In this document: piece by piece, positions 1 through 64,000 of the stretch
Position numbering within the stretch: the stretch's first letter is position 1
Layout: each line of letters starts with the position of its first letter
Source: Hymenobacter nitidus
GTDB taxonomy: Bacteria; Bacteroidota; Bacteroidia; Cytophagales; Hymenobacteraceae
Direction of reading: 5' to 3'
NCBI RefSeq assembly: GCF_020447315.1
Contig: NZ_JAJADQ010000002.1
Coordinates: 310,001-374,000, forward strand
DNA: 64,000 bases
Notes under the pieces: model-generated
Databases searched by the model: none
Told to the model about the DNA's origin: nothing
Seen by the model: the letters and a program-made list of their open reading frames with translations, nothing else
Position numbers and translations under genes: made by a program

Positions 1-2
1 CG

Positions 3-32
3 CATTCTGGCAAGGTCTTACTCAAAGGATGA
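3..32 (+). CDS. C-terminal end of a gene entering from the left (possible zinc/quinone oxidoreductase)
   Basis: Reading from base 3 gives HSGKVLLKG and then TGA. This resembles the C-terminus of medium-chain dehydrogenase/quinone oxidoreductases (often H-x-G-K-V-V/L-L). A hairpin terminator follows at 79-136, so some plus-strand gene must end here. A competing reading from base 2 ends in LYPRLVAW at TAA 62-64 and cannot be excluded. Only nine residues are visible, so the family is a guess. Confidence 0.3.
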   Translation, partial: HSGKVLLKG

Positions 33-78
33 CGGGGCTGTACCCCAGACTCGTCGCTTGGTAAGATTTGAAGGATTA

Positions 79-136
79 GATACCCGGTTCGCCCAGCAGC
101 CTCTCTGTGAGGTTCTGCATAGGCGGACCGGGTATC
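79..136 (+). terminator. Rho-independent terminator
   Basis: Arms 79-93 and 122-136 pair over 15 bp with one G-U pair, around a 28-nt loop, followed by a run of T at 138-143. It ends the plus-strand gene entering from the left. Confidence 0.75.
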
Positions 137-216
137 GTTTTTTATATCCCTTCGTGAACAAATCAGGGCTGGTGGGCAGCCGGCCAAATACCGGCGGTTA
201 GCCGGTACGGAACTAC

Positions 217-930
217 CTACCGGCCGCCCGATGAGCCGGCGGCGGTTTTTACCTTGGTCTTCACCTTCGTAGCAGGCGCGTCAGCAGATTTGGTCGTCAC
301 CTTGGTTTTCACCGTCGACTTCTCGGCCGCCGGCTTACTTTCTTCTACGCCCAGCACCCGGCGGATACCCATGAAGCGCCGCTCGTAGTCAGTGCCTTCT
401 ACCTGGCTTACTTTCACCCCCGAAGCGCGGCGGGCCGATGACGAATGAATAAAACGCAGCGGTTCGCCCGGGTGCGAAATGATGATACCCGCGTGCCCTG
501 GCGTGGTGGAAGTAGCGGCCGTGCCGGTAAAAATGACCATGTCGCCACGGCGGGCCTCTTCCCGGGCTACCGGCCGGCCCGTATCGATGAGCAGGGCCGT
601 GGAGTGGGGTACGCTCACGCCAAAGTGCCCGTATACGTACATCAGAAAGCCCGAGCAGTCGAAGCCGCCGGTGGGCGTGGTGCCGGCGTAGGTGTAGGGC
701 GAGCCCAGCTGCCGCATGGCAAACTCAATGAGGCTGTCGGCCTGGGGCAGGGCGGTGGCCGCGGGAGCCGCTGCTAGTGCGCCCGGCGTGGTATTGGATA
801 CCGACCGGGCCGGCAAGCCGGTGACGATGGCCACCCGGTTGGGGGCGGCAGGGGCCCGGAAGCGTTGCCAGCCGAAAAAGGCCAAGATTCCTGTAACCAA
901 GAGAAGAAAGGTAAGCCAGACGTAACGCAT
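217..930 (-). CDS. NlpC/P60 family peptidoglycan endopeptidase
   Basis: The 237-residue protein starts with a single hydrophobic segment (residues 4-20), either a signal peptide or a membrane anchor. An NlpC/P60 domain fills about residues 62-195. The catalytic Cys is Cys92 in FDCSGF, the catalytic His is His146 in GHAGI, and His162 in FIHSS fits the third position. The family cleaves D-Glu-gamma-diaminopimelate bonds in stem peptides outside the inner membrane. The C-terminal 40 residues are a Lys/Thr/Ala-rich low-complexity tail (KTKVTTK, KVKTKVK), probably wall-binding or disordered. It starts with ATG at 930 and is transcribed away from the M61 gene at 1133. Confidence 0.9.
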   Translation of the reverse strand: MRYVWLTFLLLVTGILAFFGWQRFRAPAAPNRVAIVTGLPARSVSNTTPGALAAAPAATALPQADSLIEFAMRQLGSPYTYAGTTPTGGFDCSGFLMYVYGHFGVSVPHSTALLIDTGRPVAREEARRGDMVIFTGTAATSTTPGHAGIIISHPGEPLRFIHSSSARRASGVKVSQVEGTDYERRFMGIRRVLGVEESKPAAEKSTVKTKVTTKSADAPATKVKTKVKTAAGSSGGR

Positions 931-1132
931 AGTGCTTTAAACGAAACCCCGCGGAATGGGTGGGGCTCGGAGCCCTAACGGCGGAGCTTGGGCGGGGGTT
1001 CCTGCTTAATTTGGGGCCGGTGGGCGCAAAACCGCGGCGGCGCCTTGATTTCACCAGTATCTTGCAACCCCGCCTGCTTTCCCGTGTCGGGGTAAGTTCC
1101 CACCGTCTTTTTCATTTCAACCGTTCCTTTTC

Positions 1133-2932
1133 ATGTTCCAATCCTGTTTCCGCCGGCTGCTGGCCGTAGTGGCCGTGCTGCTGCTGAGTCAGTTTGCCCC
1201 GGCCCGGGCGGCGTCCACGCTGCGCTACACCTTGTCGATGCCGGCGCCCCAAACCCACTACTTTGAAGTCGAAATGGCCCTGGGGGGCTTCAGCAAGCAG
1301 TACACCGACGTAAAGATGCCGGTGTGGGCACCGGGCTCGTACCTGGTCCGGGAATTTGCCAAAAACGTGGAGGGCTTCGAGGCCAAAGCCGGCAACGAAG
1401 CGCTGCGGACCGAGAAAATTACCAAGAATACCTGGCGCGTGTACCACCCCCGGGCCAAGGATTTCACGGTGCGCTACCGCGTGTATGCCTTCGAGCTGAG
1501 CGTGCGCACCAGCTTTATCGACGCGGCCCACGGCTACCTGAACGGCACCAGCGTGTTTATGTACCCGGCCGAAGGCCAGCAGCTGCCCAGCACCCTGACG
1601 GTGCAGCCCGCTCCGGGCTGGACACAGGTAACCACCAGCCTGAAGCCCGCCGGTGGCACGTTCACCTACCGCTCGGCCAACTACGATGAGCTGGCCGACT
1701 CACCCATCGAAATCGGCACCCACAAGGTGCTGAGCTTCGATGTGAACGGCACGCCTCACACCATTGCCATGTTTGGCAACCCGCAATACGATGAGGCCCG
1801 GCTGCTCTCGGATATGAAGCGCACCTGCGAGGAAGCGCACCGTGTGGTGGGCCAGAACCCGTTGGACCGCTACGTCTTCATCATTCACAACATCGACCGG
1901 GGCACCGGCGGCCTGGAGCACCTGTTCTCCACCACGCTGTCGGTTTCGCGCAATGCCTACAGCTCGGAGGCGGGCTGGAAAGGGTTTCTGGGCCTGGTGG
2001 CCCACGAGTATTTCCACCTCTGGAACGTGAAGCGCATCCGGCCCGTGGCCCTGGGGCCGTTTAACTACGACGCGGAAAATTACACGCGCATGCTGTGGGT
2101 GAGCGAAGGCGGCACCGAGTACTTCAGCAACCTGATTGTGCAGCGGGCCGGCTTCGTGACGCCCGAGGGCTATTTAGCCGACCTGAGCAACGGCATTGGC
2201 CGCGTCGAGAATACGCCCGGCAACAAGCAGCAGGCCGCTGCCGAGTCGAGCTTTGATGCCTGGATCAAGTACTACCGGCCCAACGAAAACTCGCAGAACA
2301 CGGGCATCAGCTACTATGACAAAGGCGAGGTAATCGGGGCAGTGCTGGATCTGATGATCATCAACGAAACCAAGGGCCAGAAAAGCCTCGACGACGTGAT
2401 GCGCTACCTCTATGACCAGTACTACAAGAAACTGGGCCGCGGCTTCACCGACGATGAGTACCAGGATGCCGTAGCCAAAGTAGCCGGCCGCCGCTTCGAC
2501 GACTTCTTCCGCAAGAACGTGTACGGCACCGAAACCCTGCCCTACAGCACGGCCCTGGGCTACGCCGGCCTCACGCTCACGACCACACCCGTTACCACCG
2601 ATGCTACGCTGGGCGCTAACGTCAGCACGGCGGGCGGCAAGTTCACGGTGACCAGCGTGGTACGCAACGGCAGTGCCTGGCAGGGCGGCCTGAGCGTAGC
2701 CGATGAAATCCTGGCCATCAACGGCGCCCGCCTCACCGACGACCCCAACAAGCTGCTGGTGGGCGTGCCGGCCGGAACGCCGGTTTCCATGATTGTGTCG
2801 CGCGACGGACAGCTCAAGGAAGTGACCCTGCCGCTGCTGGCGGGCAGCAACCAGCGCTACCGCATCGAGAAGCTGCCGAACCCCTCGGCGCAGCAGCAAA
2901 CGGTGTACAGCAAGTGGCTCCGCACGAAATAA
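1133..2932 (+). CDS. M61 family metallopeptidase with PDZ domain
   Basis: The 599-residue protein has a signal peptide (residues 1-26, ending ARA). An N-terminal beta domain is followed by the gluzincin catalytic domain: zinc motif HEYFH at 291-295, the Glu ligand in EGGTEYF near 325, and the family motif NVKRIRP just after HEYFH. A PDZ domain occupies about residues 495-570. This is the architecture of glycyl aminopeptidase-type M61 enzymes, which act in the periplasm on N-terminal Gly/Ala peptides. Length is typical. It is a single-gene unit closed by the bidirectional terminator at 2993-3031. Confidence 0.92.
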   Translation: MFQSCFRRLLAVVAVLLLSQFAPARAASTLRYTLSMPAPQTHYFEVEMALGGFSKQYTDVKMPVWAPGSYLVREFAKNVEGFEAKAGNEALRTEKITKNTWRVYHPRAKDFTVRYRVYAFELSVRTSFIDAAHGYLNGTSVFMYPAEGQQLPSTLTVQPAPGWTQVTTSLKPAGGTFTYRSANYDELADSPIEIGTHKVLSFDVNGTPHTIAMFGNPQYDEARLLSDMKRTCEEAHRVVGQNPLDRYVFIIHNIDRGTGGLEHLFSTTLSVSRNAYSSEAGWKGFLGLVAHEYFHLWNVKRIRPVALGPFNYDAENYTRMLWVSEGGTEYFSNLIVQRAGFVTPEGYLADLSNGIGRVENTPGNKQQAAAESSFDAWIKYYRPNENSQNTGISYYDKGEVIGAVLDLMIINETKGQKSLDDVMRYLYDQYYKKLGRGFTDDEYQDAVAKVAGRRFDDFFRKNVYGTETLPYSTALGYAGLTLTTTPVTTDATLGANVSTAGGKFTVTSVVRNGSAWQGGLSVADEILAINGARLTDDPNKLLVGVPAGTPVSMIVSRDGQLKEVTLPLLAGSNQRYRIEKLPNPSAQQQTVYSKWLRTK

Positions 2933-2992
2933 GAGAATTGTAAGGCTAGACCTCAAAAAGTATGTTCTGCTGAGTTAAGGCAAGGCAGGAAA

Positions 2993-3031
2993 ACAACAAG
3001 GCCGCGGAGAAACTCTCCGCGGCCTTGTTGT
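2993..3031. terminator. Bidirectional terminator, 18-bp stem
   Basis: Arms 2993-3010 and 3014-3031 are perfect reverse complements with a 3-nt apparent loop. A-rich and T-rich ends let it work on both strands, for the convergent M61 and S8 peptidase genes. Confidence 0.9.
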
Positions 3032-3046
3032 TTCAGCTCAGCCCGT

Positions 3047-4618
3047 TTACAGGGGCAGCGCGCCTACGGCGGCCGCCACGTTCACCCGGCCCCAGCCAAA
3101 GCTGCTGCTGCGGGCGTTGCGGTTGCTGCTGCTGGCTACCAGGCGGCTCATAATTTGGGTGCGGCTTTCGTTGGGGTAGCGCGCCCAAACCACGGCGGCC
3201 ATGCCGGCCATGCTGGCCGTGGCTACCGAGGAGCCGCCCACGGTGCTGGGCGCGTCGCCGCTCATGGCCAGCGACAGGGGGCGCCGGTCGTTACTGGTGC
3301 GCTGCATCACGACGGTAAACTCCACATCGGCGCCGGTGTGGCACTCGTCGCAGCGGGTGGTCAGGTTGTCTTTCACGCCTGTTACGGCCACGGCCTCAGC
3401 CAGGGAAGCGGGGTAGATAACGCCCACGATGCCGGCCGTCCAGTCGAACGAGGTGCCGGCGGCGCAGAAGATGAGCTTGCCTTTGCCGTAGGCGTAGCGG
3501 ATGGCGTCGGCCATTTGCGAGGAGCTGGTTAGGCGGCCCATGCTCATGGAGATGATGCGCACATCGGCCCGGTTGCCGGCCAGAATGTAGGCATCGGACA
3601 CTCCTTTGACTTCCCGGCTGCCGTCAATAAACACGTCTTCCGAGGCCCGCACGGTTATCAGACTGGCGTTGTAGGCCACGCCCACGGAGGCGCCATCGGT
3701 GCCGCGGGGTGCGGCAGCGGCGCCGGCCATGCTGGTGCCGTGGCCGCAGCCATCATTCGGGGTTTCGGCGTCGCCATAAGGAATGCCGAAGATGGAGTTG
3801 CGGGGCAGCGTCACGAGGCGCTCTACGGTGCGGCCGCTGCTCAGACCCTGGTTGAAGGCGGCCCCCAGGTTTTCCTGGGCATCGGAAGAGCCCGAGTCAA
3901 TAATGACAATCTTGGTGCCCTGCCCCGTACTCTGGCTCCAGCTGGCCCGGATGCCGTGGTACTGGTCGGCCTGGTTCCAGCTGGACTTGCTGCCATTGCT
4001 GAGTACGGTGTAGTCGGAGCCGGCTACCAGGCCGGCGGTGGCTGTGTTGCTGCCGCAGCCGCTGCTGCTCAGCACCGCGGCGCCTTTGTTGGCAGTAGGA
4101 GCGGCGGGCCGGTTGGGCTCGTAGCCCATGGGCTCGGCGTAGCGCACTAGCTTGGAGGCGCGCAGCAGCTGAATCGTGCTCAGTTCCCGCACCGTCACGT
4201 CGAGTACGGGCAGCACGTTTTCCTGGTAGGCAATCAGGTCCGTCAGGGTCAGATCGGGGCGGGTTTTGCGCTCCTCGGCCAGAATCAGCTCCAGCACCTG
4301 CTGGCGGGCCGCCTGCCAGGCCGGGTCAGCGGCCGCATTATCGGGCAGGGCCGCGCGGTAGTCCGCGGGCTGGTAGCCCACCGACAGCACGAAGTCGGAC
4401 CGGGTCAGGGCGCTCCACACGAAGTGCGGGGTAGCCTTGTTCCAGTCGAATACGCCCGTTTTGTTGAGCGTGCTGATGATCTGCTCATCGAGTTGCTGGG
4501 GGCTGAGGGCCTCCTTGGGGTCGGCGGTGGGCTGGGGCAGCTGCCGCTCCTCAGCTTCCTGCTGACAGCCGGCCAGCAGCACCGCGCAGAGCGCGGCGGA
4601 AAGGGTAGGAATACGCAT
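3047..4618 (-). CDS. Subtilisin-like S8 serine peptidase, lipoprotein
   Basis: The 523-residue protein begins with a lipoprotein signal (AVLLAGC, Cys18). A long N-terminal region (about 20-230) is probably a pro-domain. The S8 fold follows, with Asp241 (VIIDSGS), His293 (CGHGTSMAG) and Ser464 (GGSSVATASMAG). The usual oxyanion-hole motif AAGN reads AAGTS (386-390), so the conserved Asn is replaced by Thr389. Four extra cysteines (188, 291, 423, 426) may form disulfides. It starts at ATG 4618; no clear -7 element was seen upstream. Activity may be altered by the missing Asn, although the triad is intact. Confidence 0.9.
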   Translation of the reverse strand: MRIPTLSAALCAVLLAGCQQEAEERQLPQPTADPKEALSPQQLDEQIISTLNKTGVFDWNKATPHFVWSALTRSDFVLSVGYQPADYRAALPDNAAADPAWQAARQQVLELILAEERKTRPDLTLTDLIAYQENVLPVLDVTVRELSTIQLLRASKLVRYAEPMGYEPNRPAAPTANKGAAVLSSSGCGSNTATAGLVAGSDYTVLSNGSKSSWNQADQYHGIRASWSQSTGQGTKIVIIDSGSSDAQENLGAAFNQGLSSGRTVERLVTLPRNSIFGIPYGDAETPNDGCGHGTSMAGAAAAPRGTDGASVGVAYNASLITVRASEDVFIDGSREVKGVSDAYILAGNRADVRIISMSMGRLTSSSQMADAIRYAYGKGKLIFCAAGTSFDWTAGIVGVIYPASLAEAVAVTGVKDNLTTRCDECHTGADVEFTVVMQRTSNDRRPLSLAMSGDAPSTVGGSSVATASMAGMAAVVWARYPNESRTQIMSRLVASSSNRNARSSSFGWGRVNVAAAVGALPL

Positions 4619-4751
4619 AGTGTTGTGGGTGTTTGGGGTAGAAAAGAACTGAGCAATAGGCTAATGGAAGAAAAACATATCGGAAAACCAATACGCTGCA
4701 AGCATAACTTTTATGGCTTCCCACTCGTAGCCTCGGTCCCTGGAAAATGCA

Positions 4752-4782
4752 AAAAGCCCCGCTAGCTACCAGCGGGGCTTTT
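4752..4782 (-). terminator. Terminator of kup
   Basis: Arms 4752-4763 and 4771-4782 are perfect 12-bp complements with a 7-nt loop; on the minus strand the stem ends in TTTT. It lies just downstream of the potassium transporter gene. Confidence 0.85.
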
Positions 4783-4822
4783 CCAGGAACAAGCCGGGCA
4801 GTTTGGCCCGGTAAGCAAAAGG

Positions 4823-6766
4823 CTACATTACCCGTTTCAGGGCCACGTCGCGCACGGGGGTGATGACCAGCGGCACCTTTTCCACCTTCACCGAAGACGT
4901 ATCCAGGCCGAAGTACTTGTCTTCCGACGCAATGAACTGCTTGATGTAGAAGTAAGCCTGCATCACCAGCTTTTCCACCAGCGGGAAGTCGTTTTCCACC
5001 GACAGGAATTTCTCCAGCACCACGAAGCGGAAGTCGCCGGTAACGTGCTGCTTGCTCAAGGACTCGTAGCGGGAGGTGATATCCACTTCGCGGTTGCGCA
5101 CCAGGTCTTCCACCACTTTGCGGAAGTACAGGTTGATGCGCTGCTCCACGCGGAAGCCCAGGCGGAAGGTGATGCGGAAGGCATCGTCGGGGGCCAGCTC
5201 CACCACTTTGTACTCCATGGTATACGGCTCGTCGGTGGTATCCACGTGCACAAACCAGTAGATATCGGCCCGCTTGGGGCGCTTCTGAAAGATGGAGTAG
5301 ATGATCTTGCTTTCGATTTCCGAAGCCCGCTCAGCCGAGGTCATAAACACGAGGTGCGTAGCGTACTTGGGCACCGATTCGTCGTTGCTGAGCTCCTTCA
5401 GCGCATCCATGTAGGGGTCAATCTTGACGAACTCCGTCAGGCGGCGCTTGATGTAGTAAGCCCGCAGCCACACGTACATCACTCCAATCAGGGTAGCGCC
5501 AATGGCCAGGGAAACCCAGCCGCCGTGGGGAAACTTAATCAGGTTGGCCACCAGAAAGGAGCCTTCAATCAGCCCGTAGACGGCCGCAAACAGAATAACC
5601 ACTACCAGCGGCACGCGCTTGGTGCGCAGCCACACGGTGAGCAGCAGCGTGGTCATGAGCATGGTCAGGGTAATGGCCAGCCCGTAGGCTGCTTCCATGT
5701 TGCTCGACTCGCGGAAGTACAAGACTACCCCGATGCAGCCCAGCAGCAGCAGGCGGTTCATGCTGGGCACGTAGAGCTGGCCCTTCACGTCGGTGGGGTA
5801 GTTGAGCTTCACTTTGGGCCACATATTGAGGCGAATGGCTTCGGCTACCAGCGTAAACGAGCCCGTAATCAGGGCCTGGGAGGCAATGATGGCGGCAATG
5901 GTGGCAATGCCAATGCCGATGAGCAGAAACCAGTCGGGCATCAGCTCATAGAACGGGTTGCGGCCTGCCAGCTGCTGGCCCTGGTTAGCCAACAGCCAGG
6001 CGCCCTGCCCGAAGTAGTTGAGCACCAGGCAGGATTTGACGAACACCCAGCTGATGCGGATGTTGCCTTTGCCGCAGTGGCCCAGATCGGAGTACAGTGC
6101 TTCGGCGCCGGTAGTGCACAGGAACACGGCGCCCAGCAGCCAGAATCCGCCGGGGTAGTGCACCAGCAGCTCGTAGGCGTAGTAGGGGTTCACGGCCTTC
6201 AGGATTTCCGGGTTCTGCACAATCCAGCTCACGCCCAGCACGCCCAGCATGGCAAACCACAGAAACATAATCGGCCCGAATGCCTTGCCCACTATCTGAG
6301 TACCAAAGCTTTGCAGGAAAAACATGCCCGCAATGATGGCAATGACGATGTAGACGATTATGTCCTGGCTCAGGTGCGGATACACCTGCTTGAGGCCCTC
6401 AATAGCGGAGGAAACGGAAATGGGGGGGGTAATAACTCCGTCGGCCAGCAGGGCAGCCCCGCCGATAATGGCCGGCACCGTGAGCCAGGCGGCCCGGCGG
6501 CGCACCAGGGCGTAGAGGGAGAAAATGCCGCCTTCCCCGTTGTTATCCGCGTTCAGGGTCAGGATTACGTACTTCACGGTGGTTTGCAGCGTGAGCGTCC
6601 AGAGGACGCAGGAAATGCCACCCAGCACCAGCCGCGGGTCGATAAGCTCGGGCACAATGGCCTTCATTACATAGAGCGGTGAGGTTCCAATATCACCGTA
6701 GATAATACCGAGGGCAATCAGTAAGCCCGCCGTAGAAATGGCGGTGTGCCGATGTTTGGCGTCCAT
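4823..6766 (-). CDS. kup: Kup/HAK/KT potassium transporter
   Basis: The 647-residue protein is an inner-membrane K+ uptake (K+/H+ symport) permease. The Kup signature GIIYGDIGTSPLYV lies near residue 25 of the chosen start, followed by about twelve membrane segments and a soluble C-terminal domain of about 190 residues. The ATG at 6766 (MDAKHRHT) is chosen because it matches the family N-terminus. A -33/-7 promoter at 6810-6837 also lies inside the longer open frame that reaches 6859. It is the last gene on this strand and has its own terminator. Confidence 0.93.
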   Translation of the reverse strand: MDAKHRHTAISTAGLLIALGIIYGDIGTSPLYVMKAIVPELIDPRLVLGGISCVLWTLTLQTTVKYVILTLNADNNGEGGIFSLYALVRRRAAWLTVPAIIGGAALLADGVITPPISVSSAIEGLKQVYPHLSQDIIVYIVIAIIAGMFFLQSFGTQIVGKAFGPIMFLWFAMLGVLGVSWIVQNPEILKAVNPYYAYELLVHYPGGFWLLGAVFLCTTGAEALYSDLGHCGKGNIRISWVFVKSCLVLNYFGQGAWLLANQGQQLAGRNPFYELMPDWFLLIGIGIATIAAIIASQALITGSFTLVAEAIRLNMWPKVKLNYPTDVKGQLYVPSMNRLLLLGCIGVVLYFRESSNMEAAYGLAITLTMLMTTLLLTVWLRTKRVPLVVVILFAAVYGLIEGSFLVANLIKFPHGGWVSLAIGATLIGVMYVWLRAYYIKRRLTEFVKIDPYMDALKELSNDESVPKYATHLVFMTSAERASEIESKIIYSIFQKRPKRADIYWFVHVDTTDEPYTMEYKVVELAPDDAFRITFRLGFRVEQRINLYFRKVVEDLVRNREVDITSRYESLSKQHVTGDFRFVVLEKFLSVENDFPLVEKLVMQAYFYIKQFIASEDKYFGLDTSSVKVEKVPLVITPVRDVALKRVM

Positions 6767-6809
6767 GAGAAGGGGGAAAGGAGAAGCTTGCCGCAAAAAT
6801 AAAAGCGGG

Positions 6810-6837
6810 CAAAGGTAGGGCAAACCGGCTAAACCAA
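6810..6837 (-). promoter_or_regulatory. Bacteroidetes-type promoter of kup
   Basis: On the minus strand TACCTTTG (6817-6810) matches the -7 consensus TAnnTTTG. A TTG at 6837-6835 lies 17 bp upstream as the -33 element. It fixes the kup start downstream at 6766. Confidence 0.7.
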
Positions 6838-6880
6838 GCAGTGAAGCCGGCACCGGCATTATTGCCCCGAAATCAACTAC

Positions 6881-7489
6881 TTAAGATGGGGTAGAAAGCT
6901 CATCCGAATCTGCGGCTTGGTCGGCTTCGGCCTGGGCAGCCTCAATTTCGGCCTGCAGAATAGCGGCGGCGGCCTGCGCCGCCTCATCGTGGCGCTGGCG
7001 GATGCGCCGATTGGTTTCAGCGGCCAGCTTCAGCCACTGCTCCGACGCCCCAGGAAAGGAGTAATACACGGCCTCGCGGCCCAGCCGGTGCAGGCGCAGT
7101 CGGTTAGAGCCCCGGTTGCCGTAAGCCAGCAGCAGGGCACCCGTGGCCATGCCGAACATGGCGGGCATGGTGCGCACCCAGTTTTGCAGAAAGGCCAGCG
7201 TGAAACCGGCCAGCACCAGGCCGCCCAGCATAAACCAGAGCAGCCAGCGCACCGGCTGCACGTCGACACCCTCCAGCTCCAGCAGGCCGTAGCGCTGCCC
7301 GTTTACTGTGAGGCTGTCGGCTGTCAGCTCCAGGCGGCCATTCTCGCTGCGCAACGTGGGCGGCGGTGGGGGCAAGGAAACCGGGGCCGGCTCAGGCGGC
7401 AGGGGTAGAGGTTCAGCCGGGAGTTGTTCGTTGCTGGGCATAGGAGCCAGTGGGGAAGCACTCCGGGGTCCGGCCGTGCTGGTGCTCAC
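6881..7489 (-). CDS. Hypothetical protein, proline-rich N-terminus and two membrane segments
   Basis: The open frame gives 202 residues from a GTG at 7489; an ATG at 7441 (MPSNEQLP) is an equally plausible start. After a Pro-rich stretch (PPPPPT) comes a small beta-rich segment, then two hydrophobic helices (about residues 82-101 and 108-123). A basic stretch follows, then a long Ala/Glu/Gln-rich helix, probably coiled coil, at the C-terminus. The order beta segment, two helices, cytoplasmic tail is seen in small membrane proteins of unknown function. It lies 48 bp downstream of the FKBP gene and is probably cotranscribed with it. Confidence 0.7.
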   Translation of the reverse strand: MSTSTAGPRSASPLAPMPSNEQLPAEPLPLPPEPAPVSLPPPPPTLRSENGRLELTADSLTVNGQRYGLLELEGVDVQPVRWLLWFMLGGLVLAGFTLAFLQNWVRTMPAMFGMATGALLLAYGNRGSNRLRLHRLGREAVYYSFPGASEQWLKLAAETNRRIRQRHDEAAQAAAAILQAEIEAAQAEADQAADSDELSTPS

Positions 7490-7537
7490 CCAGCGGGGCT
7501 GGGTGGCACGAGCAGGACCAGACGCCGAGGGCGCGCT

Positions 7538-8167
7538 TCAGTTGTTTACCTTGAGCAGCTCCACGTCGAAAATCAGGGCCGAGTCGGGGCCGATGTCGCG
7601 GCCGGCACCGCGCTTGCCGTAGGCCATATCGGAGGGAATATAGAGGCGCCACTTCGAGCCTTCGGGCATCAGCTGCAGAGCTTCTGTCCAGCCGGCAATA
7701 ACCTGGTTGACGCCAAACGTGGCGGGCTGGCCGCGCTGGTAGCTGCTGTCGAATACGGTACCGTTGAGCAGTGTGCCGTGGTAGTGGGTGGTGACGGAGC
7801 TGCTGGGGCCGGGCTTCTTGCCGCTGCCTTCGGTCAGGACTTCGTACTGCAGGCCGCTGGGCAGGGTCACGATGCCGGGCTTATTCTTGTTTTCGGCTAG
7901 GAAGTCTTCGCCGGCTTGCTTGTTGTTGCTCATATCAGATGAATCTTGGTGGTCTTCTTCTTCGGGGCCGCCCATCTGGGCCTGCAGCTGCTCCATGGCA
8001 CTGCGCATCTGTTCCTGCGAAAGGCGGCTGGGTTCTCCGGCCAGGCCTTCCTTAAGGCTGGCGGCCAGCACGTCGATGTCGAGCTGCAGGCCCTGCTGGG
8101 CGAAGTTGCGGGCCAAATCGCGCCCGATGATGTAGCTGATTTGCTCCTGGAGGCTGTTAAGGTTCAT
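7538..8167 (-). CDS. FKBP-type peptidyl-prolyl cis-trans isomerase (FklB/Mip-like)
   Basis: The 209-residue protein starts at ATG 8167 (MNLNSLQEQ), which removes a 30-residue non-conserved extension of the open frame. A helical N-terminal domain (1-75, usually the dimerisation region in Mip/FklB proteins) and an acidic linker precede the FKBP domain (about 105-209). Conserved FKBP features are VTTHYHGTLLNGTVFDSS, VIAGWTEAL and the terminal IFDVELLKV. There is no signal peptide, so a cytoplasmic folding role like E. coli FklB is likely. It is the first gene of a probable pair with the downstream membrane protein. Confidence 0.9.
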   Translation of the reverse strand: MNLNSLQEQISYIIGRDLARNFAQQGLQLDIDVLAASLKEGLAGEPSRLSQEQMRSAMEQLQAQMGGPEEEDHQDSSDMSNNKQAGEDFLAENKNKPGIVTLPSGLQYEVLTEGSGKKPGPSSSVTTHYHGTLLNGTVFDSSYQRGQPATFGVNQVIAGWTEALQLMPEGSKWRLYIPSDMAYGKRGAGRDIGPDSALIFDVELLKVNN

Positions 8168-8366
8168 AAACCAGTGCGTGTTACAGGTTCCCGGGGAGCC
8201 GTGCGCAACGCCGGCCCCGCAGGGAGGAGGGTGGAAAGGATACCGGCCGCCCCGCACGGGCCGCCGAACTGTGAAGTACCGAAAACCGGCCCGAATGGAT
8301 GTGGTTTTTTTATTTCTTTCCCGATAACCCCCTGATTCTGACGGTGGGATTCTTTGAGGCTCTAAA

Positions 8367-8400
8367 ACAACAAAGCCCCGCCGGGGCGGAGCTTCGTCGT
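8367..8400 (-). terminator. Terminator of the CYYC peptide gene
   Basis: Arms 8367-8382 and 8385-8400 pair over 16 bp. Three positions pair only as G-U on the minus strand, which indicates that the minus-strand RNA is the functional one. It begins 23 bp past the small gene at 8423. Confidence 0.75.
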
Positions 8401-8422
8401 AAAATTAGGCCAAGCGGCAGGC

Positions 8423-8557
8423 TTAGCAGTAGTAGCACTGGTCTTCGCCCCGCAGGTCAAAATGCAGGTTGAGGTTTTTCAGTTGAGCAGTCAGGTAGCC
8501 CAGGGACCCGAGGCCACTGAGCAACAGCAGGGACGAAAGGGCGGTGGTCTTTTTCAT
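8423..8557 (-). CDS. Small secreted or membrane peptide ending in CYYC
   Basis: This 44-residue peptide starts at ATG 8557 (MKKTTALSS). A hydrophobic segment (residues 6-22) is followed by a short polar tail ending EDQCYYC at the very C-terminus. The open frame extends to 8635, but a good -7 element (8598-8605) lies inside that extension, so the shorter start is right. The gene has its own promoter and terminator, which argues that it is real. No family is recognised. The terminal CxxC could bind metal, form a disulfide or be modified. Confidence 0.6.
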   Translation of the reverse strand: MKKTTALSSLLLLSGLGSLGYLTAQLKNLNLHFDLRGEDQCYYC

Positions 8558-8597
8558 GGCAAAAAATGTATGTAGAAGCAATTCAGCTTGTTGGATG

Positions 8598-8605
8598 CAA
8601 AGATA
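8598..8605 (-). promoter_or_regulatory. -7 promoter element of the CYYC peptide gene
   Basis: The minus strand reads TATCTTTG, an exact match to TAnnTTTG, 41 bp upstream of the ATG at 8557. No clear -33 TTG was found. Confidence 0.55.
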
Positions 8606-8832
8606 ATACGTGTCGGTTAAAGAATTGTTATGCAAGCATAACTAATTTGTTGCCTCATCAGCTTCACCTTCCCTAGTGCCAGTGGCCGGGGCCATGTGCC
8701 GGCAGCGCGGCCAAAAGCCGGCGGCGTAAAGCCAAGGCGGAAAGGCGACGCTGCTTTCGGGGCCGGGCCTGCCGGTTTATTCCGTAGCTAGCGCCGTTCT
8801 TATCCGTTCATTTTTGCCCACCTAGCTGCTGC

Positions 8833-9243
8833 ATGAAATACTTTTTTACCCTGGTCCTGTTTCTCGCCGTCTCCTCCGCCCAGGCGCAGGTGCATCTGAT
8901 TATGGAGGGCATCAACGCCGCCCGGCTGGCGTCGCGGGTTGCGGCCCAGCAGAAGGCTGCTAAAGCGGCCGATACCACCACGGCCGCTACTCCGGCAGCG
9001 GCTGGCACGCCCGGGCACTACGTAACGCCCTTCACCTACCACGGCCAGCAGGTGTCGCGGCAGCGCACGGCTCCTAAAAAGCTGAAAGGCAAAGGCGCTG
9101 CCGAAATTCAGGCCCTGGAAGCATCTCTGGAAAAAAGCAACAAGTCGCTGCTGGCCGATTCGGTGCAGTCCTTTTTCCCGGCTGCCAAATACGAAGCCGT
9201 GGTAGAAGCTGCCTGCCAAGCCGCCGCGGCGCGTCCGGGCTGA
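8833..9243 (+). CDS. Secreted protein of unknown function, apparently cut by an in-frame TGA
   Basis: From ATG 8833 the frame encodes 136 residues: a signal peptide (residues 1-19, ending AQAQ), an Ala/Thr-rich segment and a Lys-rich helical part. It stops at TGA 9241-9243. The same frame then stays open for 29 more codons (DDSPYQQELAFYQQEKARR then a Pro/Ala tail ending PAPAQ) to TAA 9331-9333. That TAA sits immediately before the terminator at 9337. The continuation has the same composition, so the ancestral protein was probably 166 residues. Nonsense mutation, sequencing error or readthrough are all possible. Confidence 0.65.
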   Translation: MKYFFTLVLFLAVSSAQAQVHLIMEGINAARLASRVAAQQKAAKAADTTTAATPAAAGTPGHYVTPFTYHGQQVSRQRTAPKKLKGKGAAEIQALEASLEKSNKSLLADSVQSFFPAAKYEAVVEAACQAAAARPG

Positions 9244-9333
9244 GATGATTCGCCCTACCAGCAGGAGCTGGCGTTTTATCAGCAGGAGAAGGCCCGGCGG
9301 CAGAAGCCGGCGCCGCCCGCTCCCGCTCAGTAA
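9244..9333 (+). pseudogene. Detached 3' end of the 8833 gene
   Basis: Twenty-nine sense codons follow the TGA at 9241 in the same frame and end with TAA just before the terminator. The encoded stretch is Gln/Glu/Lys/Pro-rich, like the upstream protein, while the other two frames give Arg-rich or interrupted translations. Confidence 0.55.
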
Positions 9334-9336
9334 GTA

Positions 9337-9417
9337 CCGGCCCCAACTAGTTCACACGAAACGGCCCGCCTCCAGATGGATGGGGCGGGCCGTTTCGTGT
9401 GAACTAGTTGGGGCCGG
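9337..9417. terminator. Very long bidirectional terminator hairpin (34-bp perfect stem)
   Basis: Arms 9337-9370 and 9384-9417 are perfect reverse complements of 34 bp around a 13-nt loop. It separates two convergent genes. The stem is about twice as long as the other terminators in this window. Confidence 0.85.
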
Positions 9418-9422
9418 CAGCC

Positions 9423-9908
9423 TTATTGCTTAAGAACCAGCTCGGCTTTCTTAATCTGTAGGGTGGGGTTGCTGGCCGCTACCAGCCGGGCTTTAAAGGT
9501 GTATTTCGCCGTTTCGGGAATCGATACTTCCCCGTTTTTGCCCGAGAAGCTCCACGACGTCTTGCCATTAATAGACGTTTTGACCTCGGCCACGCTGACG
9601 TTCTTCTCCGTGGGGTCTATTTCGAGCTGCCGGAACTGGGCGCCGTTCTTAAGGATGAGCACCTGAAAGCGGACCGGCGCCTCGCCCTCGTATTCCATGT
9701 CCATATCTGACCATAAAGCCACAGATTCGTCTTTTTGCAGCTGCAGCGTGGTTTCCCGGAGCACTTCATGGCCCTCGGTGCTGATGGCGTTGACCGGCAG
9801 CCGGGATATTTCCCTCCCAAACAAGGTGTCGCAGGCGCCAACCGGTAGGGTGAGCAGCAAGGACCAGAGCAGGCTACGGACATTAAGCATGGGGGAGTTG
9901 GGCTTCAT
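9423..9908 (-). CDS. Lipoprotein of unknown function
   Basis: From ATG 9908 the protein has 161 residues with a lipobox (LPVGAC, Cys26 of this start). A second ATG at 9890 would give 155 residues. The mature part is predicted beta-rich with no motif I recognise; it contains TSINGKTSWSFSGKNGEVS and ends in LQIKKAELVLKQ. Alternating hydrophobic strands suggest an immunoglobulin-like or DUF-type beta sandwich at the cell surface or periplasm. It stands alone, convergent with the 8833 gene. Confidence 0.7.
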   Translation of the reverse strand: MKPNSPMLNVRSLLWSLLLTLPVGACDTLFGREISRLPVNAISTEGHEVLRETTLQLQKDESVALWSDMDMEYEGEAPVRFQVLILKNGAQFRQLEIDPTEKNVSVAEVKTSINGKTSWSFSGKNGEVSIPETAKYTFKARLVAASNPTLQIKKAELVLKQ

Positions 9909-10003
9909 GCAGGCGGTGAACACTGGAAAGAAAAGAGTTGGATTCGGTAGCCAGTAGAGTAGTTGCCGGCGGTTTTAAGCGGACTACTTAAGCATGGCGG
10001 CAC

Positions 10004-10825
10004 CTACTTGCGGGGCGCGGCGGCCGGCGGGCTGCTGCGGATTTTTTCGGCTACCTCCACCATCGGGGCCACCCAGATTTCCTTTTCGTGGGCTTTGAGG
10101 TAGCGCAGCAGCTGGCGGTGGGCTTTCAGGTCCACATTCAGCGAGTGGCCGCCGCCCACGCCGTGAAACAGAAACACCAGCAGCGTGTGCGACTCCTGGG
10201 CCTGCTTCACCAGATTGATCAGGTAGTCGCCGGACTGGCCGTTGATCATGTAGCTGTTGATGTTGGTCAGGTCGACCTGGGTGGCGGTTTGCAGGCCGCT
10301 GGTCACGCCGCGGGCCGCCACGAAGTCGGGCCGGAGCTGGTCGTAGAACTTCACCCCGCCGATGGTCAGGTCGCCGCAGGGGTAGGCGAAGGTGCGCGCC
10401 GTTTTGCCGTCAATAGCGTTGAGCAGCACGTTGTTGGCCCGAACTTCGCTCACGGCCCGGCTCACGGTATATTTGCTCAGGTCGTTGTCGGGCGTCACGA
10501 AGCCGCGGCCGGGCAGGCTCCCGTCGCAGGGGTGCATCAGGGCGTGGTTGCCGAGCTCGTGGCCGCGCTGGGCCGCCCGGCGCCACTCGGGCAGGCGCTT
10601 GGCCACCACCGCCGACGAGCCAATGAGGTAGAACGTGCCACGCAGCTTCACCGAGTCGAGGGCCGGAATGGCCTGGTCCAGGTCCGCGTCGATGGCGTCG
10701 TCGTAGGTGAGTACCACCGCGCACTGCTTGTTGTTCCAGGTAGCGGCAGTGGTTTGGGCGTGGCTGGCGGTGCCGACGGCTAGGAGCAGCGCGACGCTCA
10801 GAACCGGAAAGCTGATAGTGGGCAT
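10004..10825 (-). CDS. Secreted polysaccharide deacetylase (NodB homology)
   Basis: The 273-residue protein starts at ATG 10825 (MPTISFPVL) and has a cleavable signal peptide ending SHAQ. The NodB fold shows metal-binding motif 1 as LTYDDA (Asp42, Asp43) and motif 2 as NHALMHP (His94, His98). A later FLFHGVGGGHS contributes the catalytic His region. Members remove N- or O-acetyl groups from extracellular polysaccharide in a metal-dependent way; the substrate here is unknown. It lies 52 bp downstream of the OmpA-type gene on the same strand and may be cotranscribed. Confidence 0.85.
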   Translation of the reverse strand: MPTISFPVLSVALLLAVGTASHAQTTAATWNNKQCAVVLTYDDAIDADLDQAIPALDSVKLRGTFYLIGSSAVVAKRLPEWRRAAQRGHELGNHALMHPCDGSLPGRGFVTPDNDLSKYTVSRAVSEVRANNVLLNAIDGKTARTFAYPCGDLTIGGVKFYDQLRPDFVAARGVTSGLQTATQVDLTNINSYMINGQSGDYLINLVKQAQESHTLLVFLFHGVGGGHSLNVDLKAHRQLLRYLKAHEKEIWVAPMVEVAEKIRSSPPAAAPRK

Positions 10826-10877
10826 GGAATAGGGTGGATAAGAATCCTTAAAAAAAGCCGGGTGCAAGCTACTGAAT

Positions 10878-11969
10878 CTACGGTAGGGCCTCTACTTCCA
10901 CGCGCCGGTTGCGGGCATCGGGGGAGGGAAACAGCGGGCGGGTGTCGCCGTGGCCGGTGGTGCTGAGGCGCTCGGCTGCCACCCCGGCTTTCACTAGGTA
11001 GCTTTTCACGGCCTCGGCCCGCTGCTCCGACAATACCAGGTTTTTCTGCGGCTCGCCAATTTTGTCGGTGTGGCCGGCAATGCGCAGGCGCAGCTCGGGC
11101 CGGGCCTGCAGCTCGGTGGCCAGCTGGCGCAGGGCCGGCACTCCCTCGGGCAGCAGCTCGGCCGTGCCCAGGCGAAACAGAACCGTGGGCAGCACCACCG
11201 GCGTGGCCGTAATGAGCGGGGCCGTACTGATGGGCGGCGCGGCAGAAACGGGCGGGGCCACTTCGAGCTGGGCGGTGGCAGGCTCAAGGGGTGCTACCGG
11301 GGCTGGCCGGGTTTCGGGCGCGGTGCCGCTCACCTGGATGGTGATGGGTACCACCGGACTCTGGCGGGTGGGGTAATAGCCCTGGGCGAGGTAGAAGGTG
11401 GTGGTTTTGCTCAGGCGGGTGCGGTAGGTGTTGCCCGTCGTGACGGGCTGCTTCAGCTCGGCATCGGCGTACCAGAGCACGTTGCGGCCCGTAACGCGAA
11501 TGGTGGTTTCGGCCCCGGCCGCTACCGTCGGGGCCGACTTCAGCCTGACCCGGTAAAAAGTAAAGGTACCCGCGTCGCAGTCACCCACGGGCTGGTAGGC
11601 GGCGCGGCCGGTGAGCTTTTCCTGACTGGGGTCGTAGGTGAGGCTGATAGCGCCCTCGCACCAGTAAGTGAAGGGCGAGCGGCCGGTTTCGTTGAGCTTG
11701 CGCACGTGTTCCAGGCGCAGGGCGTTGGCTTGGGGCGTGCCCAGCACCTGAAACGTAACCGAGGTTGAGGGCTGCCCGCCCACTTCCTGGTAGAGCACGC
11801 CAAACAGGCCGGCGCCCTTGCCTTTCTGCAGCCGGAGCACGGCCGGCCAGCTGGCGCCCGGCTCCCCGGTGTCGGTTTCTACTCCCTGCCAAGTGCCCGT
11901 CAGGGATTGGGCGTGCCCGGAGCCTGCCAGCAGCAGAGCCACGAGGCCAAACCAAATGCGGCGTTTCAT
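10878..11969 (-). CDS. OmpA family protein with N-terminal beta domain
   Basis: The 363-residue protein has a signal peptide (GSGHAQ), an N-terminal beta-rich region (about 21-150), a Pro/Ala/Val-rich linker (about 215-255) and a C-terminal OmpA-like domain (about 258-363). The OmpA domain carries the peptidoglycan-contact residues in RIAGHTDKIGEPQKNLVLSEQ and ARNRRVEVEAL. The OmpA part binds diaminopimelate and tethers the outer membrane or a periplasmic partner to the wall. It is upstream of the deacetylase gene and probably forms a two-gene unit with it. Confidence 0.85.
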   Translation of the reverse strand: MKRRIWFGLVALLLAGSGHAQSLTGTWQGVETDTGEPGASWPAVLRLQKGKGAGLFGVLYQEVGGQPSTSVTFQVLGTPQANALRLEHVRKLNETGRSPFTYWCEGAISLTYDPSQEKLTGRAAYQPVGDCDAGTFTFYRVRLKSAPTVAAGAETTIRVTGRNVLWYADAELKQPVTTGNTYRTRLSKTTTFYLAQGYYPTRQSPVVPITIQVSGTAPETRPAPVAPLEPATAQLEVAPPVSAAPPISTAPLITATPVVLPTVLFRLGTAELLPEGVPALRQLATELQARPELRLRIAGHTDKIGEPQKNLVLSEQRAEAVKSYLVKAGVAAERLSTTGHGDTRPLFPSPDARNRRVEVEALP

Positions 11970-12022
11970 CCCGCTAAGTAAGCCGGGTTAGGCCATGAAC
12001 CCAATAGCAGCGCTCCGCTGCT

Positions 12023-12475
12023 TCAGACCCGGGTGTCGAGCAGGCGCCGATGGTAGTTGATCTGGCCCAGATGATAGGTAAGATGCGTGGCCAGGTGCAT
12101 CAGAAAGTACCCGGTAGTCATGGGCGCTTCGAATACCAGCTGCGGATACTCCTGGGTCAGGGCCGTGGCGGGCAGCCCTTGCAAAGCCTGGTCGACGCGC
12201 CGGGCTGTGTCCGTGACTTTCTCCAGCAACTCCTGGCGGGGAACGTGCTGTAGCGCGAATTCCTGCTCCCGGTTGCGCGTGTAGGCCTCACCGCCCAGTT
12301 CGGCCCCGATGTAGGTGTTCAGGTTGCCCACCAGGTGCAGGCACAGGTTGCCGGCCGGGTTGGCAATGCCGGCGTCGGTTCGCCAGAGGTTGCGCTCATC
12401 CTGGTACTGCCCGATTTCGTGGTGGAGGCGGTTCAGGTCGCGGGCAAATAGCTGGCGCAGGGTTTCGATCAGCAT
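12023..12475 (-). CDS. DinB superfamily protein (DUF1572-like)
   Basis: From ATG 12475 (MLIETLRQLF) the protein has 150 residues and is all-helical. Histidines in LCLHLVGN and HLATHLTYHLGQINYHRR are placed like the metal-binding His residues of the DinB/YfiT four-helix fold. Some members act as metal-dependent thiol S-transferases (bacillithiol or related), but the reaction here is unknown. The open frame extends to 12547 but that part overlaps Ada and is not conserved in style. It is the last gene of the PEP mutase-like/Ada/DinB operon. Confidence 0.8.
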   Translation of the reverse strand: MLIETLRQLFARDLNRLHHEIGQYQDERNLWRTDAGIANPAGNLCLHLVGNLNTYIGAELGGEAYTRNREQEFALQHVPRQELLEKVTDTARRVDQALQGLPATALTQEYPQLVFEAPMTTGYFLMHLATHLTYHLGQINYHRRLLDTRV

Positions 12476-12530
12476 AAACAGAACTTGGGGAGTGAAAGAA
12501 GGAACAGCAAAAATAGCTGCCGCTTCGACG

Positions 12531-13607
12531 CTATGGTGCCTGCTCATTGGGGGCCGGCGGCTGCTCCAGCTCCAGCAGCCACTGCTTGCGCCACAGGCCG
12601 CCGGCGTAGCCCGTGAGCTGCCCCCCGGCCCCGACCACGCGGTGGCAGGGCACCAGAATGGCGACGCGGTTCATGCCGTTGGCGGCGGCCACGGCCCGCA
12701 CGGCGCTGGGGCGGCCCACGGCCACGGCCTGCTGCCCATACGAGCGGGTGGTGCCGTAGTCAATCCGGGTCAGCTCTTGCCACACGGCCTGCTGAAACGC
12801 GGTGCCGGGCGTGTGCAGCGGCACTGAAAACTGCCGGCGCCGACCCGCGAAATACTCGGCCAGCTCGGCCCGCAGCTGGGCAAAGTGTGGGTTCTCGCTC
12901 TGCACGATGGTGGCATTGAGGCGGCGGGCCAGGTCCTTGAGCTCGGTTTCCAGCATACGTCGGTCAGTGAATTCCAGCAGGCAGATGCCCTGCCTGGTAG
13001 CGCAGGCCAGCATGGTGCCCAGGGGCGTTTCGAGGCGGGTCAGGTTGATGACCTGCTGCTGCCGGCTCCGGGTGGGGGCCACGCCAAAGACGGCCTTAAA
13101 CGAATCCTGAAAGCCACTCAGCGACTCGTAGCCGCTGTCGAAGGCGGCCGCCGTTACGGTTGCACCGCTCTGCAGCTTCTTAAACGCCCTGTTGATGCGG
13201 TTGAGCCGTTGGTAGGCCTGAAAGGTGAGGCCGTGCTGGCGCCGAAACCAGCGGCGCACCGTGGCCGGCTCCAGGCCCCGCTGGCGCAGGTCATAGTCGG
13301 TTATCCGGGCCGTGGGCTGCCGGCTTAGCTGGTCCAGCAGCTCCCGGATAAATACCGGGGCAGCATCCCGCGCGGCCAGGGGCTCACAGACTTTGCAGGC
13401 CCGGTAGCCGCGCAGCAGAGCTTCTTTGGTGGTGGCAAAAAACTCGACGTTCTGGGGCTTGGGCTTGCGGGCCGGGCAGGTGGGCCGGCAGAAGATGCCG
13501 GTTGTCTTCACGGCCGCCACAAAGCGGCCTTCATAGGCGGCGTCTTTGGCCAGTAGGGCCCGGTAGCATTCGGCGGCAGAGGGGGCAGACAGTTCCATGG
13601 GGCGCAT
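12531..13607 (-). CDS. ada: Ada-type bifunctional regulator and O6-methylguanine-DNA methyltransferase
   Basis: This is a full-length Ada of 358 residues. The N-terminal zinc domain has Cys40, Cys44, Cys71 and Cys74, of which the first accepts methyl from phosphotriesters. An AraC-type helix-turn-helix region follows (about 85-180). The C-terminal methyltransferase carries the acceptor Cys321 in VPCHRV. Both repair and transcriptional activation of the adaptive response are therefore predicted. Its start codon overlaps the TGA of the upstream gene (TGATG), so translation is coupled. A second Met four codons in is less favoured for that reason. Confidence 0.93.
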   Translation of the reverse strand: MRPMELSAPSAAECYRALLAKDAAYEGRFVAAVKTTGIFCRPTCPARKPKPQNVEFFATTKEALLRGYRACKVCEPLAARDAAPVFIRELLDQLSRQPTARITDYDLRQRGLEPATVRRWFRRQHGLTFQAYQRLNRINRAFKKLQSGATVTAAAFDSGYESLSGFQDSFKAVFGVAPTRSRQQQVINLTRLETPLGTMLACATRQGICLLEFTDRRMLETELKDLARRLNATIVQSENPHFAQLRAELAEYFAGRRRQFSVPLHTPGTAFQQAVWQELTRIDYGTTRSYGQQAVAVGRPSAVRAVAAANGMNRVAILVPCHRVVGAGGQLTGYAGGLWRKQWLLELEQPPAPNEQAP

Positions 13608-14386
13608 CAGGCAAATAAGGACGTGAAGGCTTGGTCGTGCTGAATCTGGTGGCCCAGCTGCTGTTGCCGGACCGTCAGGGCCTCAAACAGGAAGCTGCCC
13701 ATGCTAATGCGCCGCACGCCGGCCGCGGCCAGTGCCCCAAAACCAGGCAGCGCGGGCAGGGCCATTACATTCACCGGGAGCCGGGTAGCCCGGCAAAGGT
13801 CGTGGGTTTCGGTGAGGTCCGTCAGGCCGGGCACAAAAAGTCCGTCGGCCCCGGCCGCTTCGTAGTGGCACAGGCGCTGGCACGTGGCCGTCAGCGGGGC
13901 GGCCTGCCCCAGCAGGTAGGTGTCGGTGCGCACGTTCAGGAACACGTCGAGCTGCTGCTCGGCCAGCAGCGCCCGGATGGTGCGCAGCGTGGCGGCAAAC
14001 TCCTCTGGTGGCAGCTGCCGGCGCTGCCCCTGCTCACTCACGGAGTCTTCCAGATTGATGCCCGCCACGCCCAGGGCCCCCAACTCGGCTATATGCCGGG
14101 CAATCTGGGCCGGGTTGCGGCTGTAGCCGCCTTCCAGATCCACGGACACGGGCAGGGTGGTGCTGGCGCAGATGCGGCCCACGATGTAGCGCAGCTCGGC
14201 AAAGGGCAGCTGCTCCCCGTCGGCGTAGCCTAGCATGCCAGCTATGGCCGCGCTGGAAGTGCCCACGGCCCCGAAGCCCTGGGCCTGGCTAACGGCCGCG
14301 CTGCGGGCATCCCAGATGGTGGGCAGCAGCAGGGGCGCGGGCTGGTAATGAAGCTGCCGGAAGCGGTGAAAGACGGTAGTGCTCAT
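13607..14386 (-). CDS. Isocitrate lyase/PEP mutase superfamily protein
   Basis: The 259-residue protein starts at ATG 14386 (MSTTVFHRFRQLH). It has the TIM-barrel features of the PEP mutase/isocitrate lyase family: PTIWDARSA near the N-terminus, SVDLEGGYS, and GINLEDSVSE, whose acidic residues bind Mg2+. The typical lyase catalytic Cys motif KKCGH is absent, so it is not isocitrate lyase. Substrate is unknown; relatives include oxaloacetate decarboxylase and 2-methylisocitrate lyase-like enzymes. It is the first gene of the operon leading into ada. A near-consensus -7 (TTCCTTTG, 14405-14398) precedes it. Confidence 0.85.
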   Translation of the reverse strand: MSTTVFHRFRQLHYQPAPLLLPTIWDARSAAVSQAQGFGAVGTSSAAIAGMLGYADGEQLPFAELRYIVGRICASTTLPVSVDLEGGYSRNPAQIARHIAELGALGVAGINLEDSVSEQGQRRQLPPEEFAATLRTIRALLAEQQLDVFLNVRTDTYLLGQAAPLTATCQRLCHYEAAGADGLFVPGLTDLTETHDLCRATRLPVNVMALPALPGFGALAAAGVRRISMGSFLFEALTVRQQQLGHQIQHDQAFTSLFA

Positions 14387-14684
14387 CGTTTTTTGCGCAA
14401 AGGAAGCCCGGCCGCCAAGCTGGTGCAACCGCTAAATGAACAGGCATTTTTTTAGTCTGTCGGCCGAGAATTTCCGGCTATTCATTCGTGTGTCTACACA
14501 GATTAGTTGGCACAAAAGACGCCTTGTGGCTGAACCAGCTGCTGTTCGGGAGCTGGAAGGGGGCTAGTTCCGAATCAGTTACGGGCCGCCACACTATAAC
14601 TTCGGGGCCGGGGGAGCGTAGGAAGCTGGACGGCCACCAGTCTGGGAGCATGGCTGCGGCCTTGAGCACAGGAGCGGGGCTGGT
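14387..14684. other. Intergenic region, nothing convincing
   Basis: This 298-bp divergent region between the PEP mutase-like gene and the DUF389 gene holds only the weak minus-strand -7 candidate at 14398-14405. No terminator, repeat or convincing open frame was seen. Confidence 0.5.
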
Positions 14685-15635
14685 ATGTTTCGCCCTTTGC
14701 TTTTGCGCATGCACCGTAGCTTTTCCATTGTCGTTCCCCCAGTCCATACCGCGGCGCTTTGCCAGGAGCTTGCCGCGCAGGAAGAGGTAGTATCCGTAGC
14801 CCTGCACCGCGGGGCCTCGCAAAAGCCGCCTGGCGACGTGCTGACCGTGCAGGTCCTCAACCGGGGTGCCGACGAGGTGCTGCGGCGGCTGCGGGCCCTG
14901 GTGCCGGAGCAGGATATTTCGGTGGCTACCTCGGAGTTGACCAGCCTGGTGATTCCGGCCCAGGAGAAGCTCATCGTCGGCGACAAGGATGAGGCCATCT
15001 GGGAGGAAATGGAAAGCGGCCTGCGCTACCAGTCCCGCCTTACCCCCAACTACCTCTACCTGATGTTTCTGGCCGGCCTGATCTGCGCGGTAGGGCTGGT
15101 GTCGGAGCCGGTGCCGCAGGCTGTGGCCTTCACGGCCGCCGCCGTGGTGGCGCCCGGCTTCGACCCCATTGCCAAGCTGCCGCTGGGAATCATTCTGCGG
15201 CGCTGGCCGGTGATATGGTACGGGCTGCTGTCCACGGTGGTGGGCTACACGGTGCTGGTGGCAGCGGCCTGGGCCACCATGCTGCTGCTGCTGTGGCTGG
15301 GCGAAAGCTCGGCCGCCGAGCTGGCCCGCAACCCCGAGGTGCAAAGCCTGATGAAGCCCAGTGCCAAGGCGCTGCTCGTGTCCGGGGCCGGGGCGCTGGC
15401 CGGTGTCATTATGCTGGCCGCGTTTCGGCGCAGCTTTATGGCGGGTCCTCTCATTGCCCAGGCCATTATTCCCGCCGCCGCCCTGATTGGGGCCGGGCTG
15501 GCCACCAGCCAGAACTCCCTGACCTGGGCCGCCGCCCAGCGCTTCGGGCTCGACTGGGTTGGTATCGTGGCCTGCGGCCTGCTCATTTTCGGCCTAAAGC
15601 AGCTCTTCGTGCACAAGCGCCGCACGCTACTTTAA
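14685..15635 (+). CDS. DUF389 membrane protein
   Basis: The 316-residue protein has a soluble N-terminal domain (about 1-115) and then six hydrophobic segments spread from about residue 128 to 306. A conserved turn AAAVVAPGFDPIAKLPLG lies between the early segments, as in the DUF389 (TIGR00341-like) family. Those proteins are found in many bacteria and archaea, and their transport function is not established. The start is ATG 14685; an ATG at 14709 (MHRSFSIV) would also work. It is convergent with the next gene and shares its terminator. Confidence 0.85.
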   Translation: MFRPLLLRMHRSFSIVVPPVHTAALCQELAAQEEVVSVALHRGASQKPPGDVLTVQVLNRGADEVLRRLRALVPEQDISVATSELTSLVIPAQEKLIVGDKDEAIWEEMESGLRYQSRLTPNYLYLMFLAGLICAVGLVSEPVPQAVAFTAAAVVAPGFDPIAKLPLGIILRRWPVIWYGLLSTVVGYTVLVAAAWATMLLLLWLGESSAAELARNPEVQSLMKPSAKALLVSGAGALAGVIMLAAFRRSFMAGPLIAQAIIPAAALIGAGLATSQNSLTWAAAQRFGLDWVGIVACGLLIFGLKQLFVHKRRTLL

Positions 15636-15663
15636 AGCGGCAAGGCACTACGAGCTCGGCATG

Positions 15664-15702
15664 CAAACGGCCCGCTGCTAGCTGGTAGCAGCGGGCCGTT
15701 TG
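15664..15702. terminator. Bidirectional terminator, 17-bp stem
   Basis: Arms 15664-15680 and 15686-15702 are perfect complements with a 5-nt loop. It is placed between the convergent DUF389 gene and the secreted-protein gene. Confidence 0.85.
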
Positions 15703-15724
15703 GTGACTAGCCGGCGCGGGGGGC

Positions 15725-16669
15725 TTACTCGTCGGTGCCGGACTGGCGGGGGCCGCCGCCCATCATCAGGGCCAGCATCTGCATGCCGACCTGCATTTCA
15801 TCTTTGGCGTAGTCCAGGATGGGGGCTACGGTTTTGATTTTCAGTTCCTGGTCCGTTACCGTGCGGGGCTGCACGCTGGCAAACTCATACACCATGCGCT
15901 GCTTGCGCTCCTTGTCGAAGTAGACGATCAGGCGGGTGATGCCGTGGGCCTGGGCCACGTACACGGGGTGGGCAAAGTTCAGGCTCTGCGGAATCTGGGC
16001 CGAGGTCCACACGTCCAGGGCCACGGGCTTGGTGGGCAGCTGGCCGGGTTCGTTGGTAGTGGTTTCGGCCGCGCCGGGCTTGAGGGTATAGGTGGTTTTC
16101 TGGCTGGGGTAGCCGGCCACCACTGCCGTTTCGGTGGTGGTCTTGGAGGTGTAGTCCACGGCCGTTACCACAATGCTCTGCCAGGTTTTCTTCACCGTGG
16201 CCGCGTCGTAGGTGTAGTTCACGGTTTGCGGCGACGACTGCGACGACATCAGCAGCAGGCCTTTGCTGGTGGCGTGGTTGAAGTAGTTTTCCAGGTGGTA
16301 GGTCAGGGCATCGGTGGTGGCGCGGGCTTCCTGGCCCCGGCAGTAGAGCGTGCCCTTGCGCGGCAGCATCATGGCCCCGATAGTCATGGCCGGGCTGAGC
16401 TTGGCGGCTTCGGCCTGAAACTGCTGCTGCTCGGCCGGGGTGAGGCTGCTGGCCAGCTGCTGCATCTGGGCCTGCACGTTGCCCTTGGCCGGGTCAATTT
16501 TGCTCAGCATTTTGTCGTAGGGGTTGCCGGGCAACGATACGCGGGTGGTGATGACGCCCTGGGTGAAGTTGGCCACCGGGGCCGTAGCAGGAGCCGAAGC
16601 AGAGCCGGCCGCTACCAGCAGGGCTGTGAACGGCAGCAGGGACCAGGCAAACAGAGGTTTCATACGCAT
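15725..16669 (-). CDS. Secreted protein of unknown function
   Basis: The 314-residue protein has a signal peptide (VAAGSASA). The mature part has many Tyr/Thr-rich beta strands (NYTYDAATVKKTW, TTYTLKP) and ends in a Met-rich helix (QVGMQMLALMMGGG). It resembles DUF4412-type periplasmic proteins of Bacteroidetes, but the match is by style only. Two Met codons, 16669 and 16663, are possible starts. A -7 promoter element lies at 16737-16744. Confidence 0.75.
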   Translation of the reverse strand: MRMKPLFAWSLLPFTALLVAAGSASAPATAPVANFTQGVITTRVSLPGNPYDKMLSKIDPAKGNVQAQMQQLASSLTPAEQQQFQAEAAKLSPAMTIGAMMLPRKGTLYCRGQEARATTDALTYHLENYFNHATSKGLLLMSSQSSPQTVNYTYDAATVKKTWQSIVVTAVDYTSKTTTETAVVAGYPSQKTTYTLKPGAAETTTNEPGQLPTKPVALDVWTSAQIPQSLNFAHPVYVAQAHGITRLIVYFDKERKQRMVYEFASVQPRTVTDQELKIKTVAPILDYAKDEMQVGMQMLALMMGGGPRQSGTDE

Positions 16670-16736
16670 AAGTAGAAAGAAATAGGGGAAGAAAGGAGCG
16701 TTTACCCTGCGGTGGAGGACACAGGGTGTATCGTGG

Positions 16737-16744
16737 CAAATCTA
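16737..16744 (-). promoter_or_regulatory. -7 promoter element of the 16669 gene
   Basis: The minus strand reads TAGATTTG, an exact TAnnTTTG match, 67 bp upstream of the ATG. It overlaps a small palindrome ATCTATATAGAT at 16740-16751 that could be an operator. Confidence 0.5.
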
Positions 16745-16789
16745 TATAGATAAACAATAAGAGCGTCGGCTGTAGACTACCAACGAAAA

Positions 16790-16815
16790 CGCCGCCCGGA
16801 TTTTTCCGAGCGGCG
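16790..16815 (-). terminator. Terminator of the HEAT-protein gene
   Basis: Arms 16790-16800 and 16805-16815 pair over 11 bp, one pair being G-U on the minus strand, followed on that strand by a T-rich tail. It lies 78 bp past the stop codon at 16893. Confidence 0.65.
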
Positions 16816-16892
16816 TGAGAAGCTTTCACCGTGAGGTCTAGCACAATCTGCGTCAAACTTGCGCCAGTTTGGGGCTCATGCACAATGCGTTA

Positions 16893-17702
16893 TTACCAAA
16901 ACCTAAAGCTGAAGCCGAGCTCTTTTATAGCTTGGCGGGCTGCTTCGCCTAACGTTATGGCCGCCTGGCTGCTGAGCATGCCTTCGGTATCGTAGGTAGC
17001 GGGAATAGTAGTATTCGGCAGCAGCGCTTCCAGCTGTGGTCGCGCTTCCTTCGCTTTTAATTTTCCTAGGGCTCGAATAGCATCATACTGTAGCATGGAC
17101 TCCGGGCTGTCCAACTTGGCAAGTAGCGGCTTGATGGCGGATTGCACCCTGAATTCAATGAATATGCTGGTCGCATTCGAGGAAATAGAGTGGTGGCTGC
17201 TCGTCAAATAGAGCGCAATTACTTCTTCTGTCAATTCGAGCAGACGGTTATTACGGATAGTCTGCAAGGCATAAATTCTGAGCGGCAAGTCATTCATCTG
17301 CAAGGCTTGGCGCACCAGGGCTGCGGTTGCCGGTAGCTTTCTTTTGCCTATTTCCCACAAGGCAGTTCTTTTGAGTTCTATATCTCCTCCGTTGAAGCTG
17401 GTTATAAGCTCATCATCAGTGAGAACCGGTCGGGGCTTTTGGGTCCGCAACTGCTGGAGGCGCAACTCAATGGCATGCGTCAGGAAAACGTCTTTATCAA
17501 TGTTTGACCTTGGATATGTTTGTCCCTGATGAATGAATGACGCCCTGAAATAGCCCGTCTTCGCCATTTCTACGGCCCATCCCGCCTCATCCAGTGGTAA
17601 GTTGAATTCTTTTGACAGCAGACGAAGAATCCCATCTTCTTCCTGGCCTTGGTTGAGTTCAGTAAAGATAAAGTTGACTATTTCCTTCGGGCTGGAGCTC
17701 AT
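16893..17702 (-). CDS. HEAT-repeat protein
   Basis: From ATG 17702 (MSSSPKEIVNF) the protein has 269 residues and is all-helical. Helix pairs typical of HEAT/PBS lyase-like repeats run from about residue 100 to the end: ELKRTALWEIGKRKLPATAA, LPLRIYALQTIRNNRL, MLQYDAIRALGKLKAKEARP. HEAT arrays usually mediate protein-protein contacts; no partner is known. It follows the PBP gene by 46 bp. Its base composition is clearly lower in GC than its neighbours, which suggests later acquisition. Confidence 0.75.
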   Translation of the reverse strand: MSSSPKEIVNFIFTELNQGQEEDGILRLLSKEFNLPLDEAGWAVEMAKTGYFRASFIHQGQTYPRSNIDKDVFLTHAIELRLQQLRTQKPRPVLTDDELITSFNGGDIELKRTALWEIGKRKLPATAALVRQALQMNDLPLRIYALQTIRNNRLLELTEEVIALYLTSSHHSISSNATSIFIEFRVQSAIKPLLAKLDSPESMLQYDAIRALGKLKAKEARPQLEALLPNTTIPATYDTEGMLSSQAAITLGEAARQAIKELGFSFRFW

Positions 17703-17748
17703 TTGCCGCGTCGTTGAAACTGAAAGATGTATGTGGTGTGCGGGCGGC

Positions 17749-19578
17749 CTAATACCCGTTTTTCGCCCGGTTTTGAATGCGCTTTTCCCAGCGTTTGCGC
17801 TTGGGGGCAATGTAGCCGCGCAGGTGCTTTTCCATCACCATCACGGCGCAGGGTGCGGCGGCGGTAGCCCCGAAGCCCGCGTTTTCGAGGTACACGGCCA
17901 CGGCTATTTTGGGGTTGTCGGCCGGGGCGAAGCCGACGAAGGCCGCATGATCGTCGCCCTCGTCGTTTTCCACGGTGCCAGTTTTGCCCGCGACGGTGAT
18001 GCCCACGTCGGCCAGGCTGGAGGCGTCGGCAGTGCCGCCGCGCTGCATGACGGCTACCATGCCGGGTATCAGAGCAGCGAAATGGGTGCTGTCGATGAGG
18101 GTGCGGTGCTTCTGGCTGAAGCGCGCCAGCGGGCCGTTCTGACCAATACCGCGCACCAGGTGGGGGGCGTAGTACCAGCCGCGGTTAGCAACAATGGCGG
18201 CCATATTCGCCATTTGCAGGCCCGTCAGGTTGATTTCGCCCTGCCCAATGCTTAGCGAGTAGATGGAGCGGTAGGTCCAGTTGCGGGTGCGGCGGGCTTT
18301 GTCGTAGTAAGCCGGGGTGGGCAGAAAGCCGGGTGCTTCCCGGGGCAAATCCACGCCCAGCGCCGAGTCGAGGCCGAAGGAGCGGGCGTAGCGCCGCCAC
18401 TGGGCCAGATTGGCATGGCGGGCCGCGACGGTGTCGGCCACCAGGCTGTCGGGTACCTGGTTGATGACGTTCTGCATCACCTGGTAGAAGTAGGGGTTGC
18501 AGCTGTACTTCAGGCCCGCGGTCAGGCTCTTGGCCGGCTTGTGGTAGTGCACGCAGCTCACCAGCGACTGGTCGCAGTGGAAGCCGGTGGCGGGGGTAAT
18601 GGCCTGCATTTGCAGGGCAATGGCGGCATTCACCAGCTTAAACACCGAGCCGGGCGGGTTGGCCAGCATGGCGGGCCGGTTGAGCAGGGGCATGTTCTCG
18701 TGCTCCAGCAGCTCGGCCCGCACCCCGGCCTGGTCGGGGGCGGTAAGGGTGGCGACGGGGTACACCGGGGCCGACACGTAAGCCAGAATTTCGCCGGTGC
18801 GCGGGTCGAGGGCCACGAGGTAGCCGCGGCGGTTGCCCATCAGCTTCTCGGCGTAGGCCTGCAGCTTAGCGTCGATGGTTAGGTGCAGGTCCTGGCCCTG
18901 CTGGAAGGTGGTATCCTTGGCCCAGGTGCCGTGCTGCTGGCCTTTCTTATCCAGAAGCGGGTGCAGGTAGCCGTGGCGGCCCGTGAGCAGGCCGTTGTAG
19001 TAGGCCTCCACGCCGCCGTTGCGCAGGCGGTAAAAGCGGCCGCGCCGGTAGCGCTGGGCCTGGCGGAAGAAGGGTTGGGCCTCGGCACTCCGGTAGCCCA
19101 GTACGGCGGCTCCGGCGGGCGTAGTGTAGGTGCGGGCCTCCCGCTGCACCAGCGTGAGGCGGGGCACGGTGGCGCTGCTGTCGCGGCGGATGCGCTCGGC
19201 TTCTTTTTTAGTCAGGCGCAGCTGGACGGGGTAGCCGGGGCGGGCCCCGGGGTACGGCAGGGCCTCGGCAATGCGGCGGCGTACGGTGGTCGAGTCCCAG
19301 CCCAGCAGCAGGCCCAGGGCCAGGGTATCGAGCGGGGGGCGCGTGGGCAGCTTGAGCAAGTATTGCAGGCGGGTGGCGACCAGCACCGAGTCGTTGCGGT
19401 CGAGGATGCGGCCCCGGTAGAGGGTGTCGGCAATGACCACGCGGCGCGGGGTATACACTTCGCCGGTGGTGGGGTCTTTGGTGGGGGCGCCGGTGGGGGA
19501 GTCGGGGGTGGAGCAGGCGGCCAGGGCGGCCAGCAGGGCCAGCAGACCGTTTTTCCACCTAGTGTAAGCAATGCGCAT
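17749..19578 (-). CDS. Class B penicillin-binding protein transpeptidase with a lipobox
   Basis: The 609-residue protein carries all transpeptidase motifs: S311-VF-K314 (PPGSVFKL), S359-C-N361 and K532-T-G534. An N-terminal dimerisation-type domain (about 45-215, RGRILDRNDSVLVAT) is typical of PBP2/FtsI proteins, which crosslink peptidoglycan stem peptides. Most class B PBPs have an uncleaved membrane anchor. Here the N-terminus is a short basic head, a hydrophobic core and ALAAC, a lipobox with Cys22, so lipid anchoring is predicted. It is therefore probably an accessory PBP, not the essential elongation or division enzyme. Confidence 0.9.
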   Translation of the reverse strand: MRIAYTRWKNGLLALLAALAACSTPDSPTGAPTKDPTTGEVYTPRRVVIADTLYRGRILDRNDSVLVATRLQYLLKLPTRPPLDTLALGLLLGWDSTTVRRRIAEALPYPGARPGYPVQLRLTKKEAERIRRDSSATVPRLTLVQREARTYTTPAGAAVLGYRSAEAQPFFRQAQRYRRGRFYRLRNGGVEAYYNGLLTGRHGYLHPLLDKKGQQHGTWAKDTTFQQGQDLHLTIDAKLQAYAEKLMGNRRGYLVALDPRTGEILAYVSAPVYPVATLTAPDQAGVRAELLEHENMPLLNRPAMLANPPGSVFKLVNAAIALQMQAITPATGFHCDQSLVSCVHYHKPAKSLTAGLKYSCNPYFYQVMQNVINQVPDSLVADTVAARHANLAQWRRYARSFGLDSALGVDLPREAPGFLPTPAYYDKARRTRNWTYRSIYSLSIGQGEINLTGLQMANMAAIVANRGWYYAPHLVRGIGQNGPLARFSQKHRTLIDSTHFAALIPGMVAVMQRGGTADASSLADVGITVAGKTGTVENDEGDDHAAFVGFAPADNPKIAVAVYLENAGFGATAAAPCAVMVMEKHLRGYIAPKRKRWEKRIQNRAKNGY

Positions 19579-19704
19579 GGGGTAAAGCTAGACAATTGTC
19601 GGGCTTCGGGGCGGGGCTTTTCGCTGAACGGGGCGGTTTTGGCGGTTTGGCGGGGAGCTAAGCCGTGCGCCTTACCTTGCGGACGGGCGCCTCACCCCCC
19701 CGGC

Positions 19705-19725
19705 CCCCTCTCCCGAGGAGAGGGG
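19705..19725. repeat. C/G-rich hairpin within a dispersed-repeat-like segment
   Basis: Arms 19705-19713 and 19717-19725 pair perfectly over 9 bp. The surrounding stretch 19691-19740 (runs of C, then GAGAGGGG and GGCGAGGTGG) looks like a dispersed intergenic repeat rather than coding DNA. This is judged by appearance only. Confidence 0.35.
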
Positions 19726-19753
19726 CAGCCACGGCGAGGTGGGACGCTCACGG

Positions 19754-20005
19754 TAGGTTAGTAAGGCATGTATGCTATGGGGTAAGGGTGTTTTGCCTTG
19801 GGTGAATCGTGTTTTCGATAAGGGAAGGAGAGTCTTAGGTCGGGTAAATAGTGTTTTGCACTAGTTAAGCAGTGTTTTCGATTGGGGCAGAGGTGTTTTG
19901 CCTTCGGCAACTAGTGTTTCGTGTTTGGAAACTGGTGTATTGCGGAAGGGAGAGGGTGTTTTCGGTTAAGGAAGGAGCGTTTTGCCTTCGGCAAATAGGA
20001 TTTTC
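19754..20005. repeat. 21-bp phased degenerate tandem array A
   Basis: Twelve consecutive 21-bp units run from 19754 to 20005, with no insertion or deletion between units. Each unit ends (plus strand) in a conserved core TGTTTTS, S being C or G. The cores end at 19795, 19816, 19837, 19858, 19879, 19900, 19921, 19942, 19963, 19984 and 20005; the first unit (19754-19774) is degenerate. The other 13-14 bases vary between units. Two units contain the hairpin-forming TTTGCCTTCGGCAAA. The array lies between two divergent genes and ends 120 bp before the ATG at 20126. No encoded protein is supported. Confidence 0.8.
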
Positions 20006-20125
20006 AGAGCAGCAAGGCAGGTAGGGGGTGGGGTTGGTATTGTTGAGCAAGTCGGCTACTTTGTAGCTGGTGAGCAGGCGCTTACCACGCCGGGCAGAGC
20101 GGTTCTGCCAGTTATAAGCAGTCAT

Positions 20126-20806
20126 ATGAAGAAGTTTAAAGAAGATCAGTTAGTAATGTGTGGGCAAGTGGTGGATTTTGTGACGAAGAATAAAGAGGCC
20201 ATAGCGGCCAGTGAGGCGGCTGAGCAGCAGGCCCAGGAGTTAGCCAGCACATACGCCCTGGTGGCGCAGGCCCAAGGCAGCGCCGTCAAGCGCACCAAAA
20301 CCCTTGCGCAGGACGCCCAAACGGCTAAAAAGACGCTGCTGGAGCTGCTGCCGGCGCTGCTGGGGCCGCTGGAGCGGATTGCCACCCGCCTCGGCGACAA
20401 CGACCTGCTGGCCTCGGTGACGCTGAGCAGCAAGCAGCTGCGGAAGCTGCGGCCCCTGGCGTTTGGGGCGGTGGTGCAGTCGGTGCTGGATAGCGCGGCC
20501 CGCCCCGCGGTGGTGCCGGAGCTGGGCAAGCAGGGCCTGAAGCCGGCGACCTTGCAGCCCCTGCGCGACGCACTGGCAGCCTTTCAAACGGCTCAGCCGG
20601 CTACGCGCAAGACCATCAACGAGCGGGTGGTGGCCGGGGCCGCGCTGGAAGATTTGCTGGACGAGCTGATGGGGGAGGTGCGGCAGCTGGATTCGGACAT
20701 GAAAGCCTTCAAGCTATTGAACCGGGAGCTGTATGAGGGGTACGCGCAGGCGCGCAAGCTGGTGACGACGGGTGGAACTAGTGAGAAGGTGGCGAGGCCG
20801 GTGTAG
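20126..20806 (+). CDS. Helical protein of unknown function
   Basis: The 226-residue protein starts at ATG 20126 (MKKFKEDQLVM). The open frame extends upstream to 19982 but there runs through array A, so that extension is rejected. The sequence is rich in Ala, Leu, Gln and Lys, predicted almost wholly helical with coiled-coil stretches (EAAEQQAQELAS, LDELMGEVRQLDSDMKAFK). It has no signal peptide, no membrane segment and no catalytic motif. It follows array A directly and is followed by its own terminator and a REP pair. Function is unknown. Confidence 0.75.
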   Translation: MKKFKEDQLVMCGQVVDFVTKNKEAIAASEAAEQQAQELASTYALVAQAQGSAVKRTKTLAQDAQTAKKTLLELLPALLGPLERIATRLGDNDLLASVTLSSKQLRKLRPLAFGAVVQSVLDSAARPAVVPELGKQGLKPATLQPLRDALAAFQTAQPATRKTINERVVAGAALEDLLDELMGEVRQLDSDMKAFKLLNRELYEGYAQARKLVTTGGTSEKVARPV

Positions 20807-20824
20807 GCGGAATTGAAGGGCAAT

Positions 20825-20866
20825 GCAAGAACGGCCCGCTTCTGATATGGAGCGGGCCGTTCTTGC
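20825..20866 (+). terminator. Terminator, 16-bp stem
   Basis: Arms 20825-20840 and 20851-20866 are perfect complements with a 10-nt loop and a following TTT. It ends the gene at 20126-20806. Confidence 0.8.
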
Positions 20867-20874
20867 GTTTGGCA

Positions 20875-20972
20875 GATGTAGAGACGCATACTTGCGTCTT
20901 AATCGTTGTTTATTCCGCATTATACCCACGCGTTATCGTTCAACGGGGAGACGCAAGTATGCGTCTCTACAT
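20875..20972. repeat. Inverted pair of REP elements (left of RAYT)
   Basis: Two copies of a 25-bp element with core GAGACGCA...TGCGTCT lie at 20875-20899 and, inverted, at 20948-20972. Each copy is itself palindromic (GAGACGCA / TGCGTCTC) and carries an outer GATGTA/TACAT tail that fixes orientation. The same element occurs twice more on the other side of the RAYT gene. Confidence 0.85.
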
Positions 20973-20997
20973 TGTTCGGGTGTTGTTGTTCCAAAAC

Positions 20998-21555
20998 CTA
21001 GCGGAACAGGCCTTCTTCGGCAGTTTGCTCGTGCTGCCAGCGGGTGGGGTTGGTGAGGATGTAGTGGCGGATTTTGTCTAGCTCCTCGGGGCTGCGCACA
21101 ACCCGGTCGTGGTAGCGGGGCTGCCAGGTGAGGGGCAGGTTGGCGCGGCGGGCCTGGGCGGTGGTGCCGGCTTTGAAGCCGCGCAGGATGGCCGCCAGAT
21201 TGTCGCGCTGGGGCGTGAAGCGGTTTTCGTAGTGCAGGGGCGGGGTGGGTTCGGTGGGTTTATCGAACAGCAGCAGGCCGTGCAGGTGGTCGGGCATAAG
21301 GATAAAAGCATCCAGCAGCACGAAGGGGAAGCGGGTCGGTATATGCTGCCAGGCGGCGGTAACCAGAGTGGCTACGGGCGTAGGGTGCAGGGCGGCTCGG
21401 TCCCAGTCGTGGTCGGGCACGAGGATGTCGCCGAAGTAGCGGGTGCGGTGCTGGGTGCAGATGGTGACGAAGTAGGCCCCGTTCTGCCCGTAGTCGTAGC
21501 CCCGCAGCCGGGTCGAGGCCACGCGGTATTTGTCATGGTATAATTCGGTAGCCAT
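20998..21555 (-). CDS. REP-associated tyrosine transposase (RAYT, Y1/HUH family)
   Basis: The 185-residue protein has the HUH metal motif HLH (His90, His92) inside AFILMPDHLHGLL, the N-terminal YFVTICTQ strand, the RAYT signature WQPRYHDRVVRSPEELDKIRHY and the candidate nucleophile Tyr165. RAYTs cut single-stranded REP DNA and are thought to spread REP elements. Full length and intact motifs suggest it is active. Inverted REP pairs on both sides (20875-20972 and 21570-21677) make a complete REP-RAYT unit. Confidence 0.92.
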   Translation of the reverse strand: MATELYHDKYRVASTRLRGYDYGQNGAYFVTICTQHRTRYFGDILVPDHDWDRAALHPTPVATLVTAAWQHIPTRFPFVLLDAFILMPDHLHGLLLFDKPTEPTPPLHYENRFTPQRDNLAAILRGFKAGTTAQARRANLPLTWQPRYHDRVVRSPEELDKIRHYILTNPTRWQHEQTAEEGLFR

Positions 21556-21569
21556 ATATTATATAGAAC

Positions 21570-21677
21570 GATGTAGAGACGCATACTTGCGTCTCGGCGT
21601 TGAACGAGGACGCCGGGGTATAATTCAAGGTAAATAACGTCAGCAACGATTGAGACGCAAATATGCGTCTCTACATC
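21570..21677. repeat. Inverted pair of REP elements (right of RAYT)
   Basis: The same element as on the left lies at 21570-21595 and, inverted, at 21652-21677. The copies differ from the left pair at one or two positions in the centre (CATACTTG versus CAAATATG). The 56 bp between them is not conserved with the left pair. Confidence 0.85.
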
Positions 21678-21725
21678 CGGTAGTGCCGTGCAGTAAAAAG
21701 CAGCCCGAATGGCCCAGACTAGATT

Positions 21726-22130
21726 TTATTTCGGTCTAAGTAGACCTTTGAATACTTTGAATATTGTAAATAAGATGACTGCATTTACTATCAAAAGTAT
21801 TGCTAACGGTTTACGTTTATCTAAGCACTCTATCAGCACATCAGTCGGAAAGTATTCTGAGAATCGAACATCGATATTCTTTTGCTTAGCTGCTGTTTCA
21901 TATTCGGTACTGTTTTCCCATTGTCTAGAAAAATAATATGTATTGTCGTTGTAAGTATTATTGTATTCAAATTCTATATGGTTCTTATCTAGGGTTATAA
22001 CCTTAGCTTGTACTGTAGTACTCTCGATCCACAATGCAAGGTTTGGCAAGGTTTGGTATATCATGAACAAGGCAGCTACTGTAAAAATTACTGCTCCAGC
22101 CCAGGAAGGAGAGTTATTATTGTTGCTCAT
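21726..22130 (-). CDS. Small membrane protein (DUF3592-like topology)
   Basis: The 134-residue protein has one hydrophobic helix near the N-terminus (14-33), a central soluble domain of about 65 residues (VQAKVITLDKNHIEFEYNN) and a second helix at about 108-128. This membrane-beta domain-membrane order is that of DUF3592 proteins, whose function is unknown. The gene is strongly AT-rich compared with its surroundings, a sign of horizontal transfer, and sits next to the REP-RAYT unit. Confidence 0.65.
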   Translation of the reverse strand: MSNNNNSPSWAGAVIFTVAALFMIYQTLPNLALWIESTTVQAKVITLDKNHIEFEYNNTYNDNTYYFSRQWENSTEYETAAKQKNIDVRFSEYFPTDVLIECLDKRKPLAILLIVNAVILFTIFKVFKGLLRPK

Positions 22131-22185
22131 GGATTAGTGAGGAATATAAAATTCAGAGTTTGCGTTGCTGCAACTCTAATAAAAG

Positions 22186-22214
22186 AGGGCGCTACTTCTT
22201 TGGAGTAGCGCCCT
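22186..22214 (-). terminator. Terminator of icmF
   Basis: Arms 22186-22196 and 22204-22214 pair over 11 bp with a 7-nt loop. It lies 24 bp past the icmF stop codon on the minus strand. Confidence 0.75.
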
Positions 22215-22238
22215 TTTAATTCAGTCCGAAAAGCCGAG

Positions 22239-25200
22239 TTACATATTCCTTCTATACTGCCCGCCAACTTCAAACAGCGCATTCGTAATCTGTCCCAGGG
22301 AGCAGAACTTCACCGTTTCCATCAACTCGGCGAAGAGGTTGCCGTTGGCAATGGCGACTTGCTGGAGCTGCTTGAGGCGGCTGGCGGTCTGGTCGGCGTT
22401 GCGGGTGTGCAGGATGTTGAGCATCTCGATCTGATACTGTTTTTCCTCGTCGGTGGCCCGGATAACCTCGGCAGGCACCACTGTGGGCGAGCCTTTGGAG
22501 GAGAGGAAGGTGTTCACGCCGATGATGGGATACTCGCCTGTGTGCTTGAGCATCTCGTAGTGCATGCTTTCCTCCTGAATCTTGCCGCGCTGGTACATGG
22601 TTTCCATGGCGCCCAGCACGCCGCCCCGCTCGGTGATGCGGTCAAACTCCATGAGCACGGCCTCTTCCACCAGGTCGGTGAGCTCCTCGATGATGAAGGA
22701 GCCTTGCAGCGGGTTTTCGTTTTTGGCCAAGCCCAGCTCCCGGTTGATGATGAGCTGAATGGCCATGGCCCGGCGCACCGATTCCTCGGTGGGGGTGGTA
22801 ATGGCCTCGTCGTAGGCGTTGGTGTGCAACGAGTTGCAGTTGTCGTAGATGGCGTAGAGGGCCTGCAGGGTGGTGCGGATATCGTTGAAGTCGATTTCCT
22901 GGGCGTGCAGGCTCCGGCCGCTGGTCTGGATGTGGTACTTGAGCATCTGGCTCCGGGCGTCGGCGCCGTACTTGAGCTTCATGGCCTTGGCCCAGATGCG
23001 GCGCGCCACGCGGCCAATGACGGCGTACTCGGGGTCGATGCCGTTGGAGAAGAAGAACGAGAGGTTGGGGGCGAAGTCGTTCACGCTCATGCCCCGGCTC
23101 ACGTAGTACTCCACGAAGGTGAAGCCGTTACTCAGCGTGAGGGCCAGCTGGGTGAGGGGGTTGGCGCCGGCTTCGGCAATGTGGTAACCGGAAATGGACA
23201 CCGAGTAGAAGTTGCGGACCTTCTCCTTGATGAAGTACTCCTGCACGTCGCCCATCAGGCGCAGGGCAAACTCGGTGGAGAAGATGCAGGTGTTCTGGGC
23301 CTGGTCTTCCTTCAGGATGTCGGCCTGCACGGTGCCGCGCACCTGCGAGAGGGTGCGGGTTTTGATGGTATGGTAGACGTCGGCCGGCAGCACCTGGTCG
23401 CCGGTCACGCCGAGCAGCATGAGGCCCAGGCCGTCGTTGCCCTGGGGCAGCTCGCCCTGGTAGCGGGGACGGTTGAGGCCCTTGTCGGCGTAGATCTGGT
23501 TGATTTTGGTATCTACTTCCGCTTCCAGGCCCTGCTCTTTAATGTATAGCTCACACTGCTGGTCGATGGCGGCGTTCATGAAGAAGGCGGCCAGGGTAGC
23601 CGCGGGGCCGTTGATGGTCATCGACACCGAGGTGCTGGGGTTGGCCAGGTTGAAGCCCGAGTAGAGCTTCTTGGCGTCGTCGAGGCAGCAGATGCTGACG
23701 CCGGCGTTGCCGATTTTGCCGTAGATGTCGGGCCGGTGGTCGGGGTCCTCGCCGTAGAGCGTCACCGAGTCGAAGGCCGTGGACAGGCGCTTGGCGGGCA
23801 GGCCCATGCTCACGTAGTGGAAGCGGCGATTGGTGCGCTCGGGGCCGCCTTCGCCGGCAAACATGCGGGTGGGGTCTTCGCCCTCGCGCTTGAAGGGAAA
23901 CACGCCGGCGGTGTAGGGGAATTCGCCGGGCACGTTTTCCTGGAGCTGCCAGCGCAAGAGGTCACCCCAGGCCGAGTAGCGCGGCAGGCTGACTTTGGGA
24001 ATCTGCTGGTTGGAGAGGCTGGTGGTGTGGGTCTGGATGCGGATTTCCTTGTCGCGCACCTTGAAGACGAACTCCGGGGCCTTGTAGGCGGCTACTTTTT
24101 GCGGCCAGGTTTCCAGGAGTTTCCAGTTCTGGCCGTCCAGCCGGAGTTTGACCTCCTCGAAGGTCCTCTCCAGGCCGGCCACGAGGCTTCCGGCATCGGG
24201 TCCACTGCCGCTGTTCCCGGCGCCAGGTCCGCCAGCGGGGTTTCCGACACTTTGGACGGCTCCGATGGCTTGTCGGATGCCGTAGAGCTGCTGAGCGGCG
24301 TCAGCTTGTTTAAGAACCCACTGGTCATATTGGCGGTTGGTTTCGGCGATTTCAGACAAGTACCGCGTGCGGTGCGGCGGAATGATATAGATTTTCTCGG
24401 AGTCTTCCTTGGTCGTGGCCAATTGGGAAGCGAAGGGTACACCGGTTTTAGCTTCGACCATGCTCAGAATGGCCCGGTAGAGGCGGTTCATGCCCGGGTC
24501 GTTGAACTGCGAGGCGATGGTGCCGAAGACGGGCATCTCGTCCAGGGGCTTGTCCCAGTGGCCGTGGTTGCGCTGGTACTGCTTGCGCACGTCGCGCAGG
24601 GCGTCGAGGGCGCCGCGCTTATCGAACTTGTTGAGGGCAATGACGTCGGCGAAGTCGAGCATGTCGATTTTCTCCAGCTGGGTGGCCGCCCCGTACTCGG
24701 GCGTCATCACGTAGAGGCTGGCGTCGGAGTGCTCGATGATTTCGGTGTCGCTTTGCCCGATGCCGGAGGTTTCGAGGATAATCAGGTCGAACTCGGCGGC
24801 GCGCACTACGTCGACGGCGTCCTGCACGTATTTGCTCAGGGCCAGGTTGCTCTGGCGGGTGGCCAGGCTGCGCATATACACCCGGGGCGAGTTGATGGAG
24901 TTCATCCGGATCCGGTCGCCGAGCAGGGCCCCGCCGGTCTTGCGCTTGCTGGGGTCGACGGAAATGATGGCAATGGTCTTCTCGGGGAAGTCCATCAGGA
25001 AGCGGCGCACCAGCTCATCGACGAGGGAAGATTTACCGGCGCCGCCGGTGCCGGTGATACCTAATATTGGAGTTTGGTTGGTGGTTTTTGGTTTTTTGCT
25101 TTCAGTGCCGTTTTCGGCTTGCTGGAAGCTATTAACCAACTGCGCTTTCACCCGCTCGAACTCCTCGGGGAAGTTTTCGGCGGCCGAAATCAGGCGGCCG

Positions 25201-25703
25201 ATGCTGCGGGCGTCTTTCTCTTTGACATGGGAGGCTTCGCCGTTCAGGTTCTGGCCGGTGGGGAAGTCGCAGCGCTGGAGAAGGTCGTTGATCATGCCCT
25301 GCAGGCCCATGGCGCGGCCGGCGTCGGGGGAGTAGATCTGCTCGATGCCGTAGGCATGCAGGTCTTCAATTTCGGTGGGCAGGATCACGCCGCCGCCGCC
25401 GCCGAAGAGGCGGATGTGGCCCGCGCCGCGCTCCTTGAGCAGGTCGTGCATGTACTTGAAGTACTCGTTGTGGCCGCCCTGGTAGGAGGTAATGGCAATA
25501 GCCTGAGCATCTTCCTGGATGGCGCAGTCCACGATTTCCTGCACCGAGCGGTTGTGGCCCAGGTGGATGACTTCGGCGCCACTGCTCTGGATGATGCGGC
25601 GCATGATGTTGATGGCCGCGTCGTGGCCGTCGAACAGCGCGGCGGCGGTGACGATGCGGATGTGGTTTTTCGGCTTATAGGGAGCGGCGGGAGCTGCTTG
25701 CAT
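22239..25703 (-). CDS. icmF: Fused isobutyryl-CoA mutase IcmF
   Basis: The 1154-residue fusion starts at ATG 25703 (MQAAPAAPY). Domain order: B12-binding domain (about 10-145, FDGHDAAIN with the cobalt-ligating His27), MeaI-like G-protein chaperone (Walker A GTGGAGKS near 218-225, then [17 protein letters not shown]), a Gly/Ser-rich linker, and the mutase barrel (from about 570, [18 protein letters not shown]). The enzyme interconverts isobutyryl-CoA and n-butyryl-CoA, and related acyl-CoAs, with adenosylcobalamin; the G domain protects and reloads the cofactor. The linker is longer than I would expect. It has its own promoter and terminator. Confidence 0.93.
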
Positions 25704-25735
25704 AGCGCGGGGGAATGGGGTGGAATTTGGGTGAG

Positions 25736-25743
25736 CGAAGGTA
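25736..25743 (-). promoter_or_regulatory. -7 promoter element of icmF
   Basis: The minus strand reads TACCTTCG, the TAnnTTCG variant seen before several genes here. It is 33 bp upstream of the ATG at 25703 and just inside the preceding terminator, which separates icmF from the upstream gene. Confidence 0.6.
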
Positions 25744-25746
25744 CGA

Positions 25747-25779
25747 AAAAAGCCCCGGCGGTGGGAGCGGGGGCTTTTT
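25747..25779 (-). terminator. Terminator of the 26179 gene
   Basis: Arms 25747-25756 and 25770-25779 (AAAAAGCCCC / GGGGCTTTTT) pair over 10 bp, 17 bp past the stop codon of the small unknown gene. Confidence 0.75.
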
Positions 25780-25795
25780 GGTGGATATAGTAACT

Positions 25796-26179
25796 TCAAG
25801 AGTCTTCTGGTTGCTCCTTGGCCAGCACACTGGGGTTGAGTACTTGCTCAAGCGGTCCGCGGCGCAGTAAATCGGTAATAGTGGCTTCTAGGCACTGCCG
25901 CGTCAATTCCCGCACGAACAAGTCAGGCGGACGCTGATAGAGGCCATTCAGGTCTTCATTCTGTTCCTTGGATAGTTTAATGGCAGTCTGTAAAAACTGG
26001 TAGGTCCAGACAGTAATGCCGTAATGCGGGCCATCCGGTAGGGTTACGTGGATGTTGCAAGCCTCATTTTCTCTATCCCAGTCACCACCCGTCACGAATG
26101 TTTCGGTTGCCTGGTCCCATCTGGTTGAGAAGTCAACATGTTCGAATTCGAGCCAGAGTGTAAAACTGGGTGTAGACAT
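25796..26179 (-). CDS. Small cytoplasmic protein of unknown function
   Basis: The 127-residue protein is acidic, without signal or membrane segment. The first half is predicted beta-rich ([32 protein letters not shown]) and the second half helical. Size and composition resemble single-domain immunity-type proteins, but no toxin is next to it and I do not recognise a family. It lies between array B and icmF, with array B 103 bp upstream of its start. Confidence 0.6.
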
Positions 26180-26281
26180 GCTGTAAGTTTATGGGTAGTA
26201 CTCCGCAATAAATATATAAGCACTTGGGTAGGTAAGGCACTCGGTGCCGATATGCCGCCCCGTTGAGGCTAGTTGCCCAAG

Positions 26282-26554
26282 TGTCATTAGCTGCGGCCGA
26301 GGCGGCAAGGGCTGGTGGCGGGGTGACATGGGCTTTAACGGACTTGACAAGAGCGTTGCACCCGGTGGCATGAACCTCAACGAGGGTGGCAGGAGGTTGA
26401 AATAAGGTGACATGAACCTTGACAGAAGTGGCATGAGGTTGAAATACTGTGACATAAACCTTGGCGGGCCTGACATGAACCTTGGAGGAGGTGACATGAG
26501 GTTCACCGAGCCTGACAAGAGCTTTAATGAGGGTGTCACGGGACTGAACAGAGG
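26282..26554. repeat. 21-bp phased degenerate tandem array B
   Basis: Thirteen consecutive 21-bp units run from 26282 to 26554. The plus-strand core is TGACATGA (variants TGGCATGA, TGACAAGA), starting at 26324, 26345, 26366, 26387, 26408, 26429, 26450, 26471, 26492, 26513 and 26534; the two units before 26324 are degenerate. Just after the core the units switch between AACCT and AGGTT, which are reverse complements of each other (for example 26408 against 26429, and 26471 against 26492). Remaining bases vary. Because 21 is a multiple of 3 the array stays open in some frames, but no gene is supported. Confidence 0.8.
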
Positions 26555-26612
26555 CGCAATAGCACTCGATGACGAATTCTGGCGGCGTTGGTAGTGGCCG
26601 TAGGGGGTAGGT

Positions 26613-26642
26613 GAGGAAGGTCCTTCGCTGGGCTCAGGATGA
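26613..26642. repeat. Dispersed-repeat-like element
   Basis: The stretch GAAGGTCCTTCGCTGGGCTC followed by AGGATGACA resembles intergenic repeats common in this group of bacteria. It is recognised by style only and would need a genome-wide count. Confidence 0.3.
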
Positions 26643-26698
26643 CAGCCGACTTCTTATACTAGGAGACGACCTATCATACCAGGTTACAGGTCCGCCCG

Positions 26699-27565
26699 CT
26701 ACTTCTGCTCGGTCAGGACGGTGAAGTAGAGGCTGGGCAGCAGGTTGTGGATGGTCCAGGCGGCGTGGCCGTTTTCGCGCTCCACCATGCCGGGCTGCTT
26801 CTGGCGGATGACGGGGATGGAGAAGTACTTGTCTTCGGGGTCTTTCTTCTCGCTTTGCAGCCATTGGAGGGTGGCCGCTACGGGCTGGGCGGCGTCAAGG
26901 ACAATATTGTAGGGGCGCAAATCGAGCCGGAGCCAGCCCTGGCGGGTGGGCGGGCAGATAAGCTGCACGTCCTGGGTGCTGATGAGCTTATCGGGGCGGC
27001 TGTCTTTAACGGTATAGAGGTTGAGGCGAAAGCGCAGCAGCTCGTACTTGTTGTCGGTGAAGTAGACGTGGAATTCTTCGAGGTAGGAGCGGCGCTCGGG
27101 GGTGAGCAGGGTGCCGATTTCCCAGCCCCACTCGTCATCGACGGTGGTTTTGCCCGAGCTGCCGCCCATCCAGCGCACGTCGGCCTTCTCGGCGGTGCGG
27201 CCCAGTTTGCCGGGCTTCATTTTGCGGCTTTGGATGGTGACGCCCCGAAGTACCTGCTGCTGGGGCTGAAGCTGAAACACGCGCTGTCCGGCCACGAGCT
27301 GGGCCGGCGGCACTAGGCGGGGCTCGAAACCCACGCAGGATACAATAAGCGTATCGCGCAGGTCGGGCGGCAGGCGCAGCAGGTAGCGGCCCTGCTCGTC
27401 GGCGGCCGTGCCGATGGCTTTGCCCCGCACCCCGAGAATGGCAAAGGGCACCGGCTCCTGGGTGGTGGCATTGAGTACCTGGCCCGTGACGGCTATGGTT
27501 TGGGCCCGGGTGGGGAGGCAGGAAAGGAGCAGAAGCACTAGGCTAGCCAGCAGGCGAGGCAGCAT
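26699..27565 (-). CDS. Carboxypeptidase regulatory-like domain protein (paralogue 1)
   Basis: The 288-residue protein has a signal peptide (LPTRAQ) and an N-terminal CarboxypepD_reg-like beta domain (about 25-110: VTGQVLNATTQEPVPFAILG, DTLIVSCVGFEPR). A second domain of about 170 residues begins with KLGRTAEKADVRW and has WEIGTLL, YLEEFHVYF and LRLDLRPYNI. The first domain is common on Bacteroidetes outer-membrane proteins; the second is of unknown function. It is about as long as, and similar throughout to, the next gene at 27745-28611. A -7 element TACATTTG lies at 27608-27601. Confidence 0.8.
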   Translation of the reverse strand: MLPRLLASLVLLLLSCLPTRAQTIAVTGQVLNATTQEPVPFAILGVRGKAIGTAADEQGRYLLRLPPDLRDTLIVSCVGFEPRLVPPAQLVAGQRVFQLQPQQQVLRGVTIQSRKMKPGKLGRTAEKADVRWMGGSSGKTTVDDEWGWEIGTLLTPERRSYLEEFHVYFTDNKYELLRFRLNLYTVKDSRPDKLISTQDVQLICPPTRQGWLRLDLRPYNIVLDAAQPVAATLQWLQSEKKDPEDKYFSIPVIRQKQPGMVERENGHAAWTIHNLLPSLYFTVLTEQK

Positions 27566-27600
27566 TGGCGGGGCGGGTGGGAGGGTGAGATTAGGGGCGA

Positions 27601-27608
27601 CAAATGTA
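27601..27608 (-). promoter_or_regulatory. -7 promoter element of paralogue 1
   Basis: The minus strand reads TACATTTG, an exact TAnnTTTG match, 36 bp upstream of the ATG at 27565. This suggests the two paralogues are transcribed separately. Confidence 0.5.
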
Positions 27609-27744
27609 CCTGCGGCCGGAACTTTCCCGCACAGTGGCGCGAAAAGCTTGTCGGGCTTGTAAGACGCGCTCCATATAGCGCAAAAAGGGGCCGCCTGGAT
27701 TCACTGCTCAGGAGTATAACGCCGGGCAAGGCGCACTGGGCGGT

Positions 27745-28611
27745 TTATTTGTACTTCTGGACGGCCAGATACATGCTCACGTTGATGGGGAAGCTCCGCC
27801 AGGGGGCCTGGCTTTTATCCCGGGTAAGGGCCCGGTGGGTAGGCGAGGGAAAAGCGCCGGGGCCACCGAAGCGCACTTTGTCGGGGCTGAGTTGCTGGCC
27901 CTGTAGCCACTGGATGCCAGCGGCTACGGTCTGACCTTTGGCGAGGTGAATGCCATACTGCTGCAAGTCCACGTCGATCCAGCCGGTTTGCTGGGCGGGG
28001 ATGATAAACTGCACGTCATCGGTCAGCAGCAAGGTACCGGGCTGGCCCCGCTGCATTGTATAGAGCACAAAGCGGAGGAGAATTGGCCCAAAATCATTCT
28101 GCTCAACATAGAAATGAAAGCTGTCCACGTAGCTGTTGCGGGTAATGGGCAGGGCCGTGCCCACCTCCCAGCCGCGGTTGCCGTCGGCAGCGGAAATGTC
28201 CCGGATACTGGTATTCCAGTGAGCAGAGCCGCTGGTTTGGGTGCGCCCCAGCGTGGCGGGCGTCAGCTTGGAATGGCGCACCCGTACCTCACGAATCTGG
28301 GCCGGGGCCGGAGCCAGCACTACGTCCGGCTGCTGCCGCAGCTGGCCAAGCAGGAGCGGCCGGGACTCGTAGCCGATGCAGGAAATTACGACGGTATCGG
28401 TGGGTTGGGCCCGGGCCAACGAGGCCAGTGGGAACAGGCCTTGGTTGTCGGCTACCGTTCCCAGCGGCTGGCCTTTGATGCCCACGGAGGCGAAGGGTAC
28501 CGGAGTGCCCGCGGCAGTCAGGACTTTGCCGGTAGCCGCGGACTGGGCCCGGGCACCGCAGGAAATGAACAGAGCCAGCAGCAGGGGCCAGCGGAGCAGC
28601 AAACAAGGCAT
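27745..28611 (-). CDS. Carboxypeptidase regulatory-like domain protein (paralogue 2)
   Basis: The 288-residue protein has a signal peptide (ISCGARAQ), the same N-terminal CarboxypepD_reg-like domain (GKVLTAAGTPVPFASVGI, DTVVISCIGYESRP) and the same second domain (LGRTQTSGSAHW, WEVGTALPITRNSYVDSFHFY, WIDVDLQQYGIHL). Shared order, equal length and tandem position show a local duplication that has since diverged strongly. Function is unknown; both products are probably at the outer membrane or periplasm. Confidence 0.8.
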   Translation of the reverse strand: MPCLLLRWPLLLALFISCGARAQSAATGKVLTAAGTPVPFASVGIKGQPLGTVADNQGLFPLASLARAQPTDTVVISCIGYESRPLLLGQLRQQPDVVLAPAPAQIREVRVRHSKLTPATLGRTQTSGSAHWNTSIRDISAADGNRGWEVGTALPITRNSYVDSFHFYVEQNDFGPILLRFVLYTMQRGQPGTLLLTDDVQFIIPAQQTGWIDVDLQQYGIHLAKGQTVAAGIQWLQGQQLSPDKVRFGGPGAFPSPTHRALTRDKSQAPWRSFPINVSMYLAVQKYK

Positions 28612-28746
28612 AAGGGGGCAAGAGAGAACCTTTCCGGGTAGAGGCCAATAAGCCTAGTAAAAGTTGCGTGCCAAGGCACACTGTTAGCTCCGCTGAATTG
28701 ACGTCAGGAGGCCTGCCGGGTCCTTTATCAGACTGACAAGCGCAAA

Positions 28747-28780
28747 AAAGGCTGGTCTGCCCCAGGGCAAACCAGCCTTT
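28747..28780 (-). terminator. Terminator of the 28807 gene
   Basis: Arms 28747-28762 and 28765-28780 pair over 16 bp with one G-U pair. It lies 27 bp past the stop codon at 28807. Confidence 0.75.
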
Positions 28781-28806
28781 GGCCTATAGGCTGCTACTCA
28801 CGCATC

Positions 28807-29160
28807 TTACTTCGCCGCTTTCTTCTCCAGGGCCTGCAGCAGCTCGTCGGCGGCCTTTTCAATGTCGTGGTAGCCCTGCTGGGCGGCCCGCTCCTTGGCC
28901 GCAATCAGCCCGTCGCGGTGCACGGTTTTAAAGTCGCCGAAGGGGAATTTGTAGCGGCCCTTGGTGTCTTCGCCCTTGCTGGTATCCTGGCCCAAGTGCC
29001 ACCGGGCGTATTCAGCCATTTCGTGCTGCTCCAAGAACTTGTTTTCGGCGCCGGAATCGGGGTTATGCGCGCCCCAATGGCCCTCATCGTTCTTGATCTT
29101 GCCGTCCCGAATCAGCTGTTTGGCATAGGTGACGGCGGCGGAGTTCAGTTGGACGCTCAT
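28807..29160 (-). CDS. Conserved-looking small protein of unknown function
   Basis: From ATG 29160 (MSVQLNSAAVTYAK) the protein has 117 residues, hydrophilic and mostly helical. Distinct parts are NDEGHWGAHNPDSGAENKFLEQH, RYKFPFGDFKTVHRDGL and a Lys/Ala-rich C-terminal helix. No signal peptide. It has the look of the small stress-type cytoplasmic proteins found in many Bacteroidetes, but I cannot name a family. The open frame reaches 29274; the extra 38 residues look unlike coding sequence. Confidence 0.7.
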   Translation of the reverse strand: MSVQLNSAAVTYAKQLIRDGKIKNDEGHWGAHNPDSGAENKFLEQHEMAEYARWHLGQDTSKGEDTKGRYKFPFGDFKTVHRDGLIAAKERAAQQGYHDIEKAADELLQALEKKAAK

Positions 29161-29276
29161 ATCTAAAAGGGTGGTTTCAGAGTGGAAAAAAGCCGCGTGA
29201 AGGCAGCCGAAGCGTACCAGAAAGTACGCGCGGCCCAGGCCTTTGTTCCGGTTGAGCCCGGCGCCGAAAACCAAGA

Positions 29277-29306
29277 CAGCCGGACCACCCTGCGGTAGTC
29301 CGGCTG
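29277..29306 (-). terminator. Probable terminator of the GlcG/HbpS-like gene
   Basis: Arms 29277-29285 and 29298-29306 (CAGCCGGAC / GTCCGGCTG) pair over 9 bp with a 12-nt loop, followed on the minus strand by a T-rich tail. It lies 23 bp past the stop at 29330. Confidence 0.55.
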
Positions 29307-29329
29307 CCGGAAAAGGCCGAAAGAGTGCG

Positions 29330-29740
29330 TTAGCGCACGTCGCGCACGGCGGCTACACCGGCCGTGGCCACGGTGTGGTCGTCTTCCACGGTGCTGCCCG
29401 ATACGCCGATAGCGCCAATCACACGGCCGTTGCTGTCGGTAATCGGGATGCCCCCGGGGAAGGTAATCAGGCCGCCGTTGGAGTGCTCGATATTGAAGAG
29501 CGGGCCGCCGGGCTGCGACGCCTTGCCCAGGTCACCGGTGGGCATGTCGAAAAAGCGGGCCGTTTTGGCCTTCTTGATAGAAATGTCCAACGAGCCCAGC
29601 CAGGCGCCGTCCATGCGGGCAAAAGCCGTGAGGTTGGCCCCGGCATCGACCACGGCAATATTCATTTTAACGCCGATTTCTAGGGCTTTTTGCTGGGCGG
29701 CGCGCACGGCGCTCTGGGCTTGTTCGAGAAGAATGCTCAT
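29330..29740 (-). CDS. GlcG/HbpS family (DUF336) protein
   Basis: The 136-residue protein starts at ATG 29740 ([12 protein letters not shown]). Family hallmarks are [40 protein letters not shown] and [18 protein letters not shown]. Members include the haem-binding HbpS and the glycolate-operon protein GlcG; the biochemical role of most is unproven. It has no signal peptide. It follows the membrane-protein gene by 68 bp on the same strand. A much longer open frame in this phase, up to 30490, is an artefact lying over that gene. Confidence 0.87.
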
Positions 29741-29808
29741 AACGAAACAGAAGGGTAGAGGTGAGCCTAAGCAACCGGGGGAAGCGCGGAAGGTTGTAGC
29801 CAGGTCCT

Positions 29809-30651
29809 TTAAAAAGACTGGCCCCCGCCGCCAAGCGCCAGCCACCACCCCAGGGCCAGCAGCAACAGCAGGGCCAGCCAGCCACTGGCCAGCTGGGTTT
29901 TCTGGGGCGCTTTCACCGTAAACTCGAACAGCTCGTTGGAGCAGGCCAGGGCCAGGGGCAGCAGCAAGAGGCCCATGGTTAGAAAGTGCAACTGCTCGTT
30001 GGGGCTCAGGTCGGGCAGCTTGAGCAGGGCCAGCACCCCGCTGCCCGCCACCCAGGGCACCAGAATGGTTGCCCCAATCAGGGTGCGGCGGTGCTGGTAC
30101 TGCATCAGGGTAATGGAGTCGTGGGTTTGCAGAAAGCCCACGGCGGCGAAGTAGCCGGCCACCATCTGCAGCAGGCCGCAGAGCACGGCCACGAGTATAT
30201 TGGGAATATTGCCGGCCAGAAACAGCCAGCTGGGCACGTACCAGAAACCCGATTCCGTAAACGTGTCGCCGACCATGGCCCCCAGCACGTGGTTGCAGGC
30301 GTGAAAGGCTACCCACACCAGCAGCAGCTTGCGCAGGCCGCGCTTGCCCCGCTCCCGTTTCCAGAACCAAAGCGCCGCCCCGACGCCAACTACGGCGCAC
30401 ACGGCCGGGCCCACGCCATACACAGCCAGTACGGCCGAGCGCCACCATTCCGGGTCGCTGATGCGGAACCGGATGGCACTGAGCCGCCACACACCGGGAA
30501 TGCTCAGGCGCTGGGCCATGGCTACGGTGCTGAACTGGTGGAGGCCATTAACCAGCAGGTAGGCCAGTACATACAGAATGGTGCTGTTCAGCGCCGTAAG
30601 GGTGGTTTTGGTGGAAGTGCCGTAGGTGGCCGCCGGAGCCGGAGCAGACAT
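29809..30651 (-). CDS. Polytopic membrane protein of unknown function
   Basis: The 280-residue protein has about seven hydrophobic segments (around 22-45, 72-92, 105-125, 138-165, 185-205, 222-240 and 255-275). Histidines in the membrane region ([18 protein letters not shown]) could bind metal or haem, but this is only suggestive. No transporter motif is recognised. It is probably cotranscribed with the GlcG/HbpS-like gene and diverges from lepA. Confidence 0.75.
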
Positions 30652-30756
30652 ATCAGGAAAATAAAAAGGGCTGGGGTGGACTAAAAGTAGGGAGTCTGGG
30701 GTTGACTACAAGCCGGCGGGCCGAGGCGCCGAATAGCATTTGCGGGCGGTTTTGCC

Positions 30757-30764
30757 TACCTTCG
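30757..30764 (+). promoter_or_regulatory. -7 promoter element of lepA
   Basis: The plus strand reads TACCTTCG (TAnnTTCG). It lies 20 bp upstream of the GTG at 30785 but downstream of the TTG at 30740 where the longest open frame begins, so it supports the GTG as the true start. Confidence 0.55.
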
Positions 30765-30784
30765 TCTTTGAAAATACGCCACTA

Positions 30785-32572
30785 GTGAAGAACATTCGCA
30801 ATTTCTGCATCATCGCCCACATCGACCACGGCAAAAGCACGCTGGCCGACCGGCTCCTGGAATTTACCAGCACCGTGTCGAAGCGCGACATGCAGGCCCA
30901 ACTGCTCGATAACATGGACCTGGAGCGGGAGCGGGGCATCACCATCAAGAGCCACGCCATCCAGATGCAATACCCCTACAAAGGGGAGATGTACACGCTC
31001 AACCTGATTGACACGCCCGGTCACGTCGACTTCAGCTACGAAGTATCCCGCTCCATTGCCGCCTGCGAAGGCGCTCTGCTGATTGTGGATGCCTCACAGG
31101 GTATTGAGGCCCAGACGATTTCCAACCTGTATCTGGCCATCGGCTCGAACCTGGAAATCATCCCGGTGCTCAACAAGATTGACCTGCCGCACGCCATGCC
31201 CGAGGAAGTCTCCGACGAAATCGTGGACCTGATTGGCTGCGACATTGAGGATATTCTCCACGCCTCGGGCAAAACCGGCATCGGCATCGAGGATATTCTC
31301 AACGCCATCTGCGACCGTATCCCGGCCCCGAAAGGCGACCCGGAAGCCCCCCTGCAGGCCCTGATTTTTGACTCGGTCTTCAACTCCTACCGCGGTATTG
31401 AAGTCCTGTTCCGCATCAAGAACGGCACCATGCGCAAGGGCGACAAGCTCCGCTTTATGGCTACCGGCAAGGAATACGGGGCCGATGAAATCGGTATTCT
31501 GGGCCTGAACCAGGAGCCCCGCCAGGAAATGAGTGCCGGCAACGTGGGCTACCTGATTTCGGGCATCAAAGAAGCCCGCGAAGTAAAGGTCGGCGACACG
31601 ATTACGCACACGGCCCGCCCCACCGAGGAGGCCATTGTCGGCTTCGAGGACGTGAAGCCCATGGTATTCGCCGGCATCTACCCCGTCGACACCACCGAGT
31701 ACGAGGAGCTGCGCTCCAGCATGGAAAAGCTGCAGCTCAACGACGCCTCCCTGGTGTGGGAGCCCGAAACCTCGGCGGCCCTGGGCTTTGGCTTCCGCTG
31801 CGGCTTTCTGGGTATGCTCCACATGGAAATCGTGCAGGAGCGCCTGGAGCGCGAGTTCAACATGACGGTCATTACCACCGTGCCCAGCGTGCAGTTTCAC
31901 GCCACCGGCACCAAAGACCAGCTGCTGACCATCAACGCGCCTTCGGAAATGCCGGAGCCCAACCTGATTAAGCACATCGAGGAGCCCTACATCAAAGCCC
32001 AGATCATCACGGCTTCGGAGTACGTAGGCGCCATCATCACGCTGTGCATGGAAAAGCGCGGCATCATCAAGGGCCAGAGTTACCTGACGTCTGAGCGGGT
32101 AGAAATGAACTTTGAGCTGCCCCTGGGCGAAATCGTATTCGACTTCTTCGACAAGCTCAAGACCATCAGTCGCGGCTACGCCTCGCTCGACTACGAGCTG
32201 ATCGGCTTCCGCGAGTCCGACATGGTGAAGCTCGACATCATGCTCAACGGTGAGAAAGTCGACGCTTTGTCGGCCATCGTGCACCGTTCCAAAAGCTACG
32301 AGTGGGGCAAGCGCATCTGCGAAAAGCTGCGTGAGCTGCTCCCGCGCCAGATGTTCGATATTGCCATTCAGGCTTCCATCGGTCAGAAAATCATTGCCCG
32401 CGAAACCGTCAAGGCCCTGCGTAAAAACGTAATTGCCAAGTGCTACGGCGGGGATATTTCGCGCAAGCGCAAGCTGCTTGAAAAGCAGAAAGAAGGTAAG
32501 AAACGGATGCGTTCAGTCGGTTCCGTCGAAATACCTCAGGAGGCCTTTTTGGCCGTCCTCAAACTGGATTGA
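30785..32572 (+). CDS. lepA: Elongation factor 4 (LepA)
   Basis: The 595-residue translational GTPase promotes back-translocation or helps ribosome assembly. Visible motifs: G1 [10 protein letters not shown]3 DTPGHVDF, G4 NKIDLPHA, and the LepA-specific C-terminal domain ([17 protein letters not shown]). The start is set at GTG 30785 ([15 protein letters not shown]), which gives the usual family N-terminus; the open frame runs 15 codons further to a TTG. A -7 element at 30757 agrees. It is followed by a short hairpin at 32581 and the folD region. Confidence 0.95.
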
Positions 32573-32580
32573 TTACAAAA

Positions 32581-32607
32581 GCGCGGCCCCCGAGCCGCGT
32601 TTTTTTT
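32581..32607 (+). terminator. Terminator of lepA
   Basis: Arms 32581-32587 (GCGCGGC) and 32594-32600 (GCCGCGT) form a 7-bp GC-rich stem (outer pair G-T) with a 6-nt loop, followed by eight T. Confidence 0.75.
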
Positions 32608-32678
32608 GCGCGTACCTGTCCCTCATTTTTCACCTCATACAATTCTTGCAAAGGCGTCGTATGATTATCCCCTAACAG

Positions 32679-32876
32679 ATGTCTAATAGCCTCACCAAGA
32701 ACTGTACGAGCCGGGCTCAGCTCGAAAAAATCATCAAAGGCCAGGAGCGCAAGTTCCGGTGGAGGGACGACTGGGCCCAGATGGAGCAAGCCCTGCTTCT
32801 CGAAGGAACCGCTGCCATTGCCCGCCACGAAGAGACGCATCCAACGACCCCGAACCCCGATCAAGGATTAGTATAA
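32679..32876 (+). CDS. Small hydrophilic protein of unknown function
   Basis: The 65-residue frame starts at ATG 32679 (MSNSLTKNCTSR). It is charged, with a predicted helix in AQLEKIIKGQERKFRWRDDW, and no signal or membrane segment. It ends 15 bp before folD on the same strand, so it may be cotranscribed with it. Coding is supported only by position and composition. Confidence 0.45.
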   Translation: MSNSLTKNCTSRAQLEKIIKGQERKFRWRDDWAQMEQALLLEGTAAIARHEETHPTTPNPDQGLV

Positions 32877-32891
32877 CCAACCCGACCCAGC

Positions 32892-33806
32892 ATGACCACT
32901 GCTCCTGAAGCCCCCGCCACCTACCGCCTCATCGACGGCAAGCAGACTGCCGAAGACATCAAAGTGGAAATTGCCGCCGAAGTAGCCCAGCGCAAAGCCG
33001 ACGGCCAGAAAGTCCCCCATTTGGCCGCCATCCTAGTCGGCCACGACGGCGGCTCCGAAACCTACGTCCGCAACAAGGTTCTGGCCTGCGAGCGGGTGGG
33101 CTTCGACAGCACGCTGCTGCGCTACGAAGACGACATCACCGAGGCCGAGTTGCTGGCTAAGGTGGCCGAGTTGAACCAGAACGAAAGCATCGACGGCTTC
33201 ATCGTGCAGCTCCCGTTGCCCAAGCACATCGATACCAACAAGGTGATTGAGGCCATTCGTCCCGAGAAGGATGTGGATGGCTTCCACCCGATGAATATCG
33301 GCCGGATGGTTGCCGGGCTGCCCGCTTTGCTGCCCGCCACGCCCTCGGGCATCGTGGAGCTGTTGCGGCGCTACGAGTTGGTGACGGATGGCAAGCACTG
33401 CGTGGTAATCGGGCGGAGCAATATTGTTGGGACACCAGTTAGTATTCTGCTGGCTAAGAATTTGGAGCCCGGTAACTGCACGGTTACTTTATGTCACTCG
33501 CGCACCAAGAATCTGGCGGAAATTACCCGCACTGCCGACATTGTGGTGGCGGCACTGGGCCGGCCGGGCTTCGTAACGGCCGATATGGTAAGCCCCGGAG
33601 CTGTGGTTATCGACGTGGGCACCACCCGCGTGGAAGACGCCACCAAGAAGGCGGGCTGGGCGCTGAGGGGAGATGTCGACTTCGAACATGTGGCTCCCAA
33701 GGCCAGCTACATTACGCCCGTACCCGGCGGCGTGGGTCCCATGACCATTGCCATGCTGCTGCTGAACACGTTGCGGGCGGCCAAAGGGGAGGTGTACCCG
33801 CGCTAG
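32892..33806 (+). CDS. folD: Methylenetetrahydrofolate dehydrogenase/cyclohydrolase
   Basis: The 304-residue bifunctional enzyme oxidises 5,10-methylene-THF to methenyl-THF and hydrolyses that to 10-formyl-THF in the cytoplasm. Seen motifs: [17 protein letters not shown] with the catalytic Tyr and Lys, [13 protein letters not shown], the Rossmann segment [16 protein letters not shown] and the C-terminal [15 protein letters not shown]. Length is typical. A strong hairpin lies 60 bp after its stop. Confidence 0.96.
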
Positions 33807-33865
33807 GGTAGACTAAATAGTTCCGCAACCTTTCGAAATACAGGCGGTTATCGTACTTTTGAGGT

Positions 33866-33923
33866 CCGGTTGCGGCCCAGGGCCAGCGCTGCCAAGCGTT
33901 TCGGTGCCTTGGGCCGCAGCCGG
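33866..33923 (+). promoter_or_regulatory. Hairpin between folD and queE (terminator or leader structure)
   Basis: Arms 33866-33883 and 33906-33923 pair over 18 bp with two G-U pairs and a 22-nt loop. The sequence after it is T-rich but lacks a clean T run. It could end folD transcription or act in the queE leader. It does not show the small pseudoknot layout of a preQ1 riboswitch. Confidence 0.5.
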
Positions 33924-34013
33924 ACTTACTTGTTTTCTTTCGTTTTGCTGCACGTACTTCCAATAACGTCGGCACCCCTGGCCGCAGAGCCGGCGGTGGC
34001 CGCGCTGCCCCTG

Positions 34014-34595
34014 ATGGAGCAGTTTTACACCATTCAGGGCGAGGGCTACAACACGGGCCGCGCCGCCTACTTCCTGCGCCTGGGCGGTTGCGACGTAGGC
34101 TGCGTGTGGTGCGACGTGAAAGAGTCTTGGGACGCTGAGGCGCACCCGCGCGTGGCCATTGCAGAGATGGTGGCGGCCGCTACGGCGCATCCCGGCCGCA
34201 ACGTCGTAATTACCGGTGGCGAGCCCCTCATGTACGACTTAACCCAGCTGACTACGGCGCTGCACGAAGCGGGCTGCCAGAACTGGATTGAAACCTCGGG
34301 GGCGTATCCACTTTCAGGGCAATGGGACTGGATCTGCGTCTCGCCCAAGAAGTTTAAGGCTCCGTTGCCTGAAGTATTGCGGCAGGCCCACGAGCTAAAG
34401 ATTATCGTATTCAACAAAAGCGACTTTCAGTGGGCCGAGCAGCACGCCGCGCTGGTGGGGGAGCACACGCGCCTGTACTTACAGCCCGAGTGGAGCAAAG
34501 CCCCGCAGATGATGCCGCTGATAGTTGATTACGTGAAAGAGAATCCTCGCTGGCAAGTGTCGTTGCAGACGCATAAATACCTTGATATTCCGTAG
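34014..34595 (+). CDS. queE: 7-carboxy-7-deazaguanine synthase
   Basis: This radical SAM enzyme makes the deazapurine ring in queuosine (preQ0) synthesis. The cluster motif is CX3CX2C in GGCDVGCVWCD, with MEQFYTIQGEGYNTGRA at the N-terminus and NVVITGGEPLM after it. From ATG 34014 it has 193 residues. The reading frame is open further upstream, and related proteins carry a few more N-terminal residues (AALPLMEQF), so a non-ATG start slightly upstream is possible. A TTG at 33870 is rejected because it lies in the hairpin. The porE-like gene follows after 11 bp. Confidence 0.92.
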   Translation: MEQFYTIQGEGYNTGRAAYFLRLGGCDVGCVWCDVKESWDAEAHPRVAIAEMVAAATAHPGRNVVITGGEPLMYDLTQLTTALHEAGCQNWIETSGAYPLSGQWDWICVSPKKFKAPLPEVLRQAHELKIIVFNKSDFQWAEQHAALVGEHTRLYLQPEWSKAPQMMPLIVDYVKENPRWQVSLQTHKYLDIP

Positions 34596-34606
34596 CTTCC
34601 GGCCCT

Positions 34607-36565
34607 ATGCGCCCCTTGCTACACATTCCCCTTTTGCTGCTATTTGGTCTGGGTATTCTACCACCTTCATCAGCTGTAGCTCAGAATAAGCTGTCGACCA
34701 ACAATACCAAAGCCAAAAACCTGTACGACAAGGCCCAGAGCCAAGCGCGCGACAGGCAGTTTGACAAGGCTATTGAGACGCTGAATACCCTGAACCAGAA
34801 ATTTCCCTCCCTAGGTGAGCCCTACGTGCTGAAAGGCTCGTTGCTGAAGGCCATGGGCGAAAACCGGGGGGCTTTCGAAGCCTACCGGGATGGCCTATCC
34901 AAGCTGCCCCTGAACCCTGCCCGCACCCTGGAGTATTACACCCTGGCCGATCTGGCCATGAGCTTCGGGGACTATACCACGGCCGCCGACAACTACAAAC
35001 GGTTTATTAAAACCGCACCGAAAGGACAGCGGACTGTGTTTCGGGCCCAGCGCCAGCTGCTCAACTGCGAATACGCAGTAAAAGCCATGGCCACCCCGGT
35101 CGGTCTTGAGCCCACGCGCCTGGCAGAGCCCATGAATACCTTCCGGTATCAGTATTTCCCGGCCCTGACGGCCGATAACCGGTTTTTGGTGTACACGGCC
35201 CGGCCCAAGGTGGAAAGCAACGAAGACCTCTTTATTGCCAAGCAGAACAAGGACGGCTCACTGGGCAACCCGGTGTCCATTTCCCCGGCTATCAATACGA
35301 GCTATAACGAGGGAGCCGGCTCGATTTCGGGCGACGGGAAGACGCTGGTTTTCGCCTCCTGCGACCGGCCCAATGCCGTCGGCAACTGCGACCTGTACAT
35401 TTCGCGGCGCACCGGCAATGCCTGGAGTAAGCCCCAGAACCTGGGCCGCAACGTCAACTCGGCGGAATGGGATTCTCAGCCTACACTGTCGGCCGACGGG
35501 CGCACCTTGTATTTTACCTCCACCCGGCGCGGCGGCAAGGGGCAGGAAGACCTCTACGTGACGACCCTGCAGGAGGACGGTACTTGGAGCCTGGCCCGGA
35601 ATCTGGGCGAGCCGGTGAATACGCCCGGCAAGGACATGGCCCCCTTCATTCACGCCAGCGGCACCACGCTCTACTACGTTACCGATGGGCTGGTGGGCAT
35701 GGGCGGTCTGGACGTGTTTCGTTGCGAACTGCAGGCGGGCAAGGGTGCCACGAAGTGGAGCGACCCACAGAACCTGGGCTACCCGCTCAATACGTTCGAG
35801 AACGAGGCTTCGCTGTTTATTTCCTCGGACAACCGCCGGGGCTTCTGCTCCCGGTCGCGCGCGCCGGAAGTGGGCGTAAAGACCGAGCGTGACCGGCCCG
35901 TGGAGCTTTTCGCGTTCGAAGTGCCCCAACCGGTGAAAGCCCGCGAAACCAGCACCTATACCCAGGGCCGGGTCTTCGACGCCGTTACCAAGAAGCCCAT
36001 TAAGGCCGACGTGCAGCTCTTCGACCTGCTGACCGACGAGCTAACCCAGTACGTGACTTCCGACTCTGAAGACGGCGACTATACCGTAGTGCTCAACGAA
36101 GGCCGGCAGTACGCCATGTACGCCGTAGCCGACAAGTACCTGATGAAAAGCCTGAGCTTTGACTATTCGGATAAGCGCACCTTCGACCCCCTAACGCTGG
36201 ATATCTACCTGGAACCGTTGCGGGCCGGGCGCAGCATTGTACTCAACAACCTGTTTTTCGACACGAATCAGTTTGATCTTAAGCCAACTTCGCGCACCGA
36301 GCTGAACCGCTTAATTCAGTTTATGCGGCAGTACCAGGAAGTGCAGGTGGAAGTTTCCGGCCACACAGATGACGTAGGGGCCGATGCCGATAATATCACC
36401 CTGTCGCAGAACCGGGCGCGGGCAGTGTACAACTATTTGATTGAGCATGGCGTGAAAGCCACCCGGCTGCGGTACAAGGGGTATGGCGAAACCAAGCCCC
36501 TGGCTCCCAACGACTCAGAGGCGCATCGTCAGCAAAACCGCCGGATCGAGTTGAAAATTCTGTAG
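34607..36565 (+). CDS. PorE-like T9SS-associated protein (TPR, beta-propeller, CRD, OmpA)
   Basis: The 652-residue protein has a signal peptide (SSAVAQ), TPR helices (about 35-165), a PD40/WD40-like propeller (about 175-440, repeated SxDGRTLYFTSTR-type strands), a carboxypeptidase regulatory-like domain (about 450-540) and an OmpA C-terminal domain (about 545-652, VEVSGHTDDVGADADN, NRRIELKIL). This four-part order is that of PorE of the type IX secretion/gliding machinery, which links that machine to peptidoglycan. The same architecture also occurs in other OmpA family proteins, so the T9SS role is inferred. No lipobox is evident. Confidence 0.85.
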   Translation: MRPLLHIPLLLLFGLGILPPSSAVAQNKLSTNNTKAKNLYDKAQSQARDRQFDKAIETLNTLNQKFPSLGEPYVLKGSLLKAMGENRGAFEAYRDGLSKLPLNPARTLEYYTLADLAMSFGDYTTAADNYKRFIKTAPKGQRTVFRAQRQLLNCEYAVKAMATPVGLEPTRLAEPMNTFRYQYFPALTADNRFLVYTARPKVESNEDLFIAKQNKDGSLGNPVSISPAINTSYNEGAGSISGDGKTLVFASCDRPNAVGNCDLYISRRTGNAWSKPQNLGRNVNSAEWDSQPTLSADGRTLYFTSTRRGGKGQEDLYVTTLQEDGTWSLARNLGEPVNTPGKDMAPFIHASGTTLYYVTDGLVGMGGLDVFRCELQAGKGATKWSDPQNLGYPLNTFENEASLFISSDNRRGFCSRSRAPEVGVKTERDRPVELFAFEVPQPVKARETSTYTQGRVFDAVTKKPIKADVQLFDLLTDELTQYVTSDSEDGDYTVVLNEGRQYAMYAVADKYLMKSLSFDYSDKRTFDPLTLDIYLEPLRAGRSIVLNNLFFDTNQFDLKPTSRTELNRLIQFMRQYQEVQVEVSGHTDDVGADADNITLSQNRARAVYNYLIEHGVKATRLRYKGYGETKPLAPNDSEAHRQQNRRIELKIL

Positions 36566-36588
36566 GGCCGTGCGAGAGAATAAGAACG

Positions 36589-36613
36589 AACCTGGTAGCG
36601 CTGCTGCCAGGTT
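36589..36613 (+). terminator. Terminator of the porE-like gene
   Basis: Arms 36589-36599 and 36603-36613 pair over 11 bp with one G-U pair and a 3-nt loop, and run into a stretch of seven T. Confidence 0.8.
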
Positions 36614-36617
36614 TTTT

Positions 36618-36866
36618 TATTGTAGTATATCTTTTTGCTAGGATTATTACGTGTCTGATAATGAATGTATTAGGGAATTTATATGAAAGTAATTGAATAA
36701 AATAGTCATAAATATTCTTTGTATTATTAAATAATATGGTTTATGTTTGAGTACACTTCCAGAACACAGAGGAAGATGAGCAACCTACTAATCTGCTCCT
36801 CTCATTCTTCAAACTGGATGTTTCACTTGCTCAATTCCTTCCATCACTTATCACACTTTCACCGTT
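36618..36866. other. AT-rich intergenic region with a promoter
   Basis: About 250 bp of AT-rich DNA in an otherwise GC-rich window. Apart from the promoter at 36718-36749 and the leader of the 36867 gene no structure was recognised. Confidence 0.5.
36718..36749 (+). promoter_or_regulatory. Consensus Bacteroidetes promoter
   Basis: TTTG at 36718-36721, a 20-bp spacer and TATGTTTG at 36742-36749 give a perfect -33/-7 pair. It drives the small secreted gene at 36867 with a leader of about 110 nt. Confidence 0.8.
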
Positions 36867-37232
36867 ATGAAAAAGGTTTATTTTCTTGCGTTGGTTGCCC
36901 TGAGCGCACAAAGTGCCGCTCTGGCTTCCAATGACACGGATGGCCCGGCCGCCGTGCAGGCCCGGGCTACCTCGCTAACCCGTACAATGGCCGAGAAAGC
37001 CCACCTCGATGAGGGCCAGTATCTGAAAGTAAAGCAGCTTAACCTGCGCATGCTGACGGAAATGGACGATCTGAAAACCCGCTTCGCCGCCGACCCCGCC
37101 ATTCTGGACCAGCAGCTGGCCAGTGCGCAGGTACGCTACGAAACCGAGTTGGCCTCGGTGCTGCGGCCCACGCAGCTGGCTGTGTATCAGCAGTCGCGTG
37201 CCAGCATGACAGCCCTGGGCGGCACCCGCTAG
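36867..37232 (+). CDS. Small secreted helical protein, paralogue 1 (Spy/CpxP-like pattern)
   Basis: The 121-residue protein has a signal peptide (ALAS at 18-21) and a helical mature part. It shares LDEGQYLKVKQLNLRMLTE and a terminal block LRPTQLAVYQQS with the next gene, and a weaker LxPxQLxVY block with 53399-53800. The repeated L-x-P-x-Q pattern is reminiscent of Spy/CpxP periplasmic chaperones (LTxxQ), but homology is not shown. It has a consensus promoter upstream and a terminator downstream, so it is a separate unit. Confidence 0.8.
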   Translation: MKKVYFLALVALSAQSAALASNDTDGPAAVQARATSLTRTMAEKAHLDEGQYLKVKQLNLRMLTEMDDLKTRFAADPAILDQQLASAQVRYETELASVLRPTQLAVYQQSRASMTALGGTR

Positions 37233-37238
37233 TATCAT

Positions 37239-37277
37239 CCCACAAAAAAGCCTGCTTACTGCAGGCTTTTTTGTGGG
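37239..37277 (+). terminator. Terminator, 17-bp stem
   Basis: Arms 37239-37255 and 37261-37277 are perfect complements with a 5-nt loop and T-rich right arm, directly after paralogue 1. Confidence 0.9.
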
Positions 37278-37488
37278 GAGTGCAAAGCACCCCGGCTGGG
37301 GAAACGCCCTCAGGACCGCCGAGAATTATGCACTTAGACAATATTGCTAAAATATTGGGTAAAATCAATTTTAAAGGATATATTCATGGTATAGTCAAAG
37401 TTGCCTGGGCTGGCTGATTTGCAGCTGATTAGAGTCCGTTGTTTCCAACCGTTCGTTGCGTCCATTTCTCAACCCCACCTTCACCGTC

Positions 37489-37848
37489 ATGAAAAAGCTT
37501 TATTTCCTTACCCTGCTGCTGGCAGGCCTGATGTTGCCCATCGTGTCGCAGGCCGGCAGTGGCGACGACGCTACTCTGAAAGGCCGTGCGGCTACGCTCA
37601 CGCGTCGCATGTCGGAGACTACCAAGCTGGACGAAGGGCAATACCTGAAAGTCAAGCAGCTCAATCTGCGCATGCTCGGCGAGGTTGCCGACATCAAAGC
37701 CCGCTACGCCGGCAGCCCCGCCCTGGACGAGCAGATGGCCGACGTACAGATGCGCTACGAATGGGACCTGGCTTCCATTCTGTGGCCCCGCCAGATGGCC
37801 GCCTACACGCAGTCCAAGCTGGGGGTAACGGCGTTTAATGGCCGGTAG
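37489..37848 (+). CDS. Small secreted helical protein, paralogue 2
   Basis: The 119-residue protein starts at ATG 37489 (MKKLYFLTL) with a signal peptide ending SQAGS. It is closely related to paralogue 1: LDEGQYLKVKQLNLRML is identical and the C-terminal block reads LWPRQMAAYTQS. Both genes share the leader sequence TTCACCGT before their ATG, so the duplication included the 5' untranslated region. No clear -33/-7 pair was found. The shared terminator with gltA follows. Confidence 0.8.
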   Translation: MKKLYFLTLLLAGLMLPIVSQAGSGDDATLKGRAATLTRRMSETTKLDEGQYLKVKQLNLRMLGEVADIKARYAGSPALDEQMADVQMRYEWDLASILWPRQMAAYTQSKLGVTAFNGR

Positions 37849-37872
37849 GCACTTGCCAATACTCTTACCAAC

Positions 37873-37906
37873 AAAAAAGGACCCGCTGGCTAGCGGGTCC
37901 TTTTTT
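37873..37906. terminator. Bidirectional terminator, 15-bp stem
   Basis: Arms 37873-37887 and 37892-37906 are perfect complements with a 4-nt loop, A-rich on the left and T-rich on the right. It is shared by paralogue 2 and gltA. Confidence 0.9.
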
Positions 37907-37924
37907 GATTCAAAGCAGGAAGGA

Positions 37925-39214
37925 TTACGAGCGCTGCTCGATGCCGACGTAGTCACGCTCCAGCTCCCCGGTATACACCTGACGGGGACGGCCGATGGGC
38001 TCTTTGTTTTCGCGCATCTCTTTCCACTGAGCAATCCAGCCGGGCAGGCGGCCCAGGGCAAACATAACCGTGAACATCTCGGTCGGAATGCCGATGGCAC
38101 GGTAGATGATGCCGGAGTAGAAGTCCACGTTCGGATACAGCTTACGCTCAATGAAGTACTGATCCGTAAGAGCAGCCTGCTCCAGCTCCTGGGCAATCTT
38201 CAGCAGGGGGTCGTTGATGCCCAGTGCCGACAGAACATCATCGGCAGCCTTCTTGATGATTTTGGCGCGGGGGTCGAAGTTCTTATAAACGCGGTGACCG
38301 AAGCCCATCAGACGGAACGAGTCGTTTTTGTCCTTGGCCTTAGCAATGAACTTGCTCGTGTCGCCGCCGTCCTTCTGAATGGCCTGCAGCATCTCCAGCA
38401 CTTCCTGGTTGGCACCGCCGTGCAGCGGGCCCCACAGGGCGTTGATACCGGCCGAAACCGAGCCGTACAGCGAAGCGTTGGCCGAGCCTACCAGGCGCAC
38501 AGTCGAGGTAGAGCAGTTCTGCTCGTGGTCGGCATGCAGGATGAGCAGCTTGTTCAGGGCCGACACGATGCGGGGGTCGATGTCGTACTTCTCGGTGGGG
38601 AAGCTGAACATCATGTACAGGAAGTTCGACGCGTAGTCAAGGTCGTTCCGGGGGTAGTTCAGCGGGTGACCCATCTGATTCTTGTAGGTCCAGGCAGCAA
38701 TCGTGGGCAGCTTGGCCATCAGGCGGATAACGTTCAGGTCGATTTCCTCCTTGTTCAGATCCGGCGATACGCTCTCGGGGTAGAAAGCCGTCAGGGCGCA
38801 GATCAGCGAGGACAGGATGGCCATGGGGTGGGCCGCCGAGGGGAAACCGTCGAAAATCTTGCGCACGTCCTCGTGCACCAGCGTGTGCTTGGTAATCTGG
38901 TTGCTGAACTCCTGCAGCTCGGAAGTCGTGGGCAGCTTGCCGTAAATCAGCAAATAGGCCACTTCGATGAAGCTGGACTGCTCGGCCAGCTGCTCGATGG
39001 GGTAGCCGCGGTAGCGCAGAATGCCTTCCTCGCCGTCGAGGAACGTAATGGCGCTTTTGGTAGCTCCCGTGTTTTTGTAGCCCGAATCGATAGTGATGTA
39101 ACCGGTCTGGTCACGCAGCTTGGCAATATCAATTGCCTTTTCGTGTTCGGTGCCCTCGGTGACGGGGAAGGAGTAGGACTTTCCGTCGAGGATCAGTTCA
39201 GCAGACTCTGCCAT
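37925..39214 (-). CDS. gltA: Citrate synthase
   Basis: The 429-residue enzyme condenses acetyl-CoA and oxaloacetate to citrate. Catalytic histidines and aspartate are visible in HADHEQN, GPLHGGANQE and MGFGHRVYKNFDPRA. It has the length and N-terminal beta domain of the type II (hexameric) enzymes of Gram-negative bacteria. It is a single-gene unit starting at ATG 39214 with a -7 element 29 bp upstream. Confidence 0.97.
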   Translation of the reverse strand: MAESAELILDGKSYSFPVTEGTEHEKAIDIAKLRDQTGYITIDSGYKNTGATKSAITFLDGEEGILRYRGYPIEQLAEQSSFIEVAYLLIYGKLPTTSELQEFSNQITKHTLVHEDVRKIFDGFPSAAHPMAILSSLICALTAFYPESVSPDLNKEEIDLNVIRLMAKLPTIAAWTYKNQMGHPLNYPRNDLDYASNFLYMMFSFPTEKYDIDPRIVSALNKLLILHADHEQNCSTSTVRLVGSANASLYGSVSAGINALWGPLHGGANQEVLEMLQAIQKDGGDTSKFIAKAKDKNDSFRLMGFGHRVYKNFDPRAKIIKKAADDVLSALGINDPLLKIAQELEQAALTDQYFIERKLYPNVDFYSGIIYRAIGIPTEMFTVMFALGRLPGWIAQWKEMRENKEPIGRPRQVYTGELERDYVGIEQRS

Positions 39215-39243
39215 AGGACTGGGTTAGAGAGGTGGTTGCGGGG

Positions 39244-39251
39244 CGAAACTA
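39244..39251 (-). promoter_or_regulatory. -7 promoter element of gltA
   Basis: The minus strand reads TAGTTTCG (TAnnTTCG), 29 bp upstream of the gltA ATG. No -33 TTG was found at the usual distance. Confidence 0.5.
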
Positions 39252-39529
39252 AAGAATAAACCGGCGGGCCGGAACGTGCGGGAGAGAAACACTATACTAC
39301 AGCTTGCCCCAGGGTGTTGTTTGGATACAAGACGGCTCTGAGCGGGCCGCCGCGCAAATTACGCCCAAGATGGGTTAGTTTCTACTATTCAGGAAAAGTT
39401 ACTTGCTCTACATCGAAAGAGTCCGGTTTTTGGGTGGCCGATGCCAGCGGCAGCTCAACCTGAAGTAACCGAAAACGGTAGGATAGTGGAGAAAGACCTT
39501 CCTGAAAATCAGGTAGCAAACTATACGGC
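39252..39529. other. Divergent intergenic region, nothing else convincing
   Basis: The space between gltA and the aldo/keto reductase gene shows no terminator, repeat or second promoter that I trust. The ATG at 39530 is preceded by AT-rich sequence without a consensus -7. Confidence 0.4.
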
Positions 39530-40426
39530 ATGAACTACAATCAGTTGGGAAATTCAGCGGTGCAGGTCAGTGACATCAGCTTCGGCTGCATGTCGTTGGG
39601 CACCGACCACACGGCCAACGCGGCGCTGCTGCACCGAGCCCTGGACGCAGGTATTACCCTGTTTGACACCGCCGACCTGTACAATAAGGGCCTGAACGAA
39701 GAAACAGTGGGCAAAGCCTTGCACGGGCGGCGGCGGCAGGTAGCACTGGCCACAAAAGTGGGCAACCAGTGGCGGCCCGACGGTAGCGGCTGGGACTGGA
39801 ACCCCACCAAAGCCTATATTCTGCAGGCCGCAGAGGACAGCCTGCGCCGCCTGCAAACCGACTACATTGACCTCTATCAGCTCCACGGCGGCACCCTCGA
39901 CGACCCGATAGACGAGACGATAGAGGCGTTTGAACGGCTCAAGGAACAGGGTAAAATCAGGGCCTATGGTATTTCCTCGATTCGGCCCAACGTCATTCGC
40001 GAGTACGTCCGCAAGTCGAACATTGCCAGCGTGATGATGCAGTACAGCCTGCTGGACCGGCGCCCCGAAGAAAGCTGCTTGGCCTTGCTGCACGAGCATC
40101 AGATCAGCGTGCTGGCGCGGGGTAGCTATGCCCAGGGCCTGCTGCTGAGCAAGCCTGCCAAGCCATATCTGAGTTACTCGGCAGCAGAAGTACAGCGGGC
40201 TGCTGAAGTGGTGAAGCAAGTTGCGGGCAGCACCTCTACGCCGGCGGAAGTAGCGGTTGAATTCGTGTTGAAGCAGCCCGTTGTTGCCTCTGCCGTGCTC
40301 GGAATCCGCACTGAACAGCAACTCGATGATGCTATTAGCGCCGCGCTACACCGGTCCTTGCCTGCTGCCGAATTGGAAATACTCCGCCGAGCCTTGCCCG
40401 CCAACCACTACGAGCAGCACCGCTAG
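39530..40426 (+). CDS. Aldo/keto reductase
   Basis: The 298-residue protein is a (beta/alpha)8 NADP-dependent oxidoreductase. Visible catalytic parts: Asp and Tyr in FDTADLYNKG, Lys in LATKVGNQW and His in YQLHGGTLDDP. The C-terminal cofactor-binding region reads VVASAVLGIRTEQQLDDA. It belongs to the group of general stress and sugar-aldehyde reductases; the substrate is unknown. It ends 8 bp from the convergent mnmE gene, with no obvious terminator between them. Confidence 0.93.
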   Translation: MNYNQLGNSAVQVSDISFGCMSLGTDHTANAALLHRALDAGITLFDTADLYNKGLNEETVGKALHGRRRQVALATKVGNQWRPDGSGWDWNPTKAYILQAAEDSLRRLQTDYIDLYQLHGGTLDDPIDETIEAFERLKEQGKIRAYGISSIRPNVIREYVRKSNIASVMMQYSLLDRRPEESCLALLHEHQISVLARGSYAQGLLLSKPAKPYLSYSAAEVQRAAEVVKQVAGSTSTPAEVAVEFVLKQPVVASAVLGIRTEQQLDDAISAALHRSLPAAELEILRRALPANHYEQHR

Positions 40427-40434
40427 CCTGCGGG

Positions 40435-41826
40435 CTATTTGCCGATGCAGAACTGGGTAAAAATGCTGGTCAGCAGGTCGTCGGAAGAAATTTCCCCGGT
40501 GATTTCACCCAGGGCGGCCAGGGCCTGACGTAGGTCGGCGGCCAGCAGCTCAGTGCCGGTGCCGGCCTGAATTCCCAGCAGCACGGCGTCGAGGGCCTGG
40601 TTGGTTTGCTCCAGGCTGCGGGCATGGCGCAGGTTGGTCACGATGGTGCTCTGGCCGGTGCGGTCGAGGCCGGCGCCGCGTACTTTCTGCAGCAGAGCCG
40701 CCCGCAGCTCGTCGAGGCCGTCGCCGCGGGCGGCGGCAATCAGCAGCACGTCGGGCTGGTTGCGGAAGGCGTCGATTTCCGGGTCAGAAGCTACGTCGAG
40801 CTTGTTGCCCACGGCCAGTACCGGGATGATACGGCCGGGGGTCAGGGCTTCAATCTCCGCTTCAAGCTCCTGGGGTGTTGTACTCGTAATATCAAACAGA
40901 TAGATCAGCAAAGCGGCCTGCGTTACGCGCTTCTTGGTGCGCTCCACGCCGATGGATTCCACCACGTCGGCGGTGTCGCGCAGGCCAGCCGTATCCACGA
41001 AGCGGAAGCGGATGCCCTCAATGCTGACCTCGTCCTCAATCAGGTCGCGGGTGGTGCCGGCCACGGCCGAAACGATGGCGCGCTCCTCGTTGAGCAAGGC
41101 GTTGAGCAGGGTCGACTTCCCCGCGTTGGGCCGACCGGCAATGACGGTCGTAACCCCGTTCTTGATAACGTTGCCCAGCTCAAAGGAGCGGAGCAGGCGG
41201 CGCACCAGGGTCTGTACTTCGTTGAGCAGCTGGACCAGCCCCGTACGGTCGGCAAACTCCACGTCCTCCTCGCCGAAGTCCAGCTCCAACTCCAGCAGGG
41301 CCGCAAACTGCACCAAACGGCCGCGCAGCTCGCGCAACTCCTGCGAAAAGCCGCCCCGCATCTGCTGCAGGGCTACCTGGTGCGAGAGGGCCGAGTCGGC
41401 GGCAATCAGGTCGGCTACGGCTTCGGCCTGGGCCAAATCGAAAGCCCCGTGCAGGAAGGCGCGCTTGGTAAACTCCCCGGCTTCGGCTAGGCGGGCCCCG
41501 CGGCGGGTGAGCAGGGTCAGAATCTGCTCCACGATGTAGTCGGAGCCGTGGCAGCTGATTTCCACCACATCCTCGCGGGTGTAGGAGTTGGGGCCCCGGA
41601 ACAATGATACTACCACCTCATCCAGGATACGGCTCCCGTCGCGGATGGTACCGAAGTGCAGGGTGTGGCTGGGCTGCTCCCGCAGCTGCTTGCCCGCAAA
41701 CACTCCATCGGCCAGGGCTATGGCCTCGGGGCCCGACAGGCGCAGCATGGCAATGGCGCCGGCGCCGGGGGGCGTCGACAGGGCAACAATGGTATCGGAA
41801 AGGGCGGGAGGAAGCGGAAGAGCCAC
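40435..41826 (-). CDS. mnmE: tRNA modification GTPase MnmE
   Basis: From GTG 41826 the protein has 463 residues. It acts with MnmG to make 5-carboxymethylaminomethyluridine in the tRNA wobble position. Motifs: DTIVALSTPPGAGAIAMLRLSG at the N-terminus (folate domain), GRPNAGKSTLLNALL (G1), DTAGLRDT (G3), GNKLD (G4) and the C-terminal FCIGK with the catalytic Cys. The open frame extends to a TTG at 41859, but that codon lies in the -7 element at 41857-41864, so the internal GTG is chosen. Confidence 0.94.
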   Translation of the reverse strand: MALPLPPALSDTIVALSTPPGAGAIAMLRLSGPEAIALADGVFAGKQLREQPSHTLHFGTIRDGSRILDEVVVSLFRGPNSYTREDVVEISCHGSDYIVEQILTLLTRRGARLAEAGEFTKRAFLHGAFDLAQAEAVADLIAADSALSHQVALQQMRGGFSQELRELRGRLVQFAALLELELDFGEEDVEFADRTGLVQLLNEVQTLVRRLLRSFELGNVIKNGVTTVIAGRPNAGKSTLLNALLNEERAIVSAVAGTTRDLIEDEVSIEGIRFRFVDTAGLRDTADVVESIGVERTKKRVTQAALLIYLFDITSTTPQELEAEIEALTPGRIIPVLAVGNKLDVASDPEIDAFRNQPDVLLIAAARGDGLDELRAALLQKVRGAGLDRTGQSTIVTNLRHARSLEQTNQALDAVLLGIQAGTGTELLAADLRQALAALGEITGEISSDDLLTSIFTQFCIGK

Positions 41827-41856
41827 GGGAAGAAAAGAAGCCGAAAGGTGAAGCCG

Positions 41857-41864
41857 CAAAGGTA
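41857..41864 (-). promoter_or_regulatory. -7 promoter element of mnmE
   Basis: The minus strand reads TACCTTTG, an exact TAnnTTTG match, 31 bp upstream of the GTG at 41826. Confidence 0.55.
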
Positions 41865-41928
41865 CGCAACTTGGCCCCGGCCTGCTTTGCTAACCTTAAG
41901 GTCGGCAGCTGATACCGGCGTGTTTCGC

Positions 41929-42588
41929 TTAGCCAGTCACGAATAAATTGCGGCTTACCTCGGCGGAAATCAACGTGATCTTCTGCTTGTTAACTTTGAT
42001 TTCCAGAGAATTGTCAAAGCTTACTTTGTCCAGTACTTCAAGGTAGGTGCCCAGGCCCAGCCCTACCTTATCGAGGTACTGCAGAAACGGCGCCGACGTG
42101 TTTTTGACGGCTACCACCGTCCCGAAGTCGCCCGGCTGCAGGTCGGCTACCAAACGGTTTTGGGGCCGCAGAATGGCGCCTTCCTCCGTCGGGATAGGGT
42201 CGCCGTGCGGGTCGGTTTGCGGGAAGCCCAGAAACTCGTCGAGGCGGCGCACCAGCAGCGGCGACTGAATGTGTTCCATTTCTTCGGCCACTTCGTGCAC
42301 CTCATCCCAGTTGAAGCCCAGCTTCTGCACCAGAAAAACTTCCCAGAGCCGGTGCTTGCGAATGGTGAGCAGGGCCAGGCTCCGGCCCTCCGGCGTGAGC
42401 GAGACGCCCCGGTAGCGGGTATAGTTGAGCAGTCCTTTTTCCCCCAGGCGCCGCAGCATATCGGTGACGGAGGCGGCGCGGGTCTGCAGGACTTCAGCAA
42501 TGCGGTTGGTGCTGACCTCCGAGCCCGGCTCGGCTTCGGCCAGCTTAAAAATGGCCTTTAAGTAGTTTTCCTCGGTGTAGCTGGGCAA
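41929..42588 (-). CDS. DtxR/MntR-type metal-dependent transcriptional regulator
   Basis: The 219-residue protein starts at TTG 42588 (PSYTEENYLKAIFKL, the usual N-terminus). It has a winged helix (about 5-65: VSTNRIAEVLQTRAASVTDMLRRLG), a dimerisation/metal domain (66-140: HRLWEVFLVQKLGFNWDEVHEVAEEMEHI) and a C-terminal FeoA/SH3-like domain (about 150-219). The Glu/His pattern EVAEEMEH fits Mn2+ or Fe2+ binding. It would repress or activate metal-uptake genes, none of which is in this window. A -7 element lies at 42608-42615. Confidence 0.92.
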   Translation of the reverse strand: MPSYTEENYLKAIFKLAEAEPGSEVSTNRIAEVLQTRAASVTDMLRRLGEKGLLNYTRYRGVSLTPEGRSLALLTIRKHRLWEVFLVQKLGFNWDEVHEVAEEMEHIQSPLLVRRLDEFLGFPQTDPHGDPIPTEEGAILRPQNRLVADLQPGDFGTVVAVKNTSAPFLQYLDKVGLGLGTYLEVLDKVSFDNSLEIKVNKQKITLISAEVSRNLFVTG

Positions 42589-42607
42589 AGTAGGGAGCGT
42601 TAGAGCC

Positions 42608-42615
42608 CAAAATTA
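42608..42615 (-). promoter_or_regulatory. -7 promoter element of the dtxR-like gene
   Basis: The minus strand reads TAATTTTG, an exact TAnnTTTG match, 20 bp upstream of the TTG start at 42588. Confidence 0.5.
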
Positions 42616-42670
42616 GAAATTCTCCATTCAAGTCCGGGTACTACCGGAGCCGGGGCAGCAAACAAAACGA

Positions 42671-42697
42671 GGTGACAGACGCTGCTGGTCTGCCACC
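42671..42697 (-). terminator. Terminator of fabH
   Basis: Arms 42671-42680 and 42688-42697 pair over 10 bp, one pair being G-U on the minus strand, followed there by CGTTTTGTTTG. It lies 56 bp past the fabH stop. Confidence 0.65.
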
Positions 42698-42753
42698 CCG
42701 TGGTTGCTTGGTCGTAGCCTATATGCTGGCTTATGAACAGCCGTGGCTTGGTC

Positions 42754-43764
42754 TTACCATTTAATCAAAGCCGATGCCCAAGTGAAGCCCGAGCCAAAGG
42801 CGGCCAGACACACCACGTCTCCGCGCTTGATTTTGCCTTCGGCCACGGCTTCGCTCAGGGCAATGGGTACGGAGGCGGCCGTGGTGTTGCCGTAGCGCTG
42901 AATGTTGCTGTAGATCTTGTCGTCCGTCAAGCCCATTTTCTGCTGCACATACTGGGTAATGCGCAGGTTGGCCTGGTGCGGAATCAGCATGTCGATGTCG
43001 GTAGGCTGCATGCCGTTCTGGTCGAGGGCTTCCTTGATAACCTGCGGGAAGCGTACCACAGCGTGCTTGAACACGTTCTGGCCGTTCATATAGGGGTACA
43101 TTTCCAGCTCGTTGGCCACCACGTATTCCACGCGCTTGTTGCGGTTGGAGCCCGGCTCGCGCACGATCAGCTCCTCGGCATGCTCGCCCTGGGAGTGCAG
43201 GTGGGTGCTCAGAATGCCGTGGCCCTCACGGGTGCTGGGGCGCAGCACCACAGCGCCGGCGCCATCCCCGAAAATAACCGACACGCCCCGGCCACGGGTA
43301 CTGATGTCGAGGCCCGAAGAGTGAATTTCGGAGCCGACGACCAGCACGGTGTCATACATGCCGGTTTTCACAAACTGGTCGGCCATGCTCAGGGCATACA
43401 CGAAGCCCGAGCACTGGTTGCGCACGTCGAAGGCCGGAATCGGGGCCTTGATGCCCAATTCGCGCTGCAACAACACGCCCGAGCCGGGGAAGAAATAGTC
43501 GGGCGACAGGGTGGCAAACACAATCATCTGCACGTCGTCGGGCTCCAGGCCGGCCATTTCCAGGGCCTTGCGGGCCGCGTTGGCGCCCATGTTGGCGGTA
43601 GTGTCTTTGCCTTCCTCGAACCAACGCCGCTCCTTGATACCGGTGCGCTCCTGAATCCACTCGTCGGTGGTTTCCATGAGTTCGGTGATGTCGGCATTGG
43701 TGACGACGCGGGAAGGGACGTAATGGCCGACGCCGGCAATTTCAGATTGACGCAATGTGCTCAT
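42754..43764 (-). CDS. fabH: 3-oxoacyl-ACP synthase III
   Basis: The 336-residue enzyme starts fatty acid synthesis by condensing acyl-CoA with malonyl-ACP. The nucleophile is Cys118 in VRNQCSGFVYAL; the His and Asn of the triad are in IPHQANLRI and YGNTTAAS; the C-terminus FGSGFTWASALIKW is typical. Both ends of the protein match the family. It stands alone: no fab gene is adjacent here. A -7 element is at 43813-43820. Confidence 0.96.
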   Translation of the reverse strand: MSTLRQSEIAGVGHYVPSRVVTNADITELMETTDEWIQERTGIKERRWFEEGKDTTANMGANAARKALEMAGLEPDDVQMIVFATLSPDYFFPGSGVLLQRELGIKAPIPAFDVRNQCSGFVYALSMADQFVKTGMYDTVLVVGSEIHSSGLDISTRGRGVSVIFGDGAGAVVLRPSTREGHGILSTHLHSQGEHAEELIVREPGSNRNKRVEYVVANELEMYPYMNGQNVFKHAVVRFPQVIKEALDQNGMQPTDIDMLIPHQANLRITQYVQQKMGLTDDKIYSNIQRYGNTTAASVPIALSEAVAEGKIKRGDVVCLAAFGSGFTWASALIKW

Positions 43765-43812
43765 ATCAAGAATTGGGAATACTCAGGGAAAACGGAGCGG
43801 AAAAAAAGGAGG

Positions 43813-43820
43813 CGAAGATA
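43813..43820 (-). promoter_or_regulatory. -7 promoter element of fabH
   Basis: The minus strand reads TATCTTCG (TAnnTTCG), 49 bp upstream of the fabH ATG. It lies only 48 bp beyond the stop codon of the glycosyltransferase gene. Confidence 0.5.
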
Positions 43821-43867
43821 GTAAAATCAGCCGCGCATTTCCGCTAACGGCCGGTAAAGGTCGACAG

Positions 43868-45016
43868 TTACCGGATTGTATCCAGCAGGTTCCACAATTT
43901 TGCGGCTTCCGACTGCCAAAAAGCTTCCTGCGGCACTCCTGCCGGGTAAAAGCGGTTGGCCCTGAGTTGCTCGACCAGCTCTCGGGGCTCGAAAGTTTTA
44001 TCGAAGCGTACGACCAGCCCCGCTTGGTGCCGGGCCACAATGGGCGTCCAGTAGGGGTTGTCGGGAATCAGCACGGGCAGCTGGTTGGCCAGGTACTCGA
44101 AAAGCTTGGTGGGCACACAGCGCCAGGTGCTTTCGTGGGGAAAGTAGGGTAGCAGGCCCAGGTGGCTACGCTCAATTTCGGCCACGATACGGGCGTGCGG
44201 CACCAGCGTATCGCCGCCGATGAGCGTAGCGCTGCCGGGGGCCGCGGCAAGGGCTGCGCGCAGGCGCACCAGCTGCTCGGGGCGCTGGCAGAAGCCGATA
44301 AGGGTAAGATGCGCCAGAGGCCACACCTGCCGCAGTCGGCGGGTAAACTCCAGCGCTTCAAACACGCCGTTCAGCTCCGAGAGCGTGCCCGAGTACAGCA
44401 GGTTCAGCGGCTCATCGGAGGCCGGCAGCGTACGAGCCCGGCCCGGCCCGGCAGGACCGGGGCCGGGCTGAAATTTGTTTTCCAACACCACCGTGCGGGC
44501 CGGCAGGGCAAAGGGCAGTTCCTCGGCGTAGCTACGCTCGGCCAGTACAATACCCGCCGCCTGCCGCGCCGCCCGGGCTTCGAGGCCCCGTACCAGGCGG
44601 GCCAGCAGCCCCCGCAGCCACGCCGGATACACGCGCTGGGTCCGGATATTCAGGGCGTAGTTTTCCCGCACGTCGTAGAGAAACTGCCGGCTGCGGCCCA
44701 GTTGCTTCCACAGCAGCGTGAGCGGCAGCAGCTCCGGGGCGTGCACCACCACCACGTCGGGCTGCACCCGGCGCAGCAGCTGCCAGTAGCGCCACTGGGC
44801 CCCCAGGCGCTGCCAGCTCAGGCGGCTGCCCCGCAGCAAGGGGTGAAAATGCAGGCCCGGAGGCGTATCGGCCGGCGTGGCCGACCAGCGCCCGGCAATG
44901 TGCACCGCGTGGGCCTCGCCGGGGCGGCCTGCCAGCGTGCGGCCAAACTTGCCATACATGCGCGTGTCGTCCAGAGGCTTCAGAACGGACGCTAGGAGAA
45001 AAATAGTCGGCTGCAT
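43868..45016 (-). CDS. Glycosyltransferase, GT-B fold (group 1/GT4-like)
   Basis: The 382-residue protein starts at ATG 45016 (MQPTIFLLASVLKPLDDTRMYGKF). The N-terminal domain contains RRVQPDVVVVHAPELLPL and YDVRENYALNI; the C-terminal nucleotide-sugar-binding domain contains LNLLYSGTLSELNGVFEALEF, LIGFCQRPEQ and VPTKLFEYLANQLPVLIPD, typical of GT4 enzymes. It has no signal peptide, so it acts on the cytoplasmic side in surface polysaccharide or glycolipid synthesis; donor and acceptor are unknown. Its promoter overlaps that of the divergent dapD. Confidence 0.88.
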   Translation of the reverse strand: MQPTIFLLASVLKPLDDTRMYGKFGRTLAGRPGEAHAVHIAGRWSATPADTPPGLHFHPLLRGSRLSWQRLGAQWRYWQLLRRVQPDVVVVHAPELLPLTLLWKQLGRSRQFLYDVRENYALNIRTQRVYPAWLRGLLARLVRGLEARAARQAAGIVLAERSYAEELPFALPARTVVLENKFQPGPGPAGPGRARTLPASDEPLNLLYSGTLSELNGVFEALEFTRRLRQVWPLAHLTLIGFCQRPEQLVRLRAALAAAPGSATLIGGDTLVPHARIVAEIERSHLGLLPYFPHESTWRCVPTKLFEYLANQLPVLIPDNPYWTPIVARHQAGLVVRFDKTFEPRELVEQLRANRFYPAGVPQEAFWQSEAAKLWNLLDTIR

Positions 45017-45025
45017 CGTTGCGGC

Positions 45026-45042
45026 CAAAGATGCTAGTTTTG
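45026..45042. promoter_or_regulatory. Face-to-face -7 elements of the glycosyltransferase gene and dapD
   Basis: On the plus strand TAGTTTTG (45035-45042) precedes dapD by 28 bp. On the minus strand CATCTTTG (45033-45026), one mismatch from consensus, precedes the glycosyltransferase ATG by 9 bp. The two elements are one base apart, so the two promoters probably compete. Confidence 0.5.
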
Positions 45043-45070
45043 CACCAATCATTTTCTACAACTCTTTCGC

Positions 45071-45889
45071 ATGAATAACCTCCGCTCCATTATAGAAGCT
45101 GCCTGGGACGACCGTAGCCTTCTTCAGCAGTCTACCACAACCGATGCCATTCACCACATTATTGAGGAGCTTGACAAGGGCCGTATGCGTGTGGCCGAGC
45201 CCACCGCCGACGGTCAGTGGCAGGTGAATGACTGGGTTAAAAAGGCCGTTATCCTGTATTTCCCCATCCAGCAGATGGAAACCATTGAGGTGGGCCCGTT
45301 TGAGTTCCGCGACAAAATGCGCCTCAAGACCGACTATGCCGGCCAAGGTGTGCGCGTGGTGCCGCCCGCCGTGGCCCGCTATGGTGCCTACCTGGCTTCG
45401 GGCGTGATTATGATGCCCAGCTACGTGAATATCGGCGCTTGGGTAGGTGAGGGGACGATGGTCGACACCTGGGCAACGGTGGGCTCCTGCGCCCAGATTG
45501 GCGCGGGTGTGCATCTGAGCGGCGGTGTGGGCATCGGCGGCGTGCTGGAGCCCGTGCAGGCGGCTCCGGTTATCATCGAAGACGGCGCCTTCATTGGTTC
45601 GCGCAGCATTCTGGTCGAAGGCTGCCACATTGGTAAGGAAGCCGTTATCGGCGCGGGCGTTACCATCACGGGCAGCACCAAGATTATTGACGTGACGGGC
45701 CCCGAGCCCAAGGAGTATAAAGGCTACGTGCCGGCCCGCTCGGTGGTTATTCCCGGCTCCTACGCCAAGAAGTTCGCGGCCGGCGAGTACCACGTGCCCT
45801 GTGCCCTGATCATCGGTCAGCGCAAAGCCAGCACCGATTTGAAAACCAGCCTGAACGACACGCTGCGCGAGCATAATGTGGCCGTGTAG
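45071..45889 (+). CDS. dapD: Tetrahydrodipicolinate N-succinyltransferase
   Basis: The 272-residue enzyme transfers succinyl from succinyl-CoA to tetrahydrodipicolinate in the succinylase route to diaminopimelate and lysine. A helical N-terminal domain precedes a left-handed beta helix made of hexapeptide repeats (VNIGAWVGEGTMVDTWATVGSC, GVHLSGGVGIGGVLEP, IEDGAFIGSRSILVEG). Length and sequence fit DapD rather than the acetyl variant DapH. Starts at ATG 45071. Confidence 0.96.
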   Translation: MNNLRSIIEAAWDDRSLLQQSTTTDAIHHIIEELDKGRMRVAEPTADGQWQVNDWVKKAVILYFPIQQMETIEVGPFEFRDKMRLKTDYAGQGVRVVPPAVARYGAYLASGVIMMPSYVNIGAWVGEGTMVDTWATVGSCAQIGAGVHLSGGVGIGGVLEPVQAAPVIIEDGAFIGSRSILVEGCHIGKEAVIGAGVTITGSTKIIDVTGPEPKEYKGYVPARSVVIPGSYAKKFAAGEYHVPCALIIGQRKASTDLKTSLNDTLREHNVAV

Positions 45890-45901
45890 TTAGTCGGTTG
45901 T

Positions 45902-46447
45902 ATGGGCAAGTATTATTTCGATGACGAAGACATAGGTTTAGCACCTGAAACCAGTCACCCGTTTTTCGTAGAGTACGCCAAGGCCGAGTTCTATTACGAC
46001 TGTACGGATGACTTTTCACCCTTCGGTAATGATTCCGGGGCAGATACTCTGTTCAATTTAGAGAATTGGTACCGGGAGCGTGAAGCCGGAGAGAAATGCA
46101 CTACGTTTCTTCGACAACTCATTGAAGAGTGGGGCTTCAGTGTAGAATACCTGAAGCTTTCTGATCTGGGTCAACTTGACGCAATTAATTCGGAAGAGCA
46201 GAACTTCAACAATGAGGTCGATAAAGCAGTAATAGCTACTATTTTTGGGCAGTATAAAATTGCTGGTAAGGCTGATAAAGCCATGCTGGCTCTGGCAATA
46301 CATGCTTTCCGGCGGCAGCGTTTCATAGCTGAAAAAGCTCAGATACGGAATATAGATCCGTGGGAGTATGCCGCAGAATACCTCAGCCGATTAGAAATTA
46401 TGGAGGCTGACTTAGCCGCCATGGCAACAAAAAAGCCCGCTAATTAG
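45902..46447 (+). CDS. Acidic protein of unknown function
   Basis: The 181-residue protein starts at ATG 45902, 12 bp after dapD, and is probably cotranscribed with it. It is rich in Asp/Glu and aromatic residues at the N-terminus (GKYYFDDEDIG, AEFYYDCTDDFSPF) and helical afterwards (EVDKAVIATIFGQYKIAGKADKAMLALAIHAFRR). No signal or membrane segment. GC content is lower than dapD. The last five codons (KKPAN) and the stop lie inside the left arm and loop of the terminator hairpin. Confidence 0.7.
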   Translation: MGKYYFDDEDIGLAPETSHPFFVEYAKAEFYYDCTDDFSPFGNDSGADTLFNLENWYREREAGEKCTTFLRQLIEEWGFSVEYLKLSDLGQLDAINSEEQNFNNEVDKAVIATIFGQYKIAGKADKAMLALAIHAFRRQRFIAEKAQIRNIDPWEYAAEYLSRLEIMEADLAAMATKKPAN

Positions 46448-46462
46448 CGGGCTTTTTTGTTG
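46425..46462. terminator. Bidirectional terminator overlapping a stop codon
   Basis: A perfect inverted repeat, 46425-46443 against 46444-46462, gives a 17-bp stem with a 4-nt loop. The stop codon at 46445-46447 of the plus-strand gene is inside it. It also ends the convergent isoaspartyl peptidase gene. Confidence 0.9.
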
Positions 46463-46481
46463 CTGGAAAGAGCCTTGTATG

Positions 46482-47420
46482 CTACTTATTGTCCATCCAG
46501 ATATCCACGAACGGCTCATCCTCCCCGCTGCGGTAGGCGCGCCGAAACACGTTGGTGTTCGATTCCAGGGCAATGTTGCCGTCGGGGTCTACGGCAATGA
46601 TGCCTCGGTCGCCCTGCAGCTTGTCGGCGTAGAGGCCAATAGCCTCGCGGGACGCTTTTCGAATGCTCAGGCCCTTGTACTTGCGTAGGGCATACACCTC
46701 GTGGGCCAGGGCTCCGAGCATAATGATTTCGCCGTCGCCGGTGCAGGAGGCGGCACACACCTCGTTGTTGGCGTAGCTACCGCCCCCGTAGATGCAACTG
46801 TCGCCCACGCGGCCCCGCAGCTTGCCCTCGATACCGCCGGTGGAGGTGGCCACGGCTACGTTGCCGTGCTGGTCAAGGGCCACGGCCCCTACGGTGTCAT
46901 GGCCGTTGGCGTACTTTTTCTCCGCGTCCTGAATGATTTCCAGCCACTCCTCGCGCTGCTCGTCGGTTTTGAAGTAGCTCGGGTCCTGCAGCGTGAGGCC
47001 CTGGGAAAGGGCAAATTCGTGGGCGCCCTCGGCCGTGAGAAAGGTATGCTTACACTTCTCCATCACCAGGCGGGCCAGGCGCACGGGGTTCTTCACCAGC
47101 TTCAGCCCGCTCACGGCCCCGCCGCGCAGGGTGGCGCCATCCATAATCGACGACTCGGTTTCAACTTCGCCATTGAGGTTGAACATGCCGCCCCGACCGG
47201 CGTTGAACAGCTCGTTGTCTTCCATGCTCATCACGGCGGCTTCCACCGCATCGAGGGCCGTGCCGCCGCGGTTCAGGATTTCCCAGCCAGCCTGCAGGGC
47301 TTCCTCCAGGCCTTCCTTCAGGGCCGCCTCTTTTTCGGGCGGAATGGTGCTGGGGTCGGTTTGCACGGCGCCCCCGTGAATGACGATGACATATCTAGGC
47401 TTCGACGGAGACTTTGCCAT
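46482..47420 (-). CDS. Isoaspartyl peptidase/L-asparaginase (Ntn hydrolase)
   Basis: From ATG 47420 (MAKSPSKPRYV) the protein has 312 residues. It is a plant-type asparaginase that self-cleaves before Thr176 (NGHDTVGAVALD), making that Thr the nucleophile; GNVAVATSTGGIEGKLRGRVGDSCIYGGG and CTGDGE form the substrate pocket. It hydrolyses isoaspartyl dipeptides and asparagine. No signal peptide is visible. The open frame starts three codons earlier at a TTG, which is not used here. Confidence 0.93.
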   Translation of the reverse strand: MAKSPSKPRYVIVIHGGAVQTDPSTIPPEKEAALKEGLEEALQAGWEILNRGGTALDAVEAAVMSMEDNELFNAGRGGMFNLNGEVETESSIMDGATLRGGAVSGLKLVKNPVRLARLVMEKCKHTFLTAEGAHEFALSQGLTLQDPSYFKTDEQREEWLEIIQDAEKKYANGHDTVGAVALDQHGNVAVATSTGGIEGKLRGRVGDSCIYGGGSYANNEVCAASCTGDGEIIMLGALAHEVYALRKYKGLSIRKASREAIGLYADKLQGDRGIIAVDPDGNIALESNTNVFRRAYRSGEDEPFVDIWMDNK

Positions 47421-47447
47421 AAAACTCAATTTGAAAAGGGTGGAAAC

Positions 47448-47479
47448 AACAAAAGCACGGCGCGGGCCGTGCTTTTGTT
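47448..47479 (-). terminator. Terminator of msrA
   Basis: Arms 47448-47460 and 47467-47479 are perfect 13-bp complements with a 6-nt loop. It lies between msrA and the isoaspartyl peptidase gene. Confidence 0.85.
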
Positions 47480-47500
47480 ATGTTGAGCTTGCCGGAAGCG

Positions 47501-48040
47501 CTACGCTACCGACTTCTTAAGCTTGTCGCCAAACACGGCTTTCACCTTATCAACTTTGCTCTTCACCACGAACTGGCAATAGGGCTGGGAGCCGTTCAGG
47601 TTGTAGTAGTTCTGGTGGTAATCCTCAGCGGGATAGAACTCTTTCAGCGGCACGATTTCGGTCGTGATGCCCTTGTCGAAAGCCCCGGCCTCGGTGAGCT
47701 TCTGCTTGTACTTTTCGGCCAGGTGCTGCTGCTCCTCGTTGTGAAAATAAATTCCGGAGCGGTACTGCGTGCCCACGTCGTTGCCCTGCTGGTTGAGCGT
47801 CGTCGGGTCGTGAGTTTTCCAGAATACCTCCAGCAGCTCCTCGAAGCTAATCACCTGCGGGTCGTAGGTAATCTGAATCACCTCGTTGTGGCCGGTCAGG
47901 CCGCTGCACACTTCCTTGTAAGTGGGATTGGCGATGCGGCCGCCCGTGTAGCCCGACACCACCTTCTGTACTCCATTCAGATTCTGAAATACGGCTTCGG
48001 TGCACCAAAAGCACCCGCCGCCAAATGTGGCTTGTTCCAT
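47501..48040 (-). CDS. msrA: Peptide-methionine (S)-S-oxide reductase
   Basis: From ATG 48040 (MEQATFGGGCFWC) the enzyme has 179 residues. Catalytic Cys10 is in GCFWCTEAVF, followed by family parts GYTGGRIANPTYKEVCSGLTGH and YRSGIYFHNEEQ. It repairs oxidised methionine in proteins or free form in the cytoplasm. The open frame extends nine codons upstream from the ATG without similarity to the family. Array C ends 87 bp upstream of its start. Confidence 0.95.
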   Translation of the reverse strand: MEQATFGGGCFWCTEAVFQNLNGVQKVVSGYTGGRIANPTYKEVCSGLTGHNEVIQITYDPQVISFEELLEVFWKTHDPTTLNQQGNDVGTQYRSGIYFHNEEQQHLAEKYKQKLTEAGAFDKGITTEIVPLKEFYPAEDYHQNYYNLNGSQPYCQFVVKSKVDKVKAVFGDKLKKSVA

Positions 48041-48126
48041 TATGGTTATATCAAAAGTCCAACTCAATAGGCAATACTGTATAAGCGAATTCCCCCGCCG
48101 AAGGTTTCAGGCCGCACTTTATACGC

Positions 48127-48351
48127 GCTTCAGGAAGCAGGCCTTGCCCAAGCGTCCGGGCCCGGCCCGCTTCTCGAAGCAGCAGGCACTAGGATCAACT
48201 ACAAGGATCTGCTTCGAGAAGCGGGCAACTCCAGCAGCTATTGAAGCCTGCCGCTTCTCGAAGCAAGCGCCTGCACGAACCCGCAAAGGCCCTTGCTTCG
48301 AGAAGCGGGGCATTTCTGTAACACCGGACATGATTTGCTTCGAGAAGCGGA
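48127..48351. repeat. 42-bp phased palindromic array C
   Basis: Six palindromic 12-mers start at 48127, 48169, 48211, 48253, 48295 and 48337, exactly 42 bp apart. The core is GCTTCGAGAAGC or its reverse complement GCTTCTCGAAGC; the first copy is degenerate (GCTTCAGGAAGC). Each core belongs to an oriented 15-mer TGCTTCGAGAAGCGG, in the order reverse, reverse, forward, reverse, forward, forward. The five 30-bp intervals are unrelated in sequence. It lies in the msrA upstream region, between msrA and the terminator of the next gene. The flipping orientation and short repeat make it unlike CRISPR. Confidence 0.85.
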
Positions 48352-48366
48352 GCTTTTTTTCAATAC

Positions 48367-48401
48367 AAAAAGCCCTTCCTGAGCAATCAGGAAGGGCTTT
48401 T
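48367..48401 (-). terminator. Terminator of the 3-hydroxyacyl-CoA dehydrogenase gene
   Basis: Arms 48367-48382 (AAAAAGCCCTTCCTGA) and 48387-48401 pair over 15 bp with a 4-nt loop, 24 bp past the stop codon at 48425. Confidence 0.85.
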
Positions 48402-48424
48402 ATTAGAATAAGCGGCTACTAGCT

Positions 48425-49315
48425 TTATTTCTTAAACCGGTCGGCCACGATGAGGTCCTTGGTACCGTGGCCCCAGGTGTAGAAGCCCTCGCCCGACTTC
48501 ACGCCCAGGCGGCCGGCCATCACCATGTTTACCAGCAGCGGGCAGGGGGCATATTTGGGGTTGCCCAGGCCCTCGTGCAGCACTCGCAGAATGGCCAGGC
48601 ACACGTCCAGACCAATAAAGTCGGCCAGCTGCAGTGGGCCCATCGGGTGAGCCATACCGAGCTTCATAACCGTATCGATTTCCTCCACGCCGGCCACGCC
48701 CTCGAACAGGGTAATGATGGCCTCGTTGATCATGGGCATCAGGATGCGGTTGGCCACGAAGCCGGGGTAGTCGTTCACCTCAGTGGGCGTTTTGCCCAGC
48801 TGCCGCGAAATCTCCATAATGCGGCTCGTCACCTCATCCGACGTCGCGTAGCCCCGGATTACTTCCACCAGCTTCATCACCGGCACCGGGTTCATGAAGT
48901 GCATGCCGATGATCTTGTCGGCACGCTTGGTGACGGCGGCAATCTTGGTAATGGAAATCGAGGAGGTATTCGACGCCAAGATGGCGCCGGCGGGGGCGTG
49001 CTGGTCCAGGTCGCGGAAGATCTGCAGCTTGAGGTCCACGTTTTCGGTGGCGGCTTCCACCACCAGCTCCACGTTCTGCACGCCTTCGGCAATGCTGGTA
49101 AAGGTGCGGATGCGGCCCAGGGTCGCCGTTTTCTCATCCTCCGTGAGGGTGCTTTTGCTCACCTGCCGGTCCAGGTTTTTGCCGATGGTGCCCAGCGCCT
49201 TGTCCAGGGCCGGCTGACTGATATCAATTAACGAAACCTGGAAACCATGCTGGGCGAAAACGTGGGCAATACCATTGCCCATGGTGCCCGAGCCAATAAC
49301 GGCGACATTCATCAT
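48425..49315 (-). CDS. 3-hydroxybutyryl-CoA dehydrogenase
   Basis: The 296-residue enzyme oxidises L-3-hydroxyacyl-CoA with NAD+, or runs in reverse. The Rossmann motif GSGTMGNGIAHVFAQHG is near residue 8; the catalytic His is in GMHFMNPVPVMKLVEVI; the C-terminal domain reads HPMGPLQLADFIGLDVC and ends SGEGFYTW. Two adjacent Met codons (49315 and 49312) are possible starts. It has a good promoter at 49387-49417 and a terminator, so it is a single unit. Confidence 0.93.
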   Translation of the reverse strand: MMNVAVIGSGTMGNGIAHVFAQHGFQVSLIDISQPALDKALGTIGKNLDRQVSKSTLTEDEKTATLGRIRTFTSIAEGVQNVELVVEAATENVDLKLQIFRDLDQHAPAGAILASNTSSISITKIAAVTKRADKIIGMHFMNPVPVMKLVEVIRGYATSDEVTSRIMEISRQLGKTPTEVNDYPGFVANRILMPMINEAIITLFEGVAGVEEIDTVMKLGMAHPMGPLQLADFIGLDVCLAILRVLHEGLGNPKYAPCPLLVNMVMAGRLGVKSGEGFYTWGHGTKDLIVADRFKK

Positions 49316-49386
49316 GAAAAGCGGAAAAGGAGGGTGGGAGAGAAAAAAGGGAGTTGAAAGGGCTCAAAACAGCCGGCTATGGCCCG

Positions 49387-49417
49387 CAAAGCTACTCTGA
49401 AATACCTAGCAGCCCAA
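49387..49417 (-). promoter_or_regulatory. Consensus promoter of the 3-hydroxyacyl-CoA dehydrogenase gene
   Basis: On the minus strand TAGCTTTG (49394-49387) and TTG (49417-49415) are separated by 20 bp, a full -33/-7 match, 71 bp upstream of the ATG. Confidence 0.75.
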
Positions 49418-49679
49418 GCCCGAAAGCCCCGCTTGCCCGGTGAGTTGCAAAAAACCTGCGGGATTTAAAACCTGCGTCAGGGGGCTGCAAAGCGGGTTTT
49501 TACGAGTAAGCTGAACCACGGATAATTAAATTTTTTAAACACGATATATCCTTTTGCAAAGCCCCGCGTACAAATCCGCAAATCACCTTACTGGCAACTT
49601 CCAACTTTGCATAACTGCCGCTACGCTGATTTGTTTTTTCCTTCTTTCACTTTCCTTCCAAACCCAACCACCAACCACC
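49418..49679. other. Divergent intergenic region
   Basis: Holds a short direct repeat AAAACCTGCG at 49451-49460 and 49467-49476, and the leader of the 49680 gene. A near-consensus -7 CAACTTTG for that gene lies around 49604-49611. Nothing else was seen. Confidence 0.4.
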
Positions 49680-49850
49680 ATGGGAAATCTGCTGTATATC
49701 ATCGCCGTCATTCTGATCATCATCTGGGCCCTCGGCTTCTTCGGCATCCTTGGTGAAGGCATCCGGGGCAACAGCCTGATTCACGTTCTGCTGGTCATTG
49801 CCATCATTGCCATCCTGCTGCGCGTTATTCGTGGCGGCCGGGTTGTCTAA
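49680..49850 (+). CDS. Lmo0937 family small membrane protein
   Basis: The 56-residue protein starts at ATG 49680 (MGNLLYIIAVILIIIW). It has two hydrophobic helices joined by GEGIRGNSLIH and ends RGGRVV, the pattern of the Lmo0937 family of tiny membrane proteins with unknown function. The upstream extension of the open frame has no such similarity. A bidirectional terminator follows. Confidence 0.8.
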   Translation: MGNLLYIIAVILIIIWALGFFGILGEGIRGNSLIHVLLVIAIIAILLRVIRGGRVV

Positions 49851-49883
49851 CTGACACCTACCTGCCAATAGTCTGAAAAACAG

Positions 49884-49915
49884 AAAGCGGCTCTCCCGAT
49901 CGGGAGAGCCGCTTT
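49884..49915. terminator. Bidirectional terminator, 15-bp stem
   Basis: Arms 49884-49898 and 49901-49915 are perfect complements, followed by T on the right and A on the left. It is shared by the Lmo0937-like gene and the convergent beta-barrel gene. Confidence 0.9.
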
Positions 49916-49936
49916 TTTGTGCCCAATGCCGACGCC

Positions 49937-50734
49937 TTATTTCAGATCGAACAGGAAGCTGAAGCGAATAACGGGCTGACCATAAATGTCGTTGATACCG
50001 TCGTTAAAGTTGTAGAGCAGGCTGATGTCGGCCGCGGCCCGGTCGCCGAGCCGCTGGCGGTAGCCCGCCCCGGCCAGGGGCGTCTGAACCACGGTGCTCC
50101 GCGTAATCAGCTGCGTGCCGGAGGCATCCACGTCGGGATATTCGGCCCGGGTTACTTCGTACTCGGCGTGTAGGAAAATGCCGATGTCCTGCAGCACAAT
50201 ATACTGGGCGAAGAGCTTGCCGCCCAGGTTATTAGACGAGATGTTCTTGGGGTAGCCATTCTGCTGCAGGAACTGCGAAAACCCGTAGTTGGTGTAGGAG
50301 TAGGAAATGCCGGGGCCGATGGCAAACCGTTCGGTGACGCGGTAACCAATGGCCGGGGCCAGGCTCAGGTTGAACTGGCTCACGTCGCCGTTGGAGTTGT
50401 AGCCCAGGCCGAAGTTGGAATACAGGAAAAACTTACGGAGCGGCTTGGGCTGCTCGGAAGCCCGGCTACCGGCCGGAAACTCCAGCCCTGAAGGAGAGTT
50501 GGTGCTGGGCTGACCCGGGGGCAGGGGCGCATTCACGGGCGGAGGGGCTGGCACGGGCACGGCGGGCCGCTCCGCGGGCTGCGTCTGGGTCGGACGCGGG
50601 GTCGTGGTGCCGGGCGGGGCCGTATTCAGCTGGGGCTTTACCGTAGTACGGGTGGTATCAGTCTGGGCCTGCGCGGTGGGAGCCAGGCCCAGCAGCGCGC
50701 CGCTCAGCGCCGTCAACATCAGGATTCTTTTCAT
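49937..50734 (-). CDS. Outer-membrane beta-barrel protein
   Basis: From ATG 50734 (MKRILMLTALSG) the protein has 265 residues. A signal peptide (TAQAQ) is followed by a Pro/Thr-rich linker (about 25-90) and a barrel domain of alternating strands (FFLYSNFGLGYNSNGDVSQFNLSLAPAIGYRV) ending in the aromatic IRFSFLFDLK. This fits an OMP_b-brl/OmpW-type small barrel; cargo is unknown. It starts 17 bp after the ABC-F gene ends and is likely cotranscribed with it. A longer open frame upstream overlaps that gene and is false. Confidence 0.85.
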   Translation of the reverse strand: MKRILMLTALSGALLGLAPTAQAQTDTTRTTVKPQLNTAPPGTTTPRPTQTQPAERPAVPVPAPPPVNAPLPPGQPSTNSPSGLEFPAGSRASEQPKPLRKFFLYSNFGLGYNSNGDVSQFNLSLAPAIGYRVTERFAIGPGISYSYTNYGFSQFLQQNGYPKNISSNNLGGKLFAQYIVLQDIGIFLHAEYEVTRAEYPDVDASGTQLITRSTVVQTPLAGAGYRQRLGDRAAADISLLYNFNDGINDIYGQPVIRFSFLFDLK

Positions 50735-50751
50735 AGAAGAAGATAACGCAA

Positions 50752-52374
50752 TTAAGACACAAGTTGGTATTTGCGCTGGCGCAGAGCCTTGATCTGGTCG
50801 TCGGCCAGGTATTCTTCGTAGGTCATGCGCCGGTCGATGATGCCGTCGGGCGTGAGCTCGATAATGCGGTTGGCCACGGTTTCCACGAACTGCAAGTCGT
50901 GGGAGGAGAACAGCAAGGTGCCCTGGTAGTCGCGCAGGGAGTTGTTCAGGGCCGTAATGCTTTCCAGGTCGAGGTGGTTCGTCGGGTCGTCGAGCACCAG
51001 CACGTTGCCGGCTTCCATCATGATTTTGGAGAGCATGCAGCGCACTTTCTCGCCCCCGCTCAGCACGTTCGACTTCTTCTGCGACTCTTCGCCCGAGAAC
51101 AGCATGCGGCCCAGAAAGCCCCGGATGAAGCTTTCGTCCTTCTCGGTAGAGTACTGCCGCAGCCAATCCACCAGGTTCAGGTCGGTGTCGAAGAACTCAG
51201 CGTTTTCGCGCGGGAAGTACGACGGCGTAATAGTGGTGCCCCACTTGAAGTCGCCCGAGTCGGCTTTAATCTGCTCGAACAGGATGTCGAACAGGAGGGA
51301 AGCGGCCCGGTCGTCGCGGCTGATGATGGCCACTTTGTCTTTCTTATCGAGCGAGAAGGCCACGTTGCGAAACACGACCTGTTCGTCGACCAACTTGCTC
51401 AGGTTTTCGATGGTGAGCAGCTGGTTGCCGGCTTCGCGCTCGGGCTTGAAGGCAATGTAGGGGTACTTGCGCGAGCTGGGCTTGATTTCTTCCAGCGTGA
51501 GCTTCTGCAGCAGCTTCTGGCGCGAGGTAGCCTGCTTAGACTTGGAGGCATTGGCCGAGAAGCGGCGCACGAATTCCTCCAGTTCCTTGCGCTTGTCCTC
51601 GGTTTTCTTGTTCACTTCCTGGCGCTGCTTCAGCACCAGCTGCGAGCTTTCGTACCAGAAGGAGTAGTTGCCGGGATACATCGTGATTTTCGAGAAGTCC
51701 AGGTCGGCCATGTAGTTACACACGGCGTCCAGGAAGTGCCGGTCGTGGCTGACCACAATGACCGTGTTCTGGAAGTTGTCGAGGAAATTCTCCAGCCACA
51801 GCACGGTTTCGGCGTCGAGGCCGTTGGTTGGTTCGTCGAGCAGCAGCACGTCGGGGTTGCCGAACAGGGCCTGGGCCAGCAGTACCCGCACCTTGTCGGA
51901 GCCGCCCAGGTCGCCCATCAGCGTGAAGTGCTTGTCTTCGCCGATACCCAGGCCGGAGAGCAGCTCGGCCGCTTCGTAGTCGGCATTCCAGCCTTCGAGG
52001 TCGGCAAAGTCGCCTTCGAGCTGGGCGGCCCGCTCCCCGTCAGCATCCGAGAAATCGGGCTTGGCATAAAGGGCATCTTTTTCCTCCATTACCTTCCACA
52101 GCTTGGTGTGGCCCATAATTACGGTCTGGAGCACTGGGTACTGGTCGTAGGCAAACTGATCCTGGCGCAGCACCGACAGGCGGGCCCCGGCGGGCATATC
52201 CACCGAGCCGGTGTTGGGCTCGATTTCACCCGACAGAATTTTCAGGAAAGTAGACTTGCCGGCCCCGTTTGCCCCGATAAGGCCGTACACGTTGCCGGGC
52301 AGAAATTTAATGGTTACGTCTTCGAAAAGGATGCGCTTACCGTAGCGCAGGCTAACGTTGGAGGTACTGATCAT
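50752..52374 (-). CDS. ybiT: YbiT-like ABC-F ATPase with one degenerate ATP site
   Basis: From ATG 52374 (MISTSNVSLRYGKRI) the protein has 540 residues: two ABC domains and the ABC-F linker (FVRRFSANASKSKQATSRQK). No membrane domain, so it acts in translation on the ribosome like other ABC-F proteins. NBD1 has Walker A GANGAGKS (34-41) and Walker B LLLDEPTN. NBD2 keeps the signature LSGGEKVR, but its Walker A position reads ISRDDRAAS (351-359) and its Walker B Glu is Asp (VLDDPTN). The NBD1 signature is LGGSDKV. One of the two composite ATP sites is therefore intact and the other looks inactive. Confidence 0.9.
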   Translation of the reverse strand: MISTSNVSLRYGKRILFEDVTIKFLPGNVYGLIGANGAGKSTFLKILSGEIEPNTGSVDMPAGARLSVLRQDQFAYDQYPVLQTVIMGHTKLWKVMEEKDALYAKPDFSDADGERAAQLEGDFADLEGWNADYEAAELLSGLGIGEDKHFTLMGDLGGSDKVRVLLAQALFGNPDVLLLDEPTNGLDAETVLWLENFLDNFQNTVIVVSHDRHFLDAVCNYMADLDFSKITMYPGNYSFWYESSQLVLKQRQEVNKKTEDKRKELEEFVRRFSANASKSKQATSRQKLLQKLTLEEIKPSSRKYPYIAFKPEREAGNQLLTIENLSKLVDEQVVFRNVAFSLDKKDKVAIISRDDRAASLLFDILFEQIKADSGDFKWGTTITPSYFPRENAEFFDTDLNLVDWLRQYSTEKDESFIRGFLGRMLFSGEESQKKSNVLSGGEKVRCMLSKIMMEAGNVLVLDDPTNHLDLESITALNNSLRDYQGTLLFSSHDLQFVETVANRIIELTPDGIIDRRMTYEEYLADDQIKALRQRKYQLVS

Positions 52375-52444
52375 ATGAGGGAAAAAGCGAGGAAACTCAG
52401 GTAAGAGCCGGCGGGCAAGGCCGGTGAAAAAGACAATCGGAGTG

Positions 52445-52452
52445 CGAAAATA
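52445..52452 (-). promoter_or_regulatory. -7 promoter element of the ABC-F gene
   Basis: The minus strand reads TATTTTCG (TAnnTTCG), 71 bp upstream of the ATG at 52374. It lies inside the longer open frame reaching 52536, which supports the shorter protein. Confidence 0.5.
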
Positions 52453-52687
52453 GACAAAATGCGCGGGGCATAATATTTCCCGGGCCAATGCCGGTGCTGC
52501 CAGACCCGCAATGCCGGGTGGAGCCGGAAAAAACAAGCGCCTTCACAACATCCTTACCCTGAAACAAGTATATCCTACACAAGTGCTTCAGACCGGATAC
52601 AGGGCCGGCTTCCTCAACAGCCGTGGGCCGGTTGCAGTTCCGAAGCATTTGTGGACTTCATCATACACCTTTTACCCTTCATGTAGT
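52453..52687. other. Divergent intergenic region
   Basis: Between the ABC-F promoter and the DUF4199 gene. No consensus -7 for the plus-strand gene, no hairpin and no repeat were found. Confidence 0.4.
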
Positions 52688-53158
52688 ATGAATAGTGTGA
52701 ACCTAACTCCCGAACGCAACGGGCTTCGATATGGCCTGTTTACGGCTGGCGGCATGATTCTGTATTTTCTGCTGGCCTCCCTGCTGCATCTCACCGACCG
52801 GGTCGAGTTCAGCTTTCTGAATGGTGTGGTGCTGGCCATTGGTATCTGCATGGCCATTTCGCACTATAAGCGGGTGCGCCACGACCGGATGCCTTACCTG
52901 CACGGCTTCGGCACAGGTATTATCACCTCGATTATAGCCTCCACCATTTTCGGCCTGTTCTTCGTGGCCTACACCGTGATGAACCCTACCATTATGGACC
53001 AGCTGCGGGCGCGCGACCTGTTTGGCTTCGACCTTTCGGTAACCATCGCCTTCCTGGCCATTCTGCTGCAAAGCATCATGTCGGGCATGATTATCTCGCT
53101 TGTGGCCATGCAATATTTCAAGAGCCCCGACCACAAGCCCATTGAGGGAATTGAGTAG
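52688..53158 (+). CDS. DUF4199 membrane protein
   Basis: The 156-residue protein starts at ATG 52688 (MNSVNLTPERNGLRYG). It has four hydrophobic helices (about 16-36, 43-58, 77-97 and 118-142) in the DUF4199 arrangement, with the polar turn HYKRVRHDRMPYLHGFGTGI between helices 2 and 3. The function of this Bacteroidetes-rich family is unknown. The open frame extends to 52511 with non-coding-like sequence. A terminator follows. Confidence 0.82.
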   Translation: MNSVNLTPERNGLRYGLFTAGGMILYFLLASLLHLTDRVEFSFLNGVVLAIGICMAISHYKRVRHDRMPYLHGFGTGIITSIIASTIFGLFFVAYTVMNPTIMDQLRARDLFGFDLSVTIAFLAILLQSIMSGMIISLVAMQYFKSPDHKPIEGIE

Positions 53159-53175
53159 CGCTCTTTGCTTCTGAT

Positions 53176-53210
53176 AAAAAGGCGGTTTCGGTAGACGAAG
53201 CCGCCTTTTT
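53176..53210 (+). terminator. Terminator of the DUF4199 gene
   Basis: Arms 53176-53190 and 53196-53210 pair over 15 bp with one G-U pair and a 5-nt loop, ending in T. Confidence 0.8.
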
Positions 53211-53270
53211 TACGTCCGTGGCATACTTACAGCGGAACTTAGCGCGTTGAAAAATATGTTAGTAATGCGG

Positions 53271-53301
53271 TTGTGATTTTGACAAAAGGAATATATATTT
53301 G
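53271..53301 (+). promoter_or_regulatory. Consensus promoter of small helical paralogue 3
   Basis: TTG at 53271-53273, a 20-bp spacer and TATATTTG at 53294-53301 form a full -33/-7 pair. The leader to the ATG at 53399 is about 90 nt, in AT-rich DNA, as for paralogue 1. Confidence 0.7.
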
Positions 53302-53398
53302 GATAATATATAGCCTGTAAAAATCTGAAACTCAATCAGCGGCTTTAAACAGCTCTTTTTGCCCCTTTCACTACCATATACCTTTTACCACCGCTCCT

Positions 53399-53800
53399 AT
53401 GAAATCCCTATTGCTCACCTTGACCTTATTGCTGAGCTTAGTAAGTGCTGCCTCAGCTCAAAAAAAAGATAAGCACGCCGAAATGCCCGGCTCCGAAGAC
53501 GTATCGGAAGCCCGCGTAGCCGACCTGACTCGTCAGATGTGCAACCAGCTGCATCTGAACGAAGCCCAGTACATTCGGCTGCGGGCGGCTAACCGTATCA
53601 AGCTGGCCCGTCTCGACGAGATTCAGTGGCAGTACAAAGACAATGCGCAGCAGCAGCACGCCAAGATTGCCGAGCTCGAAGCGCAGTACGAAGCCGAATG
53701 CAGCCGCATCCTGACGCCGTCGCAGCTGAGCGTGTACCGCGACCAGCAGCAGCACGATTCGGTGCCGCAGCCGGCCAGCAACGAAGGCGGTATCGGCTAA
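53399..53800 (+). CDS. Small secreted helical protein, paralogue 3
   Basis: The 133-residue protein has a signal peptide (SAASAQ) and a helical mature part. It shares with 36867-37232 and 37489-37848 the order VADLTRQMCNQLHLNEAQY (paralogues: LTRxM...LDEGQY), a central charged helix and the C-terminal LTPSQLSVYRDQ. It is longer, with a Lys/Asp head and a Gln/Pro tail. All three genes have long leaders and hairpin terminators. Function is unknown; a Spy/CpxP-like periplasmic role is a hypothesis. Confidence 0.8.
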   Translation: MKSLLLTLTLLLSLVSAASAQKKDKHAEMPGSEDVSEARVADLTRQMCNQLHLNEAQYIRLRAANRIKLARLDEIQWQYKDNAQQQHAKIAELEAQYEAECSRILTPSQLSVYRDQQQHDSVPQPASNEGGIG

Positions 53801-53820
53801 CTGCCTAAGTCATCCGGCCA

Positions 53821-53858
53821 CAAAAAAGGGGATACCAGAACTGGTATCCCCTTTTTTG
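53821..53858. terminator. Bidirectional terminator, 18-bp stem
   Basis: Arms 53821-53838 and 53841-53858 are perfect complements. It is shared by paralogue 3 and the convergent lipoprotein gene. Confidence 0.9.
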
Positions 53859-53898
53859 TGGCTTGTTCGGAAGTTACCGATGCTGGCAGCATGCGCGC

Positions 53899-54297
53899 TT
53901 ACTGCCCGGCGGCGGGTGGCCGCTCAAATAAGACCTCCGTAACGGTGCCCAGCGGCCCAAAGCGCAAAACCAGCTTGTTGGCCCCGGAGCGCTGATGACT
54001 AGGCTCGCACTGCGAGCCAGGCTCCAGGTAATAGAAATAAACTTTCTCGGTTTGGGCGCTGAGCTCTTCCTCATCGGGGCGGCCGAATAGCGCATCTATG
54101 TCGTCGGCGCGGGTGCCGTAAATTAATTCCCGGCTCTGCACTAGCGCCCGAAGCTGCTTTTGGCGCGTATTTTGGCAGGCGTAGGTATCACGGCGCCAAG
54201 CAGCCGCATCAAAGCCAGGCAGCTCGGGTAGCGAATGACCACAAGTTGTTAGTAGAAAAATGCAAAATGACAAGGAGACAAACCGAGGGACTGACAT
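53899..54297 (-). CDS. Small lipoprotein with SmpA/OmlA-like motif
   Basis: From ATG 54297 (MSVPRFVSLSF) the protein has 132 residues with a lipobox FLLTTC. The mature part contains ALVQSRELIYGTRADDIDALFGRPDEEEL followed by strands VYFYYLEPG and KLVLRFGPLGTVTEVLF. This helix-helix-beta order with a LFGxPD turn is the pattern of SmpA/OmlA (BamE-like) domains, but the match is weak. Function is unknown. The open frame extends to 54345. Confidence 0.7.
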   Translation of the reverse strand: MSVPRFVSLSFCIFLLTTCGHSLPELPGFDAAAWRRDTYACQNTRQKQLRALVQSRELIYGTRADDIDALFGRPDEEELSAQTEKVYFYYLEPGSQCEPSHQRSGANKLVLRFGPLGTVTEVLFERPPAAGQ

Positions 54298-54374
54298 AGG
54301 GCGTGCTGGGAACTGCCGGCAAAAAAAGCGCGTTAGGTGCGGCATGATAGGGTGGTACTAAAGTGCTAAAGTAC

Positions 54375-54382
54375 TAGATTTG
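54375..54382 (+). promoter_or_regulatory. -7 promoter element of the L,D-transpeptidase gene
   Basis: The plus strand reads TAGATTTG, an exact TAnnTTTG match, 56 bp upstream of the ATG at 54439. No -33 TTG was found. Confidence 0.5.
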
Positions 54383-54438
54383 TAGACCCAAGCTTCTGTC
54401 ATTCTGTAATATTCGTCATTCTAGGCCTTACTCAGCCC

Positions 54439-55248
54439 ATGCGCTTCACACGGACTGCCTTCACCGGCTTACTACTGACTACACTTACGTTTCTGGGTCC
54501 CTTTTCGGGTTCCACGGCCGCCGAAAACCCCGGCGACCCTCGCAAGCTCACCACGACCGCCAATGCGGCGGCCCGCAAAGCTTTCTATACCGCTGCCTTC
54601 GAGCAGCACGCCCTAAAAGTGTACACGCAAAGCGGCTTACCAACCAGCGGTATGTCGTTCTTGGTGTTTCGCGAGGCCTTGGTGGGCTATTACAACCTGC
54701 AGCAGCGTGGCCTGGCATCGGTGAACAAGCCCTTGATCACGGTTATCGACTTCAGCCGCTCCAGCCGCCTCAAGCGCCTGTGGGTATTGGATGTGAAGCA
54801 GCAGAAAGTGCTGTATCACACCTTGGTAGCGCACGGCAAAAACACGGGCGAGGAGTTTGCCAATGCTTTTTCCAACGTGAATGGGTCGGAACAGAGCAGC
54901 ATCGGCTTCTATCTGACCAGCAACACGTATAATGGTAAGCACGGCCTCTCGCTGAAGCTGCAGGGCCTTGAGCCGCGCTATAACAGCAACGCTGCCAGCC
55001 GGGCCGTGGTAGTGCACGGGGCCGACTACGTGAGCGAATCCTTCGTGCGCCAGCACGGGCGTTTGGGCCGCAGCCAGGGCTGCCCCGCACTACCCACCGA
55101 CCAGGCCAGCAGCATTATCCGCGCCATTAAAGGCGGCTCGGTGATTTATGCGCACGCGCCCTCCGGCATCAAGTACACCTCGTCGTTTCTGCAGCTTGAC
55201 CCCGCGCTGACGGCGTTTGCGCGCACGCAGGGGTTGGCCAGCCTCTAA
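54439..55248 (+). CDS. Murein L,D-transpeptidase catalytic domain protein (YkuD-like)
   Basis: The 269-residue protein has a signal peptide (FSGSTAAE). Its catalytic region reads VVVHGADYVSE (His193), then HGRLGRSQGCPALP, with Ser212 and the nucleophile Cys215 in the S-x-G-C motif typical of L,D-transpeptidases. Such enzymes make 3-3 crosslinks or attach proteins to peptidoglycan in the periplasm; this subfamily is less studied. It is a single-gene unit. Confidence 0.88.
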   Translation: MRFTRTAFTGLLLTTLTFLGPFSGSTAAENPGDPRKLTTTANAAARKAFYTAAFEQHALKVYTQSGLPTSGMSFLVFREALVGYYNLQQRGLASVNKPLITVIDFSRSSRLKRLWVLDVKQQKVLYHTLVAHGKNTGEEFANAFSNVNGSEQSSIGFYLTSNTYNGKHGLSLKLQGLEPRYNSNAASRAVVVHGADYVSESFVRQHGRLGRSQGCPALPTDQASSIIRAIKGGSVIYAHAPSGIKYTSSFLQLDPALTAFARTQGLASL

Positions 55249-55279
55249 AGGGCTTTAATAGTAGTTTGTCGCTCATAGA

Positions 55280-55305
55280 AAAACCCAGCCGCAAGGCTGG
55301 GTTTT
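55280..55305. terminator. Bidirectional terminator, 11-bp stem
   Basis: Arms 55280-55290 and 55295-55305 (AAAACCCAGCC / GGCTGGGTTTT) are perfect complements with a GCAA loop, between the L,D-transpeptidase gene and the convergent 64-residue gene. Confidence 0.85.
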
Positions 55306-55333
55306 CGCTTGTATGCCTTGTCAGAAAAAGTAG

Positions 55334-55528
55334 CTAGGCTCGGTCGCTGGTCGTTTTTACCAGGTTGATGCCGGCAAAAAAGAAGATCAGACCCACGGCA
55401 AAGGGTACCAGGGAGTTCATCTTGCTCAGACCAAGACCGCCAATTTGCAGGAAGCCCAGCGCACCGGCGATGATGCCGATAATGCCCAAAATGGTCAGGA
55501 TGGAGCCGAATGTGCGTTTCTGGTTCAT
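55334..55528 (-). CDS. Small membrane protein, two helices
   Basis: The 64-residue protein starts at ATG 55528 (MNQKRTFGSILTIL). Two hydrophobic helices (about 8-28 and 38-57) are separated by GGLGLSKMNS; the ends are charged. No family is recognised with confidence. It diverges from the M48 protease gene. Confidence 0.7.
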   Translation of the reverse strand: MNQKRTFGSILTILGIIGIIAGALGFLQIGGLGLSKMNSLVPFAVGLIFFFAGINLVKTTSDRA

Positions 55529-55716
55529 TATTCGAAGAAAGATTAAGGTTCGGAAAGAAAACTGCTCACCAGCCGGGAGCGGTCTAGGCCTGATACGCAG
55601 ATACCTGATATTTGGGTATAGGCCCCAAGCACAACCCTACTTCGGGCTACGCGTTACAAGCGAAACAGCTCAAAGCAGCTGCTTTTCATCCGCCCACTTT
55701 CCACAGCCACACCACC

Positions 55717-56529
55717 ATGAGAGGAGGACTCCGATACCTGATTGCCCTGGTCATTGCCGGGTTTTCATTGATAACCTACTATTGCAAGCGCTCTACCAAC
55801 GAGGTGACCGGCGAAGTGCAGCACGTGGATATGACCACGGATCAGGAAATTGCCCTGGGCCTGCAGGCCGCGCCCGAAATGGCCCAGCAGTACGGCGGCC
55901 TGCACCCCGACCGCCAAGCGGCCGCCCGCGTCGAGGAAATCGGCCAGCAGCTGGTGCGCAGCACTAAAGCCGGCCAGACGCCTTACAAGTTTCAGTTTCA
56001 CTTGCTGGCCGACGAAAACACGATTAACGCCTTCGCCTTGCCGGGCGGGCAGATTTTTATTACCGCGGGCCTGTTGAAAAACCTGCGCACGGAAGGCCAG
56101 GTGGCCGGCGTGCTGGCCCACGAAATCGGGCACGTGGTGGGGCGGCACTCGGCCGAGCAGGTAGCCAAGTCGAGCCTTACCCAGGGGCTGACCGGCGCCG
56201 CCGCCATTGCCATCTACGACCCGGAGCGGCCCAGCACTGCTGCCGCCGCCGCCGCTACGGCGATGGTGTCCAAGCTGATTACCATGCGCTTCGGCCGGGA
56301 AGATGAGTTGGAGTCAGACCGGCTGGCAGTGGATTTTACGTCACAGGCGGGCTACAACCCCGAGGCAATGGTGCAGGTAATGCAGATTTTGGAGCAGGCC
56401 GGGGGCGGGGGCAGCCGCACGCCCGAGTTTATGAGCACGCACCCCAACCCCGGTAACCGGATTGGGGAAATACAGAAAGAAATTGCCGCTGACTTTCCCC
56501 AGGGCCTGCCATCCGGCCTGAAGGAATAA
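55717..56529 (+). CDS. M48 family metalloprotease (periplasmic)
   Basis: From ATG 55717 (MRGGLRYLIALVIAG) the protein has 270 residues. An N-terminal hydrophobic segment (5-22) is a signal or anchor. The zinc site is His135 and His139 in LAHEIGH, with the third ligand in EDELESDRLAVDF. NAFALPGGQIFITAGLL before it and STHPNPGNRI after it place it with BepA/LoiP-like proteases that degrade misfolded outer-membrane proteins. A second M48 gene is at 62463-63281. Confidence 0.9.
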   Translation: MRGGLRYLIALVIAGFSLITYYCKRSTNEVTGEVQHVDMTTDQEIALGLQAAPEMAQQYGGLHPDRQAAARVEEIGQQLVRSTKAGQTPYKFQFHLLADENTINAFALPGGQIFITAGLLKNLRTEGQVAGVLAHEIGHVVGRHSAEQVAKSSLTQGLTGAAAIAIYDPERPSTAAAAAATAMVSKLITMRFGREDELESDRLAVDFTSQAGYNPEAMVQVMQILEQAGGGGSRTPEFMSTHPNPGNRIGEIQKEIAADFPQGLPSGLKE

Positions 56530-56652
56530 CGGGACTCACGTATCAGATTTTCCTGCTGTGGCCGGGCGTAAGCTCGGCCACAGTGTGTTTATTGCCGTAG
56601 GAAAGACGGGCGCATTTGCCCCGAAACTGCTTTTTGCTCATTCATTCCGCCC

Positions 56653-57543
56653 ATGCTACGCCATTTACTTTTTGTGCTGAACCCGATTTCCGGTGACATC
56701 GATAAGTCGTCGTTGGAAGACGAGGTTGCGCTTTTTTGTTCGGAACGGGGCCGTGAAGCGAAGTTTTATCATACCACCGGCGAAGATGACCTGGAGAAGC
56801 TACAGCAGCACTTGCAGCACCATCGCTACGACGCTGTGTTTGCCGCCGGTGGCGACGGAACTGTGAGCCTGGTGGCCGCGGCTCTGGCCGGAACACAGGT
56901 GCCGCTGGGTATTCTGCCGCTGGGCTCGGGCAATGGCCTGTCGAAGGACCTGGGCATTCCGCAGGAGCAGGCCGAGGCGCTGCACCTGCTCTGGGACCAC
57001 CACATCCGGGCCATCGACACGCTGCGGGTAGGCACTACGTTCTGTGCTCACCTGGCCGATCTAGGCTTTAATGCCCTGGTCGTGGAGCGGTTCTGCTCGG
57101 GCGACACCCGCGGGCCGGGTGCTTATGTGCGCATTGCCCTGCAGGAGTACCTGAATTACGAGCCCGCTACCTACCGCATCGTCACGGACCGGGAGACGTT
57201 TGAGGGTCCGGCTTTCATGGTTACGGTGGCCAATGCCAATACCTTCGGCAGCAACGTCGTCATCAACCCCGACAGCCAGCTCGACGACGGAGAGTTTGAA
57301 ATCTGCCTGATTGAGCCCTTTCCCGGCACGGCGGCCCTGGGTATTCTCTACCAGCTCTATACCGAAAACTTCGATGAGTCGGTGTATACTAAGCGGCTGC
57401 GGTGCCGCCGGGCTACGCTGGAAGTGCCCGGTCAGAAGGAGGCCCTGGTACAGGTAGACGGCGAGCCGCTGCAGATGACTTTGCCCGTGGAAGTAACTAT
57501 TCAGCCCCGGAGCCTGCGGATGCTGCTGCCGCGGCAGTCGTAG
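56653..57543 (+). CDS. Diacylglycerol kinase family lipid kinase
   Basis: The 296-residue protein has the DAGK catalytic motif GGDGTVSLVAAAL near residue 65 and PLGSGNGLSKDLGI after it, followed by the beta-rich C-terminal domain typical of YegS/BmrU/DgkB proteins. It phosphorylates diacylglycerol or related lipids with ATP at the membrane surface; the substrate is not fixed by the sequence. Its last 47 bp overlap the 3' end of the convergent phosphoesterase gene. Confidence 0.92.
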   Translation: MLRHLLFVLNPISGDIDKSSLEDEVALFCSERGREAKFYHTTGEDDLEKLQQHLQHHRYDAVFAAGGDGTVSLVAAALAGTQVPLGILPLGSGNGLSKDLGIPQEQAEALHLLWDHHIRAIDTLRVGTTFCAHLADLGFNALVVERFCSGDTRGPGAYVRIALQEYLNYEPATYRIVTDRETFEGPAFMVTVANANTFGSNVVINPDSQLDDGEFEICLIEPFPGTAALGILYQLYTENFDESVYTKRLRCRRATLEVPGQKEALVQVDGEPLQMTLPVEVTIQPRSLRMLLPRQS

Positions 57544-58765
57544 CCGCGCTAGGTGGGCTGCCGATCAGCTTTTTGCGGAAAACCTCCTGGCCCACCGGCG
57601 CTTCGACTGTGGCTCCGGGTTCCAAAGTCCGCAGCCATACTTCCCCGTTCTGGTAGAAGTCGAGCCCAAAGAAGCCTTTGTGCTCGTGCACGAAGCTGGC
57701 CTTGCCGCCGTGCTGCACGAAAGCCGTTTTGCTGCCCGCCCCACTGACCAGATAATGGCCCTCGTGGTAGTGAAAATACTGCAGGTTGTGGTCGTGGCCG
57801 GCGGCGTAGATGATATTGGGAAACTGGTGCAGTACCCGCAGCAGGCGGCGGCGCATCTTGCGGTAGGGCGGGTGGGCCATGTCTTCGGCCGCGCCCACCA
57901 ACTGCCGGTACACCGGAAACAGGGAGCCCAGCACGGGCAGGGGCAGGTAGGCCTTTTTATGGGCGGCCGTCAGCGGAAACAGATGCTGCTTGGTCGTGAA
58001 CTTGCCGCCGTGCATGGCATTGGAATACAGCGGATGGTGGCCGGCCACGACTATCTGCTGATGGCGGTTGAGTTCCAGTATTTCCTGCAGCTGCTGAAAC
58101 GGCTCCTTGGCCGACGAAGAGGTGCAACCATACTCCGGGCCCAGCGGCCGGGGGCCGTTCTGCACCCACCACTGCGTATTGAGCACTACCAGCAGCAAGC
58201 CCTCAGCCAACTGCTGCGTAACGGGACCGGGGCAGCCTTTGGGCGGTAAATACTGGGCGCCGGGCAAATTGTCGAGTACGTAAGCCTCCTGACGCAACAG
58301 GTACTGGTAGCCGTCGGGCCGACCCTTGTTCCAGTCGTGGTTGCCGCTCAGGAAAATAACGCGCCCGGGGTAGTTGCGAAACGCCTCCAGCTGCGCGTTC
58401 AGGCGCTGCTCGGCAGCGGCCCGGCCGGGGTGAGCGGGGGCCGGAATGCCGGTGGGATACACATTGTCGCCGAGCAACACCACGCCGCTGGCCTCTCCGG
58501 CCTCGCCCAGCCAGTGCTGCAGTAGGTTCAGGACCGGGTCGGAGCCGTCGGTAGCCACCGCGCCCAGGTCGCCAACCAGGGCCAGCCGGTAGCGCAGGGC
58601 GTTGCCATCCGCGGGCTCGTGAGCGGCCCAGTCGGTTTCGGTGGGCCCGATGAAGGGCCGCCGGCGGTAGCGCCGCTCCTGCCGGTAGCGCAAAATCAGC
58701 CACGAGGATACGGCCGCCAGCAGCGCGACGAACAGGTAGAGCAGAAGAGTCGGAACGGTCGGCAA
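57497..58765 (-). CDS. Metallophosphoesterase with N-terminal membrane anchor
   Basis: The 422-residue protein starts with TTG 58765. One hydrophobic helix (residues 5-25) anchors it. The calcineurin-like motifs are all present: ALVGDLGAV, LLGDNVYPTG (GDN), SGNHDWNKG (GNHD), VVAGHHPLYS and AAGHDHNLQYF. It hydrolyses phosphoesters with two metal ions; substrate unknown. An Ala/Ser-rich tail (SAATTAAAAASAGSG) is encoded by the part overlapping the lipid-kinase gene. It follows the LON-domain gene by 127 bp. Confidence 0.88.
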   Translation of the reverse strand: MPTVPTLLLYLFVALLAAVSSWLILRYRQERRYRRRPFIGPTETDWAAHEPADGNALRYRLALVGDLGAVATDGSDPVLNLLQHWLGEAGEASGVVLLGDNVYPTGIPAPAHPGRAAAEQRLNAQLEAFRNYPGRVIFLSGNHDWNKGRPDGYQYLLRQEAYVLDNLPGAQYLPPKGCPGPVTQQLAEGLLLVVLNTQWWVQNGPRPLGPEYGCTSSSAKEPFQQLQEILELNRHQQIVVAGHHPLYSNAMHGGKFTTKQHLFPLTAAHKKAYLPLPVLGSLFPVYRQLVGAAEDMAHPPYRKMRRRLLRVLHQFPNIIYAAGHDHNLQYFHYHEGHYLVSGAGSKTAFVQHGGKASFVHEHKGFFGLDFYQNGEVWLRTLEPGATVEAPVGQEVFRKKLIGSPPSAATTAAAAASAGSGAE

Positions 58766-58892
58766 GCGGCGAAGGGTAGGATTGCCCTGATTTGTACGGT
58801 ACTACGAGGGTTTCAGCCTGAAACCGGCCCCAAAGTCTCGTTTCAGGGTGGGGCAGCCGCTAAACTCGAAAACTAAGGGGGCCGGTCGGCGG

Positions 58893-59528
58893 CTAAAAAT
58901 TCGGGGGCGTCAGGTTTTTGAAGTGGCCGTTGAGCCGCGCCCGGTCTTTAAGCCGCTCGGCCTCGATGATAACGGGCAACACCCGCTCCAGGTGCTCCAG
59001 CACGATTTCCTGCCGCTCCTGCTCACTGGTGGCCGACAGCAGCAGGTATTCCTGCTCGGTGGACAGGCCCAGGTTGTGAGCAATGTCGTAGATGCGGTAG
59101 GTGGGCGGCAGATCCACGAAGAGCTTGCGTAACCCCAGGGCGGTGTAGAGCTGCTGCACGTATTCGGTAATACGAGCTTTGAGCGCGCCGTCCTGCTCAG
59201 GGTCATCTTCCACCTCGTCGATGGTGCCGGCCGCGTAGAGCTTGCCCGGCGCCTGCCGGTAGAACTCCCGGATGCGGAACACGCCGACGGCTTTGGTACG
59301 AATGTCCATTTCGCCGTTGTCGTAGTTCTTATCGACGCTGAGCAGGCGCATTTCGGTGCCCAAATCACTGACGCCTTCGTTCAGATACGGCGGAATGCCG
59401 AAGGTGATATCCTTCTCCAGGCAGTCGTGCACGAGCTGGCGGTAGCGAGGCTCGAAAATGTGGAGGTTGAGTTTTTCGCCGGGAAAAACCACGAGGTTCA
59501 GGGGAAACAGAGCAAGAAGACGCGACAT
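58893..59528 (-). CDS. LON peptidase substrate-binding domain protein
   Basis: The 211-residue protein starts at ATG 59528 (MSRLLALFPLNLVVFPG). It consists only of the Lon N-terminal (PUA-like plus helical) domain: FPLNLVVFPGEKLNLHIFEPRYRQLV is the classic start, and the C-terminal helices run to about residue 200. There is no ATPase or protease domain. Stand-alone versions are common and may bind unfolded proteins; their role is unproven. Confidence 0.88.
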   Translation of the reverse strand: MSRLLALFPLNLVVFPGEKLNLHIFEPRYRQLVHDCLEKDITFGIPPYLNEGVSDLGTEMRLLSVDKNYDNGEMDIRTKAVGVFRIREFYRQAPGKLYAAGTIDEVEDDPEQDGALKARITEYVQQLYTALGLRKLFVDLPPTYRIYDIAHNLGLSTEQEYLLLSATSEQERQEIVLEHLERVLPVIIEAERLKDRARLNGHFKNLTPPNF

Positions 59529-59603
59529 ACAGACACAACAGAGACGACGACAAAAAGTACGGGCAAAAGCCGGCCGGGTACGGCGGCGCGGCTACAATTC
59601 CGC

Positions 59604-59611
59604 TATTTTTG
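59604..59611 (+). promoter_or_regulatory. -7 promoter element of mtgA
   Basis: The plus strand reads TATTTTTG, an exact TAnnTTTG match, 52 bp upstream of the chosen GTG start at 59664. Confidence 0.5.
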
Positions 59612-59663
59612 CGGCTGGCGCCCGGCAAGGCATCATTATCGGGTAGTATCTTTTCAGCATCTG

Positions 59664-60407
59664 GTGGCGAATTATCAACGGTATTGGCAGCAAACCTGGC
59701 GGGTCGGCCTGCAGGTAGTAGCCGCATTGTTTCTGGCGTCGGTGGCCTGGGTGCTCGTGTACCGCTGGGTGGCGCCCCCGGCCACGTGGCTGATGCTGGA
59801 GCGCCGCGCCCACGCCCCCATCGGCAAGGGTTACTACGGCATCCGGGAGCAGGAACGCCAGATCAGCTACGACTTCAAGGAGCTGGATGAGGTGTCGCCC
59901 CACGTGCCGCTGGCCCTGATTGCGGCCGAAGATCAGCTGTTTCTCAAGCACCACGGCTTCGATTTCAACGCCCTGCAGAATGCGGTGAAAACCAACATGC
60001 GGGACGGCAGGAAGCTAGTGGGCGGCAGCACAATTTCGCAGCAGGTAGCCAAAAACGTGTTTCTGTGGCACGGCCGCAGCTACGTGCGCAAAGCGGCCGA
60101 AGCCTATTTTACGATGCTCATCGAGCTGCTCTGGGACAAGCGCCGCATCATGGAAATGTATCTGAGCGTGGCCGAAATGGGCGACTGTACCTTTGGGGTA
60201 GAAGCCGCCTCCCAGCGCTATTTTCATAAGCCGGCCAGCCAGGTAACCCAGGCCGAGGCCGCGCTGCTGGCCGGCGTGCTGCCCAACCCGCTGCGGTTTC
60301 GGGCCAGCAACCCCGGCCCGGCGGCCCGCGCCAAGCAGCGCCGCGTGATGCGCAACATGCGCCGCCTGGGTGGCACGACCTACGTGCGGGAGTTAATTGC
60401 CGAGTAA
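59664..60407 (+). CDS. mtgA: Monofunctional biosynthetic peptidoglycan transglycosylase
   Basis: From GTG 59664 the protein has 247 residues with one membrane anchor (about 15-35). The GT51 motifs are present: catalytic Glu in LIAAEDQLFLKHHGFD, GGSTISQQVAKN, and KRRIMEMYLSVAEMG. It polymerises glycan strands from lipid II at the periplasmic face. The open frame runs upstream to 59427 over the divergent LON-domain gene; the GTG is chosen because it gives a normal MtgA length and lies below a -7 element. Confidence 0.92.
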   Translation: MANYQRYWQQTWRVGLQVVAALFLASVAWVLVYRWVAPPATWLMLERRAHAPIGKGYYGIREQERQISYDFKELDEVSPHVPLALIAAEDQLFLKHHGFDFNALQNAVKTNMRDGRKLVGGSTISQQVAKNVFLWHGRSYVRKAAEAYFTMLIELLWDKRRIMEMYLSVAEMGDCTFGVEAASQRYFHKPASQVTQAEAALLAGVLPNPLRFRASNPGPAARAKQRRVMRNMRRLGGTTYVRELIAE

Positions 60408-60438
60408 CCTATTGGCTGCCACGGCGGCTTGCTTTCGT

Positions 60439-60873
60439 ATGAAAAACCTGATGTTGGCCCTTGCGGCCGGTTTAGCCCTGAGTGCCTGCGCGACGATGCG
60501 CCCCGCCCAGACGCACGCTACCATTCAGCAGGTGCTGGCCACCCAGACCGCCGCTTGGAACCGCGGCGACGTTGCCGGCTTCATGCAGGGCTACTGGCCC
60601 TCCGATTCCCTGGTTTTCATCGGCAAGCGCGGCCTGACCTACGGCTGGCAGCCCACCCTCGACAACTACCGCCGCAGTTACCCCGATGCCGCGGCAATGG
60701 GCCAGCTCACGTTCTCCAACCTGCGCATCACCCCCGACGGCCCCGAAACGGCCCATGTCGTGGGCCGCTGGCACCTGGCGCGCCCCGCCGCCGGCGACCT
60801 GGAAGGCCACTTTCTGCTGGTATTCCGCCGCATCAACGGCCAGTGGGTTATCGTCGCCGACCATTCGAGTTAA
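60439..60873 (+). CDS. SnoaL/NTF2-fold lipoprotein (DUF4440-like)
   Basis: From ATG 60439 (MKNLMLALAAGLALSAC) the protein has 144 residues with a lipobox LALSAC. The mature part has the NTF2-like pattern: QQVLATQTAAWNRGDVAGFMQGYWPSDSLVFIG, then paired strands and FLLVFRRINGQWVIVADHSS. Such domains may be enzymes or binding modules; the function here is unknown. It follows mtgA by 31 bp and is probably cotranscribed. Confidence 0.85.
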   Translation: MKNLMLALAAGLALSACATMRPAQTHATIQQVLATQTAAWNRGDVAGFMQGYWPSDSLVFIGKRGLTYGWQPTLDNYRRSYPDAAAMGQLTFSNLRITPDGPETAHVVGRWHLARPAAGDLEGHFLLVFRRINGQWVIVADHSS

Positions 60874-60887
60874 TGTGCTCATGTGGT

Positions 60888-61119
60888 AGAATGTGTAGAT
60901 GTGCTAATTCTCTGTCCTTGCGAGGACGAAGCACGAAACACTCCGCCCTCTGAAATGCAGGGAGTCTTCTAAACTGAAAAGCCCTTTCCCGCACGAGCAG
61001 GAAAGGGCTTTCTGATAAAAGGTCATGTCATACTGCGCAGAGGACGGATGGCCGCGTCTGAGCTTCATGCGCAGAATGCTCGCAAGGACATGATGAGCAT
61101 TAGCGCCTCAGCACATTCA
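60888..61119. repeat. MITE- or REP-like element with imperfect inverted ends
   Basis: The left end (60888-60928, GAATGTG...GTGCTAAT...TGTCCTTGCGAG) is matched in inverted form on the right (about 61078-61119, CTCGCAAGGACA...CATTAGC...CAGCACATTC). About 14 of the outer 20 bases match. The hairpin terminator at 60978 lies inside it. No coding sequence is present. Confidence 0.45.
60978..61011 (+). terminator. Terminator of the mtgA unit
   Basis: Arms 60978-60989 and 61000-61011 are perfect 12-bp complements with a 10-nt loop. Confidence 0.75.
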
Positions 61120-61140
61120 ACCATATTCTTCACCTTAACC

Positions 61141-62310
61141 TTACGCGCCTTGTTCCTGGGCTTCGCCGGGGTCTTCGGGGGTTGACTCGTCTTTCTCTTT
61201 TTCCTCTTCCACGGCCGGGATGGCTTCGGTGAAAATCAGGCCGGCTTTGGCAGCGTGCTCGGCGGCCTGCACGGTATCCTGCACCAGCAGCATTTCCACT
61301 TTGTCGCCGCGCAGCTCTTCCGATACTTTTTCCACCAGAGCGGCACGGTCGGGGCGCAGCACGTCGCGGATGTAGATAGCCAGGATGCGGCCGGGGTGCT
61401 TGCGTACCACTTCGCGGTAGATGTTGGCATCTTCCTGCCCACTGTCGCCGATGAGCACGAACTGCAACTTGGGGTAGGTGAGCAGGATGTTATCGATTTC
61501 CTTGAGCTTGTGCCCGTGGTGCTCCGACGTGTCCTGGGCCGACTTGCGCACCACGGCAAAGTCGCGGAGCAGCAAGGGGCCGGGCGGAATCTGGTTCAGC
61601 GTCAGGAAGTCTTCCAGCAGGTCGTAGAGGTTCCAGGGGCTGCTGCTCACGTAGAAGAATGGGTTGTTGCGCTTGCCGTTGCGGCCAAGCTGCAGGGCGC
61701 GGTAGAACTCGGCCACACCCTTGAAGGGCAGGCGGGAGCGGGCATTGCGTAGCAGCACCGTGCGGGCCATGCGCAGAATATCCGTGGCCGAGGTCTGAAT
61801 CACGGTGTCGTCCAGGTCGCTGATGATGCCGTACTCGGCATCGGCCGGCGGAATGAGCACCGGGGCCTGGGACGCCAAGCCACTCGGCATCGTGAGGTGC
61901 GCTGGCAGACCCTGCAGCAGCACTTCCACCGGGTACCACATAAAGTCGACGGGCTCGGGCAGCGTAGCGGGTTCCAGATTCAGCGAGAAGTAGCCTTCCT
62001 CATCGGTCACGACGACGTGCTCGGAGCCGTCGGCGGGGCGCACCAGCAGCTGGGCCCCGGCAATTTCGTTGCTCTCGAAGCGCCGGTACATGTTCAGCAG
62101 GTTGTGCCAGCGCGAGTCGCTGGGGTCGGGTTCCCCGATGCCTTTGTCGGTGAGCAGGCGGCCTTTCACGTAGAGGCGCGTGGGCGTGCCGTAGCTGCGG
62201 TAGGAGACAATCTGAAGCGGGTCGAGTAGGCCCAGGCGAGTGCGAGCACGCAGAATCAGGTCGTCGGCTTTTTCGGCCCAGTCGCCGAGTTTGTTGAGTA
62301 AAGGAGCCAT
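61141..62310 (-). CDS. App1-family protein (DUF2183, HAD-like phosphatase)
   Basis: The 389-residue protein has an N-terminal beta domain (about 40-150) and a HAD-like App1 catalytic domain (about 158-340). The nucleophile motif is D165-L-D167-D-T in GIISDLDDTVIQTSA; NPFFYVSSSPWNLYDLLEDF and FVLIGDSGQEDANIY supply later HAD motifs. Yeast App1 dephosphorylates phosphatidate; the bacterial substrate is not known. The C-terminus is Glu/Lys-rich and disordered. No signal peptide. Confidence 0.87.
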   Translation of the reverse strand: MAPLLNKLGDWAEKADDLILRARTRLGLLDPLQIVSYRSYGTPTRLYVKGRLLTDKGIGEPDPSDSRWHNLLNMYRRFESNEIAGAQLLVRPADGSEHVVVTDEEGYFSLNLEPATLPEPVDFMWYPVEVLLQGLPAHLTMPSGLASQAPVLIPPADAEYGIISDLDDTVIQTSATDILRMARTVLLRNARSRLPFKGVAEFYRALQLGRNGKRNNPFFYVSSSPWNLYDLLEDFLTLNQIPPGPLLLRDFAVVRKSAQDTSEHHGHKLKEIDNILLTYPKLQFVLIGDSGQEDANIYREVVRKHPGRILAIYIRDVLRPDRAALVEKVSEELRGDKVEMLLVQDTVQAAEHAAKAGLIFTEAIPAVEEEKEKDESTPEDPGEAQEQGA

Positions 62311-62407
62311 AGGTCGCGTAAAGAAAGCACAAAGCGTGGCTTGTCCTTACGCGGAGAGGTACCCGAAAAGTTATCGGCTGCCCCGGCTTTGGCGCCTGCA
62401 ACAACAA

Positions 62408-62437
62408 AAAAGCCAGCTACTCAGGTAGCTGGCTTTT
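62408..62437 (-). terminator. Terminator of the second M48 gene
   Basis: Arms 62408-62420 and 62425-62437 are perfect 13-bp complements with a 4-nt loop, 26 bp past the stop codon at 62463. Confidence 0.85.
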
Positions 62438-62462
62438 GAAGTAGTAGAGTAGCGCGAGGCGG

Positions 62463-63281
62463 CTACAGCACGCTTTTCAGCGCAATCAGATTCTGGTCCG
62501 CCGTGGATTTGCCTTGGCACTTCAGCTCCTGGGCTTTGGCCTGAATGGCCGTCACGCGGTTTTCGGGGTTAGGGTGGGTGCTGAAAAACTCGGGCGTGCT
62601 GGCCGCGCCTTCCTGCTGCGACTTGATGAAGAAGCCGGCCGCGCCGTCGCAGGTGTAGGGCGTGCCGCTGAGGTAGATAACGGAGTAGTCGTCGGCGTCG
62701 CGCTCATACTCGCGGCTGAACTGCAGGGAGCCCAAACCCACGGCCACTTGGGCCAGCTGGTTGGGGTTGTCGCCCAGCAGCAGGCTCAGCAGGATGTCGA
62801 TACCGTACTGCTTCTGCAGCAGTTGGGAGGTGTGACGACGGTCGGCGTGGGCAATTTCGTGGCCCAGAACGCCCGCCAGCTCAGCTTCGCGGTCCAGGTA
62901 TTTAATCAGGCCGGTATACACGTAGATGTGGCCGCCGGGCGTGGCAAAGGCATTCTGAATGTCATCCTTCTGCACAATCTTCACGTCCCAGGTGAAGTCG
63001 TCGCGGTGGGCCAGCTTACCCGAGTTCAGAATCCGGTCTACTACCACCTGCAGGGCGGCGTAAGCCTGGGGGTTGCTGGCGCGTTCCAGCAGGCGGCCGT
63101 TTTTGGCCGGGTCGGCCCGGAACATGGAGTCCGTCTGGGCCGCTACTTTGTCGCCGAGGGCTTTGTCGTCTTCCACCGAAAACAACAGGATATTTTCGCC
63201 GTCTTTGGAGCAGGAGCTGGTGAGGCCCAGGGAGGCGACCAGCGAAAACAGGAGGAAGGATTTGAGGAATGCGCGCTGCAT
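62463..63281 (-). CDS. M48 family metalloprotease, lipoprotein
   Basis: From ATG 63281 (MQRAFLKSFLLFS) the protein has 272 residues with a lipobox ending at Cys24 (GLTSSC). The zinc site is His141 and His145 in LGHEIAH, the third ligand in REYERDADDYSV; NAFATPGGHIYVYTGLIKYL and FFSTHPNPENRV frame the core. Like the 55717 gene it belongs to the BepA/LoiP-like periplasmic proteases, here clearly lipid-anchored. The open frame extends 37 codons further upstream. Confidence 0.9.
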   Translation of the reverse strand: MQRAFLKSFLLFSLVASLGLTSSCSKDGENILLFSVEDDKALGDKVAAQTDSMFRADPAKNGRLLERASNPQAYAALQVVVDRILNSGKLAHRDDFTWDVKIVQKDDIQNAFATPGGHIYVYTGLIKYLDREAELAGVLGHEIAHADRRHTSQLLQKQYGIDILLSLLLGDNPNQLAQVAVGLGSLQFSREYERDADDYSVIYLSGTPYTCDGAAGFFIKSQQEGAASTPEFFSTHPNPENRVTAIQAKAQELKCQGKSTADQNLIALKSVL

Positions 63282-63667
63282 GGAGAAAGAAAGGTTAACG
63301 GAGAAAAAGAACGGGAGAGGCTGGGGCAAAAGAAAAAACAATGCCAGAATAGCCAGGCTCCGATACGCCCGAAGCCGGGTTTGTGTTGTCATACGGCCGA
63401 TTTAGGCCCCTAATACTACAAGAACGGCCGGCGTTGCGCGCTGAATGATAGGGGAGTGCCGGGCAAGCCGGCAGCTGCGGTTGTAGCTGTTCCCGCCGTG
63501 ATTTTAGGCCTAAAGAAATCCTGAGATGATGGGCATCGGCAGAAATAGCCGCAAGCCTGCCGCTACTAACCCGCCGGGCCGGCCAAACAGTCGGACTTAC
63601 CTTGGGCGGCATTCTGCGTAGAGAGCAGGGAGCCCGCCAACGTCTGCGGGCCCCAGTTCCATTCGCT
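63282..63667. other. Divergent intergenic region
   Basis: No repeat or hairpin of note. A near-consensus -7, TACCTTGG at 63598-63605, lies 62 bp upstream of the topoisomerase start. Confidence 0.4.
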
Positions 63668-64000
63668 ATGCCCGCTACTGCTGCACCCCGCCCCAAAGTC
63701 AAGAAGAAACACCTGGCGCCTCAGGAAGAAGCCCACATCCTCTACAAAGACCCCGCCCGCCAGGCCGAGCTGGCCGGCCTGCGCTACCTGCCCGACACCA
63801 AAGCCGGCATTACGCGCAAAGCCGGCCGCACCGGCACTTTTAGCTACCTCGATGCCAAAGGCGAGAAAATAACCGACGAAAAAACCCTGGCCCGCATCAA
63901 CAGCTTCGTCATTCCGCCGGCCTGGACCGACGTCTGGATTGCGCCCTCGGCCAATGCCCACCTGCAGGTAACGGGCCGCGACGCGAAGGGCCGCAAGCAG
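63668..64000 (+). CDS. DNA topoisomerase IB, 5' part
   Basis: The frame from ATG 63668 stays open to the window end (111 codons). After a basic head (RPKVKKKH) it reads LAGLRYLPDTKAGITRKAGRTGTFSYLDAKGEKITDE and then INSFVIPPAWTDVWIAPSANAHLQVTGRDAKGRKQ. These are the N-terminal features of bacterial poxvirus-type topoisomerase IB, which relaxes supercoils through a 3'-phosphotyrosyl intermediate. The catalytic Tyr is beyond the window. Confidence 0.9.
   Translation, partial: MPATAAPRPKVKKKHLAPQEEAHILYKDPARQAELAGLRYLPDTKAGITRKAGRTGTFSYLDAKGEKITDEKTLARINSFVIPPAWTDVWIAPSANAHLQVTGRDAKGRKQ

Follow-up and report, generated by a model that had tools for sequence, protein, structure and literature searches.

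The closest described counterparts of the array reported here are REP sequences and the BIMEs built from them. REPs are extragenic imperfect palindromes, given as about 20–60 bp in size (PMC3116915) and as numbering over 100, or hundreds, per genome (PMC2817692; PMC3116915), and BIMEs are described as regularly spaced palindromes of alternating orientation, with inter-REP segments in Stenotrophomonas that lack homology and vary in length (PMC2817692). Tandem REP clusters and REPINs in Pseudomonas fluorescens SBW25 are described as likewise ordered palindrome arrays, some of them evenly spaced, the families being high in copy number and the spacing 72 and 112 bp for GI and GIII REPs (PMC3116915). 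Direct-repeat sets of the intergenic heptamer TAACTGA have been reported, also in five Bacteroidetes (PMC4679880). One class of element, BIME-2, is described as binding gyrase, and the direct repeats of CRISPR arrays are given as 24–48 bp long. In plasmids, iterons are two-turn repeats (about 21–22 bp) that lie on one face of the helix.

Array C lies in a 64,000-nucleotide stretch of the Hymenobacter nitidus genome (the window; genome G000, contig C21, 310001–374000), in the intergenic region with hbd on one side and msrA on the other, between a terminator-like repeat and the msrA leader (Table 1). It consists of six 12-bp GCTTC-NN-GAAGC palindromes with a step of exactly 42 bp, their starts running from 48127 to 48337, as an earlier note on this DNA had described. 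That note gave a single sequence for all six, which holds for five, exact copies of GCTTCGAGAAGC or its complement, but palindrome 1 has a different centre (GCTTCAGGAAGC); the stated order of orientations (reverse, reverse, forward, reverse, forward, forward) is confirmed at the same five positions, with palindrome 1 oriented from its flank only. Among the exact copies, the centre and both flanks (central dinucleotide, preceding base and following bases) change orientation as one, at constant register. Allowing one mismatch, the 12-mer has eight matches in the window, five of them inside array C, compared with a mean of 0.39 and a maximum of three in dinucleotide shuffles. The 15-mer TGCTTCGAGAAGCGG has five copies in the whole 5.54-Mb genome, every one inside array C, and is absent from the 38 other genomes searched, and GCTTCNNGAAGC has 24 sites across the genome, six of which are those of array C. 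A decayed second array with the array C core is probable at C27:21594-21773, where exact cores lie 168 bp (4 × 42) apart in a 42-bp register and two 42-bp pairs inside have 2 and 3 mismatches; two further pairs with 3 mismatches from the same search were taken as chance. An order-wide pattern search (at most one mismatch) matched 6 of 390 genomes, with five pairs each in G000 and G041, and one pair in each of four others, also taken as chance. The GAAACCTTC element between array C and msrA is present in all nine intergenes examined for it, and Rfam at gathering thresholds gave no match within the window.

Table 1. Features of the window, with positions counted from its first nucleotide
Feature	Position	Strand	Remarks
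Array A	19772..20019		same class as array C, built on 21 bp, best lag 84
Array B	26260..26546		same class as array C, built on 21 bp, best lag 42
msrA, peptide-methionine (S)-S-oxide reductase	47501..48040	-	NCBIfam TIGR00401, 222 bits, cut-off 108
GAAACCTTC element	48100..48108	-	between array C and msrA
Palindrome 1, GCTTCAGGAAGC	48127..48138	-	variant centre; strand read only from flank
Span with five 30-bp intervals (palindromes 2–5 between)	48139..48336		eroded framework copies, z 6.1 in register
Palindrome 2, GCTTCTCGAAGC	48169..48180	-	
Palindrome 3, GCTTCGAGAAGC	48211..48222	+	
Palindrome 4, GCTTCTCGAAGC	48253..48264	-	
Palindrome 5, GCTTCGAGAAGC	48295..48306	+	
Palindrome 6, GCTTCGAGAAGC	48337..48348	+	
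Perfect 15-bp inverted repeat, terminator-like	48368..48401		beside array C, 3' end of hbd
hbd, 3-hydroxybutyryl-CoA dehydrogenase	48425..49315	-	NCBIfam NF004474, 421 bits, cut-off 408

The earlier note held that the 30-bp intervals between palindromes share nothing, and took array C not to be a tandem repeat; neither statement stands. Identity among the intervals is 0.37, versus 0.29 (sd 0.02) in shuffles, and the intervals match a framework, roughly GG.GGGCTTT.GCAATT.CAAAAACGCCCC, that is common to arrays with other cores. We represented this framework by a weight matrix made from 11 intervals of other-core arrays (four from G017, three each from G050 and G041, and one from G049), and scored the array C intervals in the better orientation, for the data and for 2,000 shuffles alike. 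The five intervals sum to 17.7 against a null of -63.7 (sd 13.4; z 6.1), a score that none of the 2,000 shuffles reached, with individual z values of 1.5, 1.8, 4.4, 2.1 and 3.8; the score is best at shift 0, and a one-base shift of register drops the sum to -23.7 or -44.8. This in-register match to a framework that accompanies other cores makes array C a tandem repeat: each 42-bp unit combines a palindromic core of 12 bp, which has been held, with a roughly symmetric framework of 30 bp, which has drifted. The shared framework makes it unnecessary to invoke independent insertion of units into unrelated sequence, as in the orientation-blind insertion suggested earlier; the flips would need no insertion machine, since palindromic units could pair and convert either way without leaving register. 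Conservation of intervals between units in relatives, which had been regarded as adverse to the earlier interpretation, is indeed found, the identity between units in G041 being 0.55 compared with 0.31 in shuffles.

For comparison of the same locus in relatives, the nearest 30 hbd loci were taken, 29 of which have msrA adjoining. The strongest period is 42 or 84 in seven of these 29 intergenes (z 6.3–12.2), with a GCTTCGAGAAGC core in G000 and G041, a GGGACTTGTCCC core in G048 and G017, a CAAGGCGACA-type core in G050 and G067, and a GCTGACCAGC-like core in G049. Loss of the 42-bp spacing at most homologous loci, which the earlier note had counted against its reading, is not seen wherever an array exists, all seven arrays keeping 42 or 84, although 20 of the 29 intergenes have no array (top z at most 3.1). 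The G001 intergene has a weak 42-bp signal (z 4.5), and a single unit is recognisable by eye in G069 (top z 3.1, not at 42). Single 41-bp steps are present in the G048 and G017 arrays, and offsets such as 46 and 38, which regular expressions gave for G049, G050 and G067, are ascribed to flipped or variant cores. Among 11 further loci (L107–L117), an msrA match lies nearby in nine, and two of the nine have arrays. One is Hymenobacter lucidus BT178 (L107), whose intergene is of the same length as that of G067 and identical to it over the 200 bases compared; the other is the distant Hymenobacter MAG 339R (L117), in which five GCGNGTACNCGC-like palindromes, a fifth core type at this place, follow in steps of 42, 43, 42 and 43 bp, and whose array is shown by G117 too. 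At 42.5 bp, the average step in this MAG comes close to four helical turns and is divisible by neither 3 nor 7.

A tree of hbd and msrA (16 rows, with three of 13 inner branches firmly supported and the bootstrap not settled) groups G048, G049, G050 and G069 (90/94, below the tool's mark for firm support). Every core type within this group is different, G069 being judged from its single unit, and outside it GGGACTTGTCCC recurs in G017, the CAAGGCGACA type in G067, and CTTCGAGAAG in G000 and G041. The four core types are thus not distributed as the (poorly resolved) species tree would predict. Because relatives keep the place and the spacing and carry different palindromes, spacing rather than sequence seems to be preserved. 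Of the two explanations first offered for array C, selection acting on a symmetric site whose spacing is fixed remains the best reading, since the 42 bp is kept while the palindrome is swapped.

The contrast between cores and intervals also appears when identities are compared. Core identity is 0.94 (G000) and 1.00 (G041) within GCTTCGAGAAGC arrays and 1.00 (G050), 0.96 (G041) and 0.76 (G017) within GGGACTTGTCCC arrays, values that are inflated by the expressions used to pick cores, which fix 7–8 of the 12 bases and leave out motif-less units (for array C, all six units entered the comparison). Between the two types, core identity is 0.37–0.44, with shuffles at about 0.29–0.30, whereas interval identity is 0.37–0.63 within arrays and 0.41–0.50 between these types; the most variable part between arrays is therefore the least variable within one.

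Array C resembles REPs and BIMEs in being an intergenic set of regularly spaced palindromes of mixed orientation, with a 12-bp core in a longer, partly symmetric unit, as expected of an extragenic imperfect palindrome. Its orientations run R R F R F F, mixed without alternating. It departs from them in several respects: its core is not dispersed in high copy, its period is fixed at 42 bp, unlike the variable inter-REP lengths described for Stenotrophomonas, and its framework is retained across species whose cores at this one locus differ. The RAYT relative encoded in the window is flanked by a palindrome other than that of array C, and the SBW25 clusters, as described, differ in their 72- and 112-bp spacing and high copy number (PMC3116915). 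CRISPR arrays share with array C a regular spacing and diverse intervals, but we rejected this assignment, as the earlier note had, on the grounds that the repeat is 12–15 bp, its orientation flips and the intervals are mutually related. Plasmid iterons differ in that array C is chromosomal, lies beside hbd and msrA rather than a rep gene, and has units that flip. The phage and plasmid matches that had been suggested as a check did not appear, the whole of array C giving no BLAST match to plasmids or phages at E up to 0.01; a GGGACTTGTCCC array likewise gave none to plasmids, and viral pattern scans returned one contig each, with two exact motif copies and no array, which we treated as chance. 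The account of the TAACTGA sets concerns one heptamer repeated directly and, in the part describing them, no 42-bp palindrome-cored unit (PMC4679880). The three-repeat operator of RptR, as described, was set aside as unrelated to array C. With REP/BIME failing on copy number and cognate transposase, and CRISPR and coding repeats failing as well, we class array C as an intergenic palindromic repeat array, closest to REP/BIME but not assigned to any named family. We found no description of such arrays in the open-licence PMC literature searched.

To place array C among other repeats, we surveyed about 2.05 Mb from five genomes (454 kb from G000 and 400 kb from every one of G041, G048, G049 and G050), calling genes by a simple codon-usage script and seeking lags of 12–110 bp in non-coding DNA. 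Forty-nine rows reached a z of at least 6, from which nine with period 14 or 16 (7- and 8-mer repeats) and four that look like CRISPRs (period 64 or 65) were set aside. The period is 21, 42 or 84 in 34 of the 36 remaining non-coding arrays, the others having one period of 43 and one of 33; these 34 are not independent, coming from 15 loci in related species, and by locus the count is 15 of 17. The G049 array of the msrA locus is outside this count, with a spurious gene call there as the likely reason. Density varies among the 34, from four in 454 kb of G000 to 12 in 400 kb of G050. Arrays are present in at least two species at eight loci, and core types recur: the GGGACTTGTCCC type is found also away from the msrA locus in G041, G049, G050 and again in G017, the CAAGGCGACA type in G050 both at the msrA locus and elsewhere, and the TTGTCAC..GGTCA type at two loci. 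Small 80-kb samples from five distant Hymenobacter gave no 21/42/84 array at a z of at least 6, and three of them had a match at another period (88, 96 and 12). Of four other families sampled (80 kb), G034 gave matches at 14 and 15 and a 21-bp match (z 7.2) that we read as the start of a coding gene on the other strand, missed by the gene caller.

Arrays A and B of the window belong to the same class, and the earlier description of 42 bp as twice their period was loose: both are built on 21 bp, but array B scores best at 42 and array A at 84. Arrays are also found at the array B locus in G041, G048, G049 and G050; the sequence is alike in G000, G041, G048 and G049, and in G050 the locus additionally holds a type that G041 and G048 carry at a different locus. 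Dyad symmetry stands out in some arrays only: in 14 of 35, no more than two of 60 column shuffles reach the observed value, two being the number for array C. Symmetry is therefore a feature of certain families, whereas the period is common to nearly all of them. Gene contexts are mixed (co-oriented, divergent and convergent), which makes a single regulatory role unlikely. Co-oriented genes flank 12 of the 15 loci in one species or more, with a convergent or divergent call in another species for two of the 12; of the other three, two lie only between divergent genes and one between convergent genes. Among all intergenes of at least 200 bp, 361 of 604 are co-oriented.

The length of the unit is nearly constant. 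Of 166 adjacent 42-mer pairs, 161 were callable and 155 of these have a lag of 42, the six others being 41 (three times), 43, 36 and 50; a simulated rate near 0.005 indels per substitution yields the same fraction, a figure to be read with a detection by constant lag that favours indel-free arrays and also sets the array ends. Alignments of 847 orthologous non-array intergenes, with pairs below 0.55 identity dropped, have 0.29 gap openings per mismatch, partly alignment noise. An aligner-based count for the arrays was less clear, its 0.132 gaps per mismatch falling between simulations at 0.088 (substitutions only) and 0.168 (one indel per ten), and, also against strict constancy, a shifted continuation past an end was detected (z above 3) in 10 of the 34 arrays (204 tests).

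We give about an even chance to the proposal that array C is one of a set of helically phased, palindrome-centred repeat arrays that form a putative protein-binding or architectural platform in a group of Hymenobacter species. The proposal starts from what the arrays display directly: their unit structure, locked period, flips, different cores at one place, and types at several loci. A period locked to 21 bp or a multiple of it would correspond to two, four or eight helical turns. We suggest that arrays are renewed from a few founder units and homogenised by recombination, that a nearly palindromic unit can be copied in either orientation, producing flips that leave the register undisturbed, and that selection would hold the length if the cores must share one face of the helix. 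The cores would then most likely be bound by a dimeric DNA-binding or architectural protein, or by a topoisomerase, and may be exchanged en bloc with a change of founder or of preferred protein; by analogy, the closest known function would be the gyrase binding of BIME-2. The absence of outstanding dyad symmetry from many arrays, the mixed gene contexts and the lack of an array between hbd and msrA in most relatives count against the proposal.

A more far-reaching form of the proposal, which we offer tentatively and think rather unlikely as a whole, is that of a chromosomal system in at least one Hymenobacter group, with many intergenic arrays on a two-turn ruler, cores replaced as blocks while framework and spacing are kept, and putative binding proteins. 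If this were true, one locus would pass through different core types, and the system would be the bacterial counterpart of fast-evolving satellite or centromere DNA with the proteins that bind it. A common sequence is what usually identifies intergenic repeats in bacteria; here the common property is geometry: unit length is tied to whole helical turns and, in array C's family, a symmetric core is replaced as a block. Searches by sequence similarity or by RAYT/REP signatures would miss this class. If confirmed, the variants at one locus would offer a natural series for asking what selects helical phasing, and whether a protein family of changing specificity tracks the arrays.

Possible, although we doubt it, is that the arrays are neutral, satellite-like repeats, arising by tandem duplication and slippage, with nothing bound and with 21-bp steps of mutational origin (for example, template switching at palindromes). 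This would account for the complete turnover of sequence at one locus, the lack of an array at the hbd–msrA locus in most relatives, the many arrays without a significant dyad and the mixed gene contexts, but it sits less easily with cores that are near-identical within an array while intervals erode, with lengths kept though sequences drift, and with the recurrence of a 42–43-bp spacing at the same place, with another core, in the distant lineage of the MAG.

We consider it improbable that array C arose from hairpin units of the REP/BIME type, spread in both orientations by a Y1 (RAYT) transposase. The regular, alternating BIMEs with non-homologous inter-REP segments described for Stenotrophomonas (PMC2817692) invite such an origin, and the window does encode a RAYT relative at 20998–21555 (- strand; NF047646, E 7e-15, 55 bits, below the cut-off of 80). 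This gene, however, is flanked by another palindrome, GAGACGCA-N4-TGCGTCTC, at 20948–20967, 21576–21595 and 21652–21671, which has 25 sites in the G000 genome, singly or in small groups, and the five copies of the array 15-mer are all confined to array C. Matches to Pfam Y1_Tnp are present in array-bearing G041, G050, G067 and G017, but absent (E 0.001) from array-bearing G000, G048 and G049, while present in 83 of 120 genomes, a weak test in that the model misses the RAYT relative of the window. The same model, with the same limitation, found no other RAYT genes in G000; we note that the REP/RAYT-like system at 20998–21555 is thus one that Pfam Y1_Tnp overlooks in Hymenobacter.

Less probable again is a role of the palindromes as RNA hairpins in a transcribed region. 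Folding is indeed much stronger for both strands than for dinucleotide shuffles (z -7.2 and -7.8), but any array of DNA palindromes in mixed orientation would fold so on both strands; moreover, array C sits behind the terminator-like repeat and ahead of the msrA leader, and in G017 and G048 array units have one-sided losses of pairing that, judged by eye, go uncompensated. Similarly, although the joint flipping of centre and flanks at constant register is as expected of a substrate for a site-specific recombinase, with 42-bp steps inverted or deleted and palindromic arms around a 2-bp asymmetric centre, we think this very improbable, given that cores differ among loci, so that one recombinase could hardly serve all, and that 42 bp is short for synapsis. 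A coding repeat of 7 or 14 residues per unit, for which the divisibility of 21 and 42 by 3 and an excess of open frames over column shuffles (60 vs 45; in array C, two of six frames are open in the part tested) might speak, is largely refuted by the 7 of 34 arrays without an open frame on either strand, by the six departures in lag (41 three times, 43, 36 and 50) and by the 42/43-bp steps of the MAG array, and we give it next to no credence.

Several further repeats came to light in the same genomes. In G000, another 42-bp palindromic array, with core GTCACGACTGTGAC, lies at C21:25742-26036 (L048:5742-6036), flanked by hisS and hutH as read from their translations. Three-unit arrays of 42 and 43 bp are present between convergent genes in G041 (C1:1262174, L104, and C1:1090762, L095), with units that are inverted repeats, TGTACCTTATT..AATAAGGTACA and TGTAGAA..TTCTACA, whose arms differ and whose inner part (CGCCGGAATA/CACCGGAATA) is alike. 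The same genome has about 16 copies of a near-perfect intergenic heptamer, TTGGTGC, at C1:986800-987050 (L090), and arrays that are CRISPR-like by appearance, with a conserved repeat of ~30 bp and a period of 64–65, at C1:1066000-1069000 (L094). Finally, A/T content inside the 34 arrays of the five genomes peaks at a 7-bp period (z 10.6 versus column shuffles), which is the strongest harmonic in several array families.
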